64,000 nt of DNA from Bacteroides sp. 43_108. GTDB lineage: Bacteria > Bacteroidota > Bacteroidia > Bacteroidales > Bacteroidaceae. The stretch lies in the NCBI GenBank assembly GCA_001915545.1, contig MNQS01000120.1, forward strand, positions 1 through 64,000. The letters are read 5' to 3'. Below the pieces are notes generated by a model. The model saw nothing but the letters and a program-made list of their open reading frames with translations, was not told where the DNA came from and ran no database searches. This document shows, piece after piece, positions 1 through 64,000 of the stretch (positions are counted from its first letter, which is position 1; each line of letters starts with the position of its first letter). The position numbers were made by a program, and so were the translations under genes.

Positions 1-256
1 AATCAAATAATGTTCAATATGACAAAGACCGATCCGACCAAAACGGGCAACTATTTATCAATTTTTAAACCGTCCCGATTTTAACGGGACACTAGTGTTT
101 TATTATTATAATAGAAAGCAAAACAATAGATGTAATTTTCTTCACGTCCGGCCACCGAAGTGATTTTGCCGGCCGGGCATTTTTTCTGGAACCGACAGCA
201 ACAGGCATCAATTCACGCCCCAAACTTATATATACATACACAAACACTCCAGCAAC
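1..256. other. Intergenic stretch at the window edge
   Basis: No convincing gene is seen. A short inverted repeat, GTCCCG / CGGGAC with a 7-nt loop, lies at 72-90. It has no clear T-run on the plus strand, so I do not call it a terminator. It is followed by AT-rich sequence that could hold the promoter of the gene starting at 257, but I find no clear TAnnTTTG box. Confidence 0.4.
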
Positions 257-1666
257 ATGAATATCTTTCTGAAAACCCTTTCGGCATGCGCCCTCGCATT
301 CGCCGGATTCACACATGCAGAAGCACAGATAGAAGTATATCCCGTTCCACAACAGATATACTACGCAAAGCACATCGATGACTACACGGTACGCGTTAGG
401 CAAAGCGGCACAAAAGAATGGATTGATCTCTACGAATACAAGGTAAAAGTCGACATGGATACAAATTCCGATGCAACCATGGTGCTATTCGGTTTCAGCG
501 GAAGTGTTGACGTGCTCGTCGAGAAAAACAACGGACACATTGACGATGTATGCTTACGCCCGCTGTCACGGAAGATCAAGGCTCGAAAGGATGGCAACAG
601 CATAATGTTCACCCTCGACAAGCCAGAGAAACTCTCCATCGAGTTCAACGGCGACAGGCTCCACAATCTCCACCTATTTGCCAACGCCGTAAGCCCTGCA
701 ATGCCCGAAGCCGGCCAACCCGGCACCATGCATTTCAGCGCCGGCTACCACGTGCCCCAGTCCCCCGACAAGTGCTTCCATATACCCTCCAACACGACCG
801 TATACATCGAAAGCGGAGCCATCTTCAAGGGACCTTTCGTCTGCGACAGCGTCGAAAACGTCAGCATCATCGGCAACGGCATAGTGCTCGAAACAAGCAA
901 CGGCATGACCATAAGCCATTCGCGCAACGTCACAGTCGACGGTCTCACCTTCATGAATCCCCGCTACAACTCCATAACCACAGCCGTTTCCTCAGACATC
1001 ACACTCCGCAACATCAAGTCGTTCAGCAGTCAGGGATGGGGCGATGGCCTCGACTTCTTCTGCTGCACCAACGTCACGGCCGACAGCCTCTTCATGCGGA
1101 ACAGCGACGACTGCATCGCAATCTACGGACACCGCTGGGACTACTACGGCAACACATCCGGCATACGCATCACCAACTCCACCCTATGGGCCGATATTGC
1201 CCATCCAGTCAACATAGGTACCCACGGCGACACATCGCACGAAGGTGAAACGCTTGAAAACATTGAAATCAAGAACATCGACATTCTCGAGCACGACGAA
1301 GACGACCCCGACTATCAGGGATGCATAGCCATCAACACCGGCGACCATAACCTCGTGCGCAACGTGCTCGTTGACGGCCTCAGGGTCGAACACATACAGG
1401 AAGGACAGCTCTTCCACCTGCGCGTCATGTTCAACAAGAAGTACAACACAGGCCCAGGACGCACCATCGAAAACGTCACTTTCCGAAACGTCTCCTGTAG
1501 CGCCCCAAGCCTCCGCCCTTCACTCATCGAGGGCTATGACAGCCTGAACACCGTGAGGAACATCTCTTTCGAGAATATACGTCTGAATGGAAAGAAAATA
1601 AAAACGCTCGAAAAGCTGAACATCAAACGTGCCAACAGCTTCACGAGCGATATAACAATAAAATAA
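257..1666 (+). CDS. Secreted parallel beta-helix glycoside hydrolase (GH28/GH49-like)
   Basis: 469 aa with a signal peptide (about residues 1-23, ending AEA-Q). An N-terminal beta-sandwich-like region (about 25-150) precedes a right-handed parallel beta-helix, visible as repeating short strands of the type 'NVTVDGLTFMN' and 'DITLRNIKSF'. Candidate catalytic acids are D263 and D266 in GDGLDFF and D284/D285 in NSDDCIAIYGHRW, followed by HPVNIGTHG (H316). This order of acidic turns and a His/Gly turn is that of GH28 polygalacturonases and the related GH49 fold; the exact GH28 motifs (NTD, GHG, RIK) are not all present, so I name only the clan. It probably acts in the periplasm or at the cell surface on a plant or microbial polysaccharide. 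The KduD-like reductase and DUF4861 gene within 10 kb favour a pectin-type substrate, which is inference. Confidence 0.8.
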   Translation: MNIFLKTLSACALAFAGFTHAEAQIEVYPVPQQIYYAKHIDDYTVRVRQSGTKEWIDLYEYKVKVDMDTNSDATMVLFGFSGSVDVLVEKNNGHIDDVCLRPLSRKIKARKDGNSIMFTLDKPEKLSIEFNGDRLHNLHLFANAVSPAMPEAGQPGTMHFSAGYHVPQSPDKCFHIPSNTTVYIESGAIFKGPFVCDSVENVSIIGNGIVLETSNGMTISHSRNVTVDGLTFMNPRYNSITTAVSSDITLRNIKSFSSQGWGDGLDFFCCTNVTADSLFMRNSDDCIAIYGHRWDYYGNTSGIRITNSTLWADIAHPVNIGTHGDTSHEGETLENIEIKNIDILEHDEDDPDYQGCIAINTGDHNLVRNVLVDGLRVEHIQEGQLFHLRVMFNKKYNTGPGRTIENVTFRNVSCSAPSLRPSLIEGYDSLNTVRNISFENIRLNGKKIKTLEKLNIKRANSFTSDITIK

Positions 1667-1698
1667 AGATACCATAAAAACACACAAACAAACGCGCG

Positions 1699-1719
1699 GG
1701 AACACGCCCATAGTGTTCC
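1699..1719. terminator. Possible hairpin between convergent genes
   Basis: Inverted repeat GGAACAC / GTGTTCC with a 7-nt loop lies in the gap between the beta-helix hydrolase (plus strand) and the DUF4294 gene (minus strand). No proper T-run follows on either strand, so terminator function is uncertain. Confidence 0.3.
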
Positions 1720-1753
1720 TCCGCATCGGGGCTCTACACACTCTCTATCTCCA

Positions 1754-2395
1754 CTATATCTGCCCCGACTCAATCAGCAGTATGCACCTCTCGGTCAGGC
1801 GGTCGTCCACCTCGGGGTCATACTGCTTTTTCAGGCTCGCCCCGAACAGGTTGGCAAACAGGTTGTAGAATCCGGCCTTGAATCCGCCCATATAAGTCTT
1901 TATAAGCTGGAACGACGTCTGATCACACTGCCTGTCAATCAGCTTTATGAGCAGTTTTCCCTGCGAGAAGGTGAGTTTCTTCAACCTCGGCGTATACTCC
2001 TTCTTCAGCTCCTTCTCCATGCGCTTCATGTATTCGTCGCGCGCCTCCTTGTCGGGGAGCGAATCCAGGTGGGCAACGGTGCGATCGATGGTCTTCTGAA
2101 TATCCACCGCAATCGGATACACCTTCTTTATGTTGTTCACCAGTTTATAGTATTTCTTCAGCTGACGTTTGTTCTTAAGCACCAGCTCCTTGAAGCAGTA
2201 GACATCGGCCAGCCTGAAGACAGGAATTCGTTCGCCTTCATACTCCTCCTCGCCCACATAGCCAACACCATGCGTGAAGATCGGAGAACCCAGCGCCTCC
2301 GCGTTGTCCTCCGCTCCCCTGATCTGTCCCCACGCACCCGCGCTGCAGAGACAGAACACTGCTGTCAAAACCATGTGCCTGAACGTCAATTTCAT
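1754..2395 (-). CDS. DUF4294 domain-containing exported protein
   Basis: 213 aa from the ATG at 2395, chosen because MKLTFRHMVLTAVFCLCSAGA is a good signal peptide; a longer in-frame start at 2443 adds 16 residues with no signal character. The mature protein is charged and mainly helical: 'EEYEGERIPVFRLADVYCF' is followed by a Lys/Arg/Tyr-rich stretch (KNKRQLKKYYKLVNNIKKVYP) and a C-terminal helix pair ending 'LTERCILLIESGQI'. This matches the DUF4294 family, which is common in Bacteroidota and has no assigned function. Probably periplasmic. It is transcribed away from the HhH/barrel gene at 2541. Confidence 0.85.
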   Translation of the reverse strand: MKLTFRHMVLTAVFCLCSAGAWGQIRGAEDNAEALGSPIFTHGVGYVGEEEYEGERIPVFRLADVYCFKELVLKNKRQLKKYYKLVNNIKKVYPIAVDIQKTIDRTVAHLDSLPDKEARDEYMKRMEKELKKEYTPRLKKLTFSQGKLLIKLIDRQCDQTSFQLIKTYMGGFKAGFYNLFANLFGASLKKQYDPEVDDRLTERCILLIESGQI

Positions 2396-2482
2396 GCCGC
2401 AAAAATACAAAGAATAAACATCCCCACCCACACCCTTTTGCAAATTATATGATTAATTGGTCTTTTATTAAATCTATAATGT

Positions 2483-2490
2483 TAAATTTG
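2483..2490 (+). promoter_or_regulatory. Candidate Bacteroidota -7 box (TAAATTTG)
   Basis: TAAATTTG matches the TAnnTTTG -7 element of Bacteroidota housekeeping promoters and lies 50 bp before the start at 2541. A weak -33 partner, TTGG at 2457-2460, is spaced slightly too far (22 nt instead of about 19). Confidence 0.45.
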
Positions 2491-2540
2491 AACGGGGATA
2501 TAAACAATCTTTTACAAAAACACAATACAAGCATAATAGT

Positions 2541-4568
2541 ATGAAAATGCACAAGTTAATTGCATTGGCTATTTGGGGACTATTTCTGTCAATCAGCAAC
2601 ATTTCTGCACAAGATTACAGTTGGGATGATTTTGTTGAAGAAATGGCCGACGATGCTTCGCTTTCACAAGAAATCATTTTTGAGGATTTATATGAAAGGC
2701 ATCTGAATCCCATAAATATCAACAATACCTCCATTGAAGAGCTTATGCATCTGCCGTTTCTTACAGAACAACAGTGTCGGGACATGGTTGATTATGCAGA
2801 GAAATACGCACCGGTAAATACAACTGGAGAACTGATGATGATTCCAAGTCTGGATTTAAAAACACGCAGATATCTGCAGTTGTTCGTAACTGCAGGACCT
2901 CCAAAAACAGCCGATAAAGGCCTTAAAGGAATCATAAACAGATCAAAAAGCGAACTGACAGTCCGGACTGATATACCGCTATACCGTAAAGCAGGATACA
3001 AAGATTATCCGGACAGTGTACTTGAGGCATCACCAAACAAAGTTTATGCAGGCTCACCGTTATATCATTCGGTGCGGTTCAAATTCAATGCAGATGACAA
3101 ACTCACAGCCGGCCTTATATTGGAAAAAGATGCAGGAGAGAATGGAATAGATTATTACTCGGCTTATGTAATGCTCAAAAGTGCAGGCATCTTACGTACA
3201 GCCATTGCCGGAAAATACAGAATAGCATTCGGCAAAGGACTAGTTGTCAACACCGGTGCATCGTACGGTAAAGCCATGACTCTGTCATCACTTGGAAAGA
3301 CAGATAGAGGTATAAGACCGCATTCTTCAACATCCGAAAGCGGATATATGACAGGAGGTGCGGCAACATTAGGCTTCGGAAAACTATCTGTTTCGGCATT
3401 CGCTTCATGGAGAGACAATGATGCGACCTTGAATTCCGATTCCACAGTATCGTCCATAAAAACTGACGGACTGCACAGGACTGAATTGGAAAAGAGCAAA
3501 AAAGGCAATCTGAAAAGTTTCTCGGTCGGAGGAAATATCGGATACAGATTCCGCAACTGCGGACTTTCACTAACGGCGGCCACCACACATTACTCAAGAA
3601 TGCTCAATCCTAAATGGAATACAGAATCATCATTATACAGATACTACAATCCTAGAGGAACTGATTTCACCGCAACCGGCTTGTCTTATTATTGGAATGG
3701 GACAGTTTTATCGCTAAGCGGAGAAACGGCATTAAGCACTAATGGTGCGATAGCTACAATCAATGCCCTGCAATGGAATCTAAGCTATTCAAATCAGTTC
3801 ATGTTCATATTTAGGCACTATTCACATAGGTACAATGCAGTACTGGCCAATTCTTTCGGCGAAAATGGAGAAGTTCGAAACGAAACCGGATTATTTGCCG
3901 GCTGGAATGCAGAATTGCCATTAGGAATAAATTTAGAAACATATTTCGATATCTTCCGCTTTCCATGGCTGAGATACCAGGTGTCAGATGCATCATACGG
4001 CTATGAAGGTATGATACAGGCAACGTATCCATGCAGTAAAGATGTTGAACTGTCGCTCAAGTTTACAACTAAATCAAAACAAAAAGATTTTGATTATGAA
4101 AATGGCTCAATGCTGAAAATGAACAATTCATACAAAATACGAATGCAAGGACGCTGGCAAATAAACAAGTCGTTTTCATCAAAAACCGGATTCTATATGT
4201 CATTCATCAAAAACTGGAAAGAAAAGACAGACAAAGGATTCATGGTTTCGGAAAACATCAGATGGCAACACCCACGAAACAGAAGCAAAATAGAACTGTT
4301 TCTGGCGTACTTCAAGACAGACAGCTATTTCAGCCGTCTATATGCCTACGAATCAGGACTGCTTTATGCGTACAATATGCAATCATACGCATATCACGGC
4401 ATAAGAACCTCGCTGGTGGGTTCCGTAAATATCATGAGAAATCTGAAAATCAATGCAAAAATAGGAGCAACAATATACTTCAACAGAAAAACAATAAGTT
4501 CTTCGACAGAACAGATAAGCCAGAACCACAAAGAAGACATACAAATACAAATGCAGTGGGCATTCTGA
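2541..4568 (+). CDS. Helix-hairpin-helix protein with C-terminal outer-membrane beta-barrel
   Basis: 675 aa. The signal peptide ends at about residue 23 (ISA-Q). Residues 57-110 hold ComEA-type HhH sequence: 'INNTSIEELMHLPFLTEQQC' aligns with the NINTAS-EEL-LPGI pattern, and a second partial hairpin follows (GELMMIPSLD). From about residue 150 to the C-terminus the sequence alternates aromatic and polar residues in strands ('YHSVRFKFNADDKLTAGLIL', 'FSVGGNIGYRFRNCGLSLTA'), typical of an outer-membrane barrel of perhaps 16-20 strands; it ends in F (MQWAF), a usual barrel terminus. The gene is noticeably more AT-rich than its neighbours. HhH domains usually bind DNA without sequence specificity, so a DNA-handling role at the outer membrane is possible. 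The family is annotated in Bacteroidota only as HhH domain-containing. Confidence 0.8.
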   Translation: MKMHKLIALAIWGLFLSISNISAQDYSWDDFVEEMADDASLSQEIIFEDLYERHLNPININNTSIEELMHLPFLTEQQCRDMVDYAEKYAPVNTTGELMMIPSLDLKTRRYLQLFVTAGPPKTADKGLKGIINRSKSELTVRTDIPLYRKAGYKDYPDSVLEASPNKVYAGSPLYHSVRFKFNADDKLTAGLILEKDAGENGIDYYSAYVMLKSAGILRTAIAGKYRIAFGKGLVVNTGASYGKAMTLSSLGKTDRGIRPHSSTSESGYMTGGAATLGFGKLSVSAFASWRDNDATLNSDSTVSSIKTDGLHRTELEKSKKGNLKSFSVGGNIGYRFRNCGLSLTAATTHYSRMLNPKWNTESSLYRYYNPRGTDFTATGLSYYWNGTVLSLSGETALSTNGAIATINALQWNLSYSNQFMFIFRHYSHRYNAVLANSFGENGEVRNETGLFAGWNAELPLGINLETYFDIFRFPWLRYQVSDASYGYEGMIQATYPCSKDVELSLKFTTKSKQKDFDYENGSMLKMNNSYKIRMQGRWQINKSFSSKTGFYMSFIKNWKEKTDKGFMVSENIRWQHPRNRSKIELFLAYFKTDSYFSRLYAYESGLLYAYNMQSYAYHGIRTSLVGSVNIMRNLKINAKIGATIYFNRKTISSSTEQISQNHKEDIQIQMQWAF

Positions 4569-4616
4569 AAGACATATACAAATCACGCAAAAACACCAGC
4601 AGACAACATACTAAAA

Positions 4617-4659
4617 AGAGCGGATATGCAACACCTTACACAGGTTACATATCCGCTCT
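4617..4659 (-). terminator. Rho-independent terminator of the metallophosphoesterase gene
   Basis: A 12-bp perfect stem (AGAGCGGATATG / CATATCCGCTCT) is followed on the minus strand by TTTTTAG. It lies just after the stop of the minus-strand gene at 4681 and may also stop plus-strand readthrough from the HhH gene. Confidence 0.8.
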
Positions 4660-4680
4660 GCCTATATATGAAAACTACGC

Positions 4681-7600
4681 CTACTTTATCATAAATTTAT
4701 AAACCTCAGTATTTTCGCTTTCTTTGCTGTTGATTTTTACGACATAAACGCCTTTTGCCAATCCTTCAGCAGAAACTGTACAAGGAGCATTTTCACGATC
4801 AACATTTCTGACGACTTTTCCTGCAAGGTCGATTATTTCGACACTTATAGACGAACCATTGCCGTTTATAAATATGCGTCCGTCATTACCGAATTTCACA
4901 TCGAAAGTATTGCCAGCATCAGAAGCACCAGCTATGCCAGAAGACTGATCAACAGTAAAATACTTACGTTCAGAAACTTCATCATAAGAATCATTGATAA
5001 AGAGTGAACAGAAATAACGTCCCGGCTTGAGGGTCTTTTTAGGCACAGTTACATATCCGTCTGTTGCTCCATATGTATAATAGAAACCGTCAAGTTCATC
5101 TACATTCGGGTCCTCGCCTTCAGAATATACACCGATCCAATCCTTAGGGGTTCCTGGGCCGTCCTGATAATATATCTTGATGGAATCGTCTTCTGTGTAC
5201 ACGTCCTTATCAAGCCATACGCTAGAAATGTTGTCTCCTACAGAGAAGTATACTCTATCTGAAGGTTCGAAATAAGCTCCATAAAGGAAGTAATTTGCAA
5301 AATAATATCCTTTGGCAAGGTCTGTACTCAATGTGAGTGTTCCTTCAGACGAACCGGCGGCGGTATAATTCCAAGAAGAAGAATAGTCGGGACCGACATC
5401 GTCTCCAACTCTGTATATTCCAATCCAATCGCTTGAAAGTCCTGGAGCATTTGAATAATCCACAACGATGTCCTCGCCTTCATCATAAGCGGTCTTGTTC
5501 AATTTCAGCTCCGGTTTTGGTCCGAAGTAGAAAGGTATACGCTCCGTTGCTTCGTCATATCCTCCATCCTTAAACAGGACTGCGTAATATTCATTCGTTT
5601 CGTTGATGGTGAATTTCATTGTACCGGCAGGCCCGTCTGTATAGGCCCACATATATGACAGTGTAGCACCTCCTGGAGTTTCATTCTTGCGGTATATGCC
5701 AATCCATGCATCCTTGCCCACTGGCGCATATTTGTAATCGATGGATATTTCTTCGCCCAGATTCAGACTGTTGCTGCTGAGAGTTATCTGAGGGTCGCCG
5801 TCAATGCTTCCTACAACCTTGAACGACTTGACGTCAGACCAATCGGACCATTCCATATTTTCGTCGCGGTATCTTACGCGAACATAATAGTTACCATTTT
5901 TGAGTATGTAATTTTCAACTGTCAAACGCGTAATATCAACATTTTCATTTACATCAACAGGTATATGCAGAGGAGAGCCGGTGGAACCATAAAGGTCTTC
6001 GACATCTCTGATGCTGTTGAGCTCTACGGTAGAGAAATCTTCTTTTGTGGAGAACTGGAACTGAACGGTATTCAATTTCTCGCCCGATGCGGCGGAATAT
6101 TCGCTTCCGGAGAATTCATAAGGGAGCTGCAGTTCCTCCGGTATATCATCAAGTACTGGTTTGTCTGGTCCTACTTGACCGAGAGTACGGTGGAAGGAAT
6201 CTATAAGAATGTTGTCGACAACGAGTGCCTTATTGCCGATGGCGTAGCATTCGGCTTTCATTTCTTTCTTGTCGAAATCGAATTCAAGAATCTGATATCC
6301 CCAATAATCAATGGTTTTCTGAACATCGTCATAATCTTTCTCAGACGACATGCCCCACATCTGATCCCACGAAGCTGCACCGTTTATTATATGGTAAAGC
6401 GGATAATCGGCAAGCTGCCCTCTATGATACAGATGATGGTGCCCACCATAGTTGAGAACATGTTTCGGCGTTTCAGACAAGATTGGAACAATTTCGTCTC
6501 GAACCCATGAAGATATATCGCCTATATACTGTTCTGCCTGTATAGGACGGTGATTTACACTTATGATGAAGTCCACAGTGTCGTCATCTTTAGCGGCGTC
6601 AACGATTTTTCTGACCCATGCTTTCTGGTCAGAACCGGTATGCTCGGTGCTCAGCACGACAAACAGTATACGGCCGGCCTGGTATGCGTAGTAATTCTCT
6701 GTACCGCTGCTTATGCCTTTATATTCAAGGTCTTCATAATGATAGTGGGCTGCATAATGCATCATTCCTGGATCGCTGTAAGTTTCGTGATTGCCAACAG
6801 CGGTCATGATTGGAAGATAAGGCGACATCTGCTGGGACTTGAAAAGGTGTATCTGCTCATACTGATCAAGAGTGCCGACATCAACTTGGTCGCCGATGTT
6901 CATAATCATGTTTATGTTCTCTTCCAGATTGCCGTACTTCTCTTCAATCTTACGCTGAGCAGCCTGCATAAGCCATTCATATCCGCTGCGGCTCTTTATC
7001 TGATGGTCGCCCATAAGAAGTATACGCATAGACGTCTTTGAACCTTCTTCTGGCATAGTACGGAAACGGAAGACTTCACTTTTCTTGTCACCGCTGACTG
7101 CCTGATAGTAATATATAGTATTTGGCTTCAATCCCGTGAGGTGCACAGAATTCCAGAAATACGGCTGACCATCTGCAGACATATCGTTGACTGTTCCTTC
7201 AATTTCATTGTCAAGATTATCAGCAGACGTTCCAAACTTAACAATAGGAGAATCGTTGAACGATGTTTTCCAACTTACCCAGATTGAATTTGACGTAGCT
7301 GTCTGCAGATAAGGCTTGGTCATATCTGAATACATTCCTGTCTCAGGCTGTACTGTAACACGATGTGCAACCACTTGACCTTCAGCCCCATCTTCAGCAG
7401 GTGTGTAGTATATGTCAGCATCAGTACGTGACACACCTCCGATTTCGACTGATTCTCCCGGAGCTATTGTATAATCTTTAAAGTCTTTGACATACCTAAT
7501 AAATGAGACATCATGCTTAAGAGTATCAGCGCTGTTGTCTGCAAACGTTCGTATAACACGCAGAGGACTGTCTTGCGACAAGAATGTAGATCTAATCTCG

Positions 7601-7815
7601 ACAGACGCCGTACCTTGTCCTGATTCAATACGGCAACCTACTGGTGCAATCCAACGATACGACTGTACAGCTTCATCATTTTCGACATTGAAAGAAGCCA
7701 ACTCATCAATACGCATTTGGCTGCTTCCTTCAATCGAAGCATTTCCCTGCTGATTCTGGGCGCAAACAGGAATGCTCAATGCCATAAGGCATAAAGGAAT
7801 GTAATTCTTCTTCAT
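4681..7815 (-). CDS. T9SS-exported purple acid phosphatase-like metallophosphoesterase with three tandem repeats
   Basis: 1044 aa from the ATG at 7815 (MKKNYIPLCLMALSIPVCAQ is a signal peptide; an upstream in-frame Met at 7857 gives a poor one). Numbering is from 7815. Residues about 165-255 form a fibronectin III-like domain (YLQTATSNSIWVSWKT) typical of purple acid phosphatases. The calcineurin-type catalytic domain has MGDHQ (D270), GDQVD (D309), GNHE (342-345), NHRP (H422) and GGHHH (457-461). Three repeats of about 93 aa follow at 674-764, 766-860 and 863-955, each with (D/A)WIG(I/V)Y about 30 residues in and a Y-F/V-x-F ending. The last 70 residues (FINGNGSSISVEIIDLAGK...GVYVVKI) form a type A T9SS sorting domain. 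It is therefore expected to be secreted or surface-anchored. Likely substrate is a phosphomonoester or phosphodiester; the specific one is not readable. Confidence 0.88.
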   Translation of the reverse strand: MKKNYIPLCLMALSIPVCAQNQQGNASIEGSSQMRIDELASFNVENDEAVQSYRWIAPVGCRIESGQGTASVEIRSTFLSQDSPLRVIRTFADNSADTLKHDVSFIRYVKDFKDYTIAPGESVEIGGVSRTDADIYYTPAEDGAEGQVVAHRVTVQPETGMYSDMTKPYLQTATSNSIWVSWKTSFNDSPIVKFGTSADNLDNEIEGTVNDMSADGQPYFWNSVHLTGLKPNTIYYYQAVSGDKKSEVFRFRTMPEEGSKTSMRILLMGDHQIKSRSGYEWLMQAAQRKIEEKYGNLEENINMIMNIGDQVDVGTLDQYEQIHLFKSQQMSPYLPIMTAVGNHETYSDPGMMHYAAHYHYEDLEYKGISSGTENYYAYQAGRILFVVLSTEHTGSDQKAWVRKIVDAAKDDDTVDFIISVNHRPIQAEQYIGDISSWVRDEIVPILSETPKHVLNYGGHHHLYHRGQLADYPLYHIINGAASWDQMWGMSSEKDYDDVQKTIDYWGYQILEFDFDKKEMKAECYAIGNKALVVDNILIDSFHRTLGQVGPDKPVLDDIPEELQLPYEFSGSEYSAASGEKLNTVQFQFSTKEDFSTVELNSIRDVEDLYGSTGSPLHIPVDVNENVDITRLTVENYILKNGNYYVRVRYRDENMEWSDWSDVKSFKVVGSIDGDPQITLSSNSLNLGEEISIDYKYAPVGKDAWIGIYRKNETPGGATLSYMWAYTDGPAGTMKFTINETNEYYAVLFKDGGYDEATERIPFYFGPKPELKLNKTAYDEGEDIVVDYSNAPGLSSDWIGIYRVGDDVGPDYSSSWNYTAAGSSEGTLTLSTDLAKGYYFANYFLYGAYFEPSDRVYFSVGDNISSVWLDKDVYTEDDSIKIYYQDGPGTPKDWIGVYSEGEDPNVDELDGFYYTYGATDGYVTVPKKTLKPGRYFCSLFINDSYDEVSERKYFTVDQSSGIAGASDAGNTFDVKFGNDGRIFINGNGSSISVEIIDLAGKVVRNVDRENAPCTVSAEGLAKGVYVVKINSKESENTEVYKFMIK

Positions 7816-7841
7816 AATTATATTGGCTAAATTGTACGCCA

Positions 7842-7849
7842 CAAAAGTA
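7842..7849 (-). promoter_or_regulatory. Candidate -7 box (TACTTTTG on minus strand)
   Basis: The reverse complement of CAAAAGTA is TACTTTTG, a TAnnTTTG match 27 bp before the metallophosphoesterase start at 7815. No clear -33 TTTG is seen. Confidence 0.4.
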
Positions 7850-8033
7850 TCGCCCAATATTTACAGACTTATTTCACTGCATATAAGAAAAAGTTTCATG
7901 AGTGCTGCGATTTTCTTACCATGTGGCAAGGAAACATATATTAAGAATTATACGGAATGTGAAGCCTTTTTACTAATATTGCCGAGGATATCAAGATTAC
8001 CACATTCGAAACAACACAAAAACACAATATTCT

Positions 8034-8987
8034 ATGGTAAGAAAATGGAAGATTACGATGTCACTGGCAATATGCGCCATGGCAACAGGCTCTATAAACG
8101 GACAGACATTCAGCTGGACGGCCGACAGCAATCCTATAATCAAGCACAAATATACAGCTGATCCTGCAACAATGGTATGCGGCGATACGCTATGGCTTTT
8201 CACCGGTGAGGATTTTGCAGGCAACCAGCAAAATATTCACATGGAGAACTGGTGCGTATTCTCCACTACGGACATGAGGACTTTCACCGAGTATCCAGTT
8301 CCGCTCAGAGCAGACGAATTCAAGTGGTCATCAGGAATAGCGTATGCTTCGCAAGTCATAGAAAGAAACGGCAGATACTATTGGTATGTCAGCACTGACA
8401 ACACAGGAATAGGCGTGGCTGTATCCGACAGACCAGAAGGGCCGTACAAGGACGCTATAGGAAAACCGCTGTTGACGGTGAAGGACTGTTTTGCATCGAA
8501 AAAGCAATGGGCATGCATAGACCCAACTGTTATGATCGACGATGACGGACAGGCATGGATATTCTGGGGCAACGGGGAATGCTACTACGCACAACTGAAG
8601 GAAAACATGGTGGAAATAGACGGTAAAATAAGACAGGTGGATTTCGACGGTTTTGTGTTCGAAGAGGCACCGTGGATACACAAGCACAACGGCAAATATT
8701 ATCTGACATACTCCAGCGGATTTCCTGAACGCACTGCCTATGCTATGGCTGACAACATCGAGGGACCATGGAAATACATGGGGATACTGAATGAACTGGC
8801 GGGAAACAGCAGTTCGAATCATCAGGCAATACAGGAATTCAATGGAAAATGGTATTTCTTCTACCACAACGGAGGGCTAAAAGGTGGGACATCGTGCAGC
8901 AGAAGCGTATGTGCAGACTACCTGTACTACAATCCCGATGGAAGCCTGAAGAGAATTATAATGACATCAGAGGGCGTAGGCCAATAA
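8034..8987 (+). CDS. GH43 family glycosidase (arabinofuranosidase/xylosidase type), secreted
   Basis: 317 aa, single-domain five-bladed beta-propeller length. The signal peptide ends near residue 23 (INGQ). The GH43 acidic triad is visible: D43 in TADPATMV (general base), D163 in CIDPTVMIDDDG (pKa modulator) and E211 in FEEAPWIHKHNGKYYL (acid). 'YYWYVSTDNTGIGVAVSDRPEGPYKD' and 'YAMADNIEGPWKYMG' are the usual blade signatures. GH43 enzymes release arabinose or xylose from arabinan, arabinoxylan or related chains; subfamily and substrate cannot be read by eye. It is divergent from the phosphoesterase gene, with a 218-bp shared upstream region, and ends at a strong bidirectional terminator. Confidence 0.9.
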   Translation: MVRKWKITMSLAICAMATGSINGQTFSWTADSNPIIKHKYTADPATMVCGDTLWLFTGEDFAGNQQNIHMENWCVFSTTDMRTFTEYPVPLRADEFKWSSGIAYASQVIERNGRYYWYVSTDNTGIGVAVSDRPEGPYKDAIGKPLLTVKDCFASKKQWACIDPTVMIDDDGQAWIFWGNGECYYAQLKENMVEIDGKIRQVDFDGFVFEEAPWIHKHNGKYYLTYSSGFPERTAYAMADNIEGPWKYMGILNELAGNSSSNHQAIQEFNGKWYFFYHNGGLKGGTSCSRSVCADYLYYNPDGSLKRIIMTSEGVGQ

Positions 8988-9008
8988 GTGCAGAGGCGCA
9001 AGAAAGAT

Positions 9009-9060
9009 AAAACCGTAAGAGACAACCACACGATATATGAAGTTGTCTCTTACGGTTTTT
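9009..9060. terminator. Bidirectional terminator between convergent genes
   Basis: An 18-bp perfect stem (left arm AAAACCGTAAGAGACAAC, 9009-9026; right arm 9042-9059) has a 15-nt loop and A/T runs on both sides. It serves the GH43 gene (plus) and the DUF4861 gene (minus). Confidence 0.88.
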
Positions 9061-9087
9061 ATAGTGTTTGCTCGTTTGTTGTTTCGT

Positions 9088-10380
9088 TCATCGAATTTTC
9101 ACCTTTAGCGGTTTGCGTACGCACTGAGCGAACCGACTGAGCAGTTGTTCCCAATCGGTGAGCGAGGCGATGCCGGTTTCGGAATTTCGGTTCCATCCGG
9201 AGCCGAAATAATAGGTGAAGTCAGTGCCGGGCTTGAGGGTAGAGATACCGAGGAGGTGTCCACATGCTCCGCTTCCGCGTCTTGGGAGTTCTTCCTTGGT
9301 GAAGGCGCGATACTCGGCCGATCCCAGGTCTTCAGGGAAGACTGTTCCGATGAAGATGCGCCCCATCTGGGGGTTCTGCTTCTTGCGGTACTTCTCCTTG
9401 TAGGAATACGGGTCACCGAGGTCTTCATAACCTATGTAGCCGGCCTTGGCATTGAGGACATAGGCAGAGGGATTCTCGTTATGCACGACGATACCTGCTG
9501 CTACGGGTGTGGCGGATGTAAGTCCGGAGTAGGAAATGACGGCCCTGTTGAAATGCGAACCGGCATCGAGGGTGACGGTGCGGGTTTCTACGACGTCGAC
9601 TCCATTAACCTTCTCAGGGGCGAAGGTGAGGCGGAAAGTGAGGCGGAGAGGTCCGCTCTCAAGGATGTCGCAACTGGTATAACACTTGGGATAGACAATG
9701 TCCTTACCTCCGTTTTCGATCAGGGCAGAGGTACCTGCACCGAGTGTAGGGCCGACCTTGTAGCAATCCATGCCCTTACCGTGATCGACATGGTAGCTGA
9801 TGGCGTTGTAGACGTCGTCAGCAAGGTCTCCGTGGCCTTCACGGCGGAGCTTGTTGACAATCTTCCAGAGCGCGGGGTCGAGTTCGGATTCATAGAAACC
9901 TTCGACGACGAGAGCTGTAGTGCGCTTGTTGAAGATGTCGTAGCCGTAGAGGCGATCGCCACGACGCTGTATGGCAGGTCCGTAAGCGCGGTAGCCGACA
10001 CGGTCGTTCTCCCAAGCGAAGTCGTCAAGACGGTCGGGATAGATGCGTCCAAACACCTTTGTTTCATATTTTGCAGGTGTGCCCTGCTTGACGTGATATA
10101 CCGACTTGCTGCGGGCACCAACGCTTGCCTGGAAGATGAGCTTGCCGTCGTAGGTCAGCTGGCTAGGCACTTCACGTCCGTCGGCATCAGTGACGATGAA
10201 TCCGGATGCGGTGCCGAGCTTCTTTTCCAAACTCTCCAAAGGAATTTCAACCATTTCCATTGCTCGTTCCAGCGATATCGGATTGCTGATTTCTACGGCA
10301 ACGGAGCTTTCGGCCGCCTTGGCGCTCATGAATGCAATTGCCAGAACTGCCGACAGCAGAATATTTTTTAATGTAGACAT
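9088..10380 (-). CDS. DUF4861 domain-containing secreted protein
   Basis: 430 aa from the ATG at 10380, where MSTLKNILLSAVLAIAFMSAKAAE is a clear signal peptide; the in-frame extension to 10509 encodes no signal and runs to the end of the upstream gene. The body carries features I associate with DUF4861: 'ENDRVGYRAYGPAIQRRGDRLYGYDIFNKRT', 'YHVDHGKGMDCYKVGPTLGAG', and a C-terminal 'FTYYFGSGWNRNSETGIASLTDWEQLLSRFA'. Members occur in Bacteroidota beside kduI/kduD and other pectin-degradation genes, and here the KduD-like gene is immediately upstream. Role is probably in periplasmic uronide processing; no enzymatic activity is assigned by sequence alone. Confidence 0.85.
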   Translation of the reverse strand: MSTLKNILLSAVLAIAFMSAKAAESSVAVEISNPISLERAMEMVEIPLESLEKKLGTASGFIVTDADGREVPSQLTYDGKLIFQASVGARSKSVYHVKQGTPAKYETKVFGRIYPDRLDDFAWENDRVGYRAYGPAIQRRGDRLYGYDIFNKRTTALVVEGFYESELDPALWKIVNKLRREGHGDLADDVYNAISYHVDHGKGMDCYKVGPTLGAGTSALIENGGKDIVYPKCYTSCDILESGPLRLTFRLTFAPEKVNGVDVVETRTVTLDAGSHFNRAVISYSGLTSATPVAAGIVVHNENPSAYVLNAKAGYIGYEDLGDPYSYKEKYRKKQNPQMGRIFIGTVFPEDLGSAEYRAFTKEELPRRGSGACGHLLGISTLKPGTDFTYYFGSGWNRNSETGIASLTDWEQLLSRFAQCVRKPLKVKIR

Positions 10381-10511
10381 GATAAAAAGTTTTCTCAAAT
10401 GTATAAAACAAAATGGGAGGAGCCTCCCGATTCCGATTGACTGCGGAAAGGCATGAATCGGCAGAGACTCCTCCATATTCTTATCAGGATGTTCCTGAAA
10501 AATATGCAACC

Positions 10512-11312
10512 TTATTTAGGCTGCTTTCCAATGTATGCAAGGATACCGCCGTCGACATAGAGGATGTGTCCGTTTACGGCATCGGAAGCTGAAGATGCGA
10601 GGAACACTGCAGGACCGCCGAGTTCAGAAGGATCGAGCCAGCGTCCAGCCGGTGTCTTGGCGCAGATGAATGTGTCGAACGGATGACGGCTTCCGTCTGG
10701 CTGAATCTCGCGCAGAGGTGCTGTCTGAGGTGTAGCGATGTAGCCAGGGCCTATACCGTTGCACTGGATGTTGTATCCACCATACTCTGAGCAGATGTTG
10801 CGTGTGAGCATCTTGAGTCCGCCCTTTGCTGCTGCATATGCAGAAACTGTCTCACGGCCGAGCTCTGACATCATTGAACAGATGTTGATGATCTTTCCGT
10901 GGCGACGGCGCATCATTGAAGGGAGAACAGCCTTGGCAACGATAAACGGACCTACGAGGTCGATGTCGATTACCTGCTGGAACTCCTCGCGCTTCATCTC
11001 GTGCATAGGTATACGCTTGATGATACCGGCATTGTTTACGAGAATGTCGATTTCGCCTACTTCCTTTTCAATCTTTGCCACGAGTTCCTGTACCTGTGCT
11101 TCGTTTGTAACGTCGCATACGTAGCCGTGGGCGTCGATTCCGCACTCTTTATATGATGCAAGTCCCTTGTCAACAAGTTCCTGCTTGATATCGTTGAACA
11201 CGATTGTTGCACCAGCCTCATGGAAAGCCTTTGCAATATTGAAACCAATACCGTAAGAACCGCCTGTGATGAGCGCTATCTTACCTTCAAGAGAAAATGG
11301 ATTTGTTGCCAT
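10512..11312 (-). CDS. SDR oxidoreductase, gluconate 5-dehydrogenase / KduD-like
   Basis: 266 aa, classical short-chain dehydrogenase. The cofactor motif TGGSYGIG is at 16-23, NNAG at 93-96, and the catalytic Ser-Tyr-Lys are S146, Y159 and K163 (ICSMMSE...YAAAKGG). The C-terminal 'AGRWLDPSELGGPAVFLAS...HILYVDGGILAYIG' is typical of the gluconate 5-dehydrogenase / 2-dehydro-3-deoxy-gluconate 5-dehydrogenase group. The expected reaction is NAD(P)H-dependent interconversion of 2,5-diketo-3-deoxygluconate and KDG, or of 5-ketogluconate and gluconate. Adjacency to a DUF4861 gene (131-bp gap) favours the pectin/uronate role (KduD). No KduI, uxuA or KDG kinase is in the window. Confidence 0.85.
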   Translation of the reverse strand: MATNPFSLEGKIALITGGSYGIGFNIAKAFHEAGATIVFNDIKQELVDKGLASYKECGIDAHGYVCDVTNEAQVQELVAKIEKEVGEIDILVNNAGIIKRIPMHEMKREEFQQVIDIDLVGPFIVAKAVLPSMMRRRHGKIINICSMMSELGRETVSAYAAAKGGLKMLTRNICSEYGGYNIQCNGIGPGYIATPQTAPLREIQPDGSRHPFDTFICAKTPAGRWLDPSELGGPAVFLASSASDAVNGHILYVDGGILAYIGKQPK

Positions 11313-11705
11313 AATGATTGTTAATAGTTAAGTTTATAATAAAAAAATATGAATTTCAGTCATACATTGCATGTTAACGGATGATTGCGGGGACGGCACT
11401 CATATCTGCCCCGAGAGTATGTCTGCACCAGGTCACCCCCAAAAGAGGAAACACATAAAGCATCTCATGTATATCTCTTCGTACCTTGTTCAGATGCATC
11501 AGTATTGCGGATTTCATGGTCGTTCGCTACTAGAAATAAATGTCCGAATGCCAATGATGCAGACAACATCAGCATTGCAAAGTTAACAAAATAATCATAC
11601 TGTTATAAGATTGTGCCGATGATTTTCGTGCACACAAAAGCGTTGGACGGTGTATTACATAATATTAACACATGGCAAGGCGCTCTCAGGGGGACTGACG
11701 CGATG
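11313..11705. other. 393-bp intergenic region without a gene
   Basis: No ORF here resembles a protein. On the minus strand there is a TAACTTTG box (from CAAAGTTA near 11580), a possible -7 element for the SDR gene with a leader of about 260 nt. Nothing else stands out. Confidence 0.35.
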
Positions 11706-12671
11706 TCAGCGACCGCTGTTCTTGGCGACGGCAGATATGTTTCTCATCAGGCCTTCGTACTTTGCGCGTTTCACGGCAGAGCCACGGAATATCTCGCGGT
11801 AGTCGTCGATGGTCAGTGCCTCCCATGAGGCGTTGTCCATCGACATGAAGCGTTCGGAGGGCATGAACTCCTGAACTTCGGTGGGAGTTGCCCAGCGATT
11901 GTGCGGACATGCCTGCTGGCACCTGTCGCATCCATAGACACAATTTCCCATGCACGAAATCATGTCTTCAGGAATATTACCACGATTTTCAATTGTCAGA
12001 TAAGAAAGACATCGGTTTGCATCAAGTCGATAAGGATGCGAAAGCGCTTTTGCGGGACAGGCATCGATGCAGGCACGACAACTGCCACAGCGCTGTTCGA
12101 GAGGAGAACCGTACTCCAATTCCATATTTACCAATATCTCACCTAGAAAGAAGAAGCTTCCGGCATGGGGAATTATCAGGTTGGTATTCTTGCCAATCCA
12201 TCCTATGCCAGAACGCCATGCCCAATAGCGGTCGAGAATGGGTGCAGTGTCGCAACATATTCTGAAATCCAGTGATGCGGCGTCAATGTCGGGTATGCTT
12301 TCGGCAAACTCCAATATGCGCGTCTGCAGAGTGCGCATCAGCTGCTTCATGACGTCGTGGTAGTCCTTGCCGTAGGCATAGTAGGAAAACTGGTATCTGT
12401 CGTCAGGGAGTTTCGTCGGGGGACTGTAGTTCAAAGCCAATGAGATTACGCTTCGGCATCCTTCCATCAACTTTCGTGGATCAAGCCTCAGTTCCATCCA
12501 GTTGGCCATATATGACATGCCGGCATTGAAATTGCCAGAAATCCAATCGCGGAATGCGTCTGCATGAACACCGTCGACGGGTTCGGCCTTGGCTATGCCA
12601 CATGCAGAAAAGCCGAGACGCTCGGCCTCGGCTTTTATATATTCAGTCATTCTCCTGATTACGTTGTCCAT
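11706..12671 (-). CDS. queG: Epoxyqueuosine reductase QueG
   Basis: 321 aa. It carries out the last step of queuosine synthesis, reducing epoxyqueuosine to queuosine in the anticodon of tRNA, with cobalamin and two [4Fe-4S] clusters; cytoplasmic. Visible features: CDTAPILDRYWAWRSGIGWIG (139-160; D141 is the conserved catalytic acid), first ferredoxin-type cluster C195-x2-C198-x2-C201-x3-C205 (CGSCRACIDACP), and second cluster around C244, C248, C251 and C255 (CDRCQQACP). Length fits the short form without the C-terminal HEAT repeat. It is the last gene of a three-gene operon; only 3 bp separate it from the deacetylase gene upstream. Confidence 0.95.
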   Translation of the reverse strand: MDNVIRRMTEYIKAEAERLGFSACGIAKAEPVDGVHADAFRDWISGNFNAGMSYMANWMELRLDPRKLMEGCRSVISLALNYSPPTKLPDDRYQFSYYAYGKDYHDVMKQLMRTLQTRILEFAESIPDIDAASLDFRICCDTAPILDRYWAWRSGIGWIGKNTNLIIPHAGSFFFLGEILVNMELEYGSPLEQRCGSCRACIDACPAKALSHPYRLDANRCLSYLTIENRGNIPEDMISCMGNCVYGCDRCQQACPHNRWATPTEVQEFMPSERFMSMDNASWEALTIDDYREIFRGSAVKRAKYEGLMRNISAVAKNSGR

Positions 12672-12674
12672 ATT

Positions 12675-13316
12675 TTACTTAAGATGACGGCTTCTCTGCT
12701 GGTTGGCATCGAAAATCTTGAATTCGTATCCCTGCTCCATCAGCCATTCGATGGATTGAGGCAGAGCCGTCTTCAACTTGTCGATGCTTTTCAAAGAATC
12801 ATGGAATGTAATTATAGAACCGTTCCGCGTGTACTTCTTCACGTTCTCCACAACATCATCGGCTGTAAGCCTGTTGCTGTAGTCGCGAGTGACGACATCC
12901 CACATTATTATCGTGTAATGCTTTCTCAACCTCAGATACTGTTCGGTCTTCATCCATCCATGCGGAGGTCTGAAGAGGTTGGAATGTATCAGCTTGTCGG
13001 CCTTGTTGGCATTCCAGAGGTATTTATGGCTGAGCCATTTGAATCCGCCGATATGATTGAATGTGTGGTTTCCCAATCGGTGTCCTTTCGACTTTATCAG
13101 TTCCAACAGTTCGGGATATTTCCTGACGTTGTCGCCTACCATAAAGAATGTGGCCTTGATGCCGTATTTGTCGAGGGTTTCAATTATCCAAGGCGTCGAC
13201 TGGGGGATGGGCCCATCGTCGAAGGTCAAATAGACAGCCTTCTCGTTAGGGTTCATCCTCCAGATGGCACTCGGATAAATCCACCTCAGAAATTTACTGG
13301 GTTGTTCTATAATCAT
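12675..13316 (-). CDS. Polysaccharide deacetylase (NodB/CE4-like)
   Basis: About 213 aa. NodB-homology motifs are present: TFDDGP (motif 1, about 31-36), HTFNH (motif 2; metal-binding His near 84 and 88), FRPPHG (motif 3), and a C-terminal 'IITFHDSLKS'. The two His and the first Asp pair form the metal site of carbohydrate esterase family 4, which removes N- or O-acetyl groups from glycans. No signal peptide is seen; the N-terminal 'FLRWIYPSAIW' is hydrophobic and could contact a membrane. The start is either ATG at 13316, which overlaps the upstream stop as TGATG, or GTG at 13319 (one codon longer). Either implies translational coupling to the DUF2723 gene. Confidence 0.9.
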   Translation of the reverse strand: MIIEQPSKFLRWIYPSAIWRMNPNEKAVYLTFDDGPIPQSTPWIIETLDKYGIKATFFMVGDNVRKYPELLELIKSKGHRLGNHTFNHIGGFKWLSHKYLWNANKADKLIHSNLFRPPHGWMKTEQYLRLRKHYTIIMWDVVTRDYSNRLTADDVVENVKKYTRNGSIITFHDSLKSIDKLKTALPQSIEWLMEQGYEFKIFDANQQRSRHLK

Positions 13317-16300
13317 CACTGCAATGAAATACCTGCCTGCGAAGCCTTGCTCTGCAATTTCATGTACAAAGAATTCAACGTATTCTCCATCTCGGCAGCC
13401 TTCTTGGCATAGGCCTCTGCCTTCTTGCCCATCAGCGGCTGACCGTTCTCCTGTTTCTCATTGGCCATCTTTGAATAGTTACGCCAGATGAGTTCCAGAA
13501 TGTTCATCTGTCTGATGCATTCATCAACAGAATAGCTGAAACGTCTGTCGCTGAGACCAAGATACCAGTTGGCGTATTCGATTGCCTTCTTTTCGAGAGC
13601 ATTAAATATTGCTTCACCCTTTTCAGGCATTCCGCATTCAACATAGGCCGTAGCCAAGCTGAGCGAACCGCAACCTACATCGTGAGGTACGTTGTAGTCA
13701 GGAATTTCAGTTGCACATTTCTCCAAAGCTTTCTTGGCCTTGTCCTTCTTGCCTTCTTCGAGAAGCTTGGTTATCAGTTCTGAGAACCATCTGCGGTGAG
13801 TGTAGCACATTCTCATAGAAGTCTCGTCGACATAGAGTCCTTTCTGCTTCAGATTGCCGTACTTGTACTTATTCATCATGTTGTCGTACATGATTTCCGA
13901 ATCAACAACGGTTGACATCTGAGAGTTGCCGTCGAATGTGAACGGAGTGATTCTGTATGCCAAACCTTCCATTACGAAATGCTTATAGAGATTTCCGTAG
14001 TTGCTTGCACCTACAGTTGTAGACATGTATATAGGACGTCTGAACTGCGACTGTGCCAACATCTCGAGCATCATAAGCTGATTCTTGTAGAGGCTCTTTG
14101 TACCGCTAAGGCTGATGGCCATTCTGTCTGGTATTGAGTCTCCAGGAATCATCATTCCCGACTTTCTTACAGCTTCCTTGTCGACCTTTACATACACAGT
14201 GTCGCTAGGTATGCATCTGAACATAGGATCCAGCTGTTCGTTGAGGACGAAATTCTTCATCACGTTTGTAAGCTCAAACGGCTCGTCGCCGAACAGCTTG
14301 CGTGCCTCTTCCGGGTTGGTGCGGTACTGTTCAAGAATGAAGTCCTTGATTGTCTGTCCGTCACCGGAAGGCAACTGAGGGTTGACCTCGACAATTTCAT
14401 TCTTGCCGGCAGTATACTGAAGTCTGTTCCATGAAATAGGAAGCGGACTTGACTGTCCTTCTCCTTCATAAGCAGGACGCTTCATCTGGTCTATATACCA
14501 ATCTGTCTGCAGGTATGAAAGGTTGCACACGCGGACGTCTGTACGGTTGCCTTCAGTATCTTCGTTATACCAAAGAGGGAATGTATCATTATCACCGTTC
14601 GTAAATATGATACCGTCGTGAGGTATAGTCTCAAGATAATTCAAACCGAAGTCACGGCACATATATCTGTTGCTTCTGTCGTGGTCGTCCCATGTTTGGC
14701 TGACCATCTGCAGAGGCACTGCCACAGCAGGAACAAAAGCTATGACTGCGGCCAGCTTGGCAGAAGCGCAGTTGGAATCCTTTGCCTTAAGAAGCTTCTT
14801 CATCCATCCGTAGATAGCGGCGATACCCAATCCGCACCATATTGCAAAGGCATAGAACGAACCAGCATAAGCGTAGTCACGTTCACGAGGCTCGCGAGGT
14901 GTCTGATTGAGGTACAATATGATTGCAAGACCTGTCATGAAAAACAGGAAGAATACAACCCAGAACTGCTGTATGCCCTTCTGTCCTCTGTATGCCTGCC
15001 AAATGAGTCCGATAATACCGAGAAGCAAAGGCAAACAGTAGAACACGTTGTGTCCCTTGTTTGTTCTGAGATCCTCTGGAAGCTTGCTCTGATCGCCGAG
15101 TCGGAGATTGTCAATCACCGGTATACCAGTAATCCAGTTGCCGTGTTCGAGCTCACCATTGCCCTGAATGTCATTCTGTCTTCCGGCAAAGTTCCACATA
15201 AAGTATCTCCAGTACATGAAGTTCACCTGATAAGAAAGGAAATACTTCAGGTTGTCCCACTGTGTAGGCATCTTGACCTGTGTGACACGACCTGCCACGT
15301 CATAATCAACATACTTGCCTTCAACACCGCCCAGCCATCTTTCATAATCAGCTGCATGGCCGGAGTCAAACAGTCTTGGGAACAGCATCTGCTGATTCAT
15401 CGGGTAAACGTATTCTATATCGTTGCGTATCTTGATGTACTGATCCTTTTCGTCAGGATTAGCCTTATCCTTACGCTGATATACCGGCGCACCGATTTTC
15501 GTAGCATACATATATCCGTTGTCGCCCATTACAACTTCTGGTTTAGAGTTATATGCAGGGCCGATAAGGAGCGGTTTCTGTCCATACTGCTCACGTCCGA
15601 GGTAATTACCGAGCGTAAATACATCCTCTGGAGAGTTCTGGTCCATAGGAGGATTGGCTGTTGAACGTATCACGATTACTGCATACGTAGAGAAACCAAT
15701 CATTATAAGCATCATACACAGCAAGGCAGTATTGACAATACGCTTGCTGACCTGACGTATGTTGAAAAGAACAAATGCCAATACTGCCAGGACGATGAGA
15801 CCTATTACAATGCTTGCTGTGCCATGTCCGTAGAACGGAATACCGAGCAAGGCTGTACTCAACAAGAATGCGATGTTCATACGTGTTCTGCCAGCAACAC
15901 CTTCACGAGAGCTCTCATAGATACCCCAGATAAGAGATGCGGCAAGAATGGTCAAGTATATGTACAATCCTGTATTGAATGGACATCCGAAAGTGTTGAC
16001 AAACAACAGTTCAAACCAGCCTCCGACCTTGAGTACTCCAGGCACGATACCGTAGAGAACTGCAATAATCACAACAACCGAAACAAGCAATGCTATCAAA
16101 GAGCCCTTCAGTGTAGGATTCTTGTATTTTCTGTAGTAGAACACAAGCACAATTGCAGGAATACACAAGAGGTTGAGCAGGTGCACACCAATCGAAAGAC
16201 CTACCAGATAAGCAAGCAATACTATCCATCTGTCGCTGTGAGGTTTGTCGGCATTATCCTCCCATTTGAGTATAAGCCAGAAAACCAATGCAGTGAAGAA

Positions 16301-16753
16301 TGAAGAAAAGGCATATACTTCACCTTCAACGGCACTGAACCAGAATGTATCGCTCCATGTATATATGAGCGAACCGCATACACCGCAAGCCATTATAGCG
16401 ATGATATTGGCAACGGTCATTTCACGTTCACCTCTGACAATCAATTTTCTAGACAGATGCGTGATAGTCCAGAACAGGAACAAAATACATCCCGCACTCA
16501 ACAGTGCAGACATCGTGTTGACCATCTTGGCCACCTGTGTAGGATCATCAGCAAAAAGTGTAAAGAACTTACCGACCATCATGAAGAATGGTGCGCCTGG
16601 CGGGTGTCCGACCTCAAACTTATAAGCCGTGGTTATGAATTCAGGACAATCCCAAAAACTTGCTGTCGGCTCTATTGTTGAGCAATAAGTAAATGCCGCT
16701 ATTGCAAAAACCAGCCAACCTACAAGATTGTTTATAATTTTGTACGTTTTCAT
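13316..16753 (-). CDS. DUF2723 multi-spanning membrane protein (PMT-like)
   Basis: 1145 aa. The N-terminal half is a polytopic membrane domain. The first segment (VGWLVFAIAAFTYCSTIEPTASFWDCPEFITTAYKFEVGHPPGAPFFMMVG) contains the conserved acidic loop 'FWDCPE' and 'HPPGAP' seen in the DUF2723 family, which resembles GT-C protein mannosyltransferases. About 12-14 hydrophobic segments follow up to about residue 690, then a soluble C-terminal region with TPR-like helices (about 1000-1145: 'KKALEKCATEIPDYNVP', 'YVECGMPEKGEAIFNALEKK'). A plausible role is transfer of sugar from a lipid carrier to exported proteins, as part of protein O-glycosylation in Bacteroidota; that is family-level inference. 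It heads the operon with the deacetylase and queG. Confidence 0.88.
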   Translation of the reverse strand: MKTYKIINNLVGWLVFAIAAFTYCSTIEPTASFWDCPEFITTAYKFEVGHPPGAPFFMMVGKFFTLFADDPTQVAKMVNTMSALLSAGCILFLFWTITHLSRKLIVRGEREMTVANIIAIMACGVCGSLIYTWSDTFWFSAVEGEVYAFSSFFTALVFWLILKWEDNADKPHSDRWIVLLAYLVGLSIGVHLLNLLCIPAIVLVFYYRKYKNPTLKGSLIALLVSVVVIIAVLYGIVPGVLKVGGWFELLFVNTFGCPFNTGLYIYLTILAASLIWGIYESSREGVAGRTRMNIAFLLSTALLGIPFYGHGTASIVIGLIVLAVLAFVLFNIRQVSKRIVNTALLCMMLIMIGFSTYAVIVIRSTANPPMDQNSPEDVFTLGNYLGREQYGQKPLLIGPAYNSKPEVVMGDNGYMYATKIGAPVYQRKDKANPDEKDQYIKIRNDIEYVYPMNQQMLFPRLFDSGHAADYERWLGGVEGKYVDYDVAGRVTQVKMPTQWDNLKYFLSYQVNFMYWRYFMWNFAGRQNDIQGNGELEHGNWITGIPVIDNLRLGDQSKLPEDLRTNKGHNVFYCLPLLLGIIGLIWQAYRGQKGIQQFWVVFFLFFMTGLAIILYLNQTPREPRERDYAYAGSFYAFAIWCGLGIAAIYGWMKKLLKAKDSNCASAKLAAVIAFVPAVAVPLQMVSQTWDDHDRSNRYMCRDFGLNYLETIPHDGIIFTNGDNDTFPLWYNEDTEGNRTDVRVCNLSYLQTDWYIDQMKRPAYEGEGQSSPLPISWNRLQYTAGKNEIVEVNPQLPSGDGQTIKDFILEQYRTNPEEARKLFGDEPFELTNVMKNFVLNEQLDPMFRCIPSDTVYVKVDKEAVRKSGMMIPGDSIPDRMAISLSGTKSLYKNQLMMLEMLAQSQFRRPIYMSTTVGASNYGNLYKHFVMEGLAYRITPFTFDGNSQMSTVVDSEIMYDNMMNKYKYGNLKQKGLYVDETSMRMCYTHRRWFSELITKLLEEGKKDKAKKALEKCATEIPDYNVPHDVGCGSLSLATAYVECGMPEKGEAIFNALEKKAIEYANWYLGLSDRRFSYSVDECIRQMNILELIWRNYSKMANEKQENGQPLMGKKAEAYAKKAAEMENTLNSLYMKLQSKASQAGISLQ

Positions 16754-16807
16754 TGGATATTGTTTATATGATTAAATCATTCGAAAGCATCTGCCGGTTA
16801 GAAGTTG

Positions 16808-16815
16808 CAAATATA
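16808..16815 (-). promoter_or_regulatory. Candidate -7 box (TATATTTG on minus strand)
   Basis: TATATTTG on the minus strand lies 55 bp upstream of the DUF2723 start at 16753, a good TAnnTTTG match. A -33 TTTG is not evident. Confidence 0.45.
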
Positions 16816-16883
16816 TAAAGATTATTTTCAACATGTCGGCACATGTATTCCATTTGGGCACAAAAGATGTTAAAACGACATTT

Positions 16884-18338
16884 TCAGCTTTTTTTCCAAT
16901 AACTTCTAGTGAAAATCAGTATGATTGGGAATATCTCCAGACGTCCGATAAGCATCAGAAACGAACATGTCCATTTTGCAACAGGAGGAAGCACTGAGAA
17001 TGTGTGCGAAGGTCCGAAGTATCCGATTCCTGGGCCCACATTTCCCAATGATGTTATGGACAATCCTACCGACTCATAAAACTGGACACCGCAAAAACAA
17101 AGCACCAATATGCCGGCCACTATGGAAATGGCGTATATGGATGTAAATGCAAGCAATGTCTGCCTGACAGATGAAGATACCACGCTGTTGTTGATTTTGA
17201 CTGGCAGAACAGCCTGCGGATGAAGTATGCGCGTAAACTCATTCTTGAGTATGCGTGCTATCATCGACAATCGGATGCACTTGAAGGCACCGCTTGTTGA
17301 CCCGGAACACCCGCCGCATACCATAACGATTAGCAATACCGGAACGAGCATTTCAGGCCAAAGAGTATAATCGTATGTAGCAAAGCCTGTCGTTGTCTGA
17401 AGCGACACGACTGTAAACGCAGAAGCTCTGAATGCTTCTTCAAGCCCGCGTCCACTGATAAAATGAAGAACAATTGTGCAAACGGCTACAGCCGCCGATA
17501 CTATTATCATATAGCATCGGAGTTCCGCATCCCTGAAGAAGGACTTCACTTGTCCGCGCAGGATGGTATAATACAGCAATGTAAAATTGATGCCGGATGC
17601 AAACATGAAAAATGTTATGACATATTCTACGGCACGCGAATTATAGGCATCATGAAGAAGAATGCTTGTAGGAGCAAAACCGCCTGTAGAAACAGTTGCC
17701 ATAGATATATTGACGGCATCGAACACTCCCATGCCGCAAAGAAGCAGTGAAATGAAACATCCCAAAGTCAGGAGCATATTCACGCTCCAAATCCATTTTG
17801 CCGCGATGCTTATACGCGGATGGACCTTCTGGCTTATCGGTCCTACAGATTCGGCAGCAAACAATTTCACTTCTCCTACCCCGAATGCGGGCAGTACTGC
17901 TATCGTAAAGAATATAATGCCGAGGCCGCCAATCCACTGGGTCATGCTTCGCCAGAAAATTATACCGTTTGGCACTTTGCTCAAGTCGTCGATAACTGTT
18001 GCACCGGTTGAAGTGAAGCCCGACATAGTCTCCAAAAAAGCCGAAGCCACATCCTTAATGCATCCTTCAAACAAAAAAGGCAACATGCCTATGAACGAAA
18101 ATACAATCCATGTGACAGACACCACGAAATAGCCGTCGCGCCGACCTATAGATTTTGCCGAATTCACACCCAAAAGCGTGAATATGCTCCCTATACCGAC
18201 AGCTACCAGGATTGACCAGACAAAAGGCATCACATCTTCCCTGTAAAACCATGATACACACATACAGGCAAAAAGAAGTGCGGCCTCGATAAACAGCAAT
18301 ATGCCAATAAGTTTCAGTGTAAGTTTCCAGTTTCTCAT
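16884..18338 (-). CDS. trkH: TrkH family potassium uptake membrane subunit
   Basis: 484 aa, about 10-12 hydrophobic segments with the four pore-loop repeats of the TrkH/KtrB superfamily, for example 'SGFTSTGATVI' (first selectivity loop), 'VSTGGFAPTS' (second), 'TTTGFATYDYT' (third) and 'TSLGNVGPGIGYFGPS' (fourth). Each has the key Gly. It forms the K+ (or Na+/K+) channel-like pore of the Trk uptake system and partners with the RCK-type TrkA encoded 14 bp upstream in the same operon. Length and order of motifs are normal for TrkH. Confidence 0.95.
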   Translation of the reverse strand: MRNWKLTLKLIGILLFIEAALLFACMCVSWFYREDVMPFVWSILVAVGIGSIFTLLGVNSAKSIGRRDGYFVVSVTWIVFSFIGMLPFLFEGCIKDVASAFLETMSGFTSTGATVIDDLSKVPNGIIFWRSMTQWIGGLGIIFFTIAVLPAFGVGEVKLFAAESVGPISQKVHPRISIAAKWIWSVNMLLTLGCFISLLLCGMGVFDAVNISMATVSTGGFAPTSILLHDAYNSRAVEYVITFFMFASGINFTLLYYTILRGQVKSFFRDAELRCYMIIVSAAVAVCTIVLHFISGRGLEEAFRASAFTVVSLQTTTGFATYDYTLWPEMLVPVLLIVMVCGGCSGSTSGAFKCIRLSMIARILKNEFTRILHPQAVLPVKINNSVVSSSVRQTLLAFTSIYAISIVAGILVLCFCGVQFYESVGLSITSLGNVGPGIGYFGPSHTFSVLPPVAKWTCSFLMLIGRLEIFPIILIFTRSYWKKS

Positions 18339-18352
18339 GACAGAAATTTAAT

Positions 18353-19690
18353 TTATCTGAAATATTTGTCAAGTTTTTTCAATGTCGATGCAAGACAGAA
18401 CACCACGACCTTGTCACCTGGTCTCAGCACCGTACTTCCTGAAACGAGCATGCCCTTTCCGTCACGTACCAGTCCGCCGAAATTCACCCCTTTAGGAAGT
18501 CCCAGTTCCATAACTGCATTCTGCGTTACTTTTGAACCTTCCTTGACTATAAATTCTGCTACATCAGCATCAGCAACATTAAGCATCTTCACATTATCCA
18601 CATCTGCCTGCAGAAGCATTTTGTATATATGACTGGCAGTGATGGCCTTCTTGTTGATGATTGTACCGATATCCAGATCTTCGGCCATATCGAAATAGTC
18701 GGAATTCTCTATTTGCGCAATAGTTTTCCTTACACCTTTCTTTCTGGCAGTCACACAGGCCAATATATTCTCTTCGTCATTGTCCGTCAAAGAGATGAAA
18801 GCCTCGACATGGTTAAGTCCCTCATCATAAAGAAGCCCCATATCATGCCCGTCTCCCTGTATTATCATTACACCATCCTTGACAATTTCGCACAACTTTT
18901 CGCATCTTGCCTCGTCCGGCTCAATGATTTTCAGGTTTATATTATTAGGTATTGCCCAGCTTGTACGTACCGAAAGCTTGCCTCCACCAACGATTACAGC
19001 ATGTTTTACAGGAGGATAATTTTCCTTTCCTGTCTGTATGCGAACAAGATCAACATCTTCTTTTTTTGTCATAAAGAAAACAAGGTCATTCACATATATG
19101 CAGTCGTCTCCTCGCGGAATGATAGTTTCACCGTTTCTCTTTATAGCAACAACATGGAAAAGATGGTGTTCCTTATTGAGTTCCTTAAGAGTTTTGTTTA
19201 TAAGAATTCCTGCCTGATGCATCTTCACACATACAAGCACCAATTCTCCGTCGTTGAAACGCCACCACTGACGTGCCCAGCTCAGCTGAATCGATTCTGC
19301 AATTTCCTGTCCTGCAAGCATTTCCGGATAAATCAGGGAACTGATGCCCATACGTTCAAACAATTCCTGATGTTCTGGTTTCAGGTATTCATAGTTGTCA
19401 ATTCTTGCGACAGTCCGCTTTGCACCAAGCTGCTTTGCCAACATGCAGCACATGATATTCTCGCTTTCGTGCGGGGTAACTGCGATAAACAAATCTGCAT
19501 GCTCGACACCTGCATTCTCCAAGCCTTTTATTGATGTAGGAGAGACACATAATGTCATTATATCAAGTTCATTGACCTTACTCAGTTTACTTTCGCTTTC
19601 ATCTATAAGAACGATATTGAAAGCTTCATTTGACAACAAGCGAGCCAAATGCGTCCCAACAGAACCAGCGCCAGCTATAATTATTTTCAT
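18353..19690 (-). CDS. trkA: Trk system potassium transporter TrkA
   Basis: 445 aa, two tandem RCK units. The first Rossmann motif is IIIAGAGSVGTHLARLL (3-19), with an acidic residue at the end of the second strand (LIDESE), and the second is HAVIVGGGKLSVRTS (about 226-240). RCK C-terminal lobes follow each (about 140-225 and 365-445; 'VVFCLASTLKKLDKYF' at the end). It binds nucleotide and gates TrkH on the inner face of the membrane. Located between dxs (45 bp upstream) and trkH, all minus strand, so probably co-transcribed. Confidence 0.95.
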   Translation of the reverse strand: MKIIIAGAGSVGTHLARLLSNEAFNIVLIDESESKLSKVNELDIMTLCVSPTSIKGLENAGVEHADLFIAVTPHESENIMCCMLAKQLGAKRTVARIDNYEYLKPEHQELFERMGISSLIYPEMLAGQEIAESIQLSWARQWWRFNDGELVLVCVKMHQAGILINKTLKELNKEHHLFHVVAIKRNGETIIPRGDDCIYVNDLVFFMTKKEDVDLVRIQTGKENYPPVKHAVIVGGGKLSVRTSWAIPNNINLKIIEPDEARCEKLCEIVKDGVMIIQGDGHDMGLLYDEGLNHVEAFISLTDNDEENILACVTARKKGVRKTIAQIENSDYFDMAEDLDIGTIINKKAITASHIYKMLLQADVDNVKMLNVADADVAEFIVKEGSKVTQNAVMELGLPKGVNFGGLVRDGKGMLVSGSTVLRPGDKVVVFCLASTLKKLDKYFR

Positions 19691-19735
19691 ATCCTAAAAC
19701 TTTTAAGTATCACATTCAAAAACAGGTAGAAGCCT

Positions 19736-21649
19736 TCAGATTCCAAGAAGCGCGTCTGAAATCGCATCCTTGTCCATACCTACAATTTTACGAAGCTGTT
19801 CAACCGTACCATGCTCTACAAACATATCCGGTATACCGATGCGCTTGACCTCAAGAGATTTTCCATGATCTGAAAAATACTCCAGAACAGCGCTTCCCAA
19901 GCCCCCCTCAAGAATTCCGTCTTCGACAGTGACCACTTTGTCAAACTTTTCGGCCACCTCATCAAGAATATCAGCATCTATAGGTTTAAGGAATCGCATA
20001 TCATAGTGAGCCACACTCAGTTCACGTCCTTCCATTGCAGCTTTGGCCTCAGCCAATCTGATGCCTTTGGCCGCCTCTACGCCTATCGGGCCTATAGAAA
20101 GCAAAGCCACATCCTTTCCGTCTTTAAGTTTACGTCCACGACCAACCGGCACCTCTTCAAAAGGACACTGCCAGTCAATTCTCGAGCCTCGTCCTCTAGG
20201 ATACCTTATTACAAACAAACCTTTACCAGGAAGCTGTGCAGTATACATAAGCTTTCTGAGTTCATGTTCATCATAAGGAGAAGAAATCGTAAGATTAGGA
20301 ATCGGTCTCAGATAAGCCATATCGAAAGCTCCATGGTGCGTAGGTCCATCTTCGCCTACCAGTCCGGCACGGTCGAGACACAGCACCATGTCCAAATTCA
20401 ATATAGCCGCATCATGTATTATATTGTCGTATGCCCTTTGCATGAACGAAGAGTACACATTGCAGAAAGGCATAAGTCCGTCCTTGGCCATACCGGCAGA
20501 GAAAGTTACAGCATGTCCCTCTGCTATGCCGACATCAAAAGTACGGTTCGGCAAAGCCTTCATCATTATATTCATAGAACATCCTGTTGGCATGGCCGGC
20601 GTCACACCGACAATCTTGTCGTTAGCCTGTGCCAGCTCCAGCAATGTAGTACCGAACACATTCTGGAACTTAGGTGGAAGTGATACATCTGCGTCAGGGA
20701 CAAGAATTTCGCCCGACTTTGCATCAAATCGTCCTGGTGCATGCCATACGGTAGCATTTTTCTCGGCAGGTTTGTAACCCTTGCCTTTTTTAGTGTGTAC
20801 ATGCAGAAGTTTAGGTCCCTTCATGTCTTTGATGGCCCTGAACACACGTACCAATTCAACAACATCATGTCCGTCAACCGGACCGAAATATCTGATGTCC
20901 ATGCCTTCAAACATATTTCTCTGTTTTGTCAGCATAGACTTCACACTGTTGTTGAATCTTATTATGCCCTTGCGTCTGTTTTCATTGAGTATACCCCAAT
21001 CAAAAAGTTTTCGCGATATTTTGTATCTGAGAGCATTATATGTATCGTTGGTAGTAAGTTCCAGAAGATACTTGCGCATTCCGCCCACACTCTTATCGAT
21101 CGACATGTCGTTGTCGTTCAATATAATGAGCATGTCGTTCGGTATCGTAGAAGCATTATTTATACCTTCAAAAGCAAGACCGCCGCTCATGGCACCATCG
21201 CCAATGATTGCAACCACATTGCGTTTCTCGCCATGCAGTCGTGCCGCAACAGCCATGCCCAACGCGGCCGAAATAGAATTCGAAGCATGTCCGCAGGTAA
21301 AAGTGTCATATTCGCTTTCCATAGGAGAAGGGAACGGACGTATGCCGTGCAGTTTTCTGTTGGTGCAGAATTCTTTCCTTCGCCCTGTAAGAATCTTATG
21401 TCCGTAAGCCTGATGCCCTACGTCCCAAACAAGTCTATCGTATGGAGTGTCATAAACGTAATGAAGCGCAACCGTGAGTTCCACCACACCTAAGCTGGAA
21501 GCCAGATGTCCCGGATTTACAGACAGTTCATTTATAATGTCATGTCTCAGTTCATCGCACAGCTGAGGTAATTGCCGAACCTCCAGTTTTCTAAGATCTG
21601 AGGGATCGTCAATACTTGAAAGCAGTTCAAAATTCGAGATATCAGCCAT
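19736..21649 (-). CDS. dxs: 1-deoxy-D-xylulose-5-phosphate synthase
   Basis: 637 aa, full length. It condenses pyruvate and glyceraldehyde 3-phosphate to DXP using thiamine diphosphate, the first step of the MEP isoprenoid pathway. Visible motifs: [16 protein letters not shown] (75-90), the ThDP motif GDGAMSGG (150-157) ending NDND (178-181), and the transketolase pyrimidine-binding domain with '[17 protein letters not shown]', '[21 protein letters not shown]' and 'YPRGRGSR'. The C-terminal domain has '[17 protein letters not shown]'. Cytoplasmic. First gene of an apparent dxs-trkA-trkH operon. Confidence 0.96.
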
Positions 21650-21670
21650 TTTTCAACATTTATAACCTTG

Positions 21671-21678
21671 CAAAAATA
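21671..21678 (-). promoter_or_regulatory. Candidate -7 box for dxs (TATTTTTG on minus strand)
   Basis: The minus-strand TATTTTTG fits TAnnTTTG and lies 22 bp before the dxs start, implying a very short leader. It sits in the 79-bp gap shared with the divergent GSCFA gene. No good -33 is seen. Confidence 0.4.
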
Positions 21679-21728
21679 CGAATTTAAATGAAAGTTGTTT
21701 ACATTTGTGAAAAAATATTGCACTAACG

Positions 21729-22730
21729 ATGCCTAATTTGTTTACTAAGGTTGAAATGCCGGCAATAAGCTCCGAAATACTCCATTCCGACAAAATCATG
21801 CTCATGGGGTCATGCTTTGCCGACAACATAGGCGAACGACTGAAATCAGCAAAATTCAACTGCCTTGCCAATCCGTTCGGAACGCTCTACAACCCGTTGT
21901 CCATCTCACAGGCCCTGCGTCAGGTTATTTCCGGACGCATATACAGTGAAGGCGATGAGGAACTGTTCCGCGGCAACGATGGCTTGTGGCACAGCTGGAT
22001 GCACCACAGCCGTTTCTCATCAGCCGACATGTCTGAATGCATTTCAACCATCAATTCTTCAATCTCAAAAGCATCATTCCAACTCAAAGATATAGACAAG
22101 CTCATCATTACGTTCGGCTCATCGTGGGTCTACCGTCTCAAGCGGAACGGTTCTGTCGTGGCCAACTGCCACAAACAGAACGACAAGCTTTTCAATCGAG
22201 AGCGCCTCACGCCTGAAGAAATAGTTTCCGAATGGAACACTCTGGTATCCGAACTTAAAACCATGTCGCCCAAACTCGAAATAATCTTCACAGTAAGTCC
22301 GATCAGGCACCGCAAAGACGGATTTCATGCCAATCAGCTCAGCAAAGCAGGCCTGCTCCTTGCTGTTGACAGCATCTGTTCGTCAAATTCTTCATTCTGC
22401 AGCTATTTTCCTGCATACGAAATAATGATGGACGAACTGCGCGACTATCGCTTCTATGCCGACGACATGCTCCATCCATCATCCATAGCCGTCGACTACA
22501 TCTGGGAGCTTTTCTCAGGATGCTTCTTCAGCCCATCTACCGTCAAATTGTCCGACGAGTGCAGAACTATCCAGACAGCCCTGGCTCATAAGCCTTTTGC
22601 GCCAGAGTCAGAAGCATACGAAAAATTCATACAGAACACCAAAAACAAAATAATAAAACTAACAGAAAACCATCCATACATCAACATGGATGAAGAATTA
22701 TCATTATGCAATACAAGATTGAACAAATAG
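21729..22730 (+). CDS. GSCFA domain-containing protein
   Basis: 333 aa. The family signature MGSCFADNIG is at 26-35, with the Ser in the position expected of an SGNH/GDSL-like nucleophile; 'LIITFGSSWVYR' (about 125-136), 'TVSPIRHRKDGF' and 'RFYADDMLHPSSIAVDYIW' (Asp and His near 240) complete the conserved blocks. GSCFA proteins are predicted hydrolases or acyl-transfer enzymes of unknown substrate. No signal peptide is obvious. Its last 25 bp overlap the start of murF-alr in another frame, indicating coupled translation and perhaps a link to cell-wall metabolism (inference from order only). Confidence 0.9.
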   Translation: MPNLFTKVEMPAISSEILHSDKIMLMGSCFADNIGERLKSAKFNCLANPFGTLYNPLSISQALRQVISGRIYSEGDEELFRGNDGLWHSWMHHSRFSSADMSECISTINSSISKASFQLKDIDKLIITFGSSWVYRLKRNGSVVANCHKQNDKLFNRERLTPEEIVSEWNTLVSELKTMSPKLEIIFTVSPIRHRKDGFHANQLSKAGLLLAVDSICSSNSSFCSYFPAYEIMMDELRDYRFYADDMLHPSSIAVDYIWELFSGCFFSPSTVKLSDECRTIQTALAHKPFAPESEAYEKFIQNTKNKIIKLTENHPYINMDEELSLCNTRLNK

Positions 22731-25192
22731 CCGGTATAATCAAAGCAGAGCGCCATGGCAATACCGGTGCTGACATCAGCTGGCTGTTGACCGACAGCCG
22801 TTCACTCTGTTTTCCTGAAGAAACACTGTTTTTTGCAATCAAGACCAAACGCAACGACGGCCACCGTTACATCAGTGAACTTTACAAGAATGGCGTGCGC
22901 AATTTCGTCGTAAGCGAACTTCCTGACGACATGCCGAATTGCACCGACGCCAATTTCCTGGTCGTAAGCGACACGCTACAGGCACTCCAGCAATTGGCCG
23001 AACACCATAGAATGCGTTTCGACATACCGGTCATCGCCATAACCGGAAGCAACGGAAAGACCACGGTCAAGGAGTGGCTCTACCAGCTGCTCTCACCGTC
23101 GTGCAACGTTTGCCGCAGCCCGAGAAGCTACAATTCGCAGATAGGCGTACCTATGTCCTTGTGGCTGATAGGCCAGAACACAGACCTTGCCGTCATCGAA
23201 GCCGGCATTTCAATGCCTGGCGAAATGCAGAACCTAGCATCAATAATAAAGCCAACAATCGGCGTCATAACAAACATCGGTGAAGCACATCAGGAGAACT
23301 TTGATTCATACGAAGAAAAGTGCAGAGAAAAGATGTGTCTGCTGTCATCTGCTCCAAAAGCTGTGCTCAACATGAACGATCCTGCAATAAAAGCCTGCAG
23401 AAACATACTTCCAGAAGCCACAGCTGTAACAGCATGGCATGATAAGGCTAACGACGCATCATGCAGTTGCGATATAACAATTACAGACATAAAGAAAAAT
23501 GCAGGAACGACCGACATAACAGTCCTCATCGACGGAGCAGAGCATACATTCACCATACCGTTCATAGACGATGCCTCAATTCGCAACTCTCTCACATGCC
23601 TCGCTGTATGTACCCAGCTGCAGCAGTTTGCATCGATCGAAGACATTATGGAGCGCATGAGCCGTCTCGAACCTGTAGCCATGAGAATGGAAGTAAAGAA
23701 TGGACGCAACGGATGTACACTGATCAACGACACATACAATTCCGACATACACTCCCTCGACATTGCTCTCGACTTCATGTCCAGACGTCCTGACACCAGC
23801 AGGCAGAAGCGCACGCTCATACTCAGCGACATACTTCAGAGCGGAGAAACAGCAGAAGCACTCTATTCGCGTGTAGCATCACTTGCAGAAAGCCGCGGCA
23901 TAAGCAAGATTATAGGTGTCGGCAAAGACATATCTTCATGTGCACACCTGTTTAATATAGAGAAATACTTCTTTGCATCGACAGAAGAATTCATATCCAG
24001 CCACATTTTCAGACAGTTGGCCGACGAGTTCATCCTGATAAAAGGTGCACGCAGTTTCCACTTCGAACGTATATCCGACCTTCTGACACAGAAAGTCCAT
24101 CAGACCATACTCGAAGTGAATCTGAATGCCCTTGTCGACAACGTCAACTACTACCGCTCATTCATGAAACCCGAAACCAAGATGGTCTGCATGATCAAGG
24201 CATCGGCCTACGGCATGGGCTCTGTGGAAGTTGCCAAGACACTCCAGGACCACAACATAGACTATCTTGCTGTAGCAGTAGCCGATGAAGGTGTCGATCT
24301 GCGCAATGCCGGCATCACGTCGAACATCATGATAATGAATCCGGAAACGACTTCATTCCATACGCTCTTCGACTATCGCCTCGAACCGGAAGTATTCAGT
24401 TTCAGCATACTTGAAGCTCTCATACACGAAGCAGAAAGAGAAGGCATAACGAATTTCCCTATACACATCAAGCTCGACACAGGAATGCACCGTCTCGGCT
24501 TCGACCCAGAGCATGATATGGAAAAACTCATCAGCATCCTGCAGAAACAGAATGCACTCGTTCCGCGCTCAGTGTTCTCACACTTCGTCGGAAGCGACGG
24601 CGACGAGTTCGACAGTTTCTCACGCCATCAGTTCGAGCTCTACGACAAAGCCAGCCGAAAACTCCAGCAGGCCTACAGCCACAAGATACTGCGCCATATA
24701 TGCAACTCGGCCGGCATAGAACATTTCCCGGAGTATCACCTCGACATGGTACGTCTTGGCCTCGGACTCTACGGTATAAATCCGCGCAGCAACGCAATAA
24801 TAAACAACGTAGCAACTCTCAAGACAACGATATTGCAGATACGTGATGTACCGTCAGTCGACACAGTCGGCTACAGCCGTAAGGGACACCTCACACGCAA
24901 CAGCCGCATTGCGGCAATACCTATCGGATATGCCGACGGTCTCAACCGTCATCTAGGCAACGGCCACTGCTACTGCCTCGTCAACGGCAAGAAAGCACCT
25001 TACGTAGGCAACATCTGCATGGACGTCTGCATGATAGACGTGACAGACATCGACTGCCACGAAGGCGACACAGTGACAATCTTCGGCGACGAACTGCCGG
25101 TAACAGTGCTCAGCGACGTACTCGGCACAATCCCATACGAAGTACTCACATGCATATCAACACGAGTACAGCACGTTTATATACAGGAATAA
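22706..25192 (+). CDS. murF-alr: Bifunctional UDP-MurNAc-tripeptide:D-Ala-D-Ala ligase / alanine racemase
   Basis: 828 aa fusion. The MurF part (1 to about 460) has the ATP loop GSNGKTT (114-120), 'VIEAGISMPGEM' (164-174), 'TNIGEAHQENF' (189-199) and 'LINDTYNSD' (339-347). It adds D-Ala-D-Ala to UDP-MurNAc-tripeptide. The Alr part (about 466-828) has the PLP lysine K498 in MIKASAYGMG, 'HIKLDTGMHRLGF', the second catalytic Tyr in 'TVGYSRKGHL', and 'IPIGYADGLNR'. It interconverts L- and D-Ala. The fusion joins supply of D-Ala with its use in peptidoglycan precursor synthesis. Such fusions are known in Bacteroidota. Both halves look intact. It overlaps the GSCFA gene and ends at a strong terminator. 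Confidence 0.95.
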   Translation: MQYKIEQIAGIIKAERHGNTGADISWLLTDSRSLCFPEETLFFAIKTKRNDGHRYISELYKNGVRNFVVSELPDDMPNCTDANFLVVSDTLQALQQLAEHHRMRFDIPVIAITGSNGKTTVKEWLYQLLSPSCNVCRSPRSYNSQIGVPMSLWLIGQNTDLAVIEAGISMPGEMQNLASIIKPTIGVITNIGEAHQENFDSYEEKCREKMCLLSSAPKAVLNMNDPAIKACRNILPEATAVTAWHDKANDASCSCDITITDIKKNAGTTDITVLIDGAEHTFTIPFIDDASIRNSLTCLAVCTQLQQFASIEDIMERMSRLEPVAMRMEVKNGRNGCTLINDTYNSDIHSLDIALDFMSRRPDTSRQKRTLILSDILQSGETAEALYSRVASLAESRGISKIIGVGKDISSCAHLFNIEKYFFASTEEFISSHIFRQLADEFILIKGARSFHFERISDLLTQKVHQTILEVNLNALVDNVNYYRSFMKPETKMVCMIKASAYGMGSVEVAKTLQDHNIDYLAVAVADEGVDLRNAGITSNIMIMNPETTSFHTLFDYRLEPEVFSFSILEALIHEAEREGITNFPIHIKLDTGMHRLGFDPEHDMEKLISILQKQNALVPRSVFSHFVGSDGDEFDSFSRHQFELYDKASRKLQQAYSHKILRHICNSAGIEHFPEYHLDMVRLGLGLYGINPRSNAIINNVATLKTTILQIRDVPSVDTVGYSRKGHLTRNSRIAAIPIGYADGLNRHLGNGHCYCLVNGKKAPYVGNICMDVCMIDVTDIDCHEGDTVTIFGDELPVTVLSDVLGTIPYEVLTCISTRVQHVYIQE

Positions 25193-25221
25193 GACTTAGC
25201 AAGTTTTATACTAACATATAC

Positions 25222-25280
25222 AAAACAGCAGGTCGGAGAAATACCGCAATATTCACGGGCATTCTCCGACCTGCTGTTTT
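25222..25280. terminator. Bidirectional terminator after murF-alr
   Basis: A 19-bp perfect stem, AAAACAGCAGGTCGGAGAA at 25222-25240 with its complement at 25262-25280, has a 21-nt loop and A/T-rich flanks. It stops both murF-alr (plus) and the lipoprotein gene at 25300 (minus). Confidence 0.88.
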
Positions 25281-25299
25281 ATTTAAAACTCTCAAATCA

Positions 25300-26241
25300 T
25301 CACTTACGCGTCATGCTTATGATTTTATTTATAAAATATACTCCATCATAATCCTGCGAGAATCCGTCAAGAGACCGGCCTAAAGACTGCACCTCAAGTT
25401 CAACATTTACTGGAGAATACGAAGCAGCACCGGCACCCAAAACATCACGATACCTCAATCTGGCCTGATCTGTTCCATCAATCAACCAATACGATGCAGA
25501 ATCGCCGTCGGCAGTAAATGAGCGAACCTCATGTCCCAGCACCATCTCACCCTTCACCTTCTTGACTATATCGTAAGGTTCAATGCTTTTTTCATCAATC
25601 AGCGGAGCATCCTGTCCGATTTCCACAAATACAGCCTTATCCGGATGTGACGAGAACACTTCAAAATAGCGCATTCCGCTGTTTCCGACACCCCAACCTC
25701 CGCAGGTATAAGGCACAGGTTCACGCTTGCCCCTTTCCGCAAGAAGTTCTGCAGACCTTCCTGTCAGCTGCAATACATATCGAGTCACACCTACCCTGCC
25801 GGACTCAACCTCCTTGAACTCGCATTCTTCACTGTCGAGCCACGAAGCACCAGGCAGTCTAGGCGACTTTCTCAATTGCGGAAGCAATGACTGAATAAAA
25901 TTGGCATCAATATTGAAGACCTTTACAACAGGCTCTGAATAATCTTTCTTTCCTCCTACTGTACGCTCAATCCTCACCCCAAGGACAGAAGCATCCGTAA
26001 CGGCACGTATAGATTCGTTGCGCTGTGCAAAAAATCTCAATCCTACACCTTTAACTTCTTCCCATTCAAAACCAGCCTCAGCCTTACGCGACGGCTTGTA
26101 ATCCGAAGAAACACTGTCTGAAACAACAATCTTAGATTTTGCAGAATCAGAGCTTCCTTCAGAAGAAGAATCGCATGCCACCATAAAAGACGATATTGAA
26201 GCAGTGGCAACACACAAAAAAACTATCCCTTTTAGTCTCAT
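25300..26241 (-). CDS. Putative lipoprotein of unknown function
   Basis: 313 aa. The N-terminus MRLKGIVFLCVATASISSFM-VAC has a lipoprotein signal with C23 as the acylated residue, followed by a Ser/Asp/Glu-rich linker (24-50). The mature part is mixed alpha/beta: 'FEWEEVKGVGLRFFAQRNESIRAVTDASV', 'RYVLQLTGRSAELLAERGKREPVPYTCGGWGVGNSGMRYFEVF', 'HEVRSFTADGDSASYWLIDGTDQARLRYRDV'. I do not recognise a family. It stands alone between the terminator after murF-alr and the divergent acyltransferase gene. Bacteroidota lipoproteins of this type may be periplasmic or surface-exposed. Confidence 0.75.
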   Translation of the reverse strand: MRLKGIVFLCVATASISSFMVACDSSSEGSSDSAKSKIVVSDSVSSDYKPSRKAEAGFEWEEVKGVGLRFFAQRNESIRAVTDASVLGVRIERTVGGKKDYSEPVVKVFNIDANFIQSLLPQLRKSPRLPGASWLDSEECEFKEVESGRVGVTRYVLQLTGRSAELLAERGKREPVPYTCGGWGVGNSGMRYFEVFSSHPDKAVFVEIGQDAPLIDEKSIEPYDIVKKVKGEMVLGHEVRSFTADGDSASYWLIDGTDQARLRYRDVLGAGAASYSPVNVELEVQSLGRSLDGFSQDYDGVYFINKIISMTRK

Positions 26242-26437
26242 AATATCAGTTTTAAGCCGTAAATATATGCATATTTATAAATCCGCATATCAAAAATTTG
26301 TTTATTTTCCAAAATCTGCGATAAAAACGGCAAATGTAGTGACAAAATGATTAAACAAACACTTTATAGATTTAGCCCTGATAGCTTTAAGCGTAAACAG
26401 GAAAGTTAAAAAGTTAGGAAGCGAATAAAAAAAAGCA

Positions 26438-26445
26438 TAAATTTG
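26438..26445 (+). promoter_or_regulatory. Candidate -7 box (TAAATTTG)
   Basis: TAAATTTG lies 75 bp before the acyltransferase start at 26520; TTAG at 26414-26417 is a weak -33 candidate with 20-nt spacing. Confidence 0.45.
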
Positions 26446-26519
26446 CGGCAAGGGTTTTAGGGTCTCACCAGCCTGATAAACAGCTATTCAGAATAGACAA
26501 ACCAAAACATGTCTTATAT

Positions 26520-27614
26520 ATGGCACCAAACAACATAATTACGACAACGGCCATGGCTCCGGGCGCAAAGAAGGCGCCTCGCATGGAATGGCTGGATGCC
26601 ATGAGAGGCTTCACAATGATACTTGTTGTGGCCTACCACGTCAGTTTGATCGGATTCGACCAGAGTATCAAAGAATCATCGGTGCTTCCGCTGTTCGTTC
26701 TGTTCCGTATGCCGCTGTTTTTCTTCATAAGCGGTTTTCTTGCATACAAATCAAACCTTACATGGAGCGGAAATACTCTGGGTACACTTGTATGGAAGAA
26801 AGTTAAGATACAGATATTCCCTACGCTTGTATTCCTGTACGTATTTGTGGTGGTAAAATATCCGGACTTCATGACCGGCATCAACGCCGTCATGGCATCT
26901 CCAACCAAAGGCGGATACTGGTTCACATGGTCATTGCTCCACATGTTCATCGTATATTATCTTTTTTCATTTGTTGAATACAAGCTCAAGTGGCGCTCGT
27001 GGATACCTATTGCAATATTGTGGTTCGCAGCCCTCTGCATCTACGCAACTGTCTATATGCCGGCATGGTTCACTTACCATAATGCACCATTCTACAAATA
27101 CTCAAGTCTTATACAGACAATGCAGTTTTTCCACTTTTTCCTTTTCGGAAACATAGTGCGCCGCTATTGGGGCAATTTCCAGAAACTTTTCGACACACGC
27201 GGTTTCTTCCTCACATGCCTCATCGTGGCATTCATCTGCTGTGCCGACTTCCTCAAATGGCATGTCTGCCGTATGCAGGTAACCAATCTGCCTCGCACAA
27301 CGGCCATGTATACATTGCTTCTCATAATATTCATGACTTTCAGATACTACAAGGACTATTTCACAAAGGAAAACCGAATAGGACGCATGCTGCAATATAT
27401 CGGTGCACGTACACTCGATATATATCTGCTCCACTTCCTTTTCATGCCGAACCTCAAATGTGTAGGAAAATTTCTGGATGCAAACCCACACAATTTCGTG
27501 CTCGACACGACAATATCACTGGTTTTCAGCCTGCTTGTAGTCGGATTCTGTATTGTAGTATCAAACATTATCAGAATAAGCCCGTTCCTTAAGAAATATC
27601 TTTTCGGACGTTGA
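26520..27614 (+). CDS. Acyltransferase family 3 membrane protein
   Basis: 364 aa, about ten membrane segments. The first segment carries the family hallmark: 'MEWLDAMRGFTMILVVAYHVSL', where R (of RG) and H are the residues conserved in acyltransferase-3/OatA/Oac proteins. 'RMPLFFFISGFL' and the C-terminal 'YIGARTLDIYLLHFLF' are also typical. These enzymes O-acetylate (or O-acylate) sugars on exopolysaccharide, LPS or peptidoglycan at the inner membrane. The gene is followed after 52 bp by a glycosyltransferase gene, which suggests modification of a surface glycan. Other in-frame Mets exist at residues 12 and 22; the first was kept. Confidence 0.9.
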   Translation: MAPNNIITTTAMAPGAKKAPRMEWLDAMRGFTMILVVAYHVSLIGFDQSIKESSVLPLFVLFRMPLFFFISGFLAYKSNLTWSGNTLGTLVWKKVKIQIFPTLVFLYVFVVVKYPDFMTGINAVMASPTKGGYWFTWSLLHMFIVYYLFSFVEYKLKWRSWIPIAILWFAALCIYATVYMPAWFTYHNAPFYKYSSLIQTMQFFHFFLFGNIVRRYWGNFQKLFDTRGFFLTCLIVAFICCADFLKWHVCRMQVTNLPRTTAMYTLLLIIFMTFRYYKDYFTKENRIGRMLQYIGARTLDIYLLHFLFMPNLKCVGKFLDANPHNFVLDTTISLVFSLLVVGFCIVVSNIIRISPFLKKYLFGR

Positions 27615-27666
27615 CATATTTATTTATGCAGTATTGCACTGACCGATTTTCACTAAAACAACGACA

Positions 27667-28524
27667 ATGAACATCAAACTTACAATAGACAAGGTGAAAC
27701 TGGCGCTGATGAAGCGTACAGGAAGTGCCAACAACAAGAAAACAATAACTTCGTGGAAAGACAAGCATTACAATAATGCTCCACGTATAAGTTTCGTCAT
27801 ACAGTCGCACAACAAGAGTCTGCAGGTTTGCCAGATTGTCGACCTGCTGAGAAAATGCCCCGATTCGGAGATAATCGTGATGGACGACGGTTCGACACCT
27901 GAACACACAAAACGCATCGCGGCACACCTGACCGGAGCAAACGAATTCATGCTCAGGGCCAACGACTTGTATGAAAACGTGATGTACGACCGTGCAATAC
28001 GCATAGCCAACGCCAGATACGTGGCATTGATGCAGGATGATGACATATTCGACAACATGGACTGGGCCGAAGAAGCACTCAGACTGTTTGCCGAACATCC
28101 CAAAATGGCTATCCTCGGCGGAATGGACGGCCTGCACATCGTATTCCCTGAGGGAAGGATCAGAGGCGAATCGATTACTGCCGGCACTACAGGATTCCGC
28201 TTTGTAGAAGCTGTAAACCGCGCACCGATGTGGATTGACCGCGAACTGTTCCTGGAAGAGCTGAAACACATCGATTTCTCGCTTGCCCCATATCAATACG
28301 ACGACTACGAACTGTGCATGCGCGCATGGCTGTGCGGTCTGCAGGTAGGATGGTACAAAGCAGGAGGCCGTTCTCTCAGCGTCGGCGGCATGAGACTGTG
28401 GAACAACAAAGTGACAGCACATCTCTGTGTCGTCAACGGAAAGAATCTTAACGGGCGATACGCAGACAAGATTGAAGGAATAAGGAAAATGGTGGAAGAA
28501 GCCAACAAAGAATTGAAAAAGTAA
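27667..28524 (+). CDS. Glycosyltransferase family 2 protein
   Basis: 285 aa. GT-A fold start 'PRISFVIQSHNKSLQVCQIVDLL' (about 40-62), 'SEIIVMDDGSTPEHT' (first acidic motif), 'RAIRIANARYVALMQDDDIFDN' (DxD-type metal and nucleotide-sugar motif), and 'YQYDDYELCMRAWLCGLQVGWY', an ED-like catalytic site in family 2. There is no membrane segment, so it is likely cytoplasmic or membrane-associated. Probably co-transcribed with the acyltransferase 52 bp upstream. Substrate unknown. Confidence 0.88.
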   Translation: MNIKLTIDKVKLALMKRTGSANNKKTITSWKDKHYNNAPRISFVIQSHNKSLQVCQIVDLLRKCPDSEIIVMDDGSTPEHTKRIAAHLTGANEFMLRANDLYENVMYDRAIRIANARYVALMQDDDIFDNMDWAEEALRLFAEHPKMAILGGMDGLHIVFPEGRIRGESITAGTTGFRFVEAVNRAPMWIDRELFLEELKHIDFSLAPYQYDDYELCMRAWLCGLQVGWYKAGGRSLSVGGMRLWNNKVTAHLCVVNGKNLNGRYADKIEGIRKMVEEANKELKK

Positions 28525-28823
28525 AACATCGTCCCAACAGGCGATGCCTTACTTTTTTATGAACAAACGCAGGAATATAATAAACGGCCCTGAAATTACA
28601 TTTTGCGGAATACAGCATTCACACAACATCCTGAAACGGGGGAGGAGGAAATTTTACGGTTTCTGACAGTTTTAACACTTTTTTACTGTATGCAAACATA
28701 GAAACAACTATAAGACATATATTTGCCTAGAAAACGACACAGCACTTGAAACAACATAAAAGAACCACAGCTATCAGACATGAGCGTACAAATTCAACCT
28801 TGAACTCTACATGAATCTCACAA
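28525..28823. other. Intergenic region before the AraC-type regulator
   Basis: About 300 bp without a gene. A weak hairpin (CATCG / CGATG at about 28527-28545, then a T-rich stretch) follows the glycosyltransferase stop and may be its terminator. A candidate promoter box is annotated separately. Otherwise nothing is seen. Confidence 0.35.
28718..28725 (+). promoter_or_regulatory. Candidate -7 box (TATATTTG)
   Basis: TATATTTG lies 99 bp upstream of the regulator start at 28824; no clear -33 TTTG. Confidence 0.4.
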
Positions 28824-29906
28824 ATGGACGAAACATTATCAATTAACATAATGTACTACGCGGCAGGAGCCAACATGACATTCCTCACCATGATGAGCGC
28901 ATATTTCCTGCGTACAGCAGGAAAAAACAAAAGACTTAGAGTGGTAACAGGCTATGTTCTTCTGCTATGGGCAATCCAATCATACAAGGATGCATTCATG
29001 CTTCTGGGTGGTTACTACGAATGCGACTATCTCAGAAAACTGTTCATCATGTTCGACACTCCATCAATAGCAACATGCGCCTTCATACTTTTTGAACTTC
29101 TAAAACCGAAATCACTTACATGGAAAACAGTCGTCATACACACAACACCATTCCTGCTTCTGGCTACAGCATATATTTTCACAAAAGAAGAAAGGTTATA
29201 CACAATCAGCACATGGTATTCTGCCATATACGGACTATGCGTCATGATATATTCTCTGGTGTGCATACCTATTTACCACAAACACATGAAGGAAACATAT
29301 TCCTACAGTGAAAATATAGACCTGAAATGGCTATACGTCATAATATTGTCGTTCGTACTTTTTCTCGGACTATGGAGCTTATCATGCTTCTACCTTGAAG
29401 CAGTTACAGACACCCTATACTACTTCCTATCATGTTTTATCTGGTTGTTAATATGCAGATTCATAAATAGACAAGAAAATGTAGAAATGGAAATCATGAC
29501 ATCCTCTCCTTCAGATTTTGATGACAACAACGCAAATACCTACGAAACAGAAACACAGGAGTCAAAATATGCGTTTGCGGAACAGTTCAACAAAACATTC
29601 GAGGAAAAGAAACTATATCTGAACCCTCGCTTGACAATAATTGATCTGGCACATGAAATAGGAACAAACAGAACATATATATCAGACTATCTTAACAATG
29701 AGTTGGGCATTACCTTCTTTGACTACGTGAACCAAAGACGTTTGCTTTACGCAGAAGAACTATTGCGCACTACCGATGATTCATTGGATTCCATATCGAT
29801 GGAATCAGGTTTCAATTCACAAAGCACTTTCAGGCGGGCATTTCAAAAGAAATACGGATGCACACCAGGAGTATATCGTTCGAAGATAAACAATACAAAT
29901 AAGTAG
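28824..29906 (+). CDS. Membrane-anchored AraC-family transcriptional regulator
   Basis: 360 aa. Residues 1 to about 220 hold six or seven hydrophobic segments ('YYAAGANMTFLTMMSAYFL', 'VVIHTTPFLLLATAYIF', 'WLYVIILSFVLFLGLWSLSCFYL', 'YYFLSCFIWLLICRFI'). A polar linker is followed by an AraC/XylS DNA-binding domain (about 250-355): 'LTIIDLAHEIGTNRTYISDYLN' is the first helix-turn-helix and 'SLDSISMESGFNSQSTFRRAFQKKYGCTPGVYR' the second with the family signature. The arrangement suggests a sensor embedded in the inner membrane that binds DNA directly. The target is unknown; flanking genes are surface-glycan enzymes and the repeat array. Confidence 0.9.
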   Translation: MDETLSINIMYYAAGANMTFLTMMSAYFLRTAGKNKRLRVVTGYVLLLWAIQSYKDAFMLLGGYYECDYLRKLFIMFDTPSIATCAFILFELLKPKSLTWKTVVIHTTPFLLLATAYIFTKEERLYTISTWYSAIYGLCVMIYSLVCIPIYHKHMKETYSYSENIDLKWLYVIILSFVLFLGLWSLSCFYLEAVTDTLYYFLSCFIWLLICRFINRQENVEMEIMTSSPSDFDDNNANTYETETQESKYAFAEQFNKTFEEKKLYLNPRLTIIDLAHEIGTNRTYISDYLNNELGITFFDYVNQRRLLYAEELLRTTDDSLDSISMESGFNSQSTFRRAFQKKYGCTPGVYRSKINNTNK

Positions 29907-29961
29907 TTTCCGTTCAAAGTTATTTTATGAACTTCTAGTCAAAGCTATTATTGTTAAGACG

Positions 29962-29997
29962 AACCGGAGCCATCCGTGAGGACAGCTCCGGTTTTTT
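29962..29997 (+). terminator. Terminator of the AraC-type regulator gene
   Basis: Stem AACCGGAGC / GCTCCGGTT (29962-29970 and 29985-29993) followed by TTTT, 56 bp after the stop at 29906. Confidence 0.85.
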
Positions 29998-30057
29998 ATT
30001 TATGAATAATCGCTTTATCAGAATTGCACTAATAAACCGTTTGAGAGGATATTGTAT

Positions 30058-31343
30058 AGATCCCTGGTCCAAGCCAGGGATGACGGTCCATTAAAGGACC
30101 GTGTATGAAAGCTGCAGACCTCGTTATTTGCATAGCATCAACTATGCTGACAGCAATGTAGGCGATACCGCAATGTATCAATGTTCGTCATCCCTGGCCA
30201 GGACCAGGGACCTCATGCCAACGATAAGCACTAAACTCGACTCAAAGGATTGAGAGGCCGTGGATGAAAGTTGCAGACCTCGATATTTGCATAGTATCAA
30301 CAACGCAGACAGCAATGCTGGCAAGGCCACAACATCTCAATGTCACGTCATCCCTGGCTAGGACCAGGGATCTTATGCTTGCGACATGCACCAAACTTGG
30401 TTCAAAGGCTTGCGAGTAGAACAATGCTCAGGAAAACTAAAAGATATTGTACTTTTTAGATCCCTGGTCCAAGCCAGGGATGACGGCCTTAGAAAAAGGC
30501 CGTGTGTGAAAATTGCAGAACTCGCTATTTGCACAGCATCAACAATGCTGACTGCTATGTAGGCGATACCGCAATGTATCAATGTTCGTCATCCCTGGCC
30601 AGGACCAGGGACCTCATGCCAACGATAAGCACTAAACTCGACTCAAAGGATTGAGGCAGACCTCGATATTTGTATAGTATCAACAACGCAGACAGCAATG
30701 CTGGCAAGGCCACAACATCTCAATGTCACGTCATCCCTGGCTAGGACCAGGGATCTTATGCTTGCAACATGCACCAAACTTGGCTCAAAGGCTTGCGAGT
30801 AGAACAATGCTCAGGAAAACTAAAAGACATTGTACTTTTCAGATCCCTGGTCTAAGCCATGGATGACGGTCCATTAAAGGACCGTGAATGAAAACTGCAA
30901 AACTTGTTATTTGCATAGCATCAACAATGCTGCCTGCTATGTAGGCGATACCGCAATGTATCAATGTTCGTCATCCCTGGCCAGGACCAGGGACCTCATG
31001 CCAACGATAAGCACTAAACTCGGCTCAAAGGATTGAGAGCAGAACTGTGCTTATGAAAGCAATACTGCTTTTAGATCCCTGGTCCGGACCAGGGCTGACG
31101 GCTTTGAAGAAATGCCGTGTATGAAAGTTGCAGAACTCGTTATTTGCACAGCATCAACAATGCTGACTGCTATGTAGGCGATACCGCAATGTATCAATGT
31201 TCGTCATCCCTGGCCAGGACCAGGGACCTTATGCCAACGATAAGCACTAAACTTGGATCAAAGGCATGCGAGTAGAACTGTGCTCTGAAAAGCACACAAG
31301 ACATTTCACTTTTTAGTTCTCTGGTCCTGGCCAGCTATGACGG
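30058..31343. repeat. Left block of palindrome-bounded repeat modules
   Basis: Each module is bounded by a left palindrome A (ATCCCTGG, TCCAAG, CCAGGGAT, then GACG) and a right palindrome B, which is A inverted with only a few differences. A starts: 30058, 30458, 30841, 31073 and a decayed copy at 31315. B starts: 30186, 30346, 30587, 30729, 30969 and 31202. A-to-B distance is 128-129 bp whenever both are present. Just inside A lies a GC hairpin (ACGGCCTT / AAGGCCGT), then conserved sequence including AGCAT-CAACA-ATGCT. Modules ending at 30372 and 30755 lack A: their joins fall near 30255 and 30653. The first 400 bp and the next 383 bp are two copies of the same two-module unit. No protein-coding potential is credible inside. 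Confidence 0.92.
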
Positions 31344-31395
31344 CCTTGGTAAAGGCCGTGCATGATATGAAACTTACAGATAGAAAAGGAAGCAG

Positions 31396-31755
31396 TTAAT
31401 CAATATATTGATGCCTCTGCTTTTTATATTCATCTGTAACAGCTTTTACAAGCTCCTCTGTCAATCCTATGCTCTCGCTAAGGTCGTTCCATTCAGGATT
31501 ATCTTTCTCAATAAGAACAATTTTCCAATCACGCTTCCATTTTTTCAATTGTTTTTCACGATTTATGGCATTAACAAAATCTGTATAGGTTTCAAAATAA
31601 ACAAGTTTCTTTACTTTATAAAGATTCGTGAAACCGGAATTTATACCTGCCTTATGTTCAGCCACTCTGCGCAGAAGATCATTGGTAACACCAATATACA
31701 AGACACCATTGCGTTTGCTTGCCATTATGTAAACAAACCCTCTTAGTATATTCAT
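31396..31755 (-). CDS. GIY-YIG nuclease family protein inside the repeat array
   Basis: 119 aa, a single small GIY-YIG domain (UvrC N-terminal/Slx1-like fold). Motifs: V8-Y9-I10 in place of GIY, Y20-I21-G22, then LLRRVAEHK (candidate catalytic Arg 29/30, His 34), E67 in NREKQLKKWKRDWK (metal ligand) and N86 in NPEWNDL. All expected catalytic positions are present. Such proteins nick DNA using one divalent metal ion. There is no added DNA-binding domain. The gene lies between a decayed palindrome (31315-31343) and an intact one (31787-31815), with module copies on both sides, so its DNA target may be the palindromes; this is inference from location. The C-terminal tail (EYKKQRHQYID) is basic and polar. 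Confidence 0.9.
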   Translation of the reverse strand: MNILRGFVYIMASKRNGVLYIGVTNDLLRRVAEHKAGINSGFTNLYKVKKLVYFETYTDFVNAINREKQLKKWKRDWKIVLIEKDNPEWNDLSESIGLTEELVKAVTDEYKKQRHQYID

Positions 31756-31786
31756 CTCCCAAATGTTTTATGTTATTACTTTTGTT

Positions 31787-32407
31787 AGATCCCTGGTCTA
31801 AGCCAGGGATGACGGCCTTAGAAAAGGCCGTGTGTGAAAGTTGCAGAACTCGTTATTTACATAGCATCAACAATACTGACTGCAATGCGGGCGACGCCAC
31901 TGTGTCTCAATTTCACGTCATCCCTGGCCAGGACCAGGGACCTTATGCCCGCGATAAGCACTAAACTCGAATCAAAGGCATGCGAGTAGAACTGTGCTCA
32001 TGAAAGCAATACTGCTTTTAGATCCCTGGTCCAAGCCAGGGATGACGGCCTTGAAGAAAGGCCGTGTATGAAAGTTGCAGAACTCGTTATTTGCATAGCA
32101 ACAATTATGCAGACTGCAATGCGGGCGACACCACTATGTCTCAATGTTCGTCATCCCTGGCCAGGACCAGGGACCTTATGCCCGCGATAAGCACTAAACT
32201 CGGCTCAAAGGATTGAGAGCAGAACTGTGCTTATGAAAGCAATACTGCTTTTAGATCCCTGGTCCAAGCCAGGGATGACGGCCTTGGAAAAGGCCGTGAA
32301 TGAAAGTAGCAAAACTCGTTATTTGCATAGCATCAACAATACTGACTGCAATACGGGCGACGCCACTATGTCTCAATGTTCGTCATCCCTGGCCAGGACC
32401 AGGGACC
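31787..32407. repeat. Right block: three tandem repeat modules with 233-bp period
   Basis: Palindrome A starts at 31787, 32020 and 32253; inverted palindrome B starts at 31916, 32149 and 32381. Period is 233 bp with very little divergence, so these are the youngest copies. Each A-to-B module is about 155 bp, and the B-to-next-A spacer (about 77 bp) is itself conserved and ends in a small hairpin AAAGCA / TGCTTT just before A. B equals A reverse-complemented at about 24 of 27 positions, so each module has terminal inverted repeats that are also imperfect palindromes. The block ends 58 bp before the stop of the licD-like gene. Confidence 0.92.
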
Positions 32408-32465
32408 TTATGCCCGCGACAAGAACTAAACATACTATAAGAAACTACCAGCACATACTGCACCT

Positions 32466-33278
32466 TCAATCCTCTATAGTCATATCAGCTACATGAAGAT
32501 GCAGTTCGTCGATATTTGGAAGGCGCATATAATCGCCGAATTTGCGTTTGAGGCACATGTGCGAATCGTGAGGCACAGGCATGTCATAGCCCTCAAACTT
32601 TGCAGTGGTGAGCGGGAATATATCTTCCGGATAACGGGTGTCGGAATATGGAATGCCGAATGAATAATGAAGTATGTGCGACGGCCAAAGGCGCGAGAGC
32701 GCACGCAAGATAGGGAAAGCGAACTTGTCACAGAAACGGTATATGCGCCTTACCTTCTTGAAAGCCTGCTCGTCGCTGTTGCGCGGATTATTCATGACAT
32801 TGTATGTGAAACCATGCAGACGACACGAAACCCAGTGCAGGAATATAGGATTCTTCTCCAACGGGAAGATATCGATATATATGCCTTTATAACGGAATAT
32901 TCTGTCATAATGGTTCACCTCGGACAATGTCGAGCGCTTGTCGCGCAGTTTGGCGTATGTAAAGAAATATCCAGGATCGGTTTCATTAGTCTGCAGAGCA
33001 TAATTGTCCGGAAGCTCTGAAGGGAGCACTTTCAACAGCTTGAGATAATCATCTCTCAGCATCTCTATGTCCAAATCGTCATCCCAAGGAATATATCCTC
33101 CATGTCGTATACATCCCAGCAGAGTACCGCTGCAGAGCCAATACTTGATATTATGCTTACGGCATACGCCGTCAATGAAGACAAGCATCTCGGTCATACG
33201 GTTCTGCTGACGTCGCAGGAGCGAACCTTCAGGATTGAAACGTTCCTTGAGAGCTTTGGCATCAAATGTCTGTTCCAC
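32466..33278 (-). CDS. LicD family phosphotransferase
   Basis: 270 aa. The LicD/nucleotidyltransferase-fold core is at 43-72: 'NIKYWLCSGTLLGCIRHGGY' then 'IPWDDDLDIEM', with the SGT(L)LG and WDDDxD metal-binding motifs. 'YKGIYIDIFPLEK' (about 128-140) is the second conserved block. LicD proteins transfer phosphocholine or similar phosphate-alcohol groups from CDP-activated donors to surface sugars. The CDP-alcohol synthase candidate (TagD-like) is 44 bp upstream in the same direction, which supports that chemistry. The start is GTG at 33278; no ATG fits before the conserved region except at residue 28. Confidence 0.9.
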   Translation of the reverse strand: MEQTFDAKALKERFNPEGSLLRRQQNRMTEMLVFIDGVCRKHNIKYWLCSGTLLGCIRHGGYIPWDDDLDIEMLRDDYLKLLKVLPSELPDNYALQTNETDPGYFFTYAKLRDKRSTLSEVNHYDRIFRYKGIYIDIFPLEKNPIFLHWVSCRLHGFTYNVMNNPRNSDEQAFKKVRRIYRFCDKFAFPILRALSRLWPSHILHYSFGIPYSDTRYPEDIFPLTTAKFEGYDMPVPHDSHMCLKRKFGDYMRLPNIDELHLHVADMTIED

Positions 33279-33322
33279 GTATATTGTGTTTTTATTATTT
33301 CTGAAAAGATTTCAAACGAGAG

Positions 33323-33784
33323 TCAACCGCGCACCTTTATGTCAGGATTAGGACGCTTGTCCACTTTCTCCTTCATTTCGCGGTATTTGTGCAGAATTTC
33401 CTCCTTTATCTTAGTTGTGCTAACGCCGTCGCCGTAAGGGAAATAAAATACTGTCACTCCGAGTTCCTTAAGATAATCGTATTTGCCAGTCCAGTCGTCA
33501 CCGACCACAAAAACGTCTATGTTGAGTTTCTTGACAAGTTCAGTATGGTCGAGCGAACGCTGCGGTATTACTATATCCGGATATTTGAGGGCCTCGATTA
33601 TGGCCATTCGTTCCTCGAAAGGTATTATAGGCGGACGTTTGTAGCTGCACACCAGTTCGTCAGTGCTGACACCGACAATGAGTGTATCGCCGAGTCCGCG
33701 GGCATATTTTATCATCTTCAGATGATTGGAATGAAACATGTCGAATGTTCCAGATGTATACACGACAATTCTATTGTTGTACAT
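33323..33784 (-). CDS. TagD-like cytidylyltransferase (glycerol-3-phosphate or phosphocholine type)
   Basis: 153 aa. Nucleotidyltransferase motifs: 'VYTSGTFDMFHSNHL' with HSNH (18-21) in place of the usual HxGH, 'ERMAIIEALKYPDIVI', 'FVVGDDWTGKYDYL' (94-106) and 'GVSTTKIKEEI' (120-130), the equivalent of the RTEGISTT loop. This is the GCT/TagD family that makes CDP-glycerol or, in some members, CDP-choline from CTP. The 2,3-residue variation in HxGH (second G to N) still keeps both catalytic His. It likely supplies the LicD protein next door. Cytoplasmic. Confidence 0.88.
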   Translation of the reverse strand: MYNNRIVVYTSGTFDMFHSNHLKMIKYARGLGDTLIVGVSTDELVCSYKRPPIIPFEERMAIIEALKYPDIVIPQRSLDHTELVKKLNIDVFVVGDDWTGKYDYLKELGVTVFYFPYGDGVSTTKIKEEILHKYREMKEKVDKRPNPDIKVRG

Positions 33785-33908
33785 GGTAGTAAAAGTTTAT
33801 GCTTCCGTTGCAAATTTACGTCTTTTTATGATTAATGTGCCGACTAAAGCTGATAAATGAGCACAACTCGTATACACAATCAAGCCGGCAATATACAAGA
33901 CCGGCAGA

Positions 33909-34943
33909 TCAACTGCATTTATCACGTCCTAGCGTCTTATTTATACGATTTACTATTGCTTTTCCGATAATGGAGAAATTGCCGTAGCGCAGATTCAGGA
34001 AAAGTTCCTCGAAAGAACGGCATACCTTTATGAACGGGTGCCTCCAGCCCATAATGCGATATACAGCTTCCTTGTAAGCCGTATTCTCTATTACATAGCG
34101 CGGATGGCGAAGCGGAAACTCCAACTCGTAACGCTTCATTGTAAAGATTCGGCGATAACCGCGAGGCATCGTCTTCAGAGAACCTGAAAAATGGGTGGAA
34201 TCGGCCACTACTCCCAAATTATTTATCATATTCTTGGTTGGAAATATCGACAATCCAGAATTAAAAAGTATGGTACTATGGAATATAGTTTCAAAATACT
34301 GCTTTCCGCTCTCCTTATGCCTACGACACATATAAATGAAATCATCCCTATAATTGCGTGTCTTAATCAGGTTGCGCAACTGGCGCATATTGACCTCATC
34401 ATCAAGGAAAGAATAATGTTCGTCCCACTGATCCACAACACGTTTCCAGCTTGCCCATCCCCATATAGAGAATGTCGAAGCAAAGAAGTAATCATACGGT
34501 ATATCGGGAGTTATTTCTTCATTGTTGAATCCGGCAATCATGCTGATACGCGTATCATTCTCGTAGCGGTCGAGCATCTCCTTGCAGAATCTAAAGAATG
34601 TGACAGACGGCACACAATCATCTTCCAGCACTATACATTTATCAGCATTGCTGAAAGCCCATTTATGAGAAAGAAATCCTGAAGGGTCACATCCATAGTT
34701 GCGTTCCTGATACTTTCTCTTGACCTCGCACTGCCAGTCAATCTGTTCGACAATCTTACGGCATGCCTCAATGCCAGGCATGTCGCGCTCGCCTCGCGGT
34801 CCGTCCTGATAAAGAAAGAGTCTCGACGGGCGTGCCTTGCGCACCTGCTCAAACACTTTGCTGAGCTGTTCGGGACGATTGAAGAAAAGTATGAGTACCG
34901 CCACGTCGACTTCGTAAGGCGGAAGATTTGTTTCGTTTGTCAT
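33909..34943 (-). CDS. Glycosyltransferase (GT-A fold, GNT-I/family 2-like)
   Basis: 344 aa. 'VAVLILFFNRPEQLSKVFEQVR' (about 14-35) starts a GT-A fold; 'RLFLYQDGPRGERD', 'RNYGCDPSGFLSHKWAFSNADKCIVLEDDCVPS' (EDD metal motif, about 106-113) and 'YFFASTFSIWGWASWKRVVDQWDEHY' follow the pattern of bacterial proteins annotated as hemolytic/GNT-I-like glycosyltransferases. No membrane segments. It is in the middle of the surface-glycan cluster (GT14-like upstream, TagD-like downstream). Sugar and acceptor are not readable. Confidence 0.85.
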   Translation of the reverse strand: MTNETNLPPYEVDVAVLILFFNRPEQLSKVFEQVRKARPSRLFLYQDGPRGERDMPGIEACRKIVEQIDWQCEVKRKYQERNYGCDPSGFLSHKWAFSNADKCIVLEDDCVPSVTFFRFCKEMLDRYENDTRISMIAGFNNEEITPDIPYDYFFASTFSIWGWASWKRVVDQWDEHYSFLDDEVNMRQLRNLIKTRNYRDDFIYMCRRHKESGKQYFETIFHSTILFNSGLSIFPTKNMINNLGVVADSTHFSGSLKTMPRGYRRIFTMKRYELEFPLRHPRYVIENTAYKEAVYRIMGWRHPFIKVCRSFEELFLNLRYGNFSIIGKAIVNRINKTLGRDKCS

Positions 34944-35028
34944 AGTCTGATAAGATTTTGCTCTATGAAAATTCCTCGTATAGATAGATTGTAAGTATCT
35001 GCTTTATTCAACGCAAAAGAAGCAGATG

Positions 35029-35958
35029 TCACTCAACAGTGGCACATGCATCTCTGTATTTGTCAATCATATCCAGAAGTATAGAACTTGATGCAGAGTC
35101 CACACCGCGTACAAACATCATTCCAGAAGATACAATCTTATGATAATTGCGCTCATCGAGAATCTTGTATCCCGACTGCGAAGCCACCATGAAATGCAAC
35201 GGCATAAGATCTGACATTGACGTGAAATTGCCGATATGCAAAGTACAGCATTTTGCGTGTGGAGTATTGAAGGCAATCGTAGGAACAACCGTCTCAATAG
35301 GCCTCAACTGATTTGAGAAATACGAATGAATCTCCTTGTGTCTCTCGTAATAACCGAAAACAAAATTGAGCAGCTTGCCGCTTATGCACCATGCTGAACC
35401 GCCTCTGTATAGTTTCCATATCGAACGACCCACTTTGAACTGCAGCGACTTGTGCAGTCCTGCAACCGAAAGCAGTTTGCGCGAAGCCTTGTTGATGCGG
35501 TCGCGTGCAGCATCGCCCAGAAACGGAATGTCGATGTCCGGACGCATTTGTCTGTAATCTTTGGTAAATGAGTCACCTACCTCGGGCGAAGCAAGACAGA
35601 TGGCCGTCAGATATTCGCGTCCCCTATTGTCATAGAGGAATTCTGTGATACGGTCGCAGTGCCAAAGAGGATAATCGGCAGAAGAGAGGAAAAACACATA
35701 GTCGAAATTCACGCCGCTGTTCACACAGTCGGCCACGAGAAGCATCTGTGCACGCACTGCCGAAAAATTGTTCGACTTTACATGTTCGCGCACATCTGTG
35801 AAATGAATATTCGGTGCAGACATGTTCTCCATAAACGGAGCTATGTCGGCATCGGCATCGACATGTATATAGAACTCAGCATCCGTATGGAGAGCCGAAA
35901 CCAGACGCCGGAGCTGTGCAGGGTCGTCTGCTGCTGTAATGAGATATGCTAATTTCAT
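35029..35958 (-). CDS. GT14-like beta-1,6-N-acetylglucosaminyltransferase
   Basis: 309 aa. 'MKLAYLITAADDPAQLRRLVSAL' , 'FYIHVDADADIAPF', 'SAVRAQMLLVADCV', 'DYVFFLSSADYPLW' and 'WKLYRGGSAWCISGKLLNFVFGYY' are the blocks of the core-2/I-branching (GT14) family, which adds beta-1,6 branches (GlcNAc in animals; related sugars in bacteria). No signal or membrane segment. Its ATG overlaps the flippase stop as ATGA, so the two are translationally coupled. Confidence 0.88.
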   Translation of the reverse strand: MKLAYLITAADDPAQLRRLVSALHTDAEFYIHVDADADIAPFMENMSAPNIHFTDVREHVKSNNFSAVRAQMLLVADCVNSGVNFDYVFFLSSADYPLWHCDRITEFLYDNRGREYLTAICLASPEVGDSFTKDYRQMRPDIDIPFLGDAARDRINKASRKLLSVAGLHKSLQFKVGRSIWKLYRGGSAWCISGKLLNFVFGYYERHKEIHSYFSNQLRPIETVVPTIAFNTPHAKCCTLHIGNFTSMSDLMPLHFMVASQSGYKILDERNYHKIVSSGMMFVRGVDSASSSILLDMIDKYRDACATVE

Positions 35959-37430
35959 TTTTTATGTTTTTTCCTTTTGAACAGATAGGTTAAACTCTCA
36001 CGCAGGATGTTGGCATGTGTAATCCACAGCAGCCCTACGTATATAGAAAGAGATATGACCGCACGCGAAATGATAAGTCCCAGTTCGTCCTCAATGCCGG
36101 TCGTAACAAAATATGCGGCCGAAGAAGACACAATGGCAATGAGCATGAACGGAAGTACATCCTTGAGCGCGCTGAACAGCGGCAGACGTATCTCGCGCCA
36201 GAGAAAATAGTGCCAGATGAAGAGCCAGAGCACATTGAGCGACACGTAGAACGTAATCATGAGCTTGATGCCGGTCATGCCGAGAAACTCGAGATGGAAA
36301 CGCATGATGGAGAACAGCATCAGCAGCTGAACACAGCCCTGCACGATGATGTTGCCCATGTATATGTTGGATTTGCCGCGGCTGATGATGAAGTTGTAGT
36401 AGAGTGCCGTTATGGGCAGAAAGGCTCCGCTGACGCAGAGAGCCTGCAGATAGCGCGCACTGCTGAGCCACTTGTCGGTGAGCAGGAAGGTGATGAACTC
36501 CGGTGCCACAGTGAGCAGGAGAAACATCAGAGGGAAAGATATGAACGACGTGAAACGCAGCATCTTTCGGAATGTCTGACGCAGGCGCTGCGGATCGCGC
36601 CCCACCTGTACGAATGTAGGCTGTGCCACTCCCTGGACGATGCCGGTGATGAACTGGCTTCCCATGGTGTTCCACTTGTTGGCCTGGGTGTACGAACCGA
36701 CCTCGCTCGGTTTGTACGAATTGCCGAGCACGAGTGTGAAGACGTTGTTGTTGACACAGTTGAATATATTGGTCACCAGCATCTTGCTGCTGAATCCGAA
36801 CATTTCGCGCACCGGCTTGAAGGTGAATCGCAGGGACGGACGCCATCGCGAGAAATGCCATGTGGCAATGGTGCCCACTGTGACGAACACGATGCTCTGC
36901 GTGGCAATACCCCAGTAGGACATGCCGCAGAGGGCCATGGTCAGCCCCACAAGCCCTGAAGACACAAGTGCAAGGATGGATATGAACGTCTGCTCCTTGG
37001 CACGTATGTTCTTGAAGAGTATGGCGCGCGGTGTCGTCGAGAAACTGGCAATGAAGAATCCTATGAAGGCATAGCGCGACAGGGAGATGAGACGCGGTTC
37101 GTGGTAGTACATGGCAATGAGAGGTGCCGAAAACCAAAGTATCACGTACATGATGCCGGCACTTATCACGTTGAACCAGAAGACGGAGTTGTAGTCGTCG
37201 TACGTGGCGTTCCGGCGGTTGGTCAGTGCCGAAACGAAACCGCTCTCCTGAACAGCCGATGCTAAGGTGGAAAATATTGTAAGCATGCCGACAAGGCCGA
37301 AATCGTCCTGAGTCAATATGCGCGACACAACGATTCCGAACACGGCATTGAGCACCTGCATGGAGCCGTTGCTGATGCCGCTCCAGATGATGCCGCGGGC
37401 CGCCTTATCTTTCAAATTTTCTTCTGCCAT
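35955..37430 (-). CDS. Polysaccharide flippase (MOP superfamily, Wzx-like)
   Basis: 491 aa, 12-14 predicted membrane segments beginning 'AARGIIWSGISNGSMQVLNAVFGIVVSRILTQDDFGLVGM', the standard N-terminus of Wzx/PST family flippases. 'SGFVSALTNRRNATYDDYNSVFWFNV' is another family block. It moves lipid-linked oligosaccharide units from the cytoplasmic to the periplasmic face of the inner membrane. It is first in a run of five minus-strand genes (flippase, GT14-like, GT, TagD-like, LicD), a small O-antigen/capsule-type cluster. No polymerase gene is present here. Confidence 0.9.
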   Translation of the reverse strand: MAEENLKDKAARGIIWSGISNGSMQVLNAVFGIVVSRILTQDDFGLVGMLTIFSTLASAVQESGFVSALTNRRNATYDDYNSVFWFNVISAGIMYVILWFSAPLIAMYYHEPRLISLSRYAFIGFFIASFSTTPRAILFKNIRAKEQTFISILALVSSGLVGLTMALCGMSYWGIATQSIVFVTVGTIATWHFSRWRPSLRFTFKPVREMFGFSSKMLVTNIFNCVNNNVFTLVLGNSYKPSEVGSYTQANKWNTMGSQFITGIVQGVAQPTFVQVGRDPQRLRQTFRKMLRFTSFISFPLMFLLLTVAPEFITFLLTDKWLSSARYLQALCVSGAFLPITALYYNFIISRGKSNIYMGNIIVQGCVQLLMLFSIMRFHLEFLGMTGIKLMITFYVSLNVLWLFIWHYFLWREIRLPLFSALKDVLPFMLIAIVSSSAAYFVTTGIEDELGLIISRAVISLSIYVGLLWITHANILRESLTYLFKRKKHKK

Positions 37431-37574
37431 CCAAGAATCTTTATGTGATATATCTGAAACAAAAATACACGATTATCTACAAAGTTAATAAAATCTTGCA
37501 GTCCGATAAATTTTTATGGAACATATAATGTCTTCTGGATGTTTCTGAAATCCTATATGTATCGGCAAAAGAAC

Positions 37575-37582
37575 TATATTTG
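37575..37582 (+). promoter_or_regulatory. Candidate -7 box (TATATTTG)
   Basis: TATATTTG fits TAnnTTTG and lies 69 bp before the GH43-GH43 start at 37652. The upstream TTTCTG at about 37542 is a poor -33. Confidence 0.45.
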
Positions 37583-37651
37583 CATATCTTTAGCCGGAAA
37601 ACTGCTGACGGCTAATGCTGATACAGAGAAAAACAACCAAAAACCATTTTT

Positions 37652-40093
37652 ATGAAACACACTTTGACCATCATCCTCGCTCTGGCCATAAGCCTGTTTG
37701 CAGAAGCACAGACTTTCCCGAAGGCCATACTCAAAGGCGACTATCCCGACCCGTCGATTGTAAGAGACGGAAAGGACTTCTACATGACCCACTCACCGTT
37801 CTTCTATGCTCCGGGATTCCTGATTTGGCATTCCACCGACCTTGTCAACTGGAAACCTGTATGCCGAGCCGTAACCGAATATGAAGGTTCGGCAATGGCA
37901 CCCGACCTCGTGAAATACAAAGGACGCTTCTACATCTACTACCCTGCCGCCGGCACCAACTGGGTGGTATGGGCCGACGACATACGCGGACCGTGGAGCA
38001 AGCCGATAGACCTGAAGGTTGGAGGCATTGACCCGGGACACGTGGCCGACAAGGACGGCAACAGATATCTCTACCTGAGCAACGGCGAGATGGTGAAGCT
38101 GACACCCGACGGACTGGCCGTGGACGGCGAAAAGAAAAAGGTGTACGACGGATGGGCATATCCGAAACACTGGGTGACGGAGTGCATGTGTCTGGAATCG
38201 CCGAAACTGACGTACCACGACGGCTACTATTACCTGACATCGGCCGAGGGCGGAACGGCCGGACCTGCCACAAGCCACATGGCTGTGACAGCACGCTCGA
38301 AGAGTCCTGCGGGACCGTGGGAGAACTCACCCTACAATCCTATAGTACATACATATACGGCCGACGACAACTGGTGGTCGAAGGGCCACGGCACACTGAT
38401 TGACGATGCACAGGGCAACTGGTGGATTGTCTACCACGCCTATGCCAACGGCTACCACACGCTGGGCAGACAGACGCTGATTGAACCGATTGAGTGGACA
38501 AAGGACGGATGGCCAGTAACAAAGTCGTCGGCATCTCTGCCTGAAACCGACGGTAAAGGCATGGAACTGTCGGACAGCTTCGACGGCGACAAACTGGGAC
38601 TTCAGTGGACCTTCTGGAGAGAGTATCCGATGGACAAGATAAGTCTGAAGAACGGAAATCTGACGGTAGAGGGCAAGGGTTCTTCGCCTGCCGATGCACT
38701 GCTGATGCTCGTGACGGCTTCGGACAAGAACTACGAGGTGTGCAGCGAAATAACTGTAAAGAGCAATGCGGAGGCAGGTTTGATGCTGTACTACGACGAA
38801 GAGGCTTTTGCCGGAGTGATGACCGACGGAAAAACATTCACCATATACTCCGATGCAAAGAATAAGCGTGCGGTAAAGAACAGCATCGGCAAGCACTTCT
38901 TCGCAAAGATTCATAACCGAGGCAACACGGTCGGCATCATGGTGAGCCGTGACGGCAAGGCATGGACCACACTGGCCGACGGAATGGACGTGTCGGGCCT
39001 GAACCACAACAAATTCGGCGGATTCTATGCCCTGCGTCCTGCTTTGTGCGCAGCAGGAAAGGGCAAGAGCGTGTTCCACAGCTTCGGATACAGAAACGCC
39101 GTTCCGCAGGAGAAGGACATGTCGGCGTACCTGCTGGTGTTCCACAAGGATGACACCCACAGCCTGCACATGGCGCTCAGCACAGACGGCTACACATTCA
39201 CAGCGCTCAACGACGGCAAACCAATTATTAAGGGAGACACGATTGCCGAACAGAAGGGCATCAGAGACCCGCACATATACAGAGGACCTGACGGAGCGTT
39301 CTACCTGGCGATGACAGACCTGCACATCTTTGCACAGAAGGAGGGCTACAGGGACACCGAATGGGAAAGAGACGGCAAGAAGTACGGCTGGGGCAACAAC
39401 AGGGGCCTGGTGCTGATGAAGTCGTGGGACCTGATAAACTGGAAGCGTACGAACCTGAACCTTGACAAGATGTCGGCCGAATTCAGCGAAATAGGCTGTG
39501 CATGGGCTCCGGAAACGACATACGACGAGGAGAAGGGCAAACTGATGATATACTTCACAATGAGGTTCGGCAACGAGAGAAACAAGCTGTACTATGCTTA
39601 CGTGAACGACGATTTCAACCGTCTGGAATCGGTTCCCCAGCTTCTGTTCCAGTATCCCGACAAGAAGTCGTCGGCCATAGATGCCGACATAACGCACGTG
39701 GGAGGCAAGTACCGCATGTTCTACGTGGCCCACGACGGCACACCGGGCATCAAGCAGGCCGTATCGGACAGAATCAACGGCGGATATGAATACAACCCTC
39801 AGTGGTACGACCCGGAACCGTCGTCGTGCGAGGCTCCGAACGTATGGAAGCGCATAGGCGAGGACAAATGGGTGCTCATGTACGACTGCTACGGCATAAA
39901 GAAGCACAACTTCGGATTTGTAGAGACTTCCGACTTCGTAAACTTCACACCGATAGGACGTTTCAACGAGGGCGTGATGAAGACAACGAACTTCAGTTCG
40001 CCGAAGCACGGTGCCGTGATACATCTGACCATGGAGGAGGCAAAGAAACTTGCCAACCACTGGCACACGGCTCTGCCGGAAGCAGAAAAATAA
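37652..40093 (+). CDS. Secreted two-headed GH43-GH43 glycosidase
   Basis: 813 aa. The signal peptide ends near residue 20 (AEA-Q). First GH43 propeller (about 25-320): D33 in GDYPDPSIV, D127 in GGIDPGHVAD, E182 in CLESPKLTYHDGYYYL. A beta-sandwich linker (about 330-490: 'ELSDSFDGDKLGLQWTFWREYP', 'GLMLYYDEEAFAGVMTDGKT') matches the C-terminal domain of GH43 xylosidases. Second GH43-like propeller (about 500-800): Asp in 'KGIRDPHIYRG', Asp in 'SSAIDADITHVGGKYRMFYV' and Glu in 'SSCEAPNVWKRIGE'. Both heads appear to have a full acidic triad, so this may act on two linkages of one polysaccharide (for example xylosidase plus arabinofuranosidase). It is more GC-rich than the flanking genes and ends at a strong terminator. 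Confidence 0.9.
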   Translation: MKHTLTIILALAISLFAEAQTFPKAILKGDYPDPSIVRDGKDFYMTHSPFFYAPGFLIWHSTDLVNWKPVCRAVTEYEGSAMAPDLVKYKGRFYIYYPAAGTNWVVWADDIRGPWSKPIDLKVGGIDPGHVADKDGNRYLYLSNGEMVKLTPDGLAVDGEKKKVYDGWAYPKHWVTECMCLESPKLTYHDGYYYLTSAEGGTAGPATSHMAVTARSKSPAGPWENSPYNPIVHTYTADDNWWSKGHGTLIDDAQGNWWIVYHAYANGYHTLGRQTLIEPIEWTKDGWPVTKSSASLPETDGKGMELSDSFDGDKLGLQWTFWREYPMDKISLKNGNLTVEGKGSSPADALLMLVTASDKNYEVCSEITVKSNAEAGLMLYYDEEAFAGVMTDGKTFTIYSDAKNKRAVKNSIGKHFFAKIHNRGNTVGIMVSRDGKAWTTLADGMDVSGLNHNKFGGFYALRPALCAAGKGKSVFHSFGYRNAVPQEKDMSAYLLVFHKDDTHSLHMALSTDGYTFTALNDGKPIIKGDTIAEQKGIRDPHIYRGPDGAFYLAMTDLHIFAQKEGYRDTEWERDGKKYGWGNNRGLVLMKSWDLINWKRTNLNLDKMSAEFSEIGCAWAPETTYDEEKGKLMIYFTMRFGNERNKLYYAYVNDDFNRLESVPQLLFQYPDKKSSAIDADITHVGGKYRMFYVAHDGTPGIKQAVSDRINGGYEYNPQWYDPEPSSCEAPNVWKRIGEDKWVLMYDCYGIKKHNFGFVETSDFVNFTPIGRFNEGVMKTTNFSSPKHGAVIHLTMEEAKKLANHWHTALPEAEK

Positions 40094-40160
40094 GGACTGC
40101 CTTTCCGGCATAAATTAACGGAATCTTAAGAATCTTTTGGGCTACGAGCCCTCGCGGATA

Positions 40161-40204
40161 AAATTCCGGGCGCTCGGAAATTAAGTTGCGAGCGCCCGGA
40201 ATTT
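40161..40204 (+). terminator. Strong terminator after the GH43-GH43 gene
   Basis: A 16-bp perfect stem, AAATTCCGGGCGCTCG at 40161-40176 with its complement at 40189-40204, is followed by ATTTTC. It begins 67 bp after the stop. Confidence 0.85.
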
Positions 40205-40433
40205 ATTTTCTGAGCGCCTGAAAAAGGAAGAACAGTTAAGTATTAGCAGACAGAAAAAAGACCAATCTGTTGTTAGAAATTTAAAGAAAAGCACGTTTTC
40301 ACCTGTCTGAATTTTGAGAATCGTGCAGATTTCAGCAAAATAAATTCTGATATTTATGCAAGGAAAATCAAGTTCTGAAACTTTATAAATCATTAAATTG
40401 CAAAATGAAACGATAAAATAAATACAATACAAG
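40205..40433. other. AT-rich intergenic stretch before the NYN gene
   Basis: About 230 bp of AT-rich DNA between the GH43-GH43 terminator and the NYN promoter. No gene or clear repeat is visible. Confidence 0.4.
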
Positions 40434-40464
40434 TTTGTTCTATCAAATAAAAAATGTATTTTTG
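40434..40464 (+). promoter_or_regulatory. Bacteroidota promoter for the NYN gene (-33 TTTG, -7 TATTTTTG)
   Basis: TTTG at 40434-40437 and TATTTTTG at 40457-40464 are separated by exactly 19 nt, the spacing of the Bacteroidota primary-sigma promoter. This is the best promoter match in the window. Predicted transcription start is about 40470, leaving a leader of about 70 nt. Confidence 0.7.
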
Positions 40465-40481
40465 TAGTACAAAATTATCCC

Positions 40482-40533
40482 CCTTGGTTGGGAAAGACCA
40501 AGGCTCGCCCTCGACTTCGAGGGCTTATTTTTT
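40482..40533 (+). promoter_or_regulatory. Double-hairpin leader with terminator-like second stem
   Basis: Hairpin 1: CCTTGGT / ACCAAGG (40482-40488, 40497-40503), 8-nt loop. Hairpin 2: GCCCTCG / CGAGGGC (40507-40513, 40518-40524), followed at once by TTATTTTTT. Hairpin 2 has the form of an intrinsic terminator and ends 6 nt before the ATG of the NYN gene at 40540. It may attenuate transcription or create a short structured RNA of about 60 nt. I saw no leader peptide or known riboswitch. Confidence 0.6.
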
Positions 40534-40539
40534 ATAAAT

Positions 40540-41187
40540 ATGGCTGAAGAAAGCAAACAAAGGGTTATCGTTTACATAGACGGATTCAACTTCTACTACG
40601 GGTTGAAAACAGCTCCGTGGAAGAAGTATTATTGGTTGGACATTGTCAAACTGATGGAATCTTTCTTACGTCCAAACCAAGAATTGATAGCAGTTAAGTA
40701 TTTTTCAGCCAGACCAACAGATGTAGGAAAACGTAAAAGACAGGATGCTTTCTTTCAAGCCAATAAGGAAAATCCGAAATTCAAGTTGATATTGGGTAAG
40801 TACTTGAAAAAGGAAATTGAGTGTTTCAAATGCCACAATATCATCCACACTTACGAAGAAAAGGAGTCTGACGTGCGTATTGCCACTCAGATTGTAGCCG
40901 ATGCTTTTCAACATAATTGCGACGTTGCTATCATTGTATCCGCAGACAGCGATATGATACCGGCAGTTGAATTAGCCAAAGAGGCTAAAATCAATATATT
41001 CATTTATTTTCCACCTCATCAGTATTCCAGTAACTTAGCTACTATGGGAAACGGTGCACCTATTCATATGTTGCGTTATGAAAAAAGGTTTAAGAATGCA
41101 TTATTTCCAGATAAGATAAAGCTTACAAATGGATTTGAGCTTTCAATTCCAACGGAATGGAAAGCTCTTCAAAATGGAAAGAAATAA
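40540..41187 (+). CDS. NYN domain-containing protein (LabA/DUF88 type)
   Basis: 215 aa. PIN-like NYN fold with the acidic site: D14 and N17 in VYIDGFNFYYGL, D111 in KESDVRIATQIVADAF, D136 and D138 in VSADSDMIPAVELAKE. These form the metal site of a ribonuclease-type domain. A CxxC (C95-x2-C98, then H103) in 'CFKCHNIIHTYEEKES' could hold a zinc in a small insertion. Cytoplasmic. The gene is AT-rich and stands alone with its own promoter and terminator-like leader. Related proteins occur in genome-defence and RNA-decay contexts; the role here is unknown. Confidence 0.85.
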   Translation: MAEESKQRVIVYIDGFNFYYGLKTAPWKKYYWLDIVKLMESFLRPNQELIAVKYFSARPTDVGKRKRQDAFFQANKENPKFKLILGKYLKKEIECFKCHNIIHTYEEKESDVRIATQIVADAFQHNCDVAIIVSADSDMIPAVELAKEAKINIFIYFPPHQYSSNLATMGNGAPIHMLRYEKRFKNALFPDKIKLTNGFELSIPTEWKALQNGKK

Positions 41188-41609
41188 AAGGAATATACGT
41201 TTCATTACATTAGCTGTATAATTTTATAAACATAACATACTCAAAAAAGCAGAAGAAATAATATTAATTCATTTATTGCTCTGTTGCATAGCATACCAAC
41301 GGTTGCTATGCTGAGTTCTTGTATAAAACCTGCAAATTTAGATTCGTGCATATTTTCTGCTAAAACATTTTGAGATTTGTGCTATACGTGCTTTATTTGT
41401 AACTATATCATACAAAAGCCTCAATGTGCTAAAGTCCAAATAAGAAGATAAAAACATGCTTCTTTGGAAACCAATAGCTACATTACTAACAATCAATCAC
41501 ATACAGGAGTAAAATAAAATAAGACTTAGCAATATGCTGATTGAAATATCTCAAGTAATGTTATGGGGCAAAATTGACTTGTGATAAATTAAGACACACA
41601 ATAAAATAT
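41188..41609. other. 422-bp AT-rich intergenic region before the GH31 gene
   Basis: No gene seen. A hairpin GCATAGCA / TGCTATGC (41286-41293 and 41304-41311) with a 10-nt loop has no T-run. An in-frame extension of the GH31 gene to 41574 lies here but lacks signal-peptide character. Confidence 0.4.
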
Positions 41610-44111
41610 ATGAAACTTAAATCTATTACATCAATACTGTTTGTATTGGCATTGTGCATAAGCCAAAACGTCTGTGCAAACGAAAAAGACGAGAGGACTG
41701 TAGTCTGCCATACCGAAAAGGGGATGGTGGAAGCGGATGTCATATCACCGAGCATCATAAGAATACGGTATACAAGGAACGAGGCCTTCAAGGGCAACGG
41801 TTCGATTTCGTGCTCGTACAAGAAAGAGACCGATACTGAGTTTTCGGTTAAGAGGAAACGGGATGAAGTAAGAATATCCACTGAACGCTTGAGGTTGAGC
41901 ATAAACACGGAAAACGGTGATTTCGGATTCACGGATGCCAAAGGAAACAATCTGCTGAAGGAAAGCGGAAGGAAGGACGGACCGTTTGAAAGCGAAGAGA
42001 GGATGCTCTTCAGAAAGAATTTCAGCACAAGGAACAATGCTACAAGAAAGACGGCCGACGGCGAGAAGGCTGAGATGAAGGTGACGGGTACGGACACGCT
42101 GGGCATGGGATGGAAATACAAGCTGTATTTCAACTGGCAGGACGGCGAAGCGCTGTACGGCTTAGGGTCGCACATGGAGGACTACATGAACCTGAGGGGC
42201 AAGGAAATGTTTGTGGTGCAGCACAATCTGAAGACAAGCATGCCTGTACTGGTTTCGACTGTTGGATACGGTCTGCTATTCGACCACGGATGCGGAATGA
42301 AATATGACGACAGGGGAAAGAGGGGCTGTGTGGAGCTGGAAGCAGCGAACGAGGTGGACATGTACTTCATCTACGGTCCTGAGTTTGACGAGATAGTGGC
42401 CGGCTACAGATGGCTCACGGGCAAGGCTCCGGTAATGCCTAAATATATGTTCGGCTACATACAGTCGAGGGAAAGATATACGACGCAGGACGAGATAACG
42501 GACATCGTAAGGACGTTCAGGGAGAAGCACATTCCGCTGGACCTGATTGTGCAGGACTGGATGTACTGGCCTAAGGGTTGGGGCGCAAAGAACTATGACC
42601 CGAAGAGGTATCCGGACCCGAAGAAGATGATTGACGATATTCACGGCATGAACGCGCATTACATGATTTCGATTTGGCCGAACATCAGCGGATGCGAGGA
42701 GTCGGACGACATGGCCAGACGCGGATTCATGTTGGGCGGAGATACATATAATGCCTACGACGACGATGCATCTGAGGCTTATTGGAAATATGCCTATGAC
42801 GGTTTGTTCAAATACGGCGTGGATGCGTGGTGGTGCGACTGCTCTGAGCCTATAGATTCTGACTGGCGACCGGGAAATATCAGTGCGGACAACCAGAAAG
42901 CGAGGTATGAAGGCAATCTGAAGGCTCTGACTGACCTGTTGGGACCGCTCGACGTGAACACTTACTCGTTGCATCATTCGAAAGGGGTGTATGAAAACCA
43001 GCGCAAATGCACTGAGGAGAAGCGTGTGGTGAACTTGACACGTTCGAGCTGGGCCGGACAGCAGAGATACGGTACGATAAGCTGGAACGGCGACACGTCG
43101 GCTTCGTGGGAGTCGTTTGCACAGCAGATTCCTGCCGGACTGAACTTCATGGCTACTGGCTATCCGTACTGGACGGTGGATGCCGGTGCATTTTTCACCG
43201 TCGGCGGCAATGAGTGGTTCAGACGGGGCGTTTTTCCGCAGGGATACAAGGATGCCGGCTACAGGGAGTTCTACTCGCGCATGCTTCAGTACTGCACATT
43301 CTTGCCTATTTTCAGAAGCCACGGCACGGGAACGCCGAGAGAACCGTGGTTCTACGGCAAGGAAGGTGAACCGTTCTACGAGAGCATCACGACATCAATA
43401 AAGACCAGATACAGGCTGTTGCCGTACATTTATTCGCTGGCAGGAAGCGTGTACCTGAACGACTATACGATGACGCGTGCGCTGGCGTTCGACTTCAGAA
43501 AGGACACGGCGGTGTACGACATAAAGGATGAATTCATGTTCGGTCCGTCGATATTGGTATGTCCTGTCACCCGTCCGATGTACTATCTGCCTGGCGGTGA
43601 GAAAGCCGAGGGCGTGAAGAAATGCAGAAACGTGTATCTGCCGAAGGACGGAGAAAAGAACAAGTCGGTATGGTACGACTTCTGGTCGGGCAAGGAGTAC
43701 AAGGGCGGAACAACATTAGAAGCCGATGCTCCGATTGACAGGATTCCGCTGTTCGTAAGGGCTGGAAGCATTATTCCTATCGGTCCTGAGGTGGAATACA
43801 GTTCGCAGAAGAACGACGCCGAATGGGAAATAAGAATTTATCCAGGCAAAGACGGAACATTCACCGTATATGAGGATGAAGGCGACAACTACAACTATGA
43901 AAAGGGCGCATTCAGCACATTCACAATGAAATGGAACGACAAAAAACGGGAACTGCACTTGTCGGCACGCAAGGGTGAATACAAGGGTATGTGCAAGACG
44001 AGGAAGCTGAATATCGTTGTGGTTTCGGAGGGATGCGGAACAGGAATAGAGAACGAAACCCATGGAGTGGAAGCTGTGTACGAGGGAAAGGAAATGGATA
44101 TACGGTTGTAG
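41610..44111 (+). CDS. Secreted GH31 alpha-glycosidase (alpha-xylosidase/alpha-glucosidase type)
   Basis: 833 aa from the ATG at 41610 (MKLKSITSILFVLALCISQNVCA signal peptide). N-terminal beta-sandwich (about 30-270), then a TIM barrel: 'YGLGSHMEDYMNLRG', 'LDLIVQDWMYWPKGWG', nucleophile D410 in DAWWCDCSEPID, acid/base D495 in SWNGDTSASW, and 'FLPIFRSHGTGTPREPW'. Two C-terminal beta domains end with 'LFVRAGSIIPIGPEV' and 'YEDEGDNYNYEKGAF'. GH31 enzymes hydrolyse terminal alpha-xylosyl or alpha-glucosyl residues. No T9SS tail, so probably periplasmic. Its neighbours do not include a SusC/SusD pair, so the polysaccharide is not fixed by context. Confidence 0.92.
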   Translation: MKLKSITSILFVLALCISQNVCANEKDERTVVCHTEKGMVEADVISPSIIRIRYTRNEAFKGNGSISCSYKKETDTEFSVKRKRDEVRISTERLRLSINTENGDFGFTDAKGNNLLKESGRKDGPFESEERMLFRKNFSTRNNATRKTADGEKAEMKVTGTDTLGMGWKYKLYFNWQDGEALYGLGSHMEDYMNLRGKEMFVVQHNLKTSMPVLVSTVGYGLLFDHGCGMKYDDRGKRGCVELEAANEVDMYFIYGPEFDEIVAGYRWLTGKAPVMPKYMFGYIQSRERYTTQDEITDIVRTFREKHIPLDLIVQDWMYWPKGWGAKNYDPKRYPDPKKMIDDIHGMNAHYMISIWPNISGCEESDDMARRGFMLGGDTYNAYDDDASEAYWKYAYDGLFKYGVDAWWCDCSEPIDSDWRPGNISADNQKARYEGNLKALTDLLGPLDVNTYSLHHSKGVYENQRKCTEEKRVVNLTRSSWAGQQRYGTISWNGDTSASWESFAQQIPAGLNFMATGYPYWTVDAGAFFTVGGNEWFRRGVFPQGYKDAGYREFYSRMLQYCTFLPIFRSHGTGTPREPWFYGKEGEPFYESITTSIKTRYRLLPYIYSLAGSVYLNDYTMTRALAFDFRKDTAVYDIKDEFMFGPSILVCPVTRPMYYLPGGEKAEGVKKCRNVYLPKDGEKNKSVWYDFWSGKEYKGGTTLEADAPIDRIPLFVRAGSIIPIGPEVEYSSQKNDAEWEIRIYPGKDGTFTVYEDEGDNYNYEKGAFSTFTMKWNDKKRELHLSARKGEYKGMCKTRKLNIVVVSEGCGTGIENETHGVEAVYEGKEMDIRL

Positions 44112-44124
44112 AAAATATATCTAT

Positions 44125-44236
44125 ACTGCCGATAATTTGCACAAAATAAGCACTCGCACTGCCGATAATTTACACAATACAGGCACTAGTACTGCCGATA
44201 ATTTACATAAAACAAGCACTCACACTACCAATAATT
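44125..44236. repeat. 33-bp tandem repeat, 3.4 copies
   Basis: Units at 44125-44157, 44158-44190 and 44191-44223 plus a partial fourth at 44224-44236. Each begins ACTGCCGATAATTT and ends AAGCACT plus three bases, with 3-6 differences between units. It lies 14 bp after the GH31 stop. No spacers or flanking cas genes, so not a CRISPR. Confidence 0.85.
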
Positions 44237-44274
44237 GAAACCATTCAGTAGATATTTTCAAATAAACACAAAAG

Positions 44275-44330
44275 AAAGCGACATGTGCGTAGGGAATCAA
44301 AATGATTCGTACTTGCACATGTCGCTTTTT
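44275..44330 (+). terminator. Terminator downstream of the GH31 gene and 33-bp repeat
   Basis: A 14-bp stem (AAAGCGACATGTGC at 44275-44288 with its complement at 44315-44328) followed by TT, with a 26-nt loop. It may be used from both strands since the flank on the other side is A-rich; the minus-strand gene ends at 44491. Confidence 0.75.
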
Positions 44331-44490
44331 GCGTTAACTGCGCTCTCGAACTGTGTTCGAAAGTGTGCGATTGATTGTCTGCACGTTTGAGAAAGTTTGT
44401 TAGTACAAACGGTAAACAGTGTTAGAACTGATATTTACAGGCATAGAGGGAGTAAATATACAACAACCGAACCTGCAAGCAACGCATGAA

Positions 44491-45060
44491 TCAGTTGCTC
44501 ACGGTGACAACTGTACCGTTGTAGCTGATGCGGTAGCGGTAGAGACCGCGCAGGTCGCCTCCGGCACTGGAGGATGCCGTACTGATGGCACCATAGTTGT
44601 TGAGGTCGTAGACCAGTCCGCAATGTCCGCACTTGGCCATGCCGGTATCGTCGATGCTCAGACGTCGGCTTGCACGGTCGCAGTTGGGACATGCAAGATC
44701 GTAGGCCATAGGCTCGCCGTAGATGTTGTTGCCGACAATCAGTCCGCCCAAACCGTAAAGGAAATCTTCGCTTATGCGATCTATGGCACAATAGTCTGTA
44801 CCGGTAGGACCGCTGACGGTAATGACGCTCTGCATATTTCCGTTGACGTTCTCAACAGTCTTTCGTATGGTTACGAACTGTCCCATTCCAGCCATTGTAT
44901 TGAAGAGCTGTGAAGAATAGTTGATGGACATGCTGAAGATAACCGGATATTTGGTTGAATAGGTGCCGTAGCCGTCACTGCATGAGGTTGCGGAGAACAT
45001 CAGCAGGAGAGACGGCAGAAGGTGCCTGAGGCGTATTTTGCGGAACAATGTATCTATCAT
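44491..45060 (-). CDS. Lipoprotein with Rieske-like tail and four-cysteine (CxxC...CxxC) motif
   Basis: 189 aa. Lipoprotein signal: MIDTLFRKIRLRHLLPSLLL then SATSC with C27 acylated. After about 90 residues comes 'MAYDLACPNCDRASRRL...MAKCGHCGLVYDLNNYGAI', giving C124, C127, C144 and C147, and then 'RGLYRYRISYNGTVVTVSN'. The order, spacing of the two knuckles and the closing 'LYRYRISYNGTVV' resemble a Rieske domain, but the His of each C-x-H/CxxH pair is Cys, so it would hold a zinc or a rubredoxin-like iron rather than a Rieske [2Fe-2S] cluster. No family name is certain. It lies 17 bp downstream of the aldo/keto reductase gene and may be in that operon. Confidence 0.7.
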   Translation of the reverse strand: MIDTLFRKIRLRHLLPSLLLMFSATSCSDGYGTYSTKYPVIFSMSINYSSQLFNTMAGMGQFVTIRKTVENVNGNMQSVITVSGPTGTDYCAIDRISEDFLYGLGGLIVGNNIYGEPMAYDLACPNCDRASRRLSIDDTGMAKCGHCGLVYDLNNYGAISTASSSAGGDLRGLYRYRISYNGTVVTVSN

Positions 45061-45077
45061 AAAGAAATAATGTTTTA

Positions 45078-46049
45078 TCAGAAAGATATGCCTGGAACAT
45101 TGACAATGGCGTCTATGCGAGCCTGTTCTTCATCGGTGAAGTGGAGATTGTCGAGCGTCTTCAGATTATCTTTCATCTGCGCAACAGAACTTGTACCGAT
45201 GATGACAGACGTGACACGACTGTCGGAAAGCGCCCATGCCAAGGACATCTGGGCGAGCGACTGACCACGTTCGCGGGCGATGGCTTCGAGTGAACGTGCC
45301 GCTTCAACTCTCTGAGGGGTTACCTGTGAGACCTGAAGGAAACCTGTGGAACGGGCGGCACGGCTGTGCTCAGGTATGCCGTTGTTGTACTTGCCGGTGA
45401 GAAGTCCCTGGGCAAGCGGTGAGAAGCAGATAACGCCAGAACCTTCGTTGGCGGCAGCAGAAAAATTCGCAGACTGTGCCTTGCGGTCGAAAAGCGAATG
45501 ACGGTACTGGCTCAAAAGACAAGGGACCTTGCACTCGCGAAGATAATTGTAGGCACGTACCTGCTGTTCCGGCGGATATTTCGATATGCCGACGTAGAGC
45601 GCCTTGCCCTGACGGACAAGGTCGACAAGCGCCTGCATGGTTTCCTCAACGGGAGTGACGTCATCATAACGATGAGAATAGAACACGTCGAAGTATTCCA
45701 GACCTGTACGGCGGAGACTCTGGTCGCACGAGGCTATGATGTTCTTTCGCGATGAACCGGTTCCGTAGACGCCGGGCCACATGTCGTGACCGGCCTTACT
45801 GGAGATGAACATTTCATCGCGGTGGGACGAGAGTTCGGCTTTGAGGATGCGCCCGAAGTTTGTTTCGGCACTACCCGGTGCAGGACCGTAGTTGTTTGCA
45901 ATGTCGAAATGGCAGATGCCGTTGTCGAAGGCAAACTTTATCATGTCCGTAGCGACCTGGAAATCGTCTACGTCGCCGAAATTATGCCACAAACCGAGGG
46001 ACAACAGCGGCAACTGAATGCCGCTCTTTCCGCAATATCTGTATTTCAT
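45078..46049 (-). CDS. Aldo/keto reductase (YghZ/L-glyceraldehyde-3-phosphate reductase-like)
   Basis: 323 aa. 'MKYRYCGKSGIQLPLLSLGLWHNFG' is the standard N-terminus; catalytic Asp and Tyr are in 'CHFDIANNYGPAPGSAE', Lys in 'MFISSKAGHDMWPG' and His in 'YFDVFYSHRYDD'. The NADPH phosphate site is in 'SVIIGTSSVAQMKDNLKTL'. Lack of an N-terminal extension and the GPAPGSAE loop match the YghZ-type clade. Substrate not readable. Cytoplasmic; 40 bp from argH upstream. Confidence 0.9.
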   Translation of the reverse strand: MKYRYCGKSGIQLPLLSLGLWHNFGDVDDFQVATDMIKFAFDNGICHFDIANNYGPAPGSAETNFGRILKAELSSHRDEMFISSKAGHDMWPGVYGTGSSRKNIIASCDQSLRRTGLEYFDVFYSHRYDDVTPVEETMQALVDLVRQGKALYVGISKYPPEQQVRAYNYLRECKVPCLLSQYRHSLFDRKAQSANFSAAANEGSGVICFSPLAQGLLTGKYNNGIPEHSRAARSTGFLQVSQVTPQRVEAARSLEAIARERGQSLAQMSLAWALSDSRVTSVIIGTSSVAQMKDNLKTLDNLHFTDEEQARIDAIVNVPGISF

Positions 46050-46089
46050 AAGCTTTTGTGCTGAAACGTGAATGGGGAATAATGGAACA

Positions 46090-47439
46090 TCAATCCTTGC
46101 AGGACTTCAGAAGCGAGTCTACGGCAGTCTCCATACGGGAGAAATTGAAACCGGCTACGACTTCGTCCATAAGGCGACTTATCTTGTCGTTGCAGAGATT
46201 ACCGATGCTTCCTTCGTGGGTGTGATGTATATTCTTGTCAGGGGTGAAATTTCCGGCTTCAATGTCAAGACCGACCTTCTTGTAGGCATCGCGGAAAGGC
46301 ATGCCTTCGCGGGCAAGACGGTTGACCTCTTCTACACTGAACATGTTGTCGTAGATTGGATTGTCGAGAATGTGTTCGTTGACCTTCATTCGGTTGATGA
46401 TGTATGCTGTCATCTGGAGGCAATCCTTGAGATCATCGAACGCAGGAAGGAAGACTTCCTTGATGATTTGAAGGTCGCGGAAATAGCCTGAAGGAAGGTT
46501 GTTCATTATCATCATGATGGTACTTGGCAAGGCCTGTATCTTGTTGCACTTAGCACGGGTGAGCTCAAACACGTCAGGATTCTTCTTGTGGGGCATGATG
46601 CTGGAACCAGTCGTACAGTTGTCAGGAAGCTTTACGAAGCCGAAGTTCTGACTGTTGAACATGCAGGCATCGAAAGCCAGCTTGGAAATTGTACCTGCAA
46701 TGGTTGCCATGGAGAAGGCAACGTTGCGTTCGGTCTTTCCGCGTCCCATCTGAGCGTATACGACGTTATAGTCCATAGAGTCGAATCCGAGCAAATCGGT
46801 GGTCTTCTGACGGTCAAGAGGGAAAGAAGAACCGTAGCCTGCAGCTGAGCCCAACGGATTGCGGTTAGTCATCTTCCATGCGGCAAGCAGATACTGCATG
46901 TCGTCGACAAGACTTTCAGCATAGGCTCCGAACCAAAGGCCGAAGCTTGACGGCATGGCTACCTGAAGGTGGGTATAGCCCGGCAGAAGCACGTTCTTGT
47001 AGTTCTCGCTCTGGGCAATGAGTTCTTCGAAGAGGGAAACGACAAGCGATGCTATCTCCTTGAGCCTGTCGCGTATGAAGAGCTTGAGGTCGACAAGAAC
47101 TTGGTCGTTGCGCGAACGTCCGCTGTGAATTTTCTTGCCTACATCGCCAAGTTTGCGGGTAAGCATGAGTTCGACCTGAGAGTGTACATCTTCTACGCCT
47201 TCTTCGATGACAAACTGTCCGTTCTCCGCTGATTCATAAATATGTCCAAGTTCGTGAAGCAATATCTTGAGCTCGTCGGCAGTAAGAAGACCTATGCTCT
47301 CGAGCATGGTAATATGGGCCATAGAACCGAGAACATCGTATTTTGCAAGATACATATCCATCTCGCGGTCCTTGCCAACTGTAAACTTTTCAATCTCAGA
47401 AGTCATCTGGACATTTTTTGTCCACAATTTATCAGCCAT
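46090..47439 (-). CDS. argH: Argininosuccinate lyase
   Basis: 449 aa. It splits argininosuccinate into arginine and fumarate, the last step of arginine synthesis. Fumarase/ASL superfamily motifs: 'IHSGRSRNDQ' (104-113), 'LPGYTHLQVAMP' (151-162, catalytic His 156), and the signature GSSIMPHKKNPD (278-289) with the catalytic Ser just before. Length is normal for Bacteroidota. No argG or argF is in the window. Probably co-transcribed with the aldo/keto reductase gene downstream. Confidence 0.96.
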   Translation of the reverse strand: MADKLWTKNVQMTSEIEKFTVGKDREMDMYLAKYDVLGSMAHITMLESIGLLTADELKILLHELGHIYESAENGQFVIEEGVEDVHSQVELMLTRKLGDVGKKIHSGRSRNDQVLVDLKLFIRDRLKEIASLVVSLFEELIAQSENYKNVLLPGYTHLQVAMPSSFGLWFGAYAESLVDDMQYLLAAWKMTNRNPLGSAAGYGSSFPLDRQKTTDLLGFDSMDYNVVYAQMGRGKTERNVAFSMATIAGTISKLAFDACMFNSQNFGFVKLPDNCTTGSSIMPHKKNPDVFELTRAKCNKIQALPSTIMMIMNNLPSGYFRDLQIIKEVFLPAFDDLKDCLQMTAYIINRMKVNEHILDNPIYDNMFSVEEVNRLAREGMPFRDAYKKVGLDIEAGNFTPDKNIHHTHEGSIGNLCNDKISRLMDEVVAGFNFSRMETAVDSLLKSCKD

Positions 47440-47522
47440 GGGCGTAAAAGAATTATTGGTTAGTTGTGTAAAAAAGCAGTATGTGTAAAATATAAAATGG
47501 TATGAATAAATAAAAGATATGA

Positions 47523-47996
47523 TTATTCATACGGAATTGCGGCAAGTACATCGGCCATACGCTCGATTCCTTCCTTGAGCGGTTTGGACACCATTGCCTT
47601 GATGAACGGATTAACGTCGGCATCGATAGTGAGCTTCATCTTGGTTCCACCTGTAGATACCGGAAGAACCTGTATCCAAAGTCTGAAGGAAATAGGTGAA
47701 TTTTCAGACTGGAACTTTATGCACTTCTCTGGCTCGCGCTCTACTACCCTGACGCAAAGATTGCCGATAGGAGACACGTTCATGCTTATTGAATCGGCAT
47801 CGAAGGTCATAGTTTCCAACTGCTGCTTTATGGTTTCCAACTTATCAGCAGGAACCTGTCCGCCGAACTTTTCGAGTGTAGCCGGATCATTGAACTTCTC
47901 ACGGATGACAGACAGATTGTTCAGGTCTGACAATTTTGCATACACTTTCGAAACTTCATACGGCGAATGCTTTATAGTGCTTTCAAATTTTGCCAT
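47523..47996 (-). CDS. SRPBCC (START-like) family protein
   Basis: 157 aa, alpha/beta helix-grip length. 'MAKFESTIKHSPYEVSKVYAKLSDLNNLSVI' is the usual start, 'ISFRLWIQVLPVSTGGTKMKLTIDADVNPFIKAM' forms the sheet, and 'PLKEGIERMADVLAAIPY' the long C-terminal helix. These proteins bind small hydrophobic molecules; ligand unknown. It lies 148 bp downstream of pyrE, after the pyrE terminator, so it probably has its own promoter. Confidence 0.85.
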   Translation of the reverse strand: MAKFESTIKHSPYEVSKVYAKLSDLNNLSVIREKFNDPATLEKFGGQVPADKLETIKQQLETMTFDADSISMNVSPIGNLCVRVVEREPEKCIKFQSENSPISFRLWIQVLPVSTGGTKMKLTIDADVNPFIKAMVSKPLKEGIERMADVLAAIPYE

Positions 47997-48063
47997 AAGT
48001 CTTTAAGAATGATTATACTGATGTGCGGACATGAATGAAATCCGCTTTGATTGGATATGCAAC

Positions 48064-48112
48064 AAAAAGGGAACAGCCCGACATGAATATTAAGACATGG
48101 CGCGCAGTTCCC
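48064..48112 (-). terminator. Terminator of pyrE
   Basis: Minus-strand stem GGGAAC...CATG / CATG...GTTCCC with internal mismatches (48069-48112), followed by TTTTTG at 48064-48068. It begins 32 bp after the pyrE stop. Confidence 0.65.
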
Positions 48113-48144
48113 ATTTATTCTGTATACTTAATTTGTTCTCAATG

Positions 48145-48777
48145 TTAAGCGTTCCAATGAGCAGGATCTTTTCTCCACTCATTAAGTACTGTTATATCAG
48201 CAGCTGTGATGTAACCTGTCTTCAAAGCAACGTCCAAAACTGCCTCGTAGTTTGTCAGAGTGATAAGACGTACCTTTGCGTTCTTGAATGCTTCCTGAGC
48301 AACGTCGAATCCGTAAGTATAAGAAGCGACCATGCCGATAACCTCGCAACCGTTGTTGCGGATGGCCTCACAAGCCTTCAAGCTGCTTCCTCCGGTAGAG
48401 ATGAGGTCTTCGATTACGACAACCTTCATTCCCGGCTTCAGCTCACCTTCGATAAGGTTCTCCAATCCGTGATCCTTTGGTTTGGAACGAACGTATACAA
48501 AAGGAAGATTCAATGCGTCAGCAACCATTGCGCCCTGCGGAATAGCACCCGTAGCAACACCTGCTATAGCATCAACATCCTCAAAGTTCTCCATAATTAC
48601 ACGGCATATTTCTGTCTTGACGAAATTGCGCAATGATGGATAAGAGAGAGTCTTTCTATTATCGCAATAAAATGGAGATTTCCATCCTGATGCCCATGTG
48701 AAAGGATTATCCGGTTGCAACTTGATCGCCTTAACTTTTAAAAGCTTTGCAGCAAAAATCTTCTCTAATGTTTTCAT
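48145..48777 (-). CDS. pyrE: Orotate phosphoribosyltransferase
   Basis: 210 aa. It makes OMP from orotate and PRPP in pyrimidine synthesis. The PRPP-binding motif is 'VVVIEDLISTGGSSLKA' (119-135), 'FTWASGWKSPFYCDNR' (26-41) is the orotate-site block, and 'AGVATGAIPQGAMVA' (72-86) is typical. Cytoplasmic dimer. Length normal. It is preceded and followed by minus-strand genes with 140-240 bp gaps, so probably monocistronic. Confidence 0.96.
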   Translation of the reverse strand: MKTLEKIFAAKLLKVKAIKLQPDNPFTWASGWKSPFYCDNRKTLSYPSLRNFVKTEICRVIMENFEDVDAIAGVATGAIPQGAMVADALNLPFVYVRSKPKDHGLENLIEGELKPGMKVVVIEDLISTGGSSLKACEAIRNNGCEVIGMVASYTYGFDVAQEAFKNAKVRLITLTNYEAVLDVALKTGYITAADITVLNEWRKDPAHWNA

Positions 48778-48950
48778 CTTTACAAGTTTTTGAATAGTGC
48801 AAATATAATAGCAAAAATAGATATTTACAAAACAGTTTAAGTTAAAATGAGAAATTACACATATTTACCTGCCTGCGGACAATTCGAGGTGCAATAGAAG
48901 CAAGCAAAGACAGGAATATCGGTGTGTTTTATGATATCGACAATACAAAA

Positions 48951-48983
48951 AAATAGAAGGGTGCACATCAAAGCACACCCTTC
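48951..48983 (-). terminator. Terminator of pckA
   Basis: Minus-strand stem GAAGGGTG / CACCCTTC (48956-48963 and 48976-48983) followed by a T-run (TATTTTTTTG), 38 bp after the pckA stop. Confidence 0.8.
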
Positions 48984-49020
48984 ATAATATTTTACTGAGA
49001 ATTCAGTTCTTTTGTCAAGA

Positions 49021-50622
49021 TTAGAGCTGTGGTCCAGCAGCAACAAGAGCCTTACCAGCTTCGTTAGTAGTATACTTAGCGAAGTTCTTGATGAAGCGAG
49101 CTGCAAGATCCTTAGCCTTCTCTTCCCACTGAGCAGCGTCAGCATAAGTGTCGCGTGGGTCGAGGATCTTAGGATCAACTCCTGGGAGTTCAGTTGGAAC
49201 TTCGAAGTTGAAGTAAGGGATAGTCTTAGTTGGAGCAGTCTGGATTGCACCGTCGAGGATAGCGTCGATGATACCACGAGTGTCGCGGATAGAGATACGC
49301 TTTCCAGTTCCGTTCCATCCAGTGTTTACGAGGTATGCCTTAGCACCGCTCTTCTCCATCTTCTTAACGAGCTCTTCAGCATACTTAGTTGGGTGAAGCT
49401 CGAGGAATGCCTGACCGAAGCAAGCAGAGAATGTTGGAGTTGGCTCTGTGATACCGCGCTCTGTACCAGCAAGCTTAGCTGTGAAACCAGAGAGGAAGTA
49501 GTACTTAGTCTGCTCTGGAGTAAGCTTAGATACTGGAGGAAGAACTCCGAATGCATCAGCAGAAAGGAAGATAACGTTCTTAGCTGCTGGAGCGTGAGAA
49601 ATAGGCTTAACGATGTTGTTGATGTGGTAGATAGGATAAGAAACACGAGTGTTCTCAGTTACGCTCTTATCGTTGAAGTCGATCTTACCATCTTCAGCAA
49701 CTGTAACGTTCTCAAGGAGAGCGTCGCGCTTGATAGCGTTGTAGATATCTGGCTCAGATTCCTTGTCAAGGTTGATAACCTTAGCATAGCAACCACCTTC
49801 GAAGTTGAAGACGCCGTTGTCGTCCCATCCGTGCTCGTCGTCACCGATAAGTGCACGCTTAGGATCAGTAGAAAGAGTAGTCTTACCTGTTCCTGAGAGT
49901 CCGAAGAAGATAGCAGTCTCACCCTTTTCGTTAGTGTTTGCAGAGCAGTGCATAGAAGCGATGCCCTTCAATGGGAGGAAGTAGTTCATCATAGAGAACA
50001 TACCCTTCTTCATTTCACCACCGTACCAAGTGTTGAGGATAACCTGCTCCTTAGAAGTGATGTTGAATACAACTGCAGTCTCAGAGTTGAGTCCGAGTTC
50101 CTTGTAGTTCTCAACCTTAGCCTTAGAAGCGTTGTAAACTACGAAGTCAGGCTCGAAGTTTTCCAATTCTTCAGCTGTAGGACGGATGAACATGTTAGTT
50201 ACAAAGTGAGCCTGCCAAGCAACCTCAACGATGAAACGAACAGCCATACGAGTATCCTTGTTAGCACCGCAGAAACCATCAACTACGAAAAGTCTCTTGT
50301 TTGAGAGCTCTTTCAAAGCGAGTTCCTTAACAGCCTTCCATGCCTCCTGAGAAGCTGGCTTGTTGTCATTCTTATATTCTTCAGAAGTCCACCATACAGT
50401 ATCCTTAGAGTTCTCATCCATTACGATGAATTTATCCTTAGGTGAACGTCCTGTATATACACCAGTCATTACATTTACAGCACCGAGTTCTGTAACCTGA
50501 CCTTTTTCGTATCCAGTCAATTCCGGCTTAGTTTCCTCTTCAAACAGCTGTTCGTAAGAAGGGTTGTGTACGATCTCAGTTACGCCTGTGATTCCATACT
50601 TGCTCAAATCCAAATTTGCCAT
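49021..50622 (-). CDS. pckA: Phosphoenolpyruvate carboxykinase (ATP)
   Basis: 533 aa. It interconverts oxaloacetate + ATP with PEP + CO2 + ADP; in anaerobic gut bacteria it commonly runs in the PEP-to-oxaloacetate direction toward succinate. Motifs: [10 protein letters not shown] (56-65), [11 protein letters not shown] (241-251, ATP loop), IGDDEHGW (259-266, metal Asp), and '[17 protein letters not shown]' in the C-terminal half. Very strong codon bias (few codon types per amino acid), consistent with high expression. Its own promoter and terminator appear present. Confidence 0.97.
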
Positions 50623-50911
50623 AATCTTAAAAAATTAATTTTGACATTATAAAAAATACCTATTTACTCCTGTTTCTATAAATAAAGGCCAAGCACATAA
50701 ACTTCAGGCACTTAACCCCATATACGTTTTTTTGCGACCCTTATCATGTACAAAGTTAGTGATTTAGTTTCAGAATTCTGTATTTAAGCTGGGCTTTTAG
50801 TTAAATTTTTCAATTTATTAAAGTTACCGCAACATATCAGCAACAACAATTCCGCCACTTGCAACTTAGAGTTTGCAAAAGTATTCACGGCAGGCCTAAG
50901 AAACAACAAAA
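50623..50911. other. Intergenic region upstream of pckA
   Basis: No gene. It contains the candidate pckA -7 box and AT-rich sequence; the groL terminator lies just beyond. No riboswitch was recognised. Confidence 0.35.
50751..50758 (-). promoter_or_regulatory. Candidate -7 box for pckA (TAACTTTG on minus strand)
   Basis: TAACTTTG on the minus strand fits TAnnTTTG and lies 129 bp upstream of the start at 50622. A -33 TTTG at 19 nt is not seen. Confidence 0.45.
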
Positions 50912-50946
50912 AGGCTCAGTTCCGGTTTCGCACCGGCACCGAGCCT
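50908..50946 (-). terminator. Terminator of the groSL operon
   Basis: Minus-strand stem AGGCTC...CCGGT / ACCGG...GAGCCT (50912-50946) followed by a T-run. It is about 150 bp after the groL stop at 51098. No gene lies between, so it probably ends the groSL transcript. Confidence 0.7.
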
Positions 50947-51097
50947 CAAGTCTATTTCTTGCAAGCAAATGCATACACATCCGCCCAAAAGCGAACTGCA
51001 GGATTGTTCATATTTAAACCAATCTTAAACATATTAGTATGCATTTTACTGTGAAACTTTATCAAATAACTTTGTCACTTCGAGTTAGGGATGCACA

Positions 51098-52744
<1,647 letters not shown>

Positions 52745-52816
52745 TTAAAACCCTCACCGGGAATTATTTAAGTATTATTATAAATTTAAAATGATGAAAC
52801 CTGAACGTCGGCAGAA

Positions 52817-53089
52817 TCAACCGAGAACTGCCAAAACATCGCTCTGGCGCATGATGAGATACTTAGTTCCTTCATATTCAAGTTCTGTACCTGAATATTT
52901 TCCGTAAAGAACCTTATCACCTACCTTAAGCACCATTTCATCGTCTTTTGTACCATTGCCTACTGCAACTACTTCGCCCTGAAGAGGTTTTTCCTTTGCT
53001 GTATCTGGAATGATGATACCACCTACTGTTTTTTCTTCTGCTGGAGCTGGAAGAATCAGAACTCTGTCTGCTAATGGTTTAACGTTCAT
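52817..53089 (-). CDS. groS: Co-chaperonin GroES (Hsp10)
   Basis: 90 aa. Forms the heptameric lid over GroEL. '[46 protein letters not shown]' includes the mobile loop ([12 protein letters not shown]) that contacts GroEL, and '[31 protein letters not shown]' ends the barrel. Length slightly short but normal for Bacteroidota. First gene of the operon; possible operators upstream are annotated separately. Confidence 0.97.
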
Positions 53090-53193
53090 AATAAATAGTT
53101 TTTATTTTAATGTTAATATTTCCTTAAGTACAATCATCAATGCATAATCAACATTGACTGCACATCAATTCAATATACAAATCAGATGCCAAA

Positions 53194-53249
53194 GCACAAG
53201 TTGTGCCAACTATGACAGTGACACAACGTCCACAGTGACACAATGTCAC
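53194..53249. promoter_or_regulatory. Palindrome cluster upstream of groS
   Basis: Three short inverted repeats lie in the gap between groS (minus) and the GH51 gene (plus): GCACAA-G-TTGTGC at 53194-53206, a perfect GTGACA-CAA-TGTCAC at 53235-53249, and a second partial copy GTGACACAACGTC at 53218-53230, spaced 17 bp from the perfect one. They lie 105-160 bp before groS. This is not the CIRCE (HrcA) sequence. A regulator-binding role is plausible but unproven. Confidence 0.5.
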
Positions 53250-53346
53250 CAAAGAAGATACGCCAACACGAACTGCACATGACAAAAAGTATGATATCAA
53301 ATTGCATTAACCCAGCGCAACATTGCAATTAAATGCATAAATGCCC

Positions 53347-53354
53347 TATATTTG
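53347..53354 (+). promoter_or_regulatory. Candidate -7 box for the GH51 gene (TATATTTG)
   Basis: TATATTTG fits TAnnTTTG, with TTG at 53323-53325 as a possible -33 (about 21 nt). It implies a leader of about 130 nt for the gene starting at 53491. Confidence 0.5.
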
Positions 53355-53490
53355 TAATGTACGATAAGAAACAGCACCATATTCCCCAACCCCCGGGACA
53401 CATGCCATAAATTTATCGTAAACACAAAAAATGCCGAATTAACCTTCACACATAACAGATACATGTAAAACCACACCAAAAACAACGTAT

Positions 53491-56400
53491 ATGAAAAAGC
53501 CTTTCTTACTTCTATGCACAGCATTGATATCTTCGATGCTCAATGCTCAAGACATGAAAATGTCCATCGACTTCAGAGAACGCGGAGTCGAAATCAGTCC
53601 TACCCTATACGGCCTTTTCTTTGAGGAAATAAATTTCGCAGGCGACGGAGGGCTATATGCGGAACTGATACGCAACCGTTCATTTGAAGATTCATCCAAC
53701 TACGACTACTGGACAAAAGAGGCGCCATCAGGCACAAGAGTATCTATCAAAAACATTACAAGCGGTCTGCTCAACAAAGCACAGAAACATGCATTGAAAA
53801 TGACTGTGACCGACGCTTCCGAACAACTGCCAGCCGGAATATCAAACGAAGGCTATTGGGGAATCAATGCCGTAGAAGGACGTACATACAAACTAAGCTT
53901 CTTTGCAAAATCCACAGCAGAAAAAAATTTCAAGCTTAAAGTCGGACTGCAAAAGAGCGACGGTACATCAATGGGAGAATCTGACATGGAAATAAGTCTC
54001 ACCAATGAGTGGAACAGGTACACTGCAACAATAACTGCTACTGGCAACGAGCCGAAAGCAAAGTTTGTTCTGCTGTCAGAAACTCCAGGTACAATATATC
54101 TGGATATGGTAAGCCTTTTCCCTCCAACATTTAATGACCGAGACAATGGATGCCGTCCAGAACTGGCAAAACTGCTGGCAGACATAAATCCAAGCTTCAT
54201 ACGCTTCCCTGGAGGATGCTTTGTAGAAGGCTACAGCAAGGCTGTCGGATTCAAATGGAAAAAATCCATAGGTCCTATCGAAGAGCGCGAACAGATACCA
54301 GGCCACTGGGGCTATCCCAACACCAATGGCCTAGGTTTCCATGAATATCTGCAGCTGTGCGAAGACCTCAATGCAGAACCGCTGTATGTGGTCAATGTTG
54401 GAATATGGCACGGCGGATGCGTCGACTACAACAATATCGGCGAATACATTCAGGATGCCTTGGATGCCATTGAATATGCCAACGGCGACGCCAATTCGGA
54501 ATACGGTGCACTCCGAATAGCCAACGGTCATCCGGAACCATTCAACTTGAAATACATCGAGATTGGAAACGAGAACTACAACTTCAACATGGGCAACAAC
54601 AGCGACCAAAGCGACCACTATCCGGAAAGATATGCCCAGTTCTACAAGGCCATCAAAGGCAAATATCCTTATATGCAGATCATCGGCAATGTCGAATCAT
54701 GGGGAACAGACAATCCGACATGGCGCAATGAGAATCCAGTAGACATACTTGACGAACATTACTATCGTGCACCGTCATGGTTTGCATCACAATACAACAA
54801 ATACAACAGCTACAGCCGTGCCGGAGCAAAAATCTATGCAGGCGAATATTCAGCCAATTCCGGCGACTGCGGAAACGGCAACCTTAAATCGGCACTTGGC
54901 GAAGCCATATATATGTGCGGAATGGAAAACAACTCAGACATAGTATCCATGAGCAGCTATGCCCCTATTTTCCGCAACGACAATTCATGGCAATGGGCTG
55001 TAGACATGATTCATTTCAACTCTTCCGACCACTACTGCACGCCTACCTACTATACGCAGAAACTCTTCTCCAACAACATCGGCAACAGAATCATAAAATG
55101 GAAGGAAGAATTCTCAAATGCAGAATCAAATGAAGGAAGTATAGGACTGGGAAGTTGGAATACGACAGTAGAATACGATGATGTAAAGATAACCGACACA
55201 GAAGGCAACGTCCTATTCTCCGATGAGTTCAACGATGCAGGCAATTGGACTGCAGGAAACGGAACTTGGGTTGTCACCAACGGAACTTACAAGCAGACTG
55301 CTATAGGCGAAAACTGTACATCAGCAACAGTAAAGACCTTCTCCGGCGATTACAACTATGAAGTAAAAGCTCGCAAGACCAGTGGCGACGAAGGTTTCCT
55401 CATCATGTACGGAAGAGAAGATGCAAACAATTACACATGGCTAAACCTTGGAGGATGGGGCAACAGCAAACATGGAGTAGAAAGATGCGTTGACGGAACA
55501 AAAACAACTCTTGCCACGGCATCAGGAAGCATACAGAACAACCGCTGGTACAACATACGCATAGAAGTCAGAGGAAACAGCGCGTCATGCTATCTTGACG
55601 ACCAATTCCTGTTCTCATATACAATAGACGAGAAACCTGTCTACAGCACCGTATCACTGGACGAAGCAACAGGCGAAGCATTCATTAAACTTGTAAACTT
55701 CACAAGCAAGCCGTCAGCATCTCAGATAAATCTGTCAGGCTTCAAGTCTGTTTCTGAAGCGACCGTCACATCGATGTCTTCTGATGATGTATTTGCTGAA
55801 AACTCAATGGACAAGCCTGAAAATGTTGTACCAAAGACCGAAACTGTAAACATAGACAACAACACTATAGACTACGTTGTCCCTGGATACTCAATAAACA
55901 TCATAAAGCTCAAGCTGGAAGGCGTTGAAGATGAAAGCACAGAAACACCTGAAGCACTTCCACAACCAGAAGCAACATACTCATTCGACAATGAAGGAAC
56001 TACAGACGATTCTGGAAAATTTACAGGAAAAACTGTAGGTGATGCATCGATACAGGCAATCGAAGGCGACAATGCATTATTCATCGGCTCCAAGGCCGGA
56101 TATTTCGATATGGGGCAGGAAATCGGAAAAGAAGTAATCTCAAAACTCAGTGATTTCACAATTACCATGGATGTATACATGTCGGCAGACAACAATCTGT
56201 CATCATTGGGCAACTTCCTCCTTACATCGTCATCAATGAGTAATGTCAGCGTAAGCACCAGCAACAACGTTGAATATATATTCTTATCTGCCAAGAATCT
56301 GGGGTACACAATAAATGACAACTCTTACAGCACACAGCAGACAGTCGGCCACAACATGGGACTGCCGTCCATGCAGTGGTACAATATCACATATACACAG

Positions 56401-57114
56401 AAGCAGGGTGAAGGATCACTATATCTTAACGGCAAGCTTGTCGGAACTGGAGAAAATATGAAATCGCCGTCGGAGTTCACCTCTGAGCTCAAATTCAATT
56501 ATCTGGGACACTCGTGCTGGACACAAGACAGCGATGTAAAGAACACGTACATTGACAATGTAAGGATATACTCAAAAGCAGTGTCGGCTGATCAGGTGCC
56601 GCTTCTATTTGAAGGCCTTGAAGAACGCAATGAAAAAATGTCAGTATACGAAGCTCTACGTGCGATAAACATCGACGGCCTTGATCATGTCACAGGCGAC
56701 ATATCCTTACCGACACAATCACACGGATTCAATGTAAATTGGACTTCATCCGACAACAGCATAATATCTCCTGACGGAACTGTTACTCTTCCACAGGAAG
56801 AACCGTTCAAGGCAGAAGTAACACTTACTGCCACCATCATCTTTAATGGCAAAAGCTATACAAAAGAATTCAAAGCACAAGTATACAATGATCCGGCACT
56901 GTCCATCAGCAGTACAGAAAGCCATGACGAAGGTTTGAAAGTATCCGTGAACGGCGATCGTGCAACAATCTATTCAGACAAAAACGAGACAGTCGACATA
57001 TTCGACACCAACGGAAGAATTATAAAAACCGTGAAAGCTACTACTGCCGGAACAACATTTGAAATGCCGAAAGGTTCATATATAGTCAAGAACAAGAAGT
57101 TCACTATCCTATAA
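53491..57114 (+). CDS. T9SS-exported multi-domain GH51 alpha-L-arabinofuranosidase
   Basis: 1207 aa. The signal peptide ends near residue 19. A carbohydrate-binding beta-sandwich (about 55-210) is inserted after the first GH51 strand. The catalytic barrel (about 225-540) has acid/base E361 in YIEIGNENYNF and nucleophile E452 in IYAGEYSANSG. A concanavalin-like insert (about 541-714: 'LFSDEFNDAGNWTAGNGTWVV', 'WYNIRIEVRGNSASCYLDD') interrupts the barrel and its C-terminal beta domain (about 715-810). A LamG-like domain (829-1030), an Ig-like domain (about 1050-1131: 'VNWTSSDNSIISPDGTVTL') and a T9SS sorting domain (1148-1207: 'VDIFDTNGRIIKTVKA') follow. It should release arabinose from arabinan or arabinoxylan at the cell surface. 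Confidence 0.92.
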   Translation: MKKPFLLLCTALISSMLNAQDMKMSIDFRERGVEISPTLYGLFFEEINFAGDGGLYAELIRNRSFEDSSNYDYWTKEAPSGTRVSIKNITSGLLNKAQKHALKMTVTDASEQLPAGISNEGYWGINAVEGRTYKLSFFAKSTAEKNFKLKVGLQKSDGTSMGESDMEISLTNEWNRYTATITATGNEPKAKFVLLSETPGTIYLDMVSLFPPTFNDRDNGCRPELAKLLADINPSFIRFPGGCFVEGYSKAVGFKWKKSIGPIEEREQIPGHWGYPNTNGLGFHEYLQLCEDLNAEPLYVVNVGIWHGGCVDYNNIGEYIQDALDAIEYANGDANSEYGALRIANGHPEPFNLKYIEIGNENYNFNMGNNSDQSDHYPERYAQFYKAIKGKYPYMQIIGNVESWGTDNPTWRNENPVDILDEHYYRAPSWFASQYNKYNSYSRAGAKIYAGEYSANSGDCGNGNLKSALGEAIYMCGMENNSDIVSMSSYAPIFRNDNSWQWAVDMIHFNSSDHYCTPTYYTQKLFSNNIGNRIIKWKEEFSNAESNEGSIGLGSWNTTVEYDDVKITDTEGNVLFSDEFNDAGNWTAGNGTWVVTNGTYKQTAIGENCTSATVKTFSGDYNYEVKARKTSGDEGFLIMYGREDANNYTWLNLGGWGNSKHGVERCVDGTKTTLATASGSIQNNRWYNIRIEVRGNSASCYLDDQFLFSYTIDEKPVYSTVSLDEATGEAFIKLVNFTSKPSASQINLSGFKSVSEATVTSMSSDDVFAENSMDKPENVVPKTETVNIDNNTIDYVVPGYSINIIKLKLEGVEDESTETPEALPQPEATYSFDNEGTTDDSGKFTGKTVGDASIQAIEGDNALFIGSKAGYFDMGQEIGKEVISKLSDFTITMDVYMSADNNLSSLGNFLLTSSSMSNVSVSTSNNVEYIFLSAKNLGYTINDNSYSTQQTVGHNMGLPSMQWYNITYTQKQGEGSLYLNGKLVGTGENMKSPSEFTSELKFNYLGHSCWTQDSDVKNTYIDNVRIYSKAVSADQVPLLFEGLEERNEKMSVYEALRAINIDGLDHVTGDISLPTQSHGFNVNWTSSDNSIISPDGTVTLPQEEPFKAEVTLTATIIFNGKSYTKEFKAQVYNDPALSISSTESHDEGLKVSVNGDRATIYSDKNETVDIFDTNGRIIKTVKATTAGTTFEMPKGSYIVKNKKFTIL

Positions 57115-57150
57115 CCGTAAAAAGGCAGCACATCGTTGTCCACTATAAAA

Positions 57151-57188
57151 AATGGCGTATTCCGCAAACATCATCGGAATACGCCATT
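57151..57188. terminator. Bidirectional terminator between GH51 and the CPBP gene
   Basis: A 14-bp perfect stem, AATGGCGTATTCCG at 57151-57164 with its complement at 57175-57188, has a 10-nt loop and A/T tracts on both sides. The flanking genes converge here. Confidence 0.88.
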
Positions 57189-57205
57189 ATTATATTTATT
57201 CAAGA

Positions 57206-58180
57206 TTAGTTCCAGCGCACATCTTTCAAACGTTTATGGGCAACCCAAAGCAGACATATACAGACAATCAGAGAACAAATCAATGACAAATTAAAGCCCG
57301 TATTTCCACCCAGCAACGTATGCCAAGCATCATTATCATCGACACTGCCGGTATTCATAAGAATCACAGCCGTACTGTTGTTTATAATATGACATATCAT
57401 ACAAGGGACAACACTCCCTGTGCGATAGTAGACAAAGGCAAACAACAGACCGACAAAAAAGGCAAAAGGAATCTGCTGCGGATTACCGTGCACCAAACCG
57501 AAAATCATTGCCGACACGACAATCGCAATCCAAGGTGTCATTCCCCGACGAAGCATGCTTCCCAAGATAGCAGAACGGAAAATGAACTCTTCCGCAATAG
57601 GTCCTACGACTCCTATGGTCAATGCACCAACAACAGTACCGCTCATATCAAGAAACTCTTGCTGAAGGTTATTTTCAAGATACAGACACTCCGTGATCAA
57701 ATCGCTGGCAAACATTCCGAACAACAGTGCAAGAATGCATATCCACACATATTTATCTCGCATAGCGCCGAATTCACGTTTTCCGACCTTTGCATAATGC
57801 GCAAAATAAAGTACGGCAACCGTAACAACAGACGAAACAAGAAGTGTAAATGAAAGCGATTCATACTCCATACCGTCTCCAATCAACTTATAAATCACAG
57901 TCAACGGTATGCTGCACAATATCTGTACTGAAAGATAAACAAAAAGTACGATCAGAGGCTTAAACACCCCATATACGAGAAGTACTATAAGCAGAGAAAT
58001 ACTGCAACCTATAAACAGAGAATCCCAAGCATCTATATTAAATAGATATGCAATGTCTTGATATCCGTCAAACCCCGACAGATTATCCCTAAACAATGAC
58101 GCACCCCAATAAAAAGCACCTGAAATCAATGCCAGCAGAACAAAAAACAATATTACGGCTCTGACCTTACGTTCTTTCAT
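57206..58180 (-). CDS. CPBP family intramembrane metalloprotease (Abi/CAAX-like)
   Basis: 324 aa, seven or eight hydrophobic segments. The active-site motifs are EEFIFR (E197, E198, R202), the His in 'SAMIFGLVHGNPQQI' (H231), and 'CHIINNSTAVI' (H264, N268). This is the CPBP/Rce1-like fold that cuts in the membrane. In bacteria these proteins act in prenyl-protein processing, bacteriocin immunity or peptide secretion; here no linked peptide gene is seen, so the substrate is unknown. Separate from the murI cluster by a 54-bp gap. Confidence 0.9.
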   Translation of the reverse strand: MKERKVRAVILFFVLLALISGAFYWGASLFRDNLSGFDGYQDIAYLFNIDAWDSLFIGCSISLLIVLLVYGVFKPLIVLFVYLSVQILCSIPLTVIYKLIGDGMEYESLSFTLLVSSVVTVAVLYFAHYAKVGKREFGAMRDKYVWICILALLFGMFASDLITECLYLENNLQQEFLDMSGTVVGALTIGVVGPIAEEFIFRSAILGSMLRRGMTPWIAIVVSAMIFGLVHGNPQQIPFAFFVGLLFAFVYYRTGSVVPCMICHIINNSTAVILMNTGSVDDNDAWHTLLGGNTGFNLSLICSLIVCICLLWVAHKRLKDVRWN

Positions 58181-58234
58181 AATATAAACGATTCAAATAA
58201 AACATCATGTATGGACGAAAAGAGCAGAAGTCCA

Positions 58235-59086
58235 TCAATCGGCACCGCCAAGGCGTACATGTTCAGCCTCCACTGTCTCATGAAGAAAAACAGCCGCACA
58301 TTCGTCAAACCTTTCACTTGATTCCGAAGTGAAATATCTGCATGTTCCGCCCCGAGTTATCCGCGTATCCATATCGCTGTGCCTGTGCAGATAATCCTTA
58401 AGACTGTCAGCAATATATTGTCCTTGCGGAATGACAGTTACTCCCTCAGGAATATAAAGTCTGATTTTATCGAGCAGCAACGGATAATGGGTGCATCCCA
58501 ATATAATAGTATCGATTTCCGGATCACGCGCCATCAGTTTATCGATACTGTCCTTTACAAAGTAGTCAGCACCGGGCTTATCGAACTCATTGTTCTCCAC
58601 CAAAGGCACCCACATAGGACAAGCCTCACCCGAAACAGTCATTCCAGGATAAAGCTTCTCAATCTCCAGTCTATATGAATCGGATCTTATTGTTCCCTGC
58701 GTAGCAAGAACACCAATATGTCCAGTCTTTGTAATACGTCCTACAATCTCAGCTGTAGGTCTTATGACGCCAAGTACGCGTCTATCAGGAGCCTCAAATG
58801 GAAGAAAACGCTGCTGAATAGTTCTCAAAGCCTTTGCAGAAGCTGTATTGCATCCAAGAATGACCAGCGGGCAAGACAATGAAAAAAGCTCCTTTACGGC
58901 TTCGAGTGTAAACTCGTAAACAATGTCGAACGAACGCGTACCGTAAGGTGCACGCGCATTGTCGCCCAAATATATATAGTCATATTCCGGCATAAGCTTG
59001 CGGATTCCGTCAAGTATGGTCAGTCCGCCATAACCGGAATCGAAGATTCCTATAGGCCCTGTACAGCCTTCAACAAATGCACCCAT
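58235..59086 (-). CDS. murI: Glutamate racemase
   Basis: About 283 aa from the ATG at 59086; a longer in-frame start at 59116 (4 bp after the upstream stop) adds 10 residues and cannot be excluded. Motifs: 'PIGIFDSGYGGLT' (N-terminus), first catalytic Cys in 'VILGCNTAS' (C79 from the short start) and second in 'IILGCTHYPLL'. It supplies D-glutamate for peptidoglycan. The gene directly follows three ompH genes on the same strand. Spacing (4 or 34 bp) suggests an operon. Confidence 0.95.
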   Translation of the reverse strand: MGAFVEGCTGPIGIFDSGYGGLTILDGIRKLMPEYDYIYLGDNARAPYGTRSFDIVYEFTLEAVKELFSLSCPLVILGCNTASAKALRTIQQRFLPFEAPDRRVLGVIRPTAEIVGRITKTGHIGVLATQGTIRSDSYRLEIEKLYPGMTVSGEACPMWVPLVENNEFDKPGADYFVKDSIDKLMARDPEIDTIILGCTHYPLLLDKIRLYIPEGVTVIPQGQYIADSLKDYLHRHSDMDTRITRGGTCRYFTSESSERFDECAAVFLHETVEAEHVRLGGAD

Positions 59087-59120
59087 ATAGACGCTGTTCT
59101 GATGAAAAATAAACAAAGTT

Positions 59121-59645
59121 CTACTCGGTTATCGGTGTCGGCTTACCTTCAAGTACAGCCTTGACCTTGTCTGCAATCCCTACGCCCATATCGGAACTGA
59201 TGAAAGGATAGGCATTTGAATCGGTATTAATCACAAAAGCATATCCACACTCAAGCCCAACCTTACTGATTGCATCATTAAGCTTATTGCGTATCGGTAC
59301 CATAAGTTCTTCTTCAGCTTTCGAAAGAAGTCTCTGGGCTTCCTCCTTGAACTTCAAACTTTCTTCCATAAGCTGCTGAAGCTCTTTCTGCCTTTTCAAG
59401 AGTATATTCTCCGGAAAAGAATTCTGACCGTCAATGAATTCCATGAACTGCTGATTGAAATTGTCTTCCGACCTCTTCATCTCGGCGTCATAGGTTTTCT
59501 TGAGTGCGGCAAGATCCTGCTGAGCTTTCACATATTCGGGCATTGAATAAAGAAGCGAGTCATAGCTGAGATAGCCGAACTTCACCTGGGCAGACATCTG
59601 CAATGAAATGAAGGCAAAAAGAAAAATAAAAAAGCACTTCCTCAT
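59121..59645 (-). CDS. OmpH/Skp family periplasmic chaperone (third copy)
   Basis: 174 aa. Signal peptide about 1-19 (MRKCFFIFLFAFISLQMSA). The mature part is an alpha-helical coiled coil (about 35-110: 'DLAALKKTYDAEMKRSEDNFNQ') after a conserved 'VKFGYLSYDSLLYSMPEYVKAQQ' strand/start typical of OmpH/Skp. It would hold unfolded outer-membrane proteins. It is the most divergent of the three adjacent copies (first conserved block reads GYLSYDS rather than the usual VDxxY). Confidence 0.88.
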   Translation of the reverse strand: MRKCFFIFLFAFISLQMSAQVKFGYLSYDSLLYSMPEYVKAQQDLAALKKTYDAEMKRSEDNFNQQFMEFIDGQNSFPENILLKRQKELQQLMEESLKFKEEAQRLLSKAEEELMVPIRNKLNDAISKVGLECGYAFVINTDSNAYPFISSDMGVGIADKVKAVLEGKPTPITE

Positions 59646-59748
59646 ATATTATATATTTTATGATTTACGGGAATATGATAAATCAAAAAATGGAGCGACT
59701 GCAAATATCGCTCCATCACAATATAGATCAGAGTACCATCGTGCACTC

Positions 59749-60246
59749 TTATTTCAATCCAAGTTTCTGCTTAACCTGTGCAGTTACATCAGTGCTCAGA
59801 GTTTCACTGATATAAGGAATTCCGCTTGTAGAGTCCATTACATAAACGTAACCTCCAGCAACACCAATTTCCTTGATAGCAGATGTCACTTTCTGTGTAA
59901 TCAAAGCCATCTTTTCCTGCTGAGCTTTCTGCATATCCTGCTGGCTTGTCTGATAATACTGCTGCATACGCTGATAGAGATCCTGTATTTCCTGCTCGCG
60001 ACGCTGTTTTACAGCATCAGGAAGAGTTGCCGCATTCTTCTCAAGATCATCATTCTTAGCCTGAAGCTCGTCCTGCATACGCTTCAGCTCATCCTCATAC
60101 TGCTTGCTCAAAGTCTGCAGTTCTGTCTGGGCCTGTGTATATTCAGGCATTGCCTGTATGATTTCTGCAGAATTGACATGCGCAAACTTCTGTGCAAAAA
60201 GTCCCATAGGCAGAGCCATAAGGACCATAAGAACTAATTTTTTCAT
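59749..60246 (-). CDS. OmpH/Skp family periplasmic chaperone (second copy)
   Basis: 165 aa. Signal peptide about 1-18. 'KFAHVNSAEIIQAMPEYTQAQTEL' then a long coiled coil ('LQTLSKQYEDELKRMQDELQAKNDDLEK') and the C-terminal 'KEIGVAGGYVYVMDSTSGIPYISETLSTDVTAQVKQKLGLK', matching OmpH family organisation. Likely periplasmic trimer aiding delivery of outer-membrane proteins to BamA. Confidence 0.9.
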   Translation of the reverse strand: MKKLVLMVLMALPMGLFAQKFAHVNSAEIIQAMPEYTQAQTELQTLSKQYEDELKRMQDELQAKNDDLEKNAATLPDAVKQRREQEIQDLYQRMQQYYQTSQQDMQKAQQEKMALITQKVTSAIKEIGVAGGYVYVMDSTSGIPYISETLSTDVTAQVKQKLGLK

Positions 60247-60303
60247 TTTTAATATGCTATTTATTGATTATATCTTTCGTTGATTGCCACAAAGTTATGA
60301 TTT

Positions 60304-60819
60304 TTAGTTTGAATATCCTAACTTCATCAATACTTCATCGCTTATATCGATTTTAGGAGATGCAAAAATTATACTTCCGCCTGAAGCTCTGTCCAGAACA
60401 AGCTGATAGCCACGTGCATCGCAAATGTCTTTTACAGCATTGTAGATTTCATCCTGTATAGGTGCCATCAGACTCTGTCGCTTCTTGAAGAGCTCTCCCT
60501 CGCTTCCGAAATATTTTTTCTTCAGTTCGCTGGCTTCCTTTTCCTTAGCCACAATAGCCTCTTCAGATCTTTTCTTCTGTTCGTCAGACAAGAATACAAC
60601 CTCCGACTGATATTTCTTGAACAATGTTTCAGCCTCTTTATTGAGAGCCTCAACTTCACCTTCCCATTTCTTTGATATTTGATTAAGCTGTTCGTTTGCA
60701 CGCTCATAAGCAGGAATATTGTTCAATATATATTCCATATCCACCATAGCGAACTTCTGTGCGGCAACATTTGCACAAAATGCAAAAACAGATACTAAAG
60801 ACAACAAAAAGACTTTCAT
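60304..60819 (-). CDS. OmpH/Skp family periplasmic chaperone (first copy)
   Basis: 171 aa. Signal peptide about 1-20 (FCANVAA-Q). 'KFAMVDMEYILNNIPAYERANEQLNQISKKW' is the family start; 'AETLFKKYQSEVVFLSDEQKKRSEEAIVAKEKEASELKKKYFG' the coiled coil; 'YQLVLDRASGGSIIFASPKIDISDEVLMKLGY' the tail. It is next to bamA (78 bp), as in many Bacteroidota. Confidence 0.92.
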   Translation of the reverse strand: MKVFLLSLVSVFAFCANVAAQKFAMVDMEYILNNIPAYERANEQLNQISKKWEGEVEALNKEAETLFKKYQSEVVFLSDEQKKRSEEAIVAKEKEASELKKKYFGSEGELFKKRQSLMAPIQDEIYNAVKDICDARGYQLVLDRASGGSIIFASPKIDISDEVLMKLGYSN

Positions 60820-60897
60820 AACTCACTAAAATATTAAGTTAAAAACTATTGTTACGCCCTGCGTCCATTCAGCAGACGCAAGGCTTCTCGCTCATCA

Positions 60898-63528
60898 TCA
60901 GAATTCCTGTCCGAGCACGAAGTGGAAACGGCTTCCACCATATCTTGTCGAACCGAACACCTTATCGAATCCGTATGCCCAGTCAATACCGAGAAGTCCG
61001 ACCATAGGCAACATGATTCTGACACCGACACCCGCAGAGCGCTTCATGTCGAAAGGATTGAACTTATTTACATCCGACCACGCATTACCGCCTTCAAGGA
61101 ATGCAAGGGCATAAATGTTTGTAGAACCCTGGAGCATCAGCGGGTAACGAAGCTCGGCCACAATTCTTGAATATGCATATCCGTCATATCCTGCAGGAGT
61201 GAGAGCACCGTTGTCATATCCTCTCAGGGCTATCGTCTCCGAATAGTAGTTTGAAGAATATCCCGACATACCGTCGCCACCTACGTAGAAGGTCTCAAAC
61301 GGCGACTTCTTATACTTGTTGTAATGTCCAAGGAAACCGCAGTCGAAACGTGCCATAAGGACAAAGCACTTATCACCTCCTGACAAAGGAACGTAGAATT
61401 TCGAATTGAATTTCCACTTGTGGTATTCAATCCATTTATATTTCTTCTGCAGATCTTTCTGATAGTCTGCATCAGAATAGTCTGTTGCCAATCCCTTATA
61501 GTCAATTCCGTCAAACAGAGAATAAGGAGGCGTAGCACTTACTGAGAACGAAATCTGCGAACCTCTACGAGGGTAAACCGCATTATCGATAGAGATTCTC
61601 GACAGTGTCAACGTCAAGTTGATATTGTTGCAGTTACCGTTTGTAATAAGGAAGTATTCCCAATCCTTAAGCATATATCTTGTATACGCCAGCTGAGCCG
61701 TCAAACTGAAGTTATTGTCAGGCCAGTTCAAACGCTTACCCCATCCCAAAGACAAACCGAACAACTGTATATATTTATCCGGATCGTAGTATGAAGAATA
61801 GTCGTTATAATAGCTGCTGTTATAATTTCCATATCCATACAGCAAACTGTAATAGTTGTTGTAGTAGCTGCTGTTGTAGTACGCACTGTTTATATCAGTC
61901 TGTCTTGAATAGAAGGCCGATACAGAAAGCGAGTTAGGACGTTTTCCTCCGAACCAAGGATCGAAGAAAGAGATGTTGTATGACTGATAGTATGTACCGT
62001 TCGTAGAACCGCTTATTTCAAACTCCTGACCGTCACCCTGAGGTATTATACCTCGTCTGTTCTTATTCTTGCCGAGCAGGTTACGTATAGAGAAGTTTGT
62101 AAATTTCAAACCGACACGTCCGATGATACCAGTCTGTCCCCAACCAAGAGAGAATTCCACCTGGTCGCTTGCCTTAGGCACAAGACCGAGATTTATGTCT
62201 ACAGTACCATTCACTGGATCTGGAACAGGCTGCATATCAATTTTCTCAGGATCGAAATGTCCCATCTGTCCGATTTCCTGATATGTCATCTTGTATGCAT
62301 CCATACTGAACAGGTCGCCTGGCTTGAGCTTAAGCTCTCGACGTATGACATCTTCGTACACACGGTCATTTCCGTATATCTTGATTTTGTTTATACGTGC
62401 CTGAGTACCTTCAACAATTCTTATTTCAAGGTCGATAGAGTCGCCGTCAACCTCCATTTCTACAGGAGTCACGCGGTTGAAGACGTATCCCTGATTGTAG
62501 TAATAGTTGCTCACGGCATCCTCATCCGTACTCAACCTCTCATTTATATGCTTCTGGTTGTACACATCGCCCTTATCCATACGGAGCACCATATTCAATG
62601 CATCGGAAGTATATAGAGTATTGCCCACCCATGAAATATTGCGGACATAATACTTATCACCTTCTTCAATATCTATATAGACATCTACAAGGTTATTTCC
62701 GAGATCGACAACACTGTCGGCCACAATCTGGGCATCACGGAATCCCAGTTCGTTATATTTCTCGATGATTCGTTCCTTATCTTCCTCATATTTTTCAGGA
62801 ACAAACTTCTTCGTTTTGAAGAAACTGTAGAGTTTTCCCTTCTCATTAGTCTTTTTCAAAAGACCTCCAGAGAAAAGTCCACCGGTGAATTTCTTTCTTG
62901 GTATATTATTGTTACCTGTGATGTATATCTTGTTGACTTTAACCTTCTCATTCTTGTTGATTACAACATCCACATACATCTGTGTATCATCGTTCACATC
63001 ATCACGCTGAATGATATCCACATCAGCATTCTTGAAACCTTTTTCCTCAAAATATTTCTTGATGATAATCTTGGCCTTGTCCACCATATTAGGTGTAATC
63101 TGATTTCCCTTGATGATGCCTATCTTCTGCTCAATATCCTCTCTTTCGGATTTCTTCACACCTTCGATATTGATAGCGGCAACTCTAGGACGCTGTGCAA
63201 GCACAATCTTCAGATAAACCTTATTGTCTACAATACTGTCAGCTTCAATTCTTACAGAAGAGAACAGTCCGTGCTTCCAGTATCTCTTAACGGCATCCGA
63301 TATTTCATCTCCCGGAAGAGTTATATATTGTCCAACCGACAAGCCGGAAATACCGATGAGTACATAATCTTCATAATTCTTAACTCCCTCAACCGTTATT
63401 CCGCCGATTTCAATCTGTCGTGTCTGTCCGTAGATTATAGCAGGCTTTTCCTGAACATTCTGAGCTTTCACACCTAAACTTGTCAGAAATGCCAGAACTG
63501 CACATACCGATAATACTAAACTTCTCAT
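60898..63528 (-). CDS. bamA: Outer membrane protein assembly factor BamA
   Basis: 876 aa. Signal peptide about 1-22. Five POTRA domains (about 35-450: 'QIEIGGITVEGVKNYEDYVLIGISGL', 'VAAINIEGVKKSEREDIEQKI', 'KVNKIYITGNNNIPRKKF', 'YVRNISWVGNTLYTSDALNMVL', 'RINKIKIYGNDRVYEDVIRREL'). The barrel (about 455-876) includes 'GLATDYSDADYQ', a Tyr/Asn-rich loop (NSAYYNSSYYNNYYS) and ends 'FHFVLGQEF' with the C-terminal Phe. It folds and inserts outer-membrane proteins. Lies 12 bp after uppS; the order uppS-bamA-ompH is conserved in Bacteroidota. Confidence 0.95.
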   Translation of the reverse strand: MRSLVLSVCAVLAFLTSLGVKAQNVQEKPAIIYGQTRQIEIGGITVEGVKNYEDYVLIGISGLSVGQYITLPGDEISDAVKRYWKHGLFSSVRIEADSIVDNKVYLKIVLAQRPRVAAINIEGVKKSEREDIEQKIGIIKGNQITPNMVDKAKIIIKKYFEEKGFKNADVDIIQRDDVNDDTQMYVDVVINKNEKVKVNKIYITGNNNIPRKKFTGGLFSGGLLKKTNEKGKLYSFFKTKKFVPEKYEEDKERIIEKYNELGFRDAQIVADSVVDLGNNLVDVYIDIEEGDKYYVRNISWVGNTLYTSDALNMVLRMDKGDVYNQKHINERLSTDEDAVSNYYYNQGYVFNRVTPVEMEVDGDSIDLEIRIVEGTQARINKIKIYGNDRVYEDVIRRELKLKPGDLFSMDAYKMTYQEIGQMGHFDPEKIDMQPVPDPVNGTVDINLGLVPKASDQVEFSLGWGQTGIIGRVGLKFTNFSIRNLLGKNKNRRGIIPQGDGQEFEISGSTNGTYYQSYNISFFDPWFGGKRPNSLSVSAFYSRQTDINSAYYNSSYYNNYYSLLYGYGNYNSSYYNDYSSYYDPDKYIQLFGLSLGWGKRLNWPDNNFSLTAQLAYTRYMLKDWEYFLITNGNCNNINLTLTLSRISIDNAVYPRRGSQISFSVSATPPYSLFDGIDYKGLATDYSDADYQKDLQKKYKWIEYHKWKFNSKFYVPLSGGDKCFVLMARFDCGFLGHYNKYKKSPFETFYVGGDGMSGYSSNYYSETIALRGYDNGALTPAGYDGYAYSRIVAELRYPLMLQGSTNIYALAFLEGGNAWSDVNKFNPFDMKRSAGVGVRIMLPMVGLLGIDWAYGFDKVFGSTRYGGSRFHFVLGQEF

Positions 63529-63540
63529 TTCTTCAATTCT

Positions 63541-64000
63541 TCAACTGTTCTTGTTCTGTTCCTCTACCTGTTCTCCTGTTTTGCCGAATCGTCTTTGTCT
63601 TTTCTGATAGCTGCAAATAGCCTTGCAAAGCTCCTCTTCATCAAAGTCCGGCCAATACACATCTGTAAAATAGAATTCCGTATATGCAGACTGCCACAAC
63701 AGGAAATTGCTCAAACGCTCCTCACCACCGGTTCTGATCATCAGTTCCGGATCAGGCATAAAAGAAGTCTCTAGATGTGCACTTATCATGGCATCGTCGA
63801 TATCGTCAATGTCAATCTTGCCATCTTTAGCTTCTGCGGCAATTTTCTTGACCGCATTTGTGATTTCCCATTTGGAAGAATAGCTCAAAGCCAATACCAG
63901 ACATGTCGATGTGTTGTTTTTTGTCTTGTCAACCAGATAATTGACAGCATCCTGAACAGGCTTTGGCAAACGGCAAACATCACCGATAACCCTGAAGCGA
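63541..64000 (-). CDS. uppS: Isoprenyl transferase (undecaprenyl diphosphate synthase), partial
   Basis: Only the C-terminal about 153 residues are in the window; the 5' end lies beyond 64000. Reading back from 64000 the frame stays open and begins RFRVIGD, the conserved block of cis-prenyltransferases (usually followed by LP). Further motifs: '[21 protein letters not shown]' and '[37 protein letters not shown]', which form the IPP and metal site. It makes C55 polyprenyl diphosphate for peptidoglycan and glycan carriers. A 3' polar tail ([11 protein letters not shown]) ends it. First gene of the envelope operon in the window. Confidence 0.94.

What the first reader, a model, noticed from the sequence alone, without database searches (positions are those of the whole stretch)
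30058..32407. GIY-YIG nuclease gene embedded in an array of nine palindrome-bounded modules: a candidate REP/RAYT-like system with a different enzyme
Seen: nine copies of a module, each with 27-bp imperfect palindromes in inverted orientation at its two ends, tiled over about 2.35 kb, with a 119-aa GIY-YIG nuclease gene inside. All expected catalytic residues are present. Known: GIY-YIG domains nick DNA, and small ones occur as homing or repair enzymes; REP elements with RAYT transposases show that short palindromes can be spread and copied by a chromosomally resident nuclease. Inference: the nuclease acts on the palindromes to expand, delete or move them. From memory only, inverted 'tcatccc...gggatga' palindromes also occur near small GIY-YIG genes in other bacterial groups; I cannot verify this here.
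Basis: partly seen in the sequence, partly recalled or inferred. Interest (0 to 1): 0.78.

Follow-up and report, generated by a model that had tools for sequence, protein, structure and literature searches.

The report
Nuclease gene partnered with DNA palindromes
A small DNA-cutting enzyme gene sits among short tagged DNA palindromes of a class whose mobilising enzyme has been unknown, and its relatives in many bacteria lie beside such palindromes too, so it is a strong but untested candidate for the enzyme that spreads them.

Summary
Window 30058-32408 carries 17 copies of a tagged palindrome (9 on +, 8 on -) and a 119-aa GIY-YIG nuclease gene. The palindromes are CGTC-tagged REPs, a class described in 2013 as lacking a dedicated transposase; the nuclease is a strong candidate for the missing companion. 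Of the 80 closest nuclease loci scanned, 63 (12 named phylum-level groups) have a CGTC/TGTC REP within 300 bp, against 76 of 392 control ORFs in the same DNA; UvrC (0 of 18) and other small GIY-YIG genes (0 of 8) had none. Where REPs lie on both sides, the nearest pair points its tags outward in 32 of 50. Two copies in one genome match from tag to tag (within about 10 bp) and not beyond. Nuclease and REPs co-occur across genomes (odds ratio about 10 in two classes), but not strictly: REP-rich genomes without the gene exist, half of the Bacteroidia genomes with the gene gave no REP match, and extra gene copies are often REP-free. Best reading: a REP/RAYT-like system run by a GIY-YIG nuclease, gene-free REP dimers being its non-autonomous form. 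The association is strong; that the enzyme cuts and moves palindromes is inference.

The parts
31396..31755 (-). GIY-YIG nuclease gene, 119 aa
   Evidence: PF01541 E=5e-18; invariant motif residues
31790..31814 (-). CGTC REP just upstream of the gene, tag pointing away from it
   Evidence: 1 mismatch; covariance model R1 E=7e-4
31318..31342 (-). degenerate CGTC REP downstream of the gene
   Evidence: 3 mismatches
31202..31226 (+). CGTC REP; with 31790-31814 it makes the outward-tagged (HH) pair around the gene
30061..30085 (-). CGTC REP
   Evidence: R1 E=4e-4
30186..30210 (+). CGTC REP
30346..30370 (+). CGTC REP
   Evidence: R1 E=0.0045; fold
30461..30485 (-). CGTC REP
   Evidence: R1 E=7e-4
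30587..30611 (+). CGTC REP
30729..30753 (+). CGTC REP
   Evidence: R1 E=0.0045
30844..30868 (-). CGTC REP (2 mismatches)
   Evidence: R1 E=0.44, weak
30969..30993 (+). CGTC REP
31076..31100 (-). CGTC REP (2 mismatches)
31916..31940 (+). CGTC REP
32023..32047 (-). CGTC REP
   Evidence: R1 E=7e-4
32149..32173 (+). CGTC REP
32256..32280 (-). CGTC REP
   Evidence: R1 E=7e-4; fold
32381..32405 (+). CGTC REP
32278..32297 (.). second hairpin (ACGGCC...GGCCGT) that overlaps the tag of a minus REP; like ones at 30483-30503, 31340-31359, 31812-31831, 32045-32065
   Evidence: joint fold of 32253-32300 at -16.2 kcal/mol, z -5.9
31785..32431 (.). tandem part of the array, period 233 bp
   Evidence: Tandem Repeats Finder, 2.8 copies, 91% matches

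Best explanation
This is a local array of CGTC-tagged REPs with their companion gene, a GIY-YIG nuclease of a clade that travels with such REPs across bacteria. Shown: the clade's association with REPs, an outward-tagged REP pair at the boundary of the gene unit in one pair of genomic copies, matched REP ends, gene-free REP dimers in genomes that hold the nuclease, and co-occurrence across genomes. Inferred: the nuclease recognises the hairpin with its one-sided (C/T)GTC tag, on DNA made single-stranded by replication, and nicks at or near the tag. The freed or copied REP-to-REP segment is then inserted elsewhere by replication or repair, without target duplication. A unit with the gene between the REPs is autonomous; a unit with a short spacer (an HH dimer) is the non-autonomous form. 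Repeated local copying or unequal recombination builds arrays such as this one.
For: 63 of 80 loci have a REP within 300 bp against 76 of 392 control ORFs; with a relaxed scan added, 73 of 80 against 144 of 392. Alphaproteobacteria sample: 23 of 30, against 0 of 18 UvrC and 0 of 8 other small GIY-YIG; Bacteroidia 12 of 27. Nearest REPs are tag-outward at 32 of the 50 loci with REPs on both sides. Same-genome copies L234/L235 (77%) match from tag to tag and not beyond about 10 bp outside, and both REPs of a unit changed in concert. In L002/L016 the left boundary is also at the tag. In 20 chosen regions HH dimers end at the tag; HH dimers are present in one and absent from another Bradyrhizobium genome at three sites. 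One Sphingobium site has three states: unit, single palindrome, nothing. R1 REPs in 38 of 38 nuclease genomes searched, chosen by hand; odds ratios about 10 in Alphaproteobacteria and Bacteroidia. Ends matched within a locus (45 of 83 identical stems; mean 0.89 against 0.64 between loci). Nuclease under purifying selection.
Against: No cleavage, binding or transposition was observed. Some REP-rich genomes have no nuclease at the cut-off used, and 33 of 66 Bacteroidia and 9 of 43 alphaproteobacterial genomes with the nuclease (E<=1e-20) gave no REP match. REPs are frequent elsewhere in these genomes: other intergenic DNA has 0.85 per kb against 3.87 per kb beside the nuclease, so 0 of 18 and 0 of 8 in the GIY-YIG controls have limited power. 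Extra nuclease copies are less often REP-flanked: 7 of 13 scored, 7 of 20 regions, 2 of 6 Bacteroidaceae-family loci. Copies within one genome are mostly old and divergent, and no base-exact empty site was found. A GIY-YIG domain alone is a nuclease; I know of no strand-joining activity for it. In the window the nearest two REPs point the same way; only the outer pair is tag-outward.
Confidence: 0.65

Rival explanations
1. Homing-like gene drive: the nuclease makes a double-strand break at REP-bearing or empty cognate sites, and recombination repair copies the REP-gene-REP unit in. The REPs are recognition sites or scars, not separately mobile elements.
For: GIY-YIG is a classic homing-endonuclease fold (passages of PMC1564403). 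At one Sphingobium site the unit alternates with a single doubly tagged palindrome that equals the left half of one REP joined to the right half of the other.
Against: Gene-free HH dimers lie at unrelated sites whose flanks share nothing visible apart from further REP pieces in a few, bounded at the tag (20 chosen regions), which homing at cognate sites does not predict. Homing nucleases cut uninterrupted sites and not their own element (PMC1564403 passage).
Confidence: 0.17
2. Host-side hairpin nuclease: the enzyme processes or clears REP cruciforms that stall replication (as SbcCD is thought to do) and is kept near REPs because it regulates their copy number, without moving them.
For: Purifying selection and retention at one syntenic place in five Bradyrhizobium genomes; nuclease genes inside REP arrays.
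Against: Does not explain why the gene itself is bounded by REPs, why units with REP ends occur at different sites of one genome, or why the ends match.
Confidence: 0.1
3. Hitchhiking: REPs crowd intergenic DNA for other reasons, for instance as terminators, and a small dispensable gene happens to survive there.
For: REPs are abundant elsewhere in these genomes (0.85 per kb of other intergenic DNA; 76 of 392 control ORFs have one within 300 bp). Many nuclease loci, mostly extra copies, have none.
Against: Specific to this clade as far as tested (0 of 18 UvrC, 0 of 8 other small GIY-YIG); orientation bias; tag-to-tag homology of copies; 346 of 350 perfect-stem REPs carry the tag on one side only, unlike a terminator.
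Confidence: 0.06

Closest known systems
CGTC-tagged REPs (Di Nocera et al. 2013, PMC3733652; includes Neisseria dRS3 and Rickettsia RPE-4/RPE-6)
   Same: Unpaired CGTC/TGTC tag on one side, 8-9 bp stem that begins with AT, short loop, tail on the other side, HH dimers and clusters; reported in Bacteroidetes and other phyla
   Different: The window's loop is 6 nt rather than 4-5 and its tail is mostly CT rather than CCA. The paper states that these REPs are not associated with transposase genes; the parts and passages that I read name no nuclease for them.
REP/RAYT (TnpA-REP) systems and REPINs
   Same: Short tagged palindromes in inverted pairs, bounding a small enzyme gene, with dispersed gene-free dimers
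   Different: Tag CGTC not GTAG; enzyme is GIY-YIG, not a HuH (Y1) transposase; chemistry untested
UPF0213 (YhbQ/YazA-like) GIY-YIG proteins, PDB 1ZG2 and 1YWL
   Same: Single-domain GIY-YIG of about 100 aa; closest solved relatives by sequence profile. The YhbQ/YazA names are recalled
   Different: Distant (E 6e-5 and 9e-4); other small GIY-YIG genes examined in REP-bearing genomes have no REPs beside them (0 of 8), though I did not check that these are UPF0213
GIY-YIG homing endonucleases (I-TevI type)
   Same: Catalytic fold and association with mobile DNA
   Different: No NUMOD or other DNA-binding domain hit in the window protein; no intron or intein seen at the gene; palindromic ends instead of a homing site

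Membership tests
CGTC-tagged REP superfamily | unpaired CGTC (or TGTC) at one end only | tested here: met
   all 17 window matches begin CGTCA; tag unpaired in the folds of two 28-nt copies
CGTC-tagged REP superfamily | 8-9 bp stem with AT as first pairs, loop 4-5, tail often CCA | tested here: inconclusive
   8-bp stem starting AT is perfect in 7 of 17; loop 6 and tail CT differ. A covariance model built without the window finds 8 of 17 copies, 5 below E=1e-3
CGTC-tagged REP superfamily | inverted (HH) dimers | tested here: met
   alternating orientations in the window
CGTC-tagged REP superfamily | high copy number through the genome | not testable with these tools
   no whole genome is held for the window; 3-155 matches in each of 38 genomes of related nucleases, chosen by hand
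REP/RAYT system | GTAG tag | tested here: not met
   tag is CGTC
REP/RAYT system | adjacent HuH tyrosine (Y1) transposase gene | tested here: not met
   the gene in the array is PF01541; the three neighbours scanned are AraC, LicD and CTP_transf_like proteins. The rest of the window was not scanned for Y1
REP/RAYT system | enzyme gene bounded by the repeats, dimers dispersed | tested here: met
   in related loci; dispersal in the window's own genome could not be tested
REP/RAYT system | enzyme cleaves the repeat | not testable with these tools
   biochemistry needed
GIY-YIG nuclease superfamily | PF01541 domain with the conserved motif residues | tested here: met
UPF0213 subfamily | close sequence relationship to UPF0213 | tested here: inconclusive
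   profile match to 1ZG2 at 5.9e-5 only; no tree of the superfamily was built

The most novel reading that the evidence does not exclude
A class of bacterial transposable element whose only enzyme is a ~100-residue GIY-YIG nuclease and whose ends are CGTC REP hairpins: about 350-600 bp as an autonomous unit, found from Patescibacteria to Proteobacteria and Bacteroidota, and the source of CGTC REPs generally, including Neisseria dRS3.
Probability: 0.48. Interest if true: 0.92.

Novelty: new variant of a known kind. Interest (0 to 1): 0.82.

Why it matters
CGTC REPs are widespread small repeats in bacteria, yet the paper that defined them concluded that they lack a dedicated transposase and proposed that their autonomous elements had died out, or that many transposases move them (PMC3733652). 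A nuclease clade that lies beside and between such REPs in many phyla makes that question directly testable. If the enzyme mobilises them, a GIY-YIG nuclease would be doing a transposase's work, which to my knowledge has not been described.

Tried and rejected
Rho-independent terminators: rejected, because the tag is on one side in 346 of 350 perfect-stem REPs (overlapping loci are counted more than once) and I see no T-run directly after the window palindromes (by eye).

Phage origin: one weak tblastn hit in 50,697 phage records.

Base-exact empty sites: sought between Bradyrhizobium genomes, Azospirillum, Bacteroidales L004/L038 and Sphingobium. Presence and absence are clear, but the intergenic DNA is too diverged for exact junctions, and no target duplication was seen in 20 dimers (by eye).

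Residue-tag covariation: position 25 (N or S) follows the first tag base; among 30 closest pairs that differ there, 18 go N with T / S with C, 1 the opposite way, 11 have the same tag. It is the strongest of 40 columns, but other columns also show bias, the tree is poorly supported, and the window itself is an exception (N25 with a C tag). I treat it as a lead only.

Same palindrome in relatives of the window: 0 of 26 genomes, namely the 26 shown of the 399, so the window's REP sequence may be specific to a narrow lineage. Copy number in the window's own genome could not be asked.

Structure prediction was not run, as the fold is clear from Pfam.

An error of mine: an earlier count said 14 of 27 Bacteroidia loci; the recount is 12 of 27, and three further loci were left out because my motif search did not find the gene.
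Full report
WHAT IS THERE. The window segment 30058-32408 holds 17 near-identical palindromes, consensus CGTCATCCCTGGC(NN)GGACCAGGGA, 9 on the + and 8 on the - strand, all inside the array and none elsewhere in the 64 kb at up to 3 mismatches; 100 shuffled windows contained none. The last part is a 233-bp tandem repeat. Seven of the 17 have a perfect 8-bp stem with a 6-nt loop; as single-stranded DNA such a copy leaves CGTC unpaired, and a copy with a weaker stem folds with 7 bp. The gene 31396-31755 on the minus strand encodes 119 residues with a PF01541 GIY-YIG domain (E 5e-18). It lies between a degenerate minus REP (31318-31342) and a minus REP (31790-31814). The next palindrome outwards on the left (31202-31226, +) completes an outward-tagged pair around the gene.

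WHAT THE PALINDROMES ARE. Di Nocera et al. 2013 (PMC3733652; I read parts 1-3 of 8 of the text and found passages) define CGTC-tagged REPs: a one-sided CGTC/TGTC tag, 8-9 bp stems beginning with AT, short loops, predominantly head-to-head (HH, tags outward) dimers, in five phyla including Bacteroidetes, and including Neisseria dRS3 and Rickettsia RPE-4 and RPE-6. [quoted passage not shown] A covariance model of such REPs, built from 28 REPs within 400 bp of relatives of the nuclease and none from the window, finds 8 of the 17 window copies, five at E below 1e-3.

THE NUCLEASE CLADE IS TIED TO THESE REPS. A protein search gave 7997 relatives among 7999 candidates scored. With perfect stems only, 54 of 80 have a tagged hairpin within 1 kb, and density falls from 5.6 per kb in the first 100 bp to 0.03-0.19 per kb beyond 500 bp. 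Allowing one mismatch, 63 of 80 have one within 300 bp; dinucleotide shuffles give 0.06 per kb against 7.4 per kb observed in the first 100 bp. The 63 fall in 12 named phylum-level groups (my grouping of record titles): Pseudomonadota 38 of 51, Bacteroidota 8 of 9, Patescibacteria 5 of 5, Omnitrophota 2 of 2, one of one in each of eight more (Armatimonadota, Fibrobacterota, UBP14, Edwardsbacteria, Planctomycetota, Cloacimonadota, Marinimicrobia, Deltaproteobacteria), and an unplaced MAG 2 of 2; 0 of 1 in each of Deinococcota, Acetothermia and Spirochaetota. A stricter control is ORFs of at least 100 codons in the same loci: 76 of 392 have a REP within 300 bp, and other intergenic DNA has 0.85 REPs per kb against 3.87 beside the nuclease. 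So REPs are common in these genomes, but the nuclease stands out. The 17 misses mostly show variant GTC-tagged palindromes to the eye. With a relaxed scan added, 73 of 80 nuclease loci against 144 of 392 controls score.

FURTHER SAMPLES AND SPECIFICITY. In the 30 best loci from 142 genomes of one class (that of a Bradyrhizobium; 46 genomes had a match; L093 is the same gene as L009), 23 have a REP within 300 bp. In 20 genomes of that class with REP matches but no nuclease of the clade at E<=1e-12, other GIY-YIG genes are negative: 0 of 18 UvrC and 0 of 8 small ones. These controls have limited power: at the 19% rate of ordinary ORFs one would expect about 3 and 1 or 2 positives, and for UvrC mainly the upstream side lay in the fetched DNA. 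In the class of a Bacteroidaceae MAG, 12 of 27 loci are positive; 3 of the 30 fetched were not scored. Of 12 loci fetched from plasmid-collection records (some are mislabelled chromosomes; L085 and L086 are one site in two strains), 7 have perfect-stem REPs close by, 3 have none and 2 only chance-like ones. Extra copies are poorer: in three multi-copy genomes 7 of 13 scored copies have a REP nearby and 6 of 19 fetched were not scored; of 20 regions with further copies 7 hold a REP; of 6 loci found in 399 genomes of the Bacteroidaceae centre's family, 2. In Neisseria gonorrhoeae the gene sits inside a dRS3 array, and in a Bacteroidia genome inside an alternating REP array (L230), both much as in the window.

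BOUNDARIES AND ENDS. At the 50 of 80 loci with REPs on both sides within 300 bp, the nearest pair is tag-outward in 32 and the outermost pair in 37. In genome G372 two copies 77% alike are homologous from one tag to the other and lose similarity within about 10 bp outside, on both sides. Both REPs of a copy share the same stem, and both differ together from those of the other copy, each with its compensating change. In another MAG two copies (81%) part at the left tag; the right boundary cannot be judged, as one contig ends there. In general the + and - REPs of a locus match each other (identical stems in 45 of 83; mean identity of the best pair 0.89 against 0.64 between loci with the same tag base). 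The tag is one-sided in 346 of 350 perfect-stem REPs (overlapping loci counted more than once).

DIMERS AND SITE POLYMORPHISM. All 38 genomes of nuclease loci that I searched have REP matches, 3 to 155 each at E<=0.1, with 150 candidates scored per genome (113 in one). I chose these 38 of the 80 loci by hand, and 35 of them already had a REP beside the gene, so this shows copy number rather than association. Twenty regions from six genomes were fetched because a + and a - match lay close together. All 20 hold a tag-outward pair, spacers vary, the ends are at the tag, and apart from further REP pieces in a few the DNA outside shares nothing visible and shows no target duplication (by eye). Inserts of 129-175 bp with an HH pair are present in one and absent in another Bradyrhizobium genome at three intergenic sites (four comparisons; a fifth, of 122 bp, showed one REP by the scan), and one of 157 bp in Bacteroidales L004 against L038. 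The nuclease unit lies between sufB and sufC in Azospirillum lipoferum and is absent there in the three relatives fetched. At one site in Sphingobium plasmids four fetched records have the unit (one with a frameshifted gene), two have a single doubly tagged palindrome made of its two outer halves (one of them decayed), and one has neither. The single palindrome could be a deletion scar or a precursor.

CO-OCCURRENCE. Among 142 alphaproteobacterial genomes, taking the nuclease at E<=1e-20 and at least two REP matches at E<=0.01: both 29, nuclease only 14, REP only 15, neither 84 (odds ratio 11.6, p 2e-9). Among 198 Bacteroidia genomes: 28, 38, 9, 123 (odds ratio 10, p 5e-9). Over the 8 and 9 pairs of cut-offs tried the odds ratios are 8.4-14.0 and 7.2-12.2. 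Phylogeny is not corrected for, genome completeness is not known to me (many of the loci's records are MAGs), and the REP search scored at most about 50 or 37 candidates per genome with stricter filters, so exceptions of both kinds are probably inflated. They are many all the same: with one REP match as the bar, 9 of 43 alphaproteobacterial and 33 of 66 Bacteroidia genomes with the nuclease have no REP, and 11 of 35 and 6 of 24 genomes with five or more REPs have no nuclease (at E<=1e-12 and 1e-20; three of the six have a weaker match).

SELECTION AND COVARIATION. dN/dS between Bradyrhizobium copies is about 0.02-0.20 in the 19 of 21 pairs with a finite dS, many of them near saturation; L002/L016 is 0.05, also saturated. 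Over the 97 of 122 loci that have REPs, nuclease identity correlates with REP stem similarity (Mantel r 0.30, p 0.0005, the lowest value 2000 permutations allow) and weakly with the tag base (r 0.10, p 0.0015); related loci are not thinned. Of 82 loci with two or more C/T-tagged REPs 12 mix the two tags. Residue 25 follows the tag base, which is a lead and not proof: the tree is weak.

THE LITERATURE. Eight searches of an open-access library without preprints showed no paper that links GIY-YIG nucleases to REPs; two returned nothing, and of the others I saw listings only (7 to 20 rows of up to 353 papers). The 2006 GIY-YIG survey (PMC1564403, passages only) does not contain 'palindrom'; RepRanger 2025 (PMC12306157, passages only) contains neither 'nuclease' nor 'transposase' at a word start. 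Subscription papers and preprints could hold such a link.

HOW IT PROBABLY WORKS. By analogy with REP/RAYT (recalled, not tested), the one-sided tag next to a hairpin is a strand-specific cleavage signal, and the companion enzyme reads hairpin and tag. The gene-bearing unit is the autonomous element and the HH dimer its derivative. The absence of target duplication would fit insertion through single-stranded or repair intermediates. No step of catalysis is shown. The window array would come from local reiteration of one lineage of dimers, with the gene in one of them.

Noticed in passing
window 30483-30503, 31340-31359, 31812-31831, 32045-32065, 32278-32297: A second hairpin (ACGGCC...GGCCGT) overlaps the CGTC tag of minus-strand REPs, so the tag lies between two hairpins. 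A relative with a 71% identical nuclease (L246) has a similar GGCC-loop-GGCCGTC next to REPs in a tandem of three (by eye).
   Followed up: partly
L191 2464-2492; L042 6699-6729: Doubly tagged palindromes (CGTC...GACG); the Sphingobium one looks like the collapsed remnant of a nuclease unit.
   Followed up: partly
L236-L238 (G344 contig 31): Three nuclease copies within about 8 kb in a repetitive stretch of one Bacteroidia genome, without REPs by my scan.
   Followed up: no
L226/L227; L005, L024, L034, L044: Nuclease genes flanked by longer or imperfect GTC-tagged palindromes (GTCATCGCGA-, GTCATTTCGA-, GTGTCCCGG-like), perhaps further REP classes of the same system (by eye).
   Followed up: partly
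G161: One alphaproteobacterial genome has 10 divergent nuclease copies at scattered sites.
   Followed up: partly
window 44125-44236: Tandem repeat of a 33-bp unit, 3.4 copies.
   Followed up: no
plasmid-collection records NZ_CP119140.1, CP090106.1 and NZ_AP026896.1: Records of 2.2-4.9 Mb labelled as plasmids that look like whole chromosomes.
   Followed up: no
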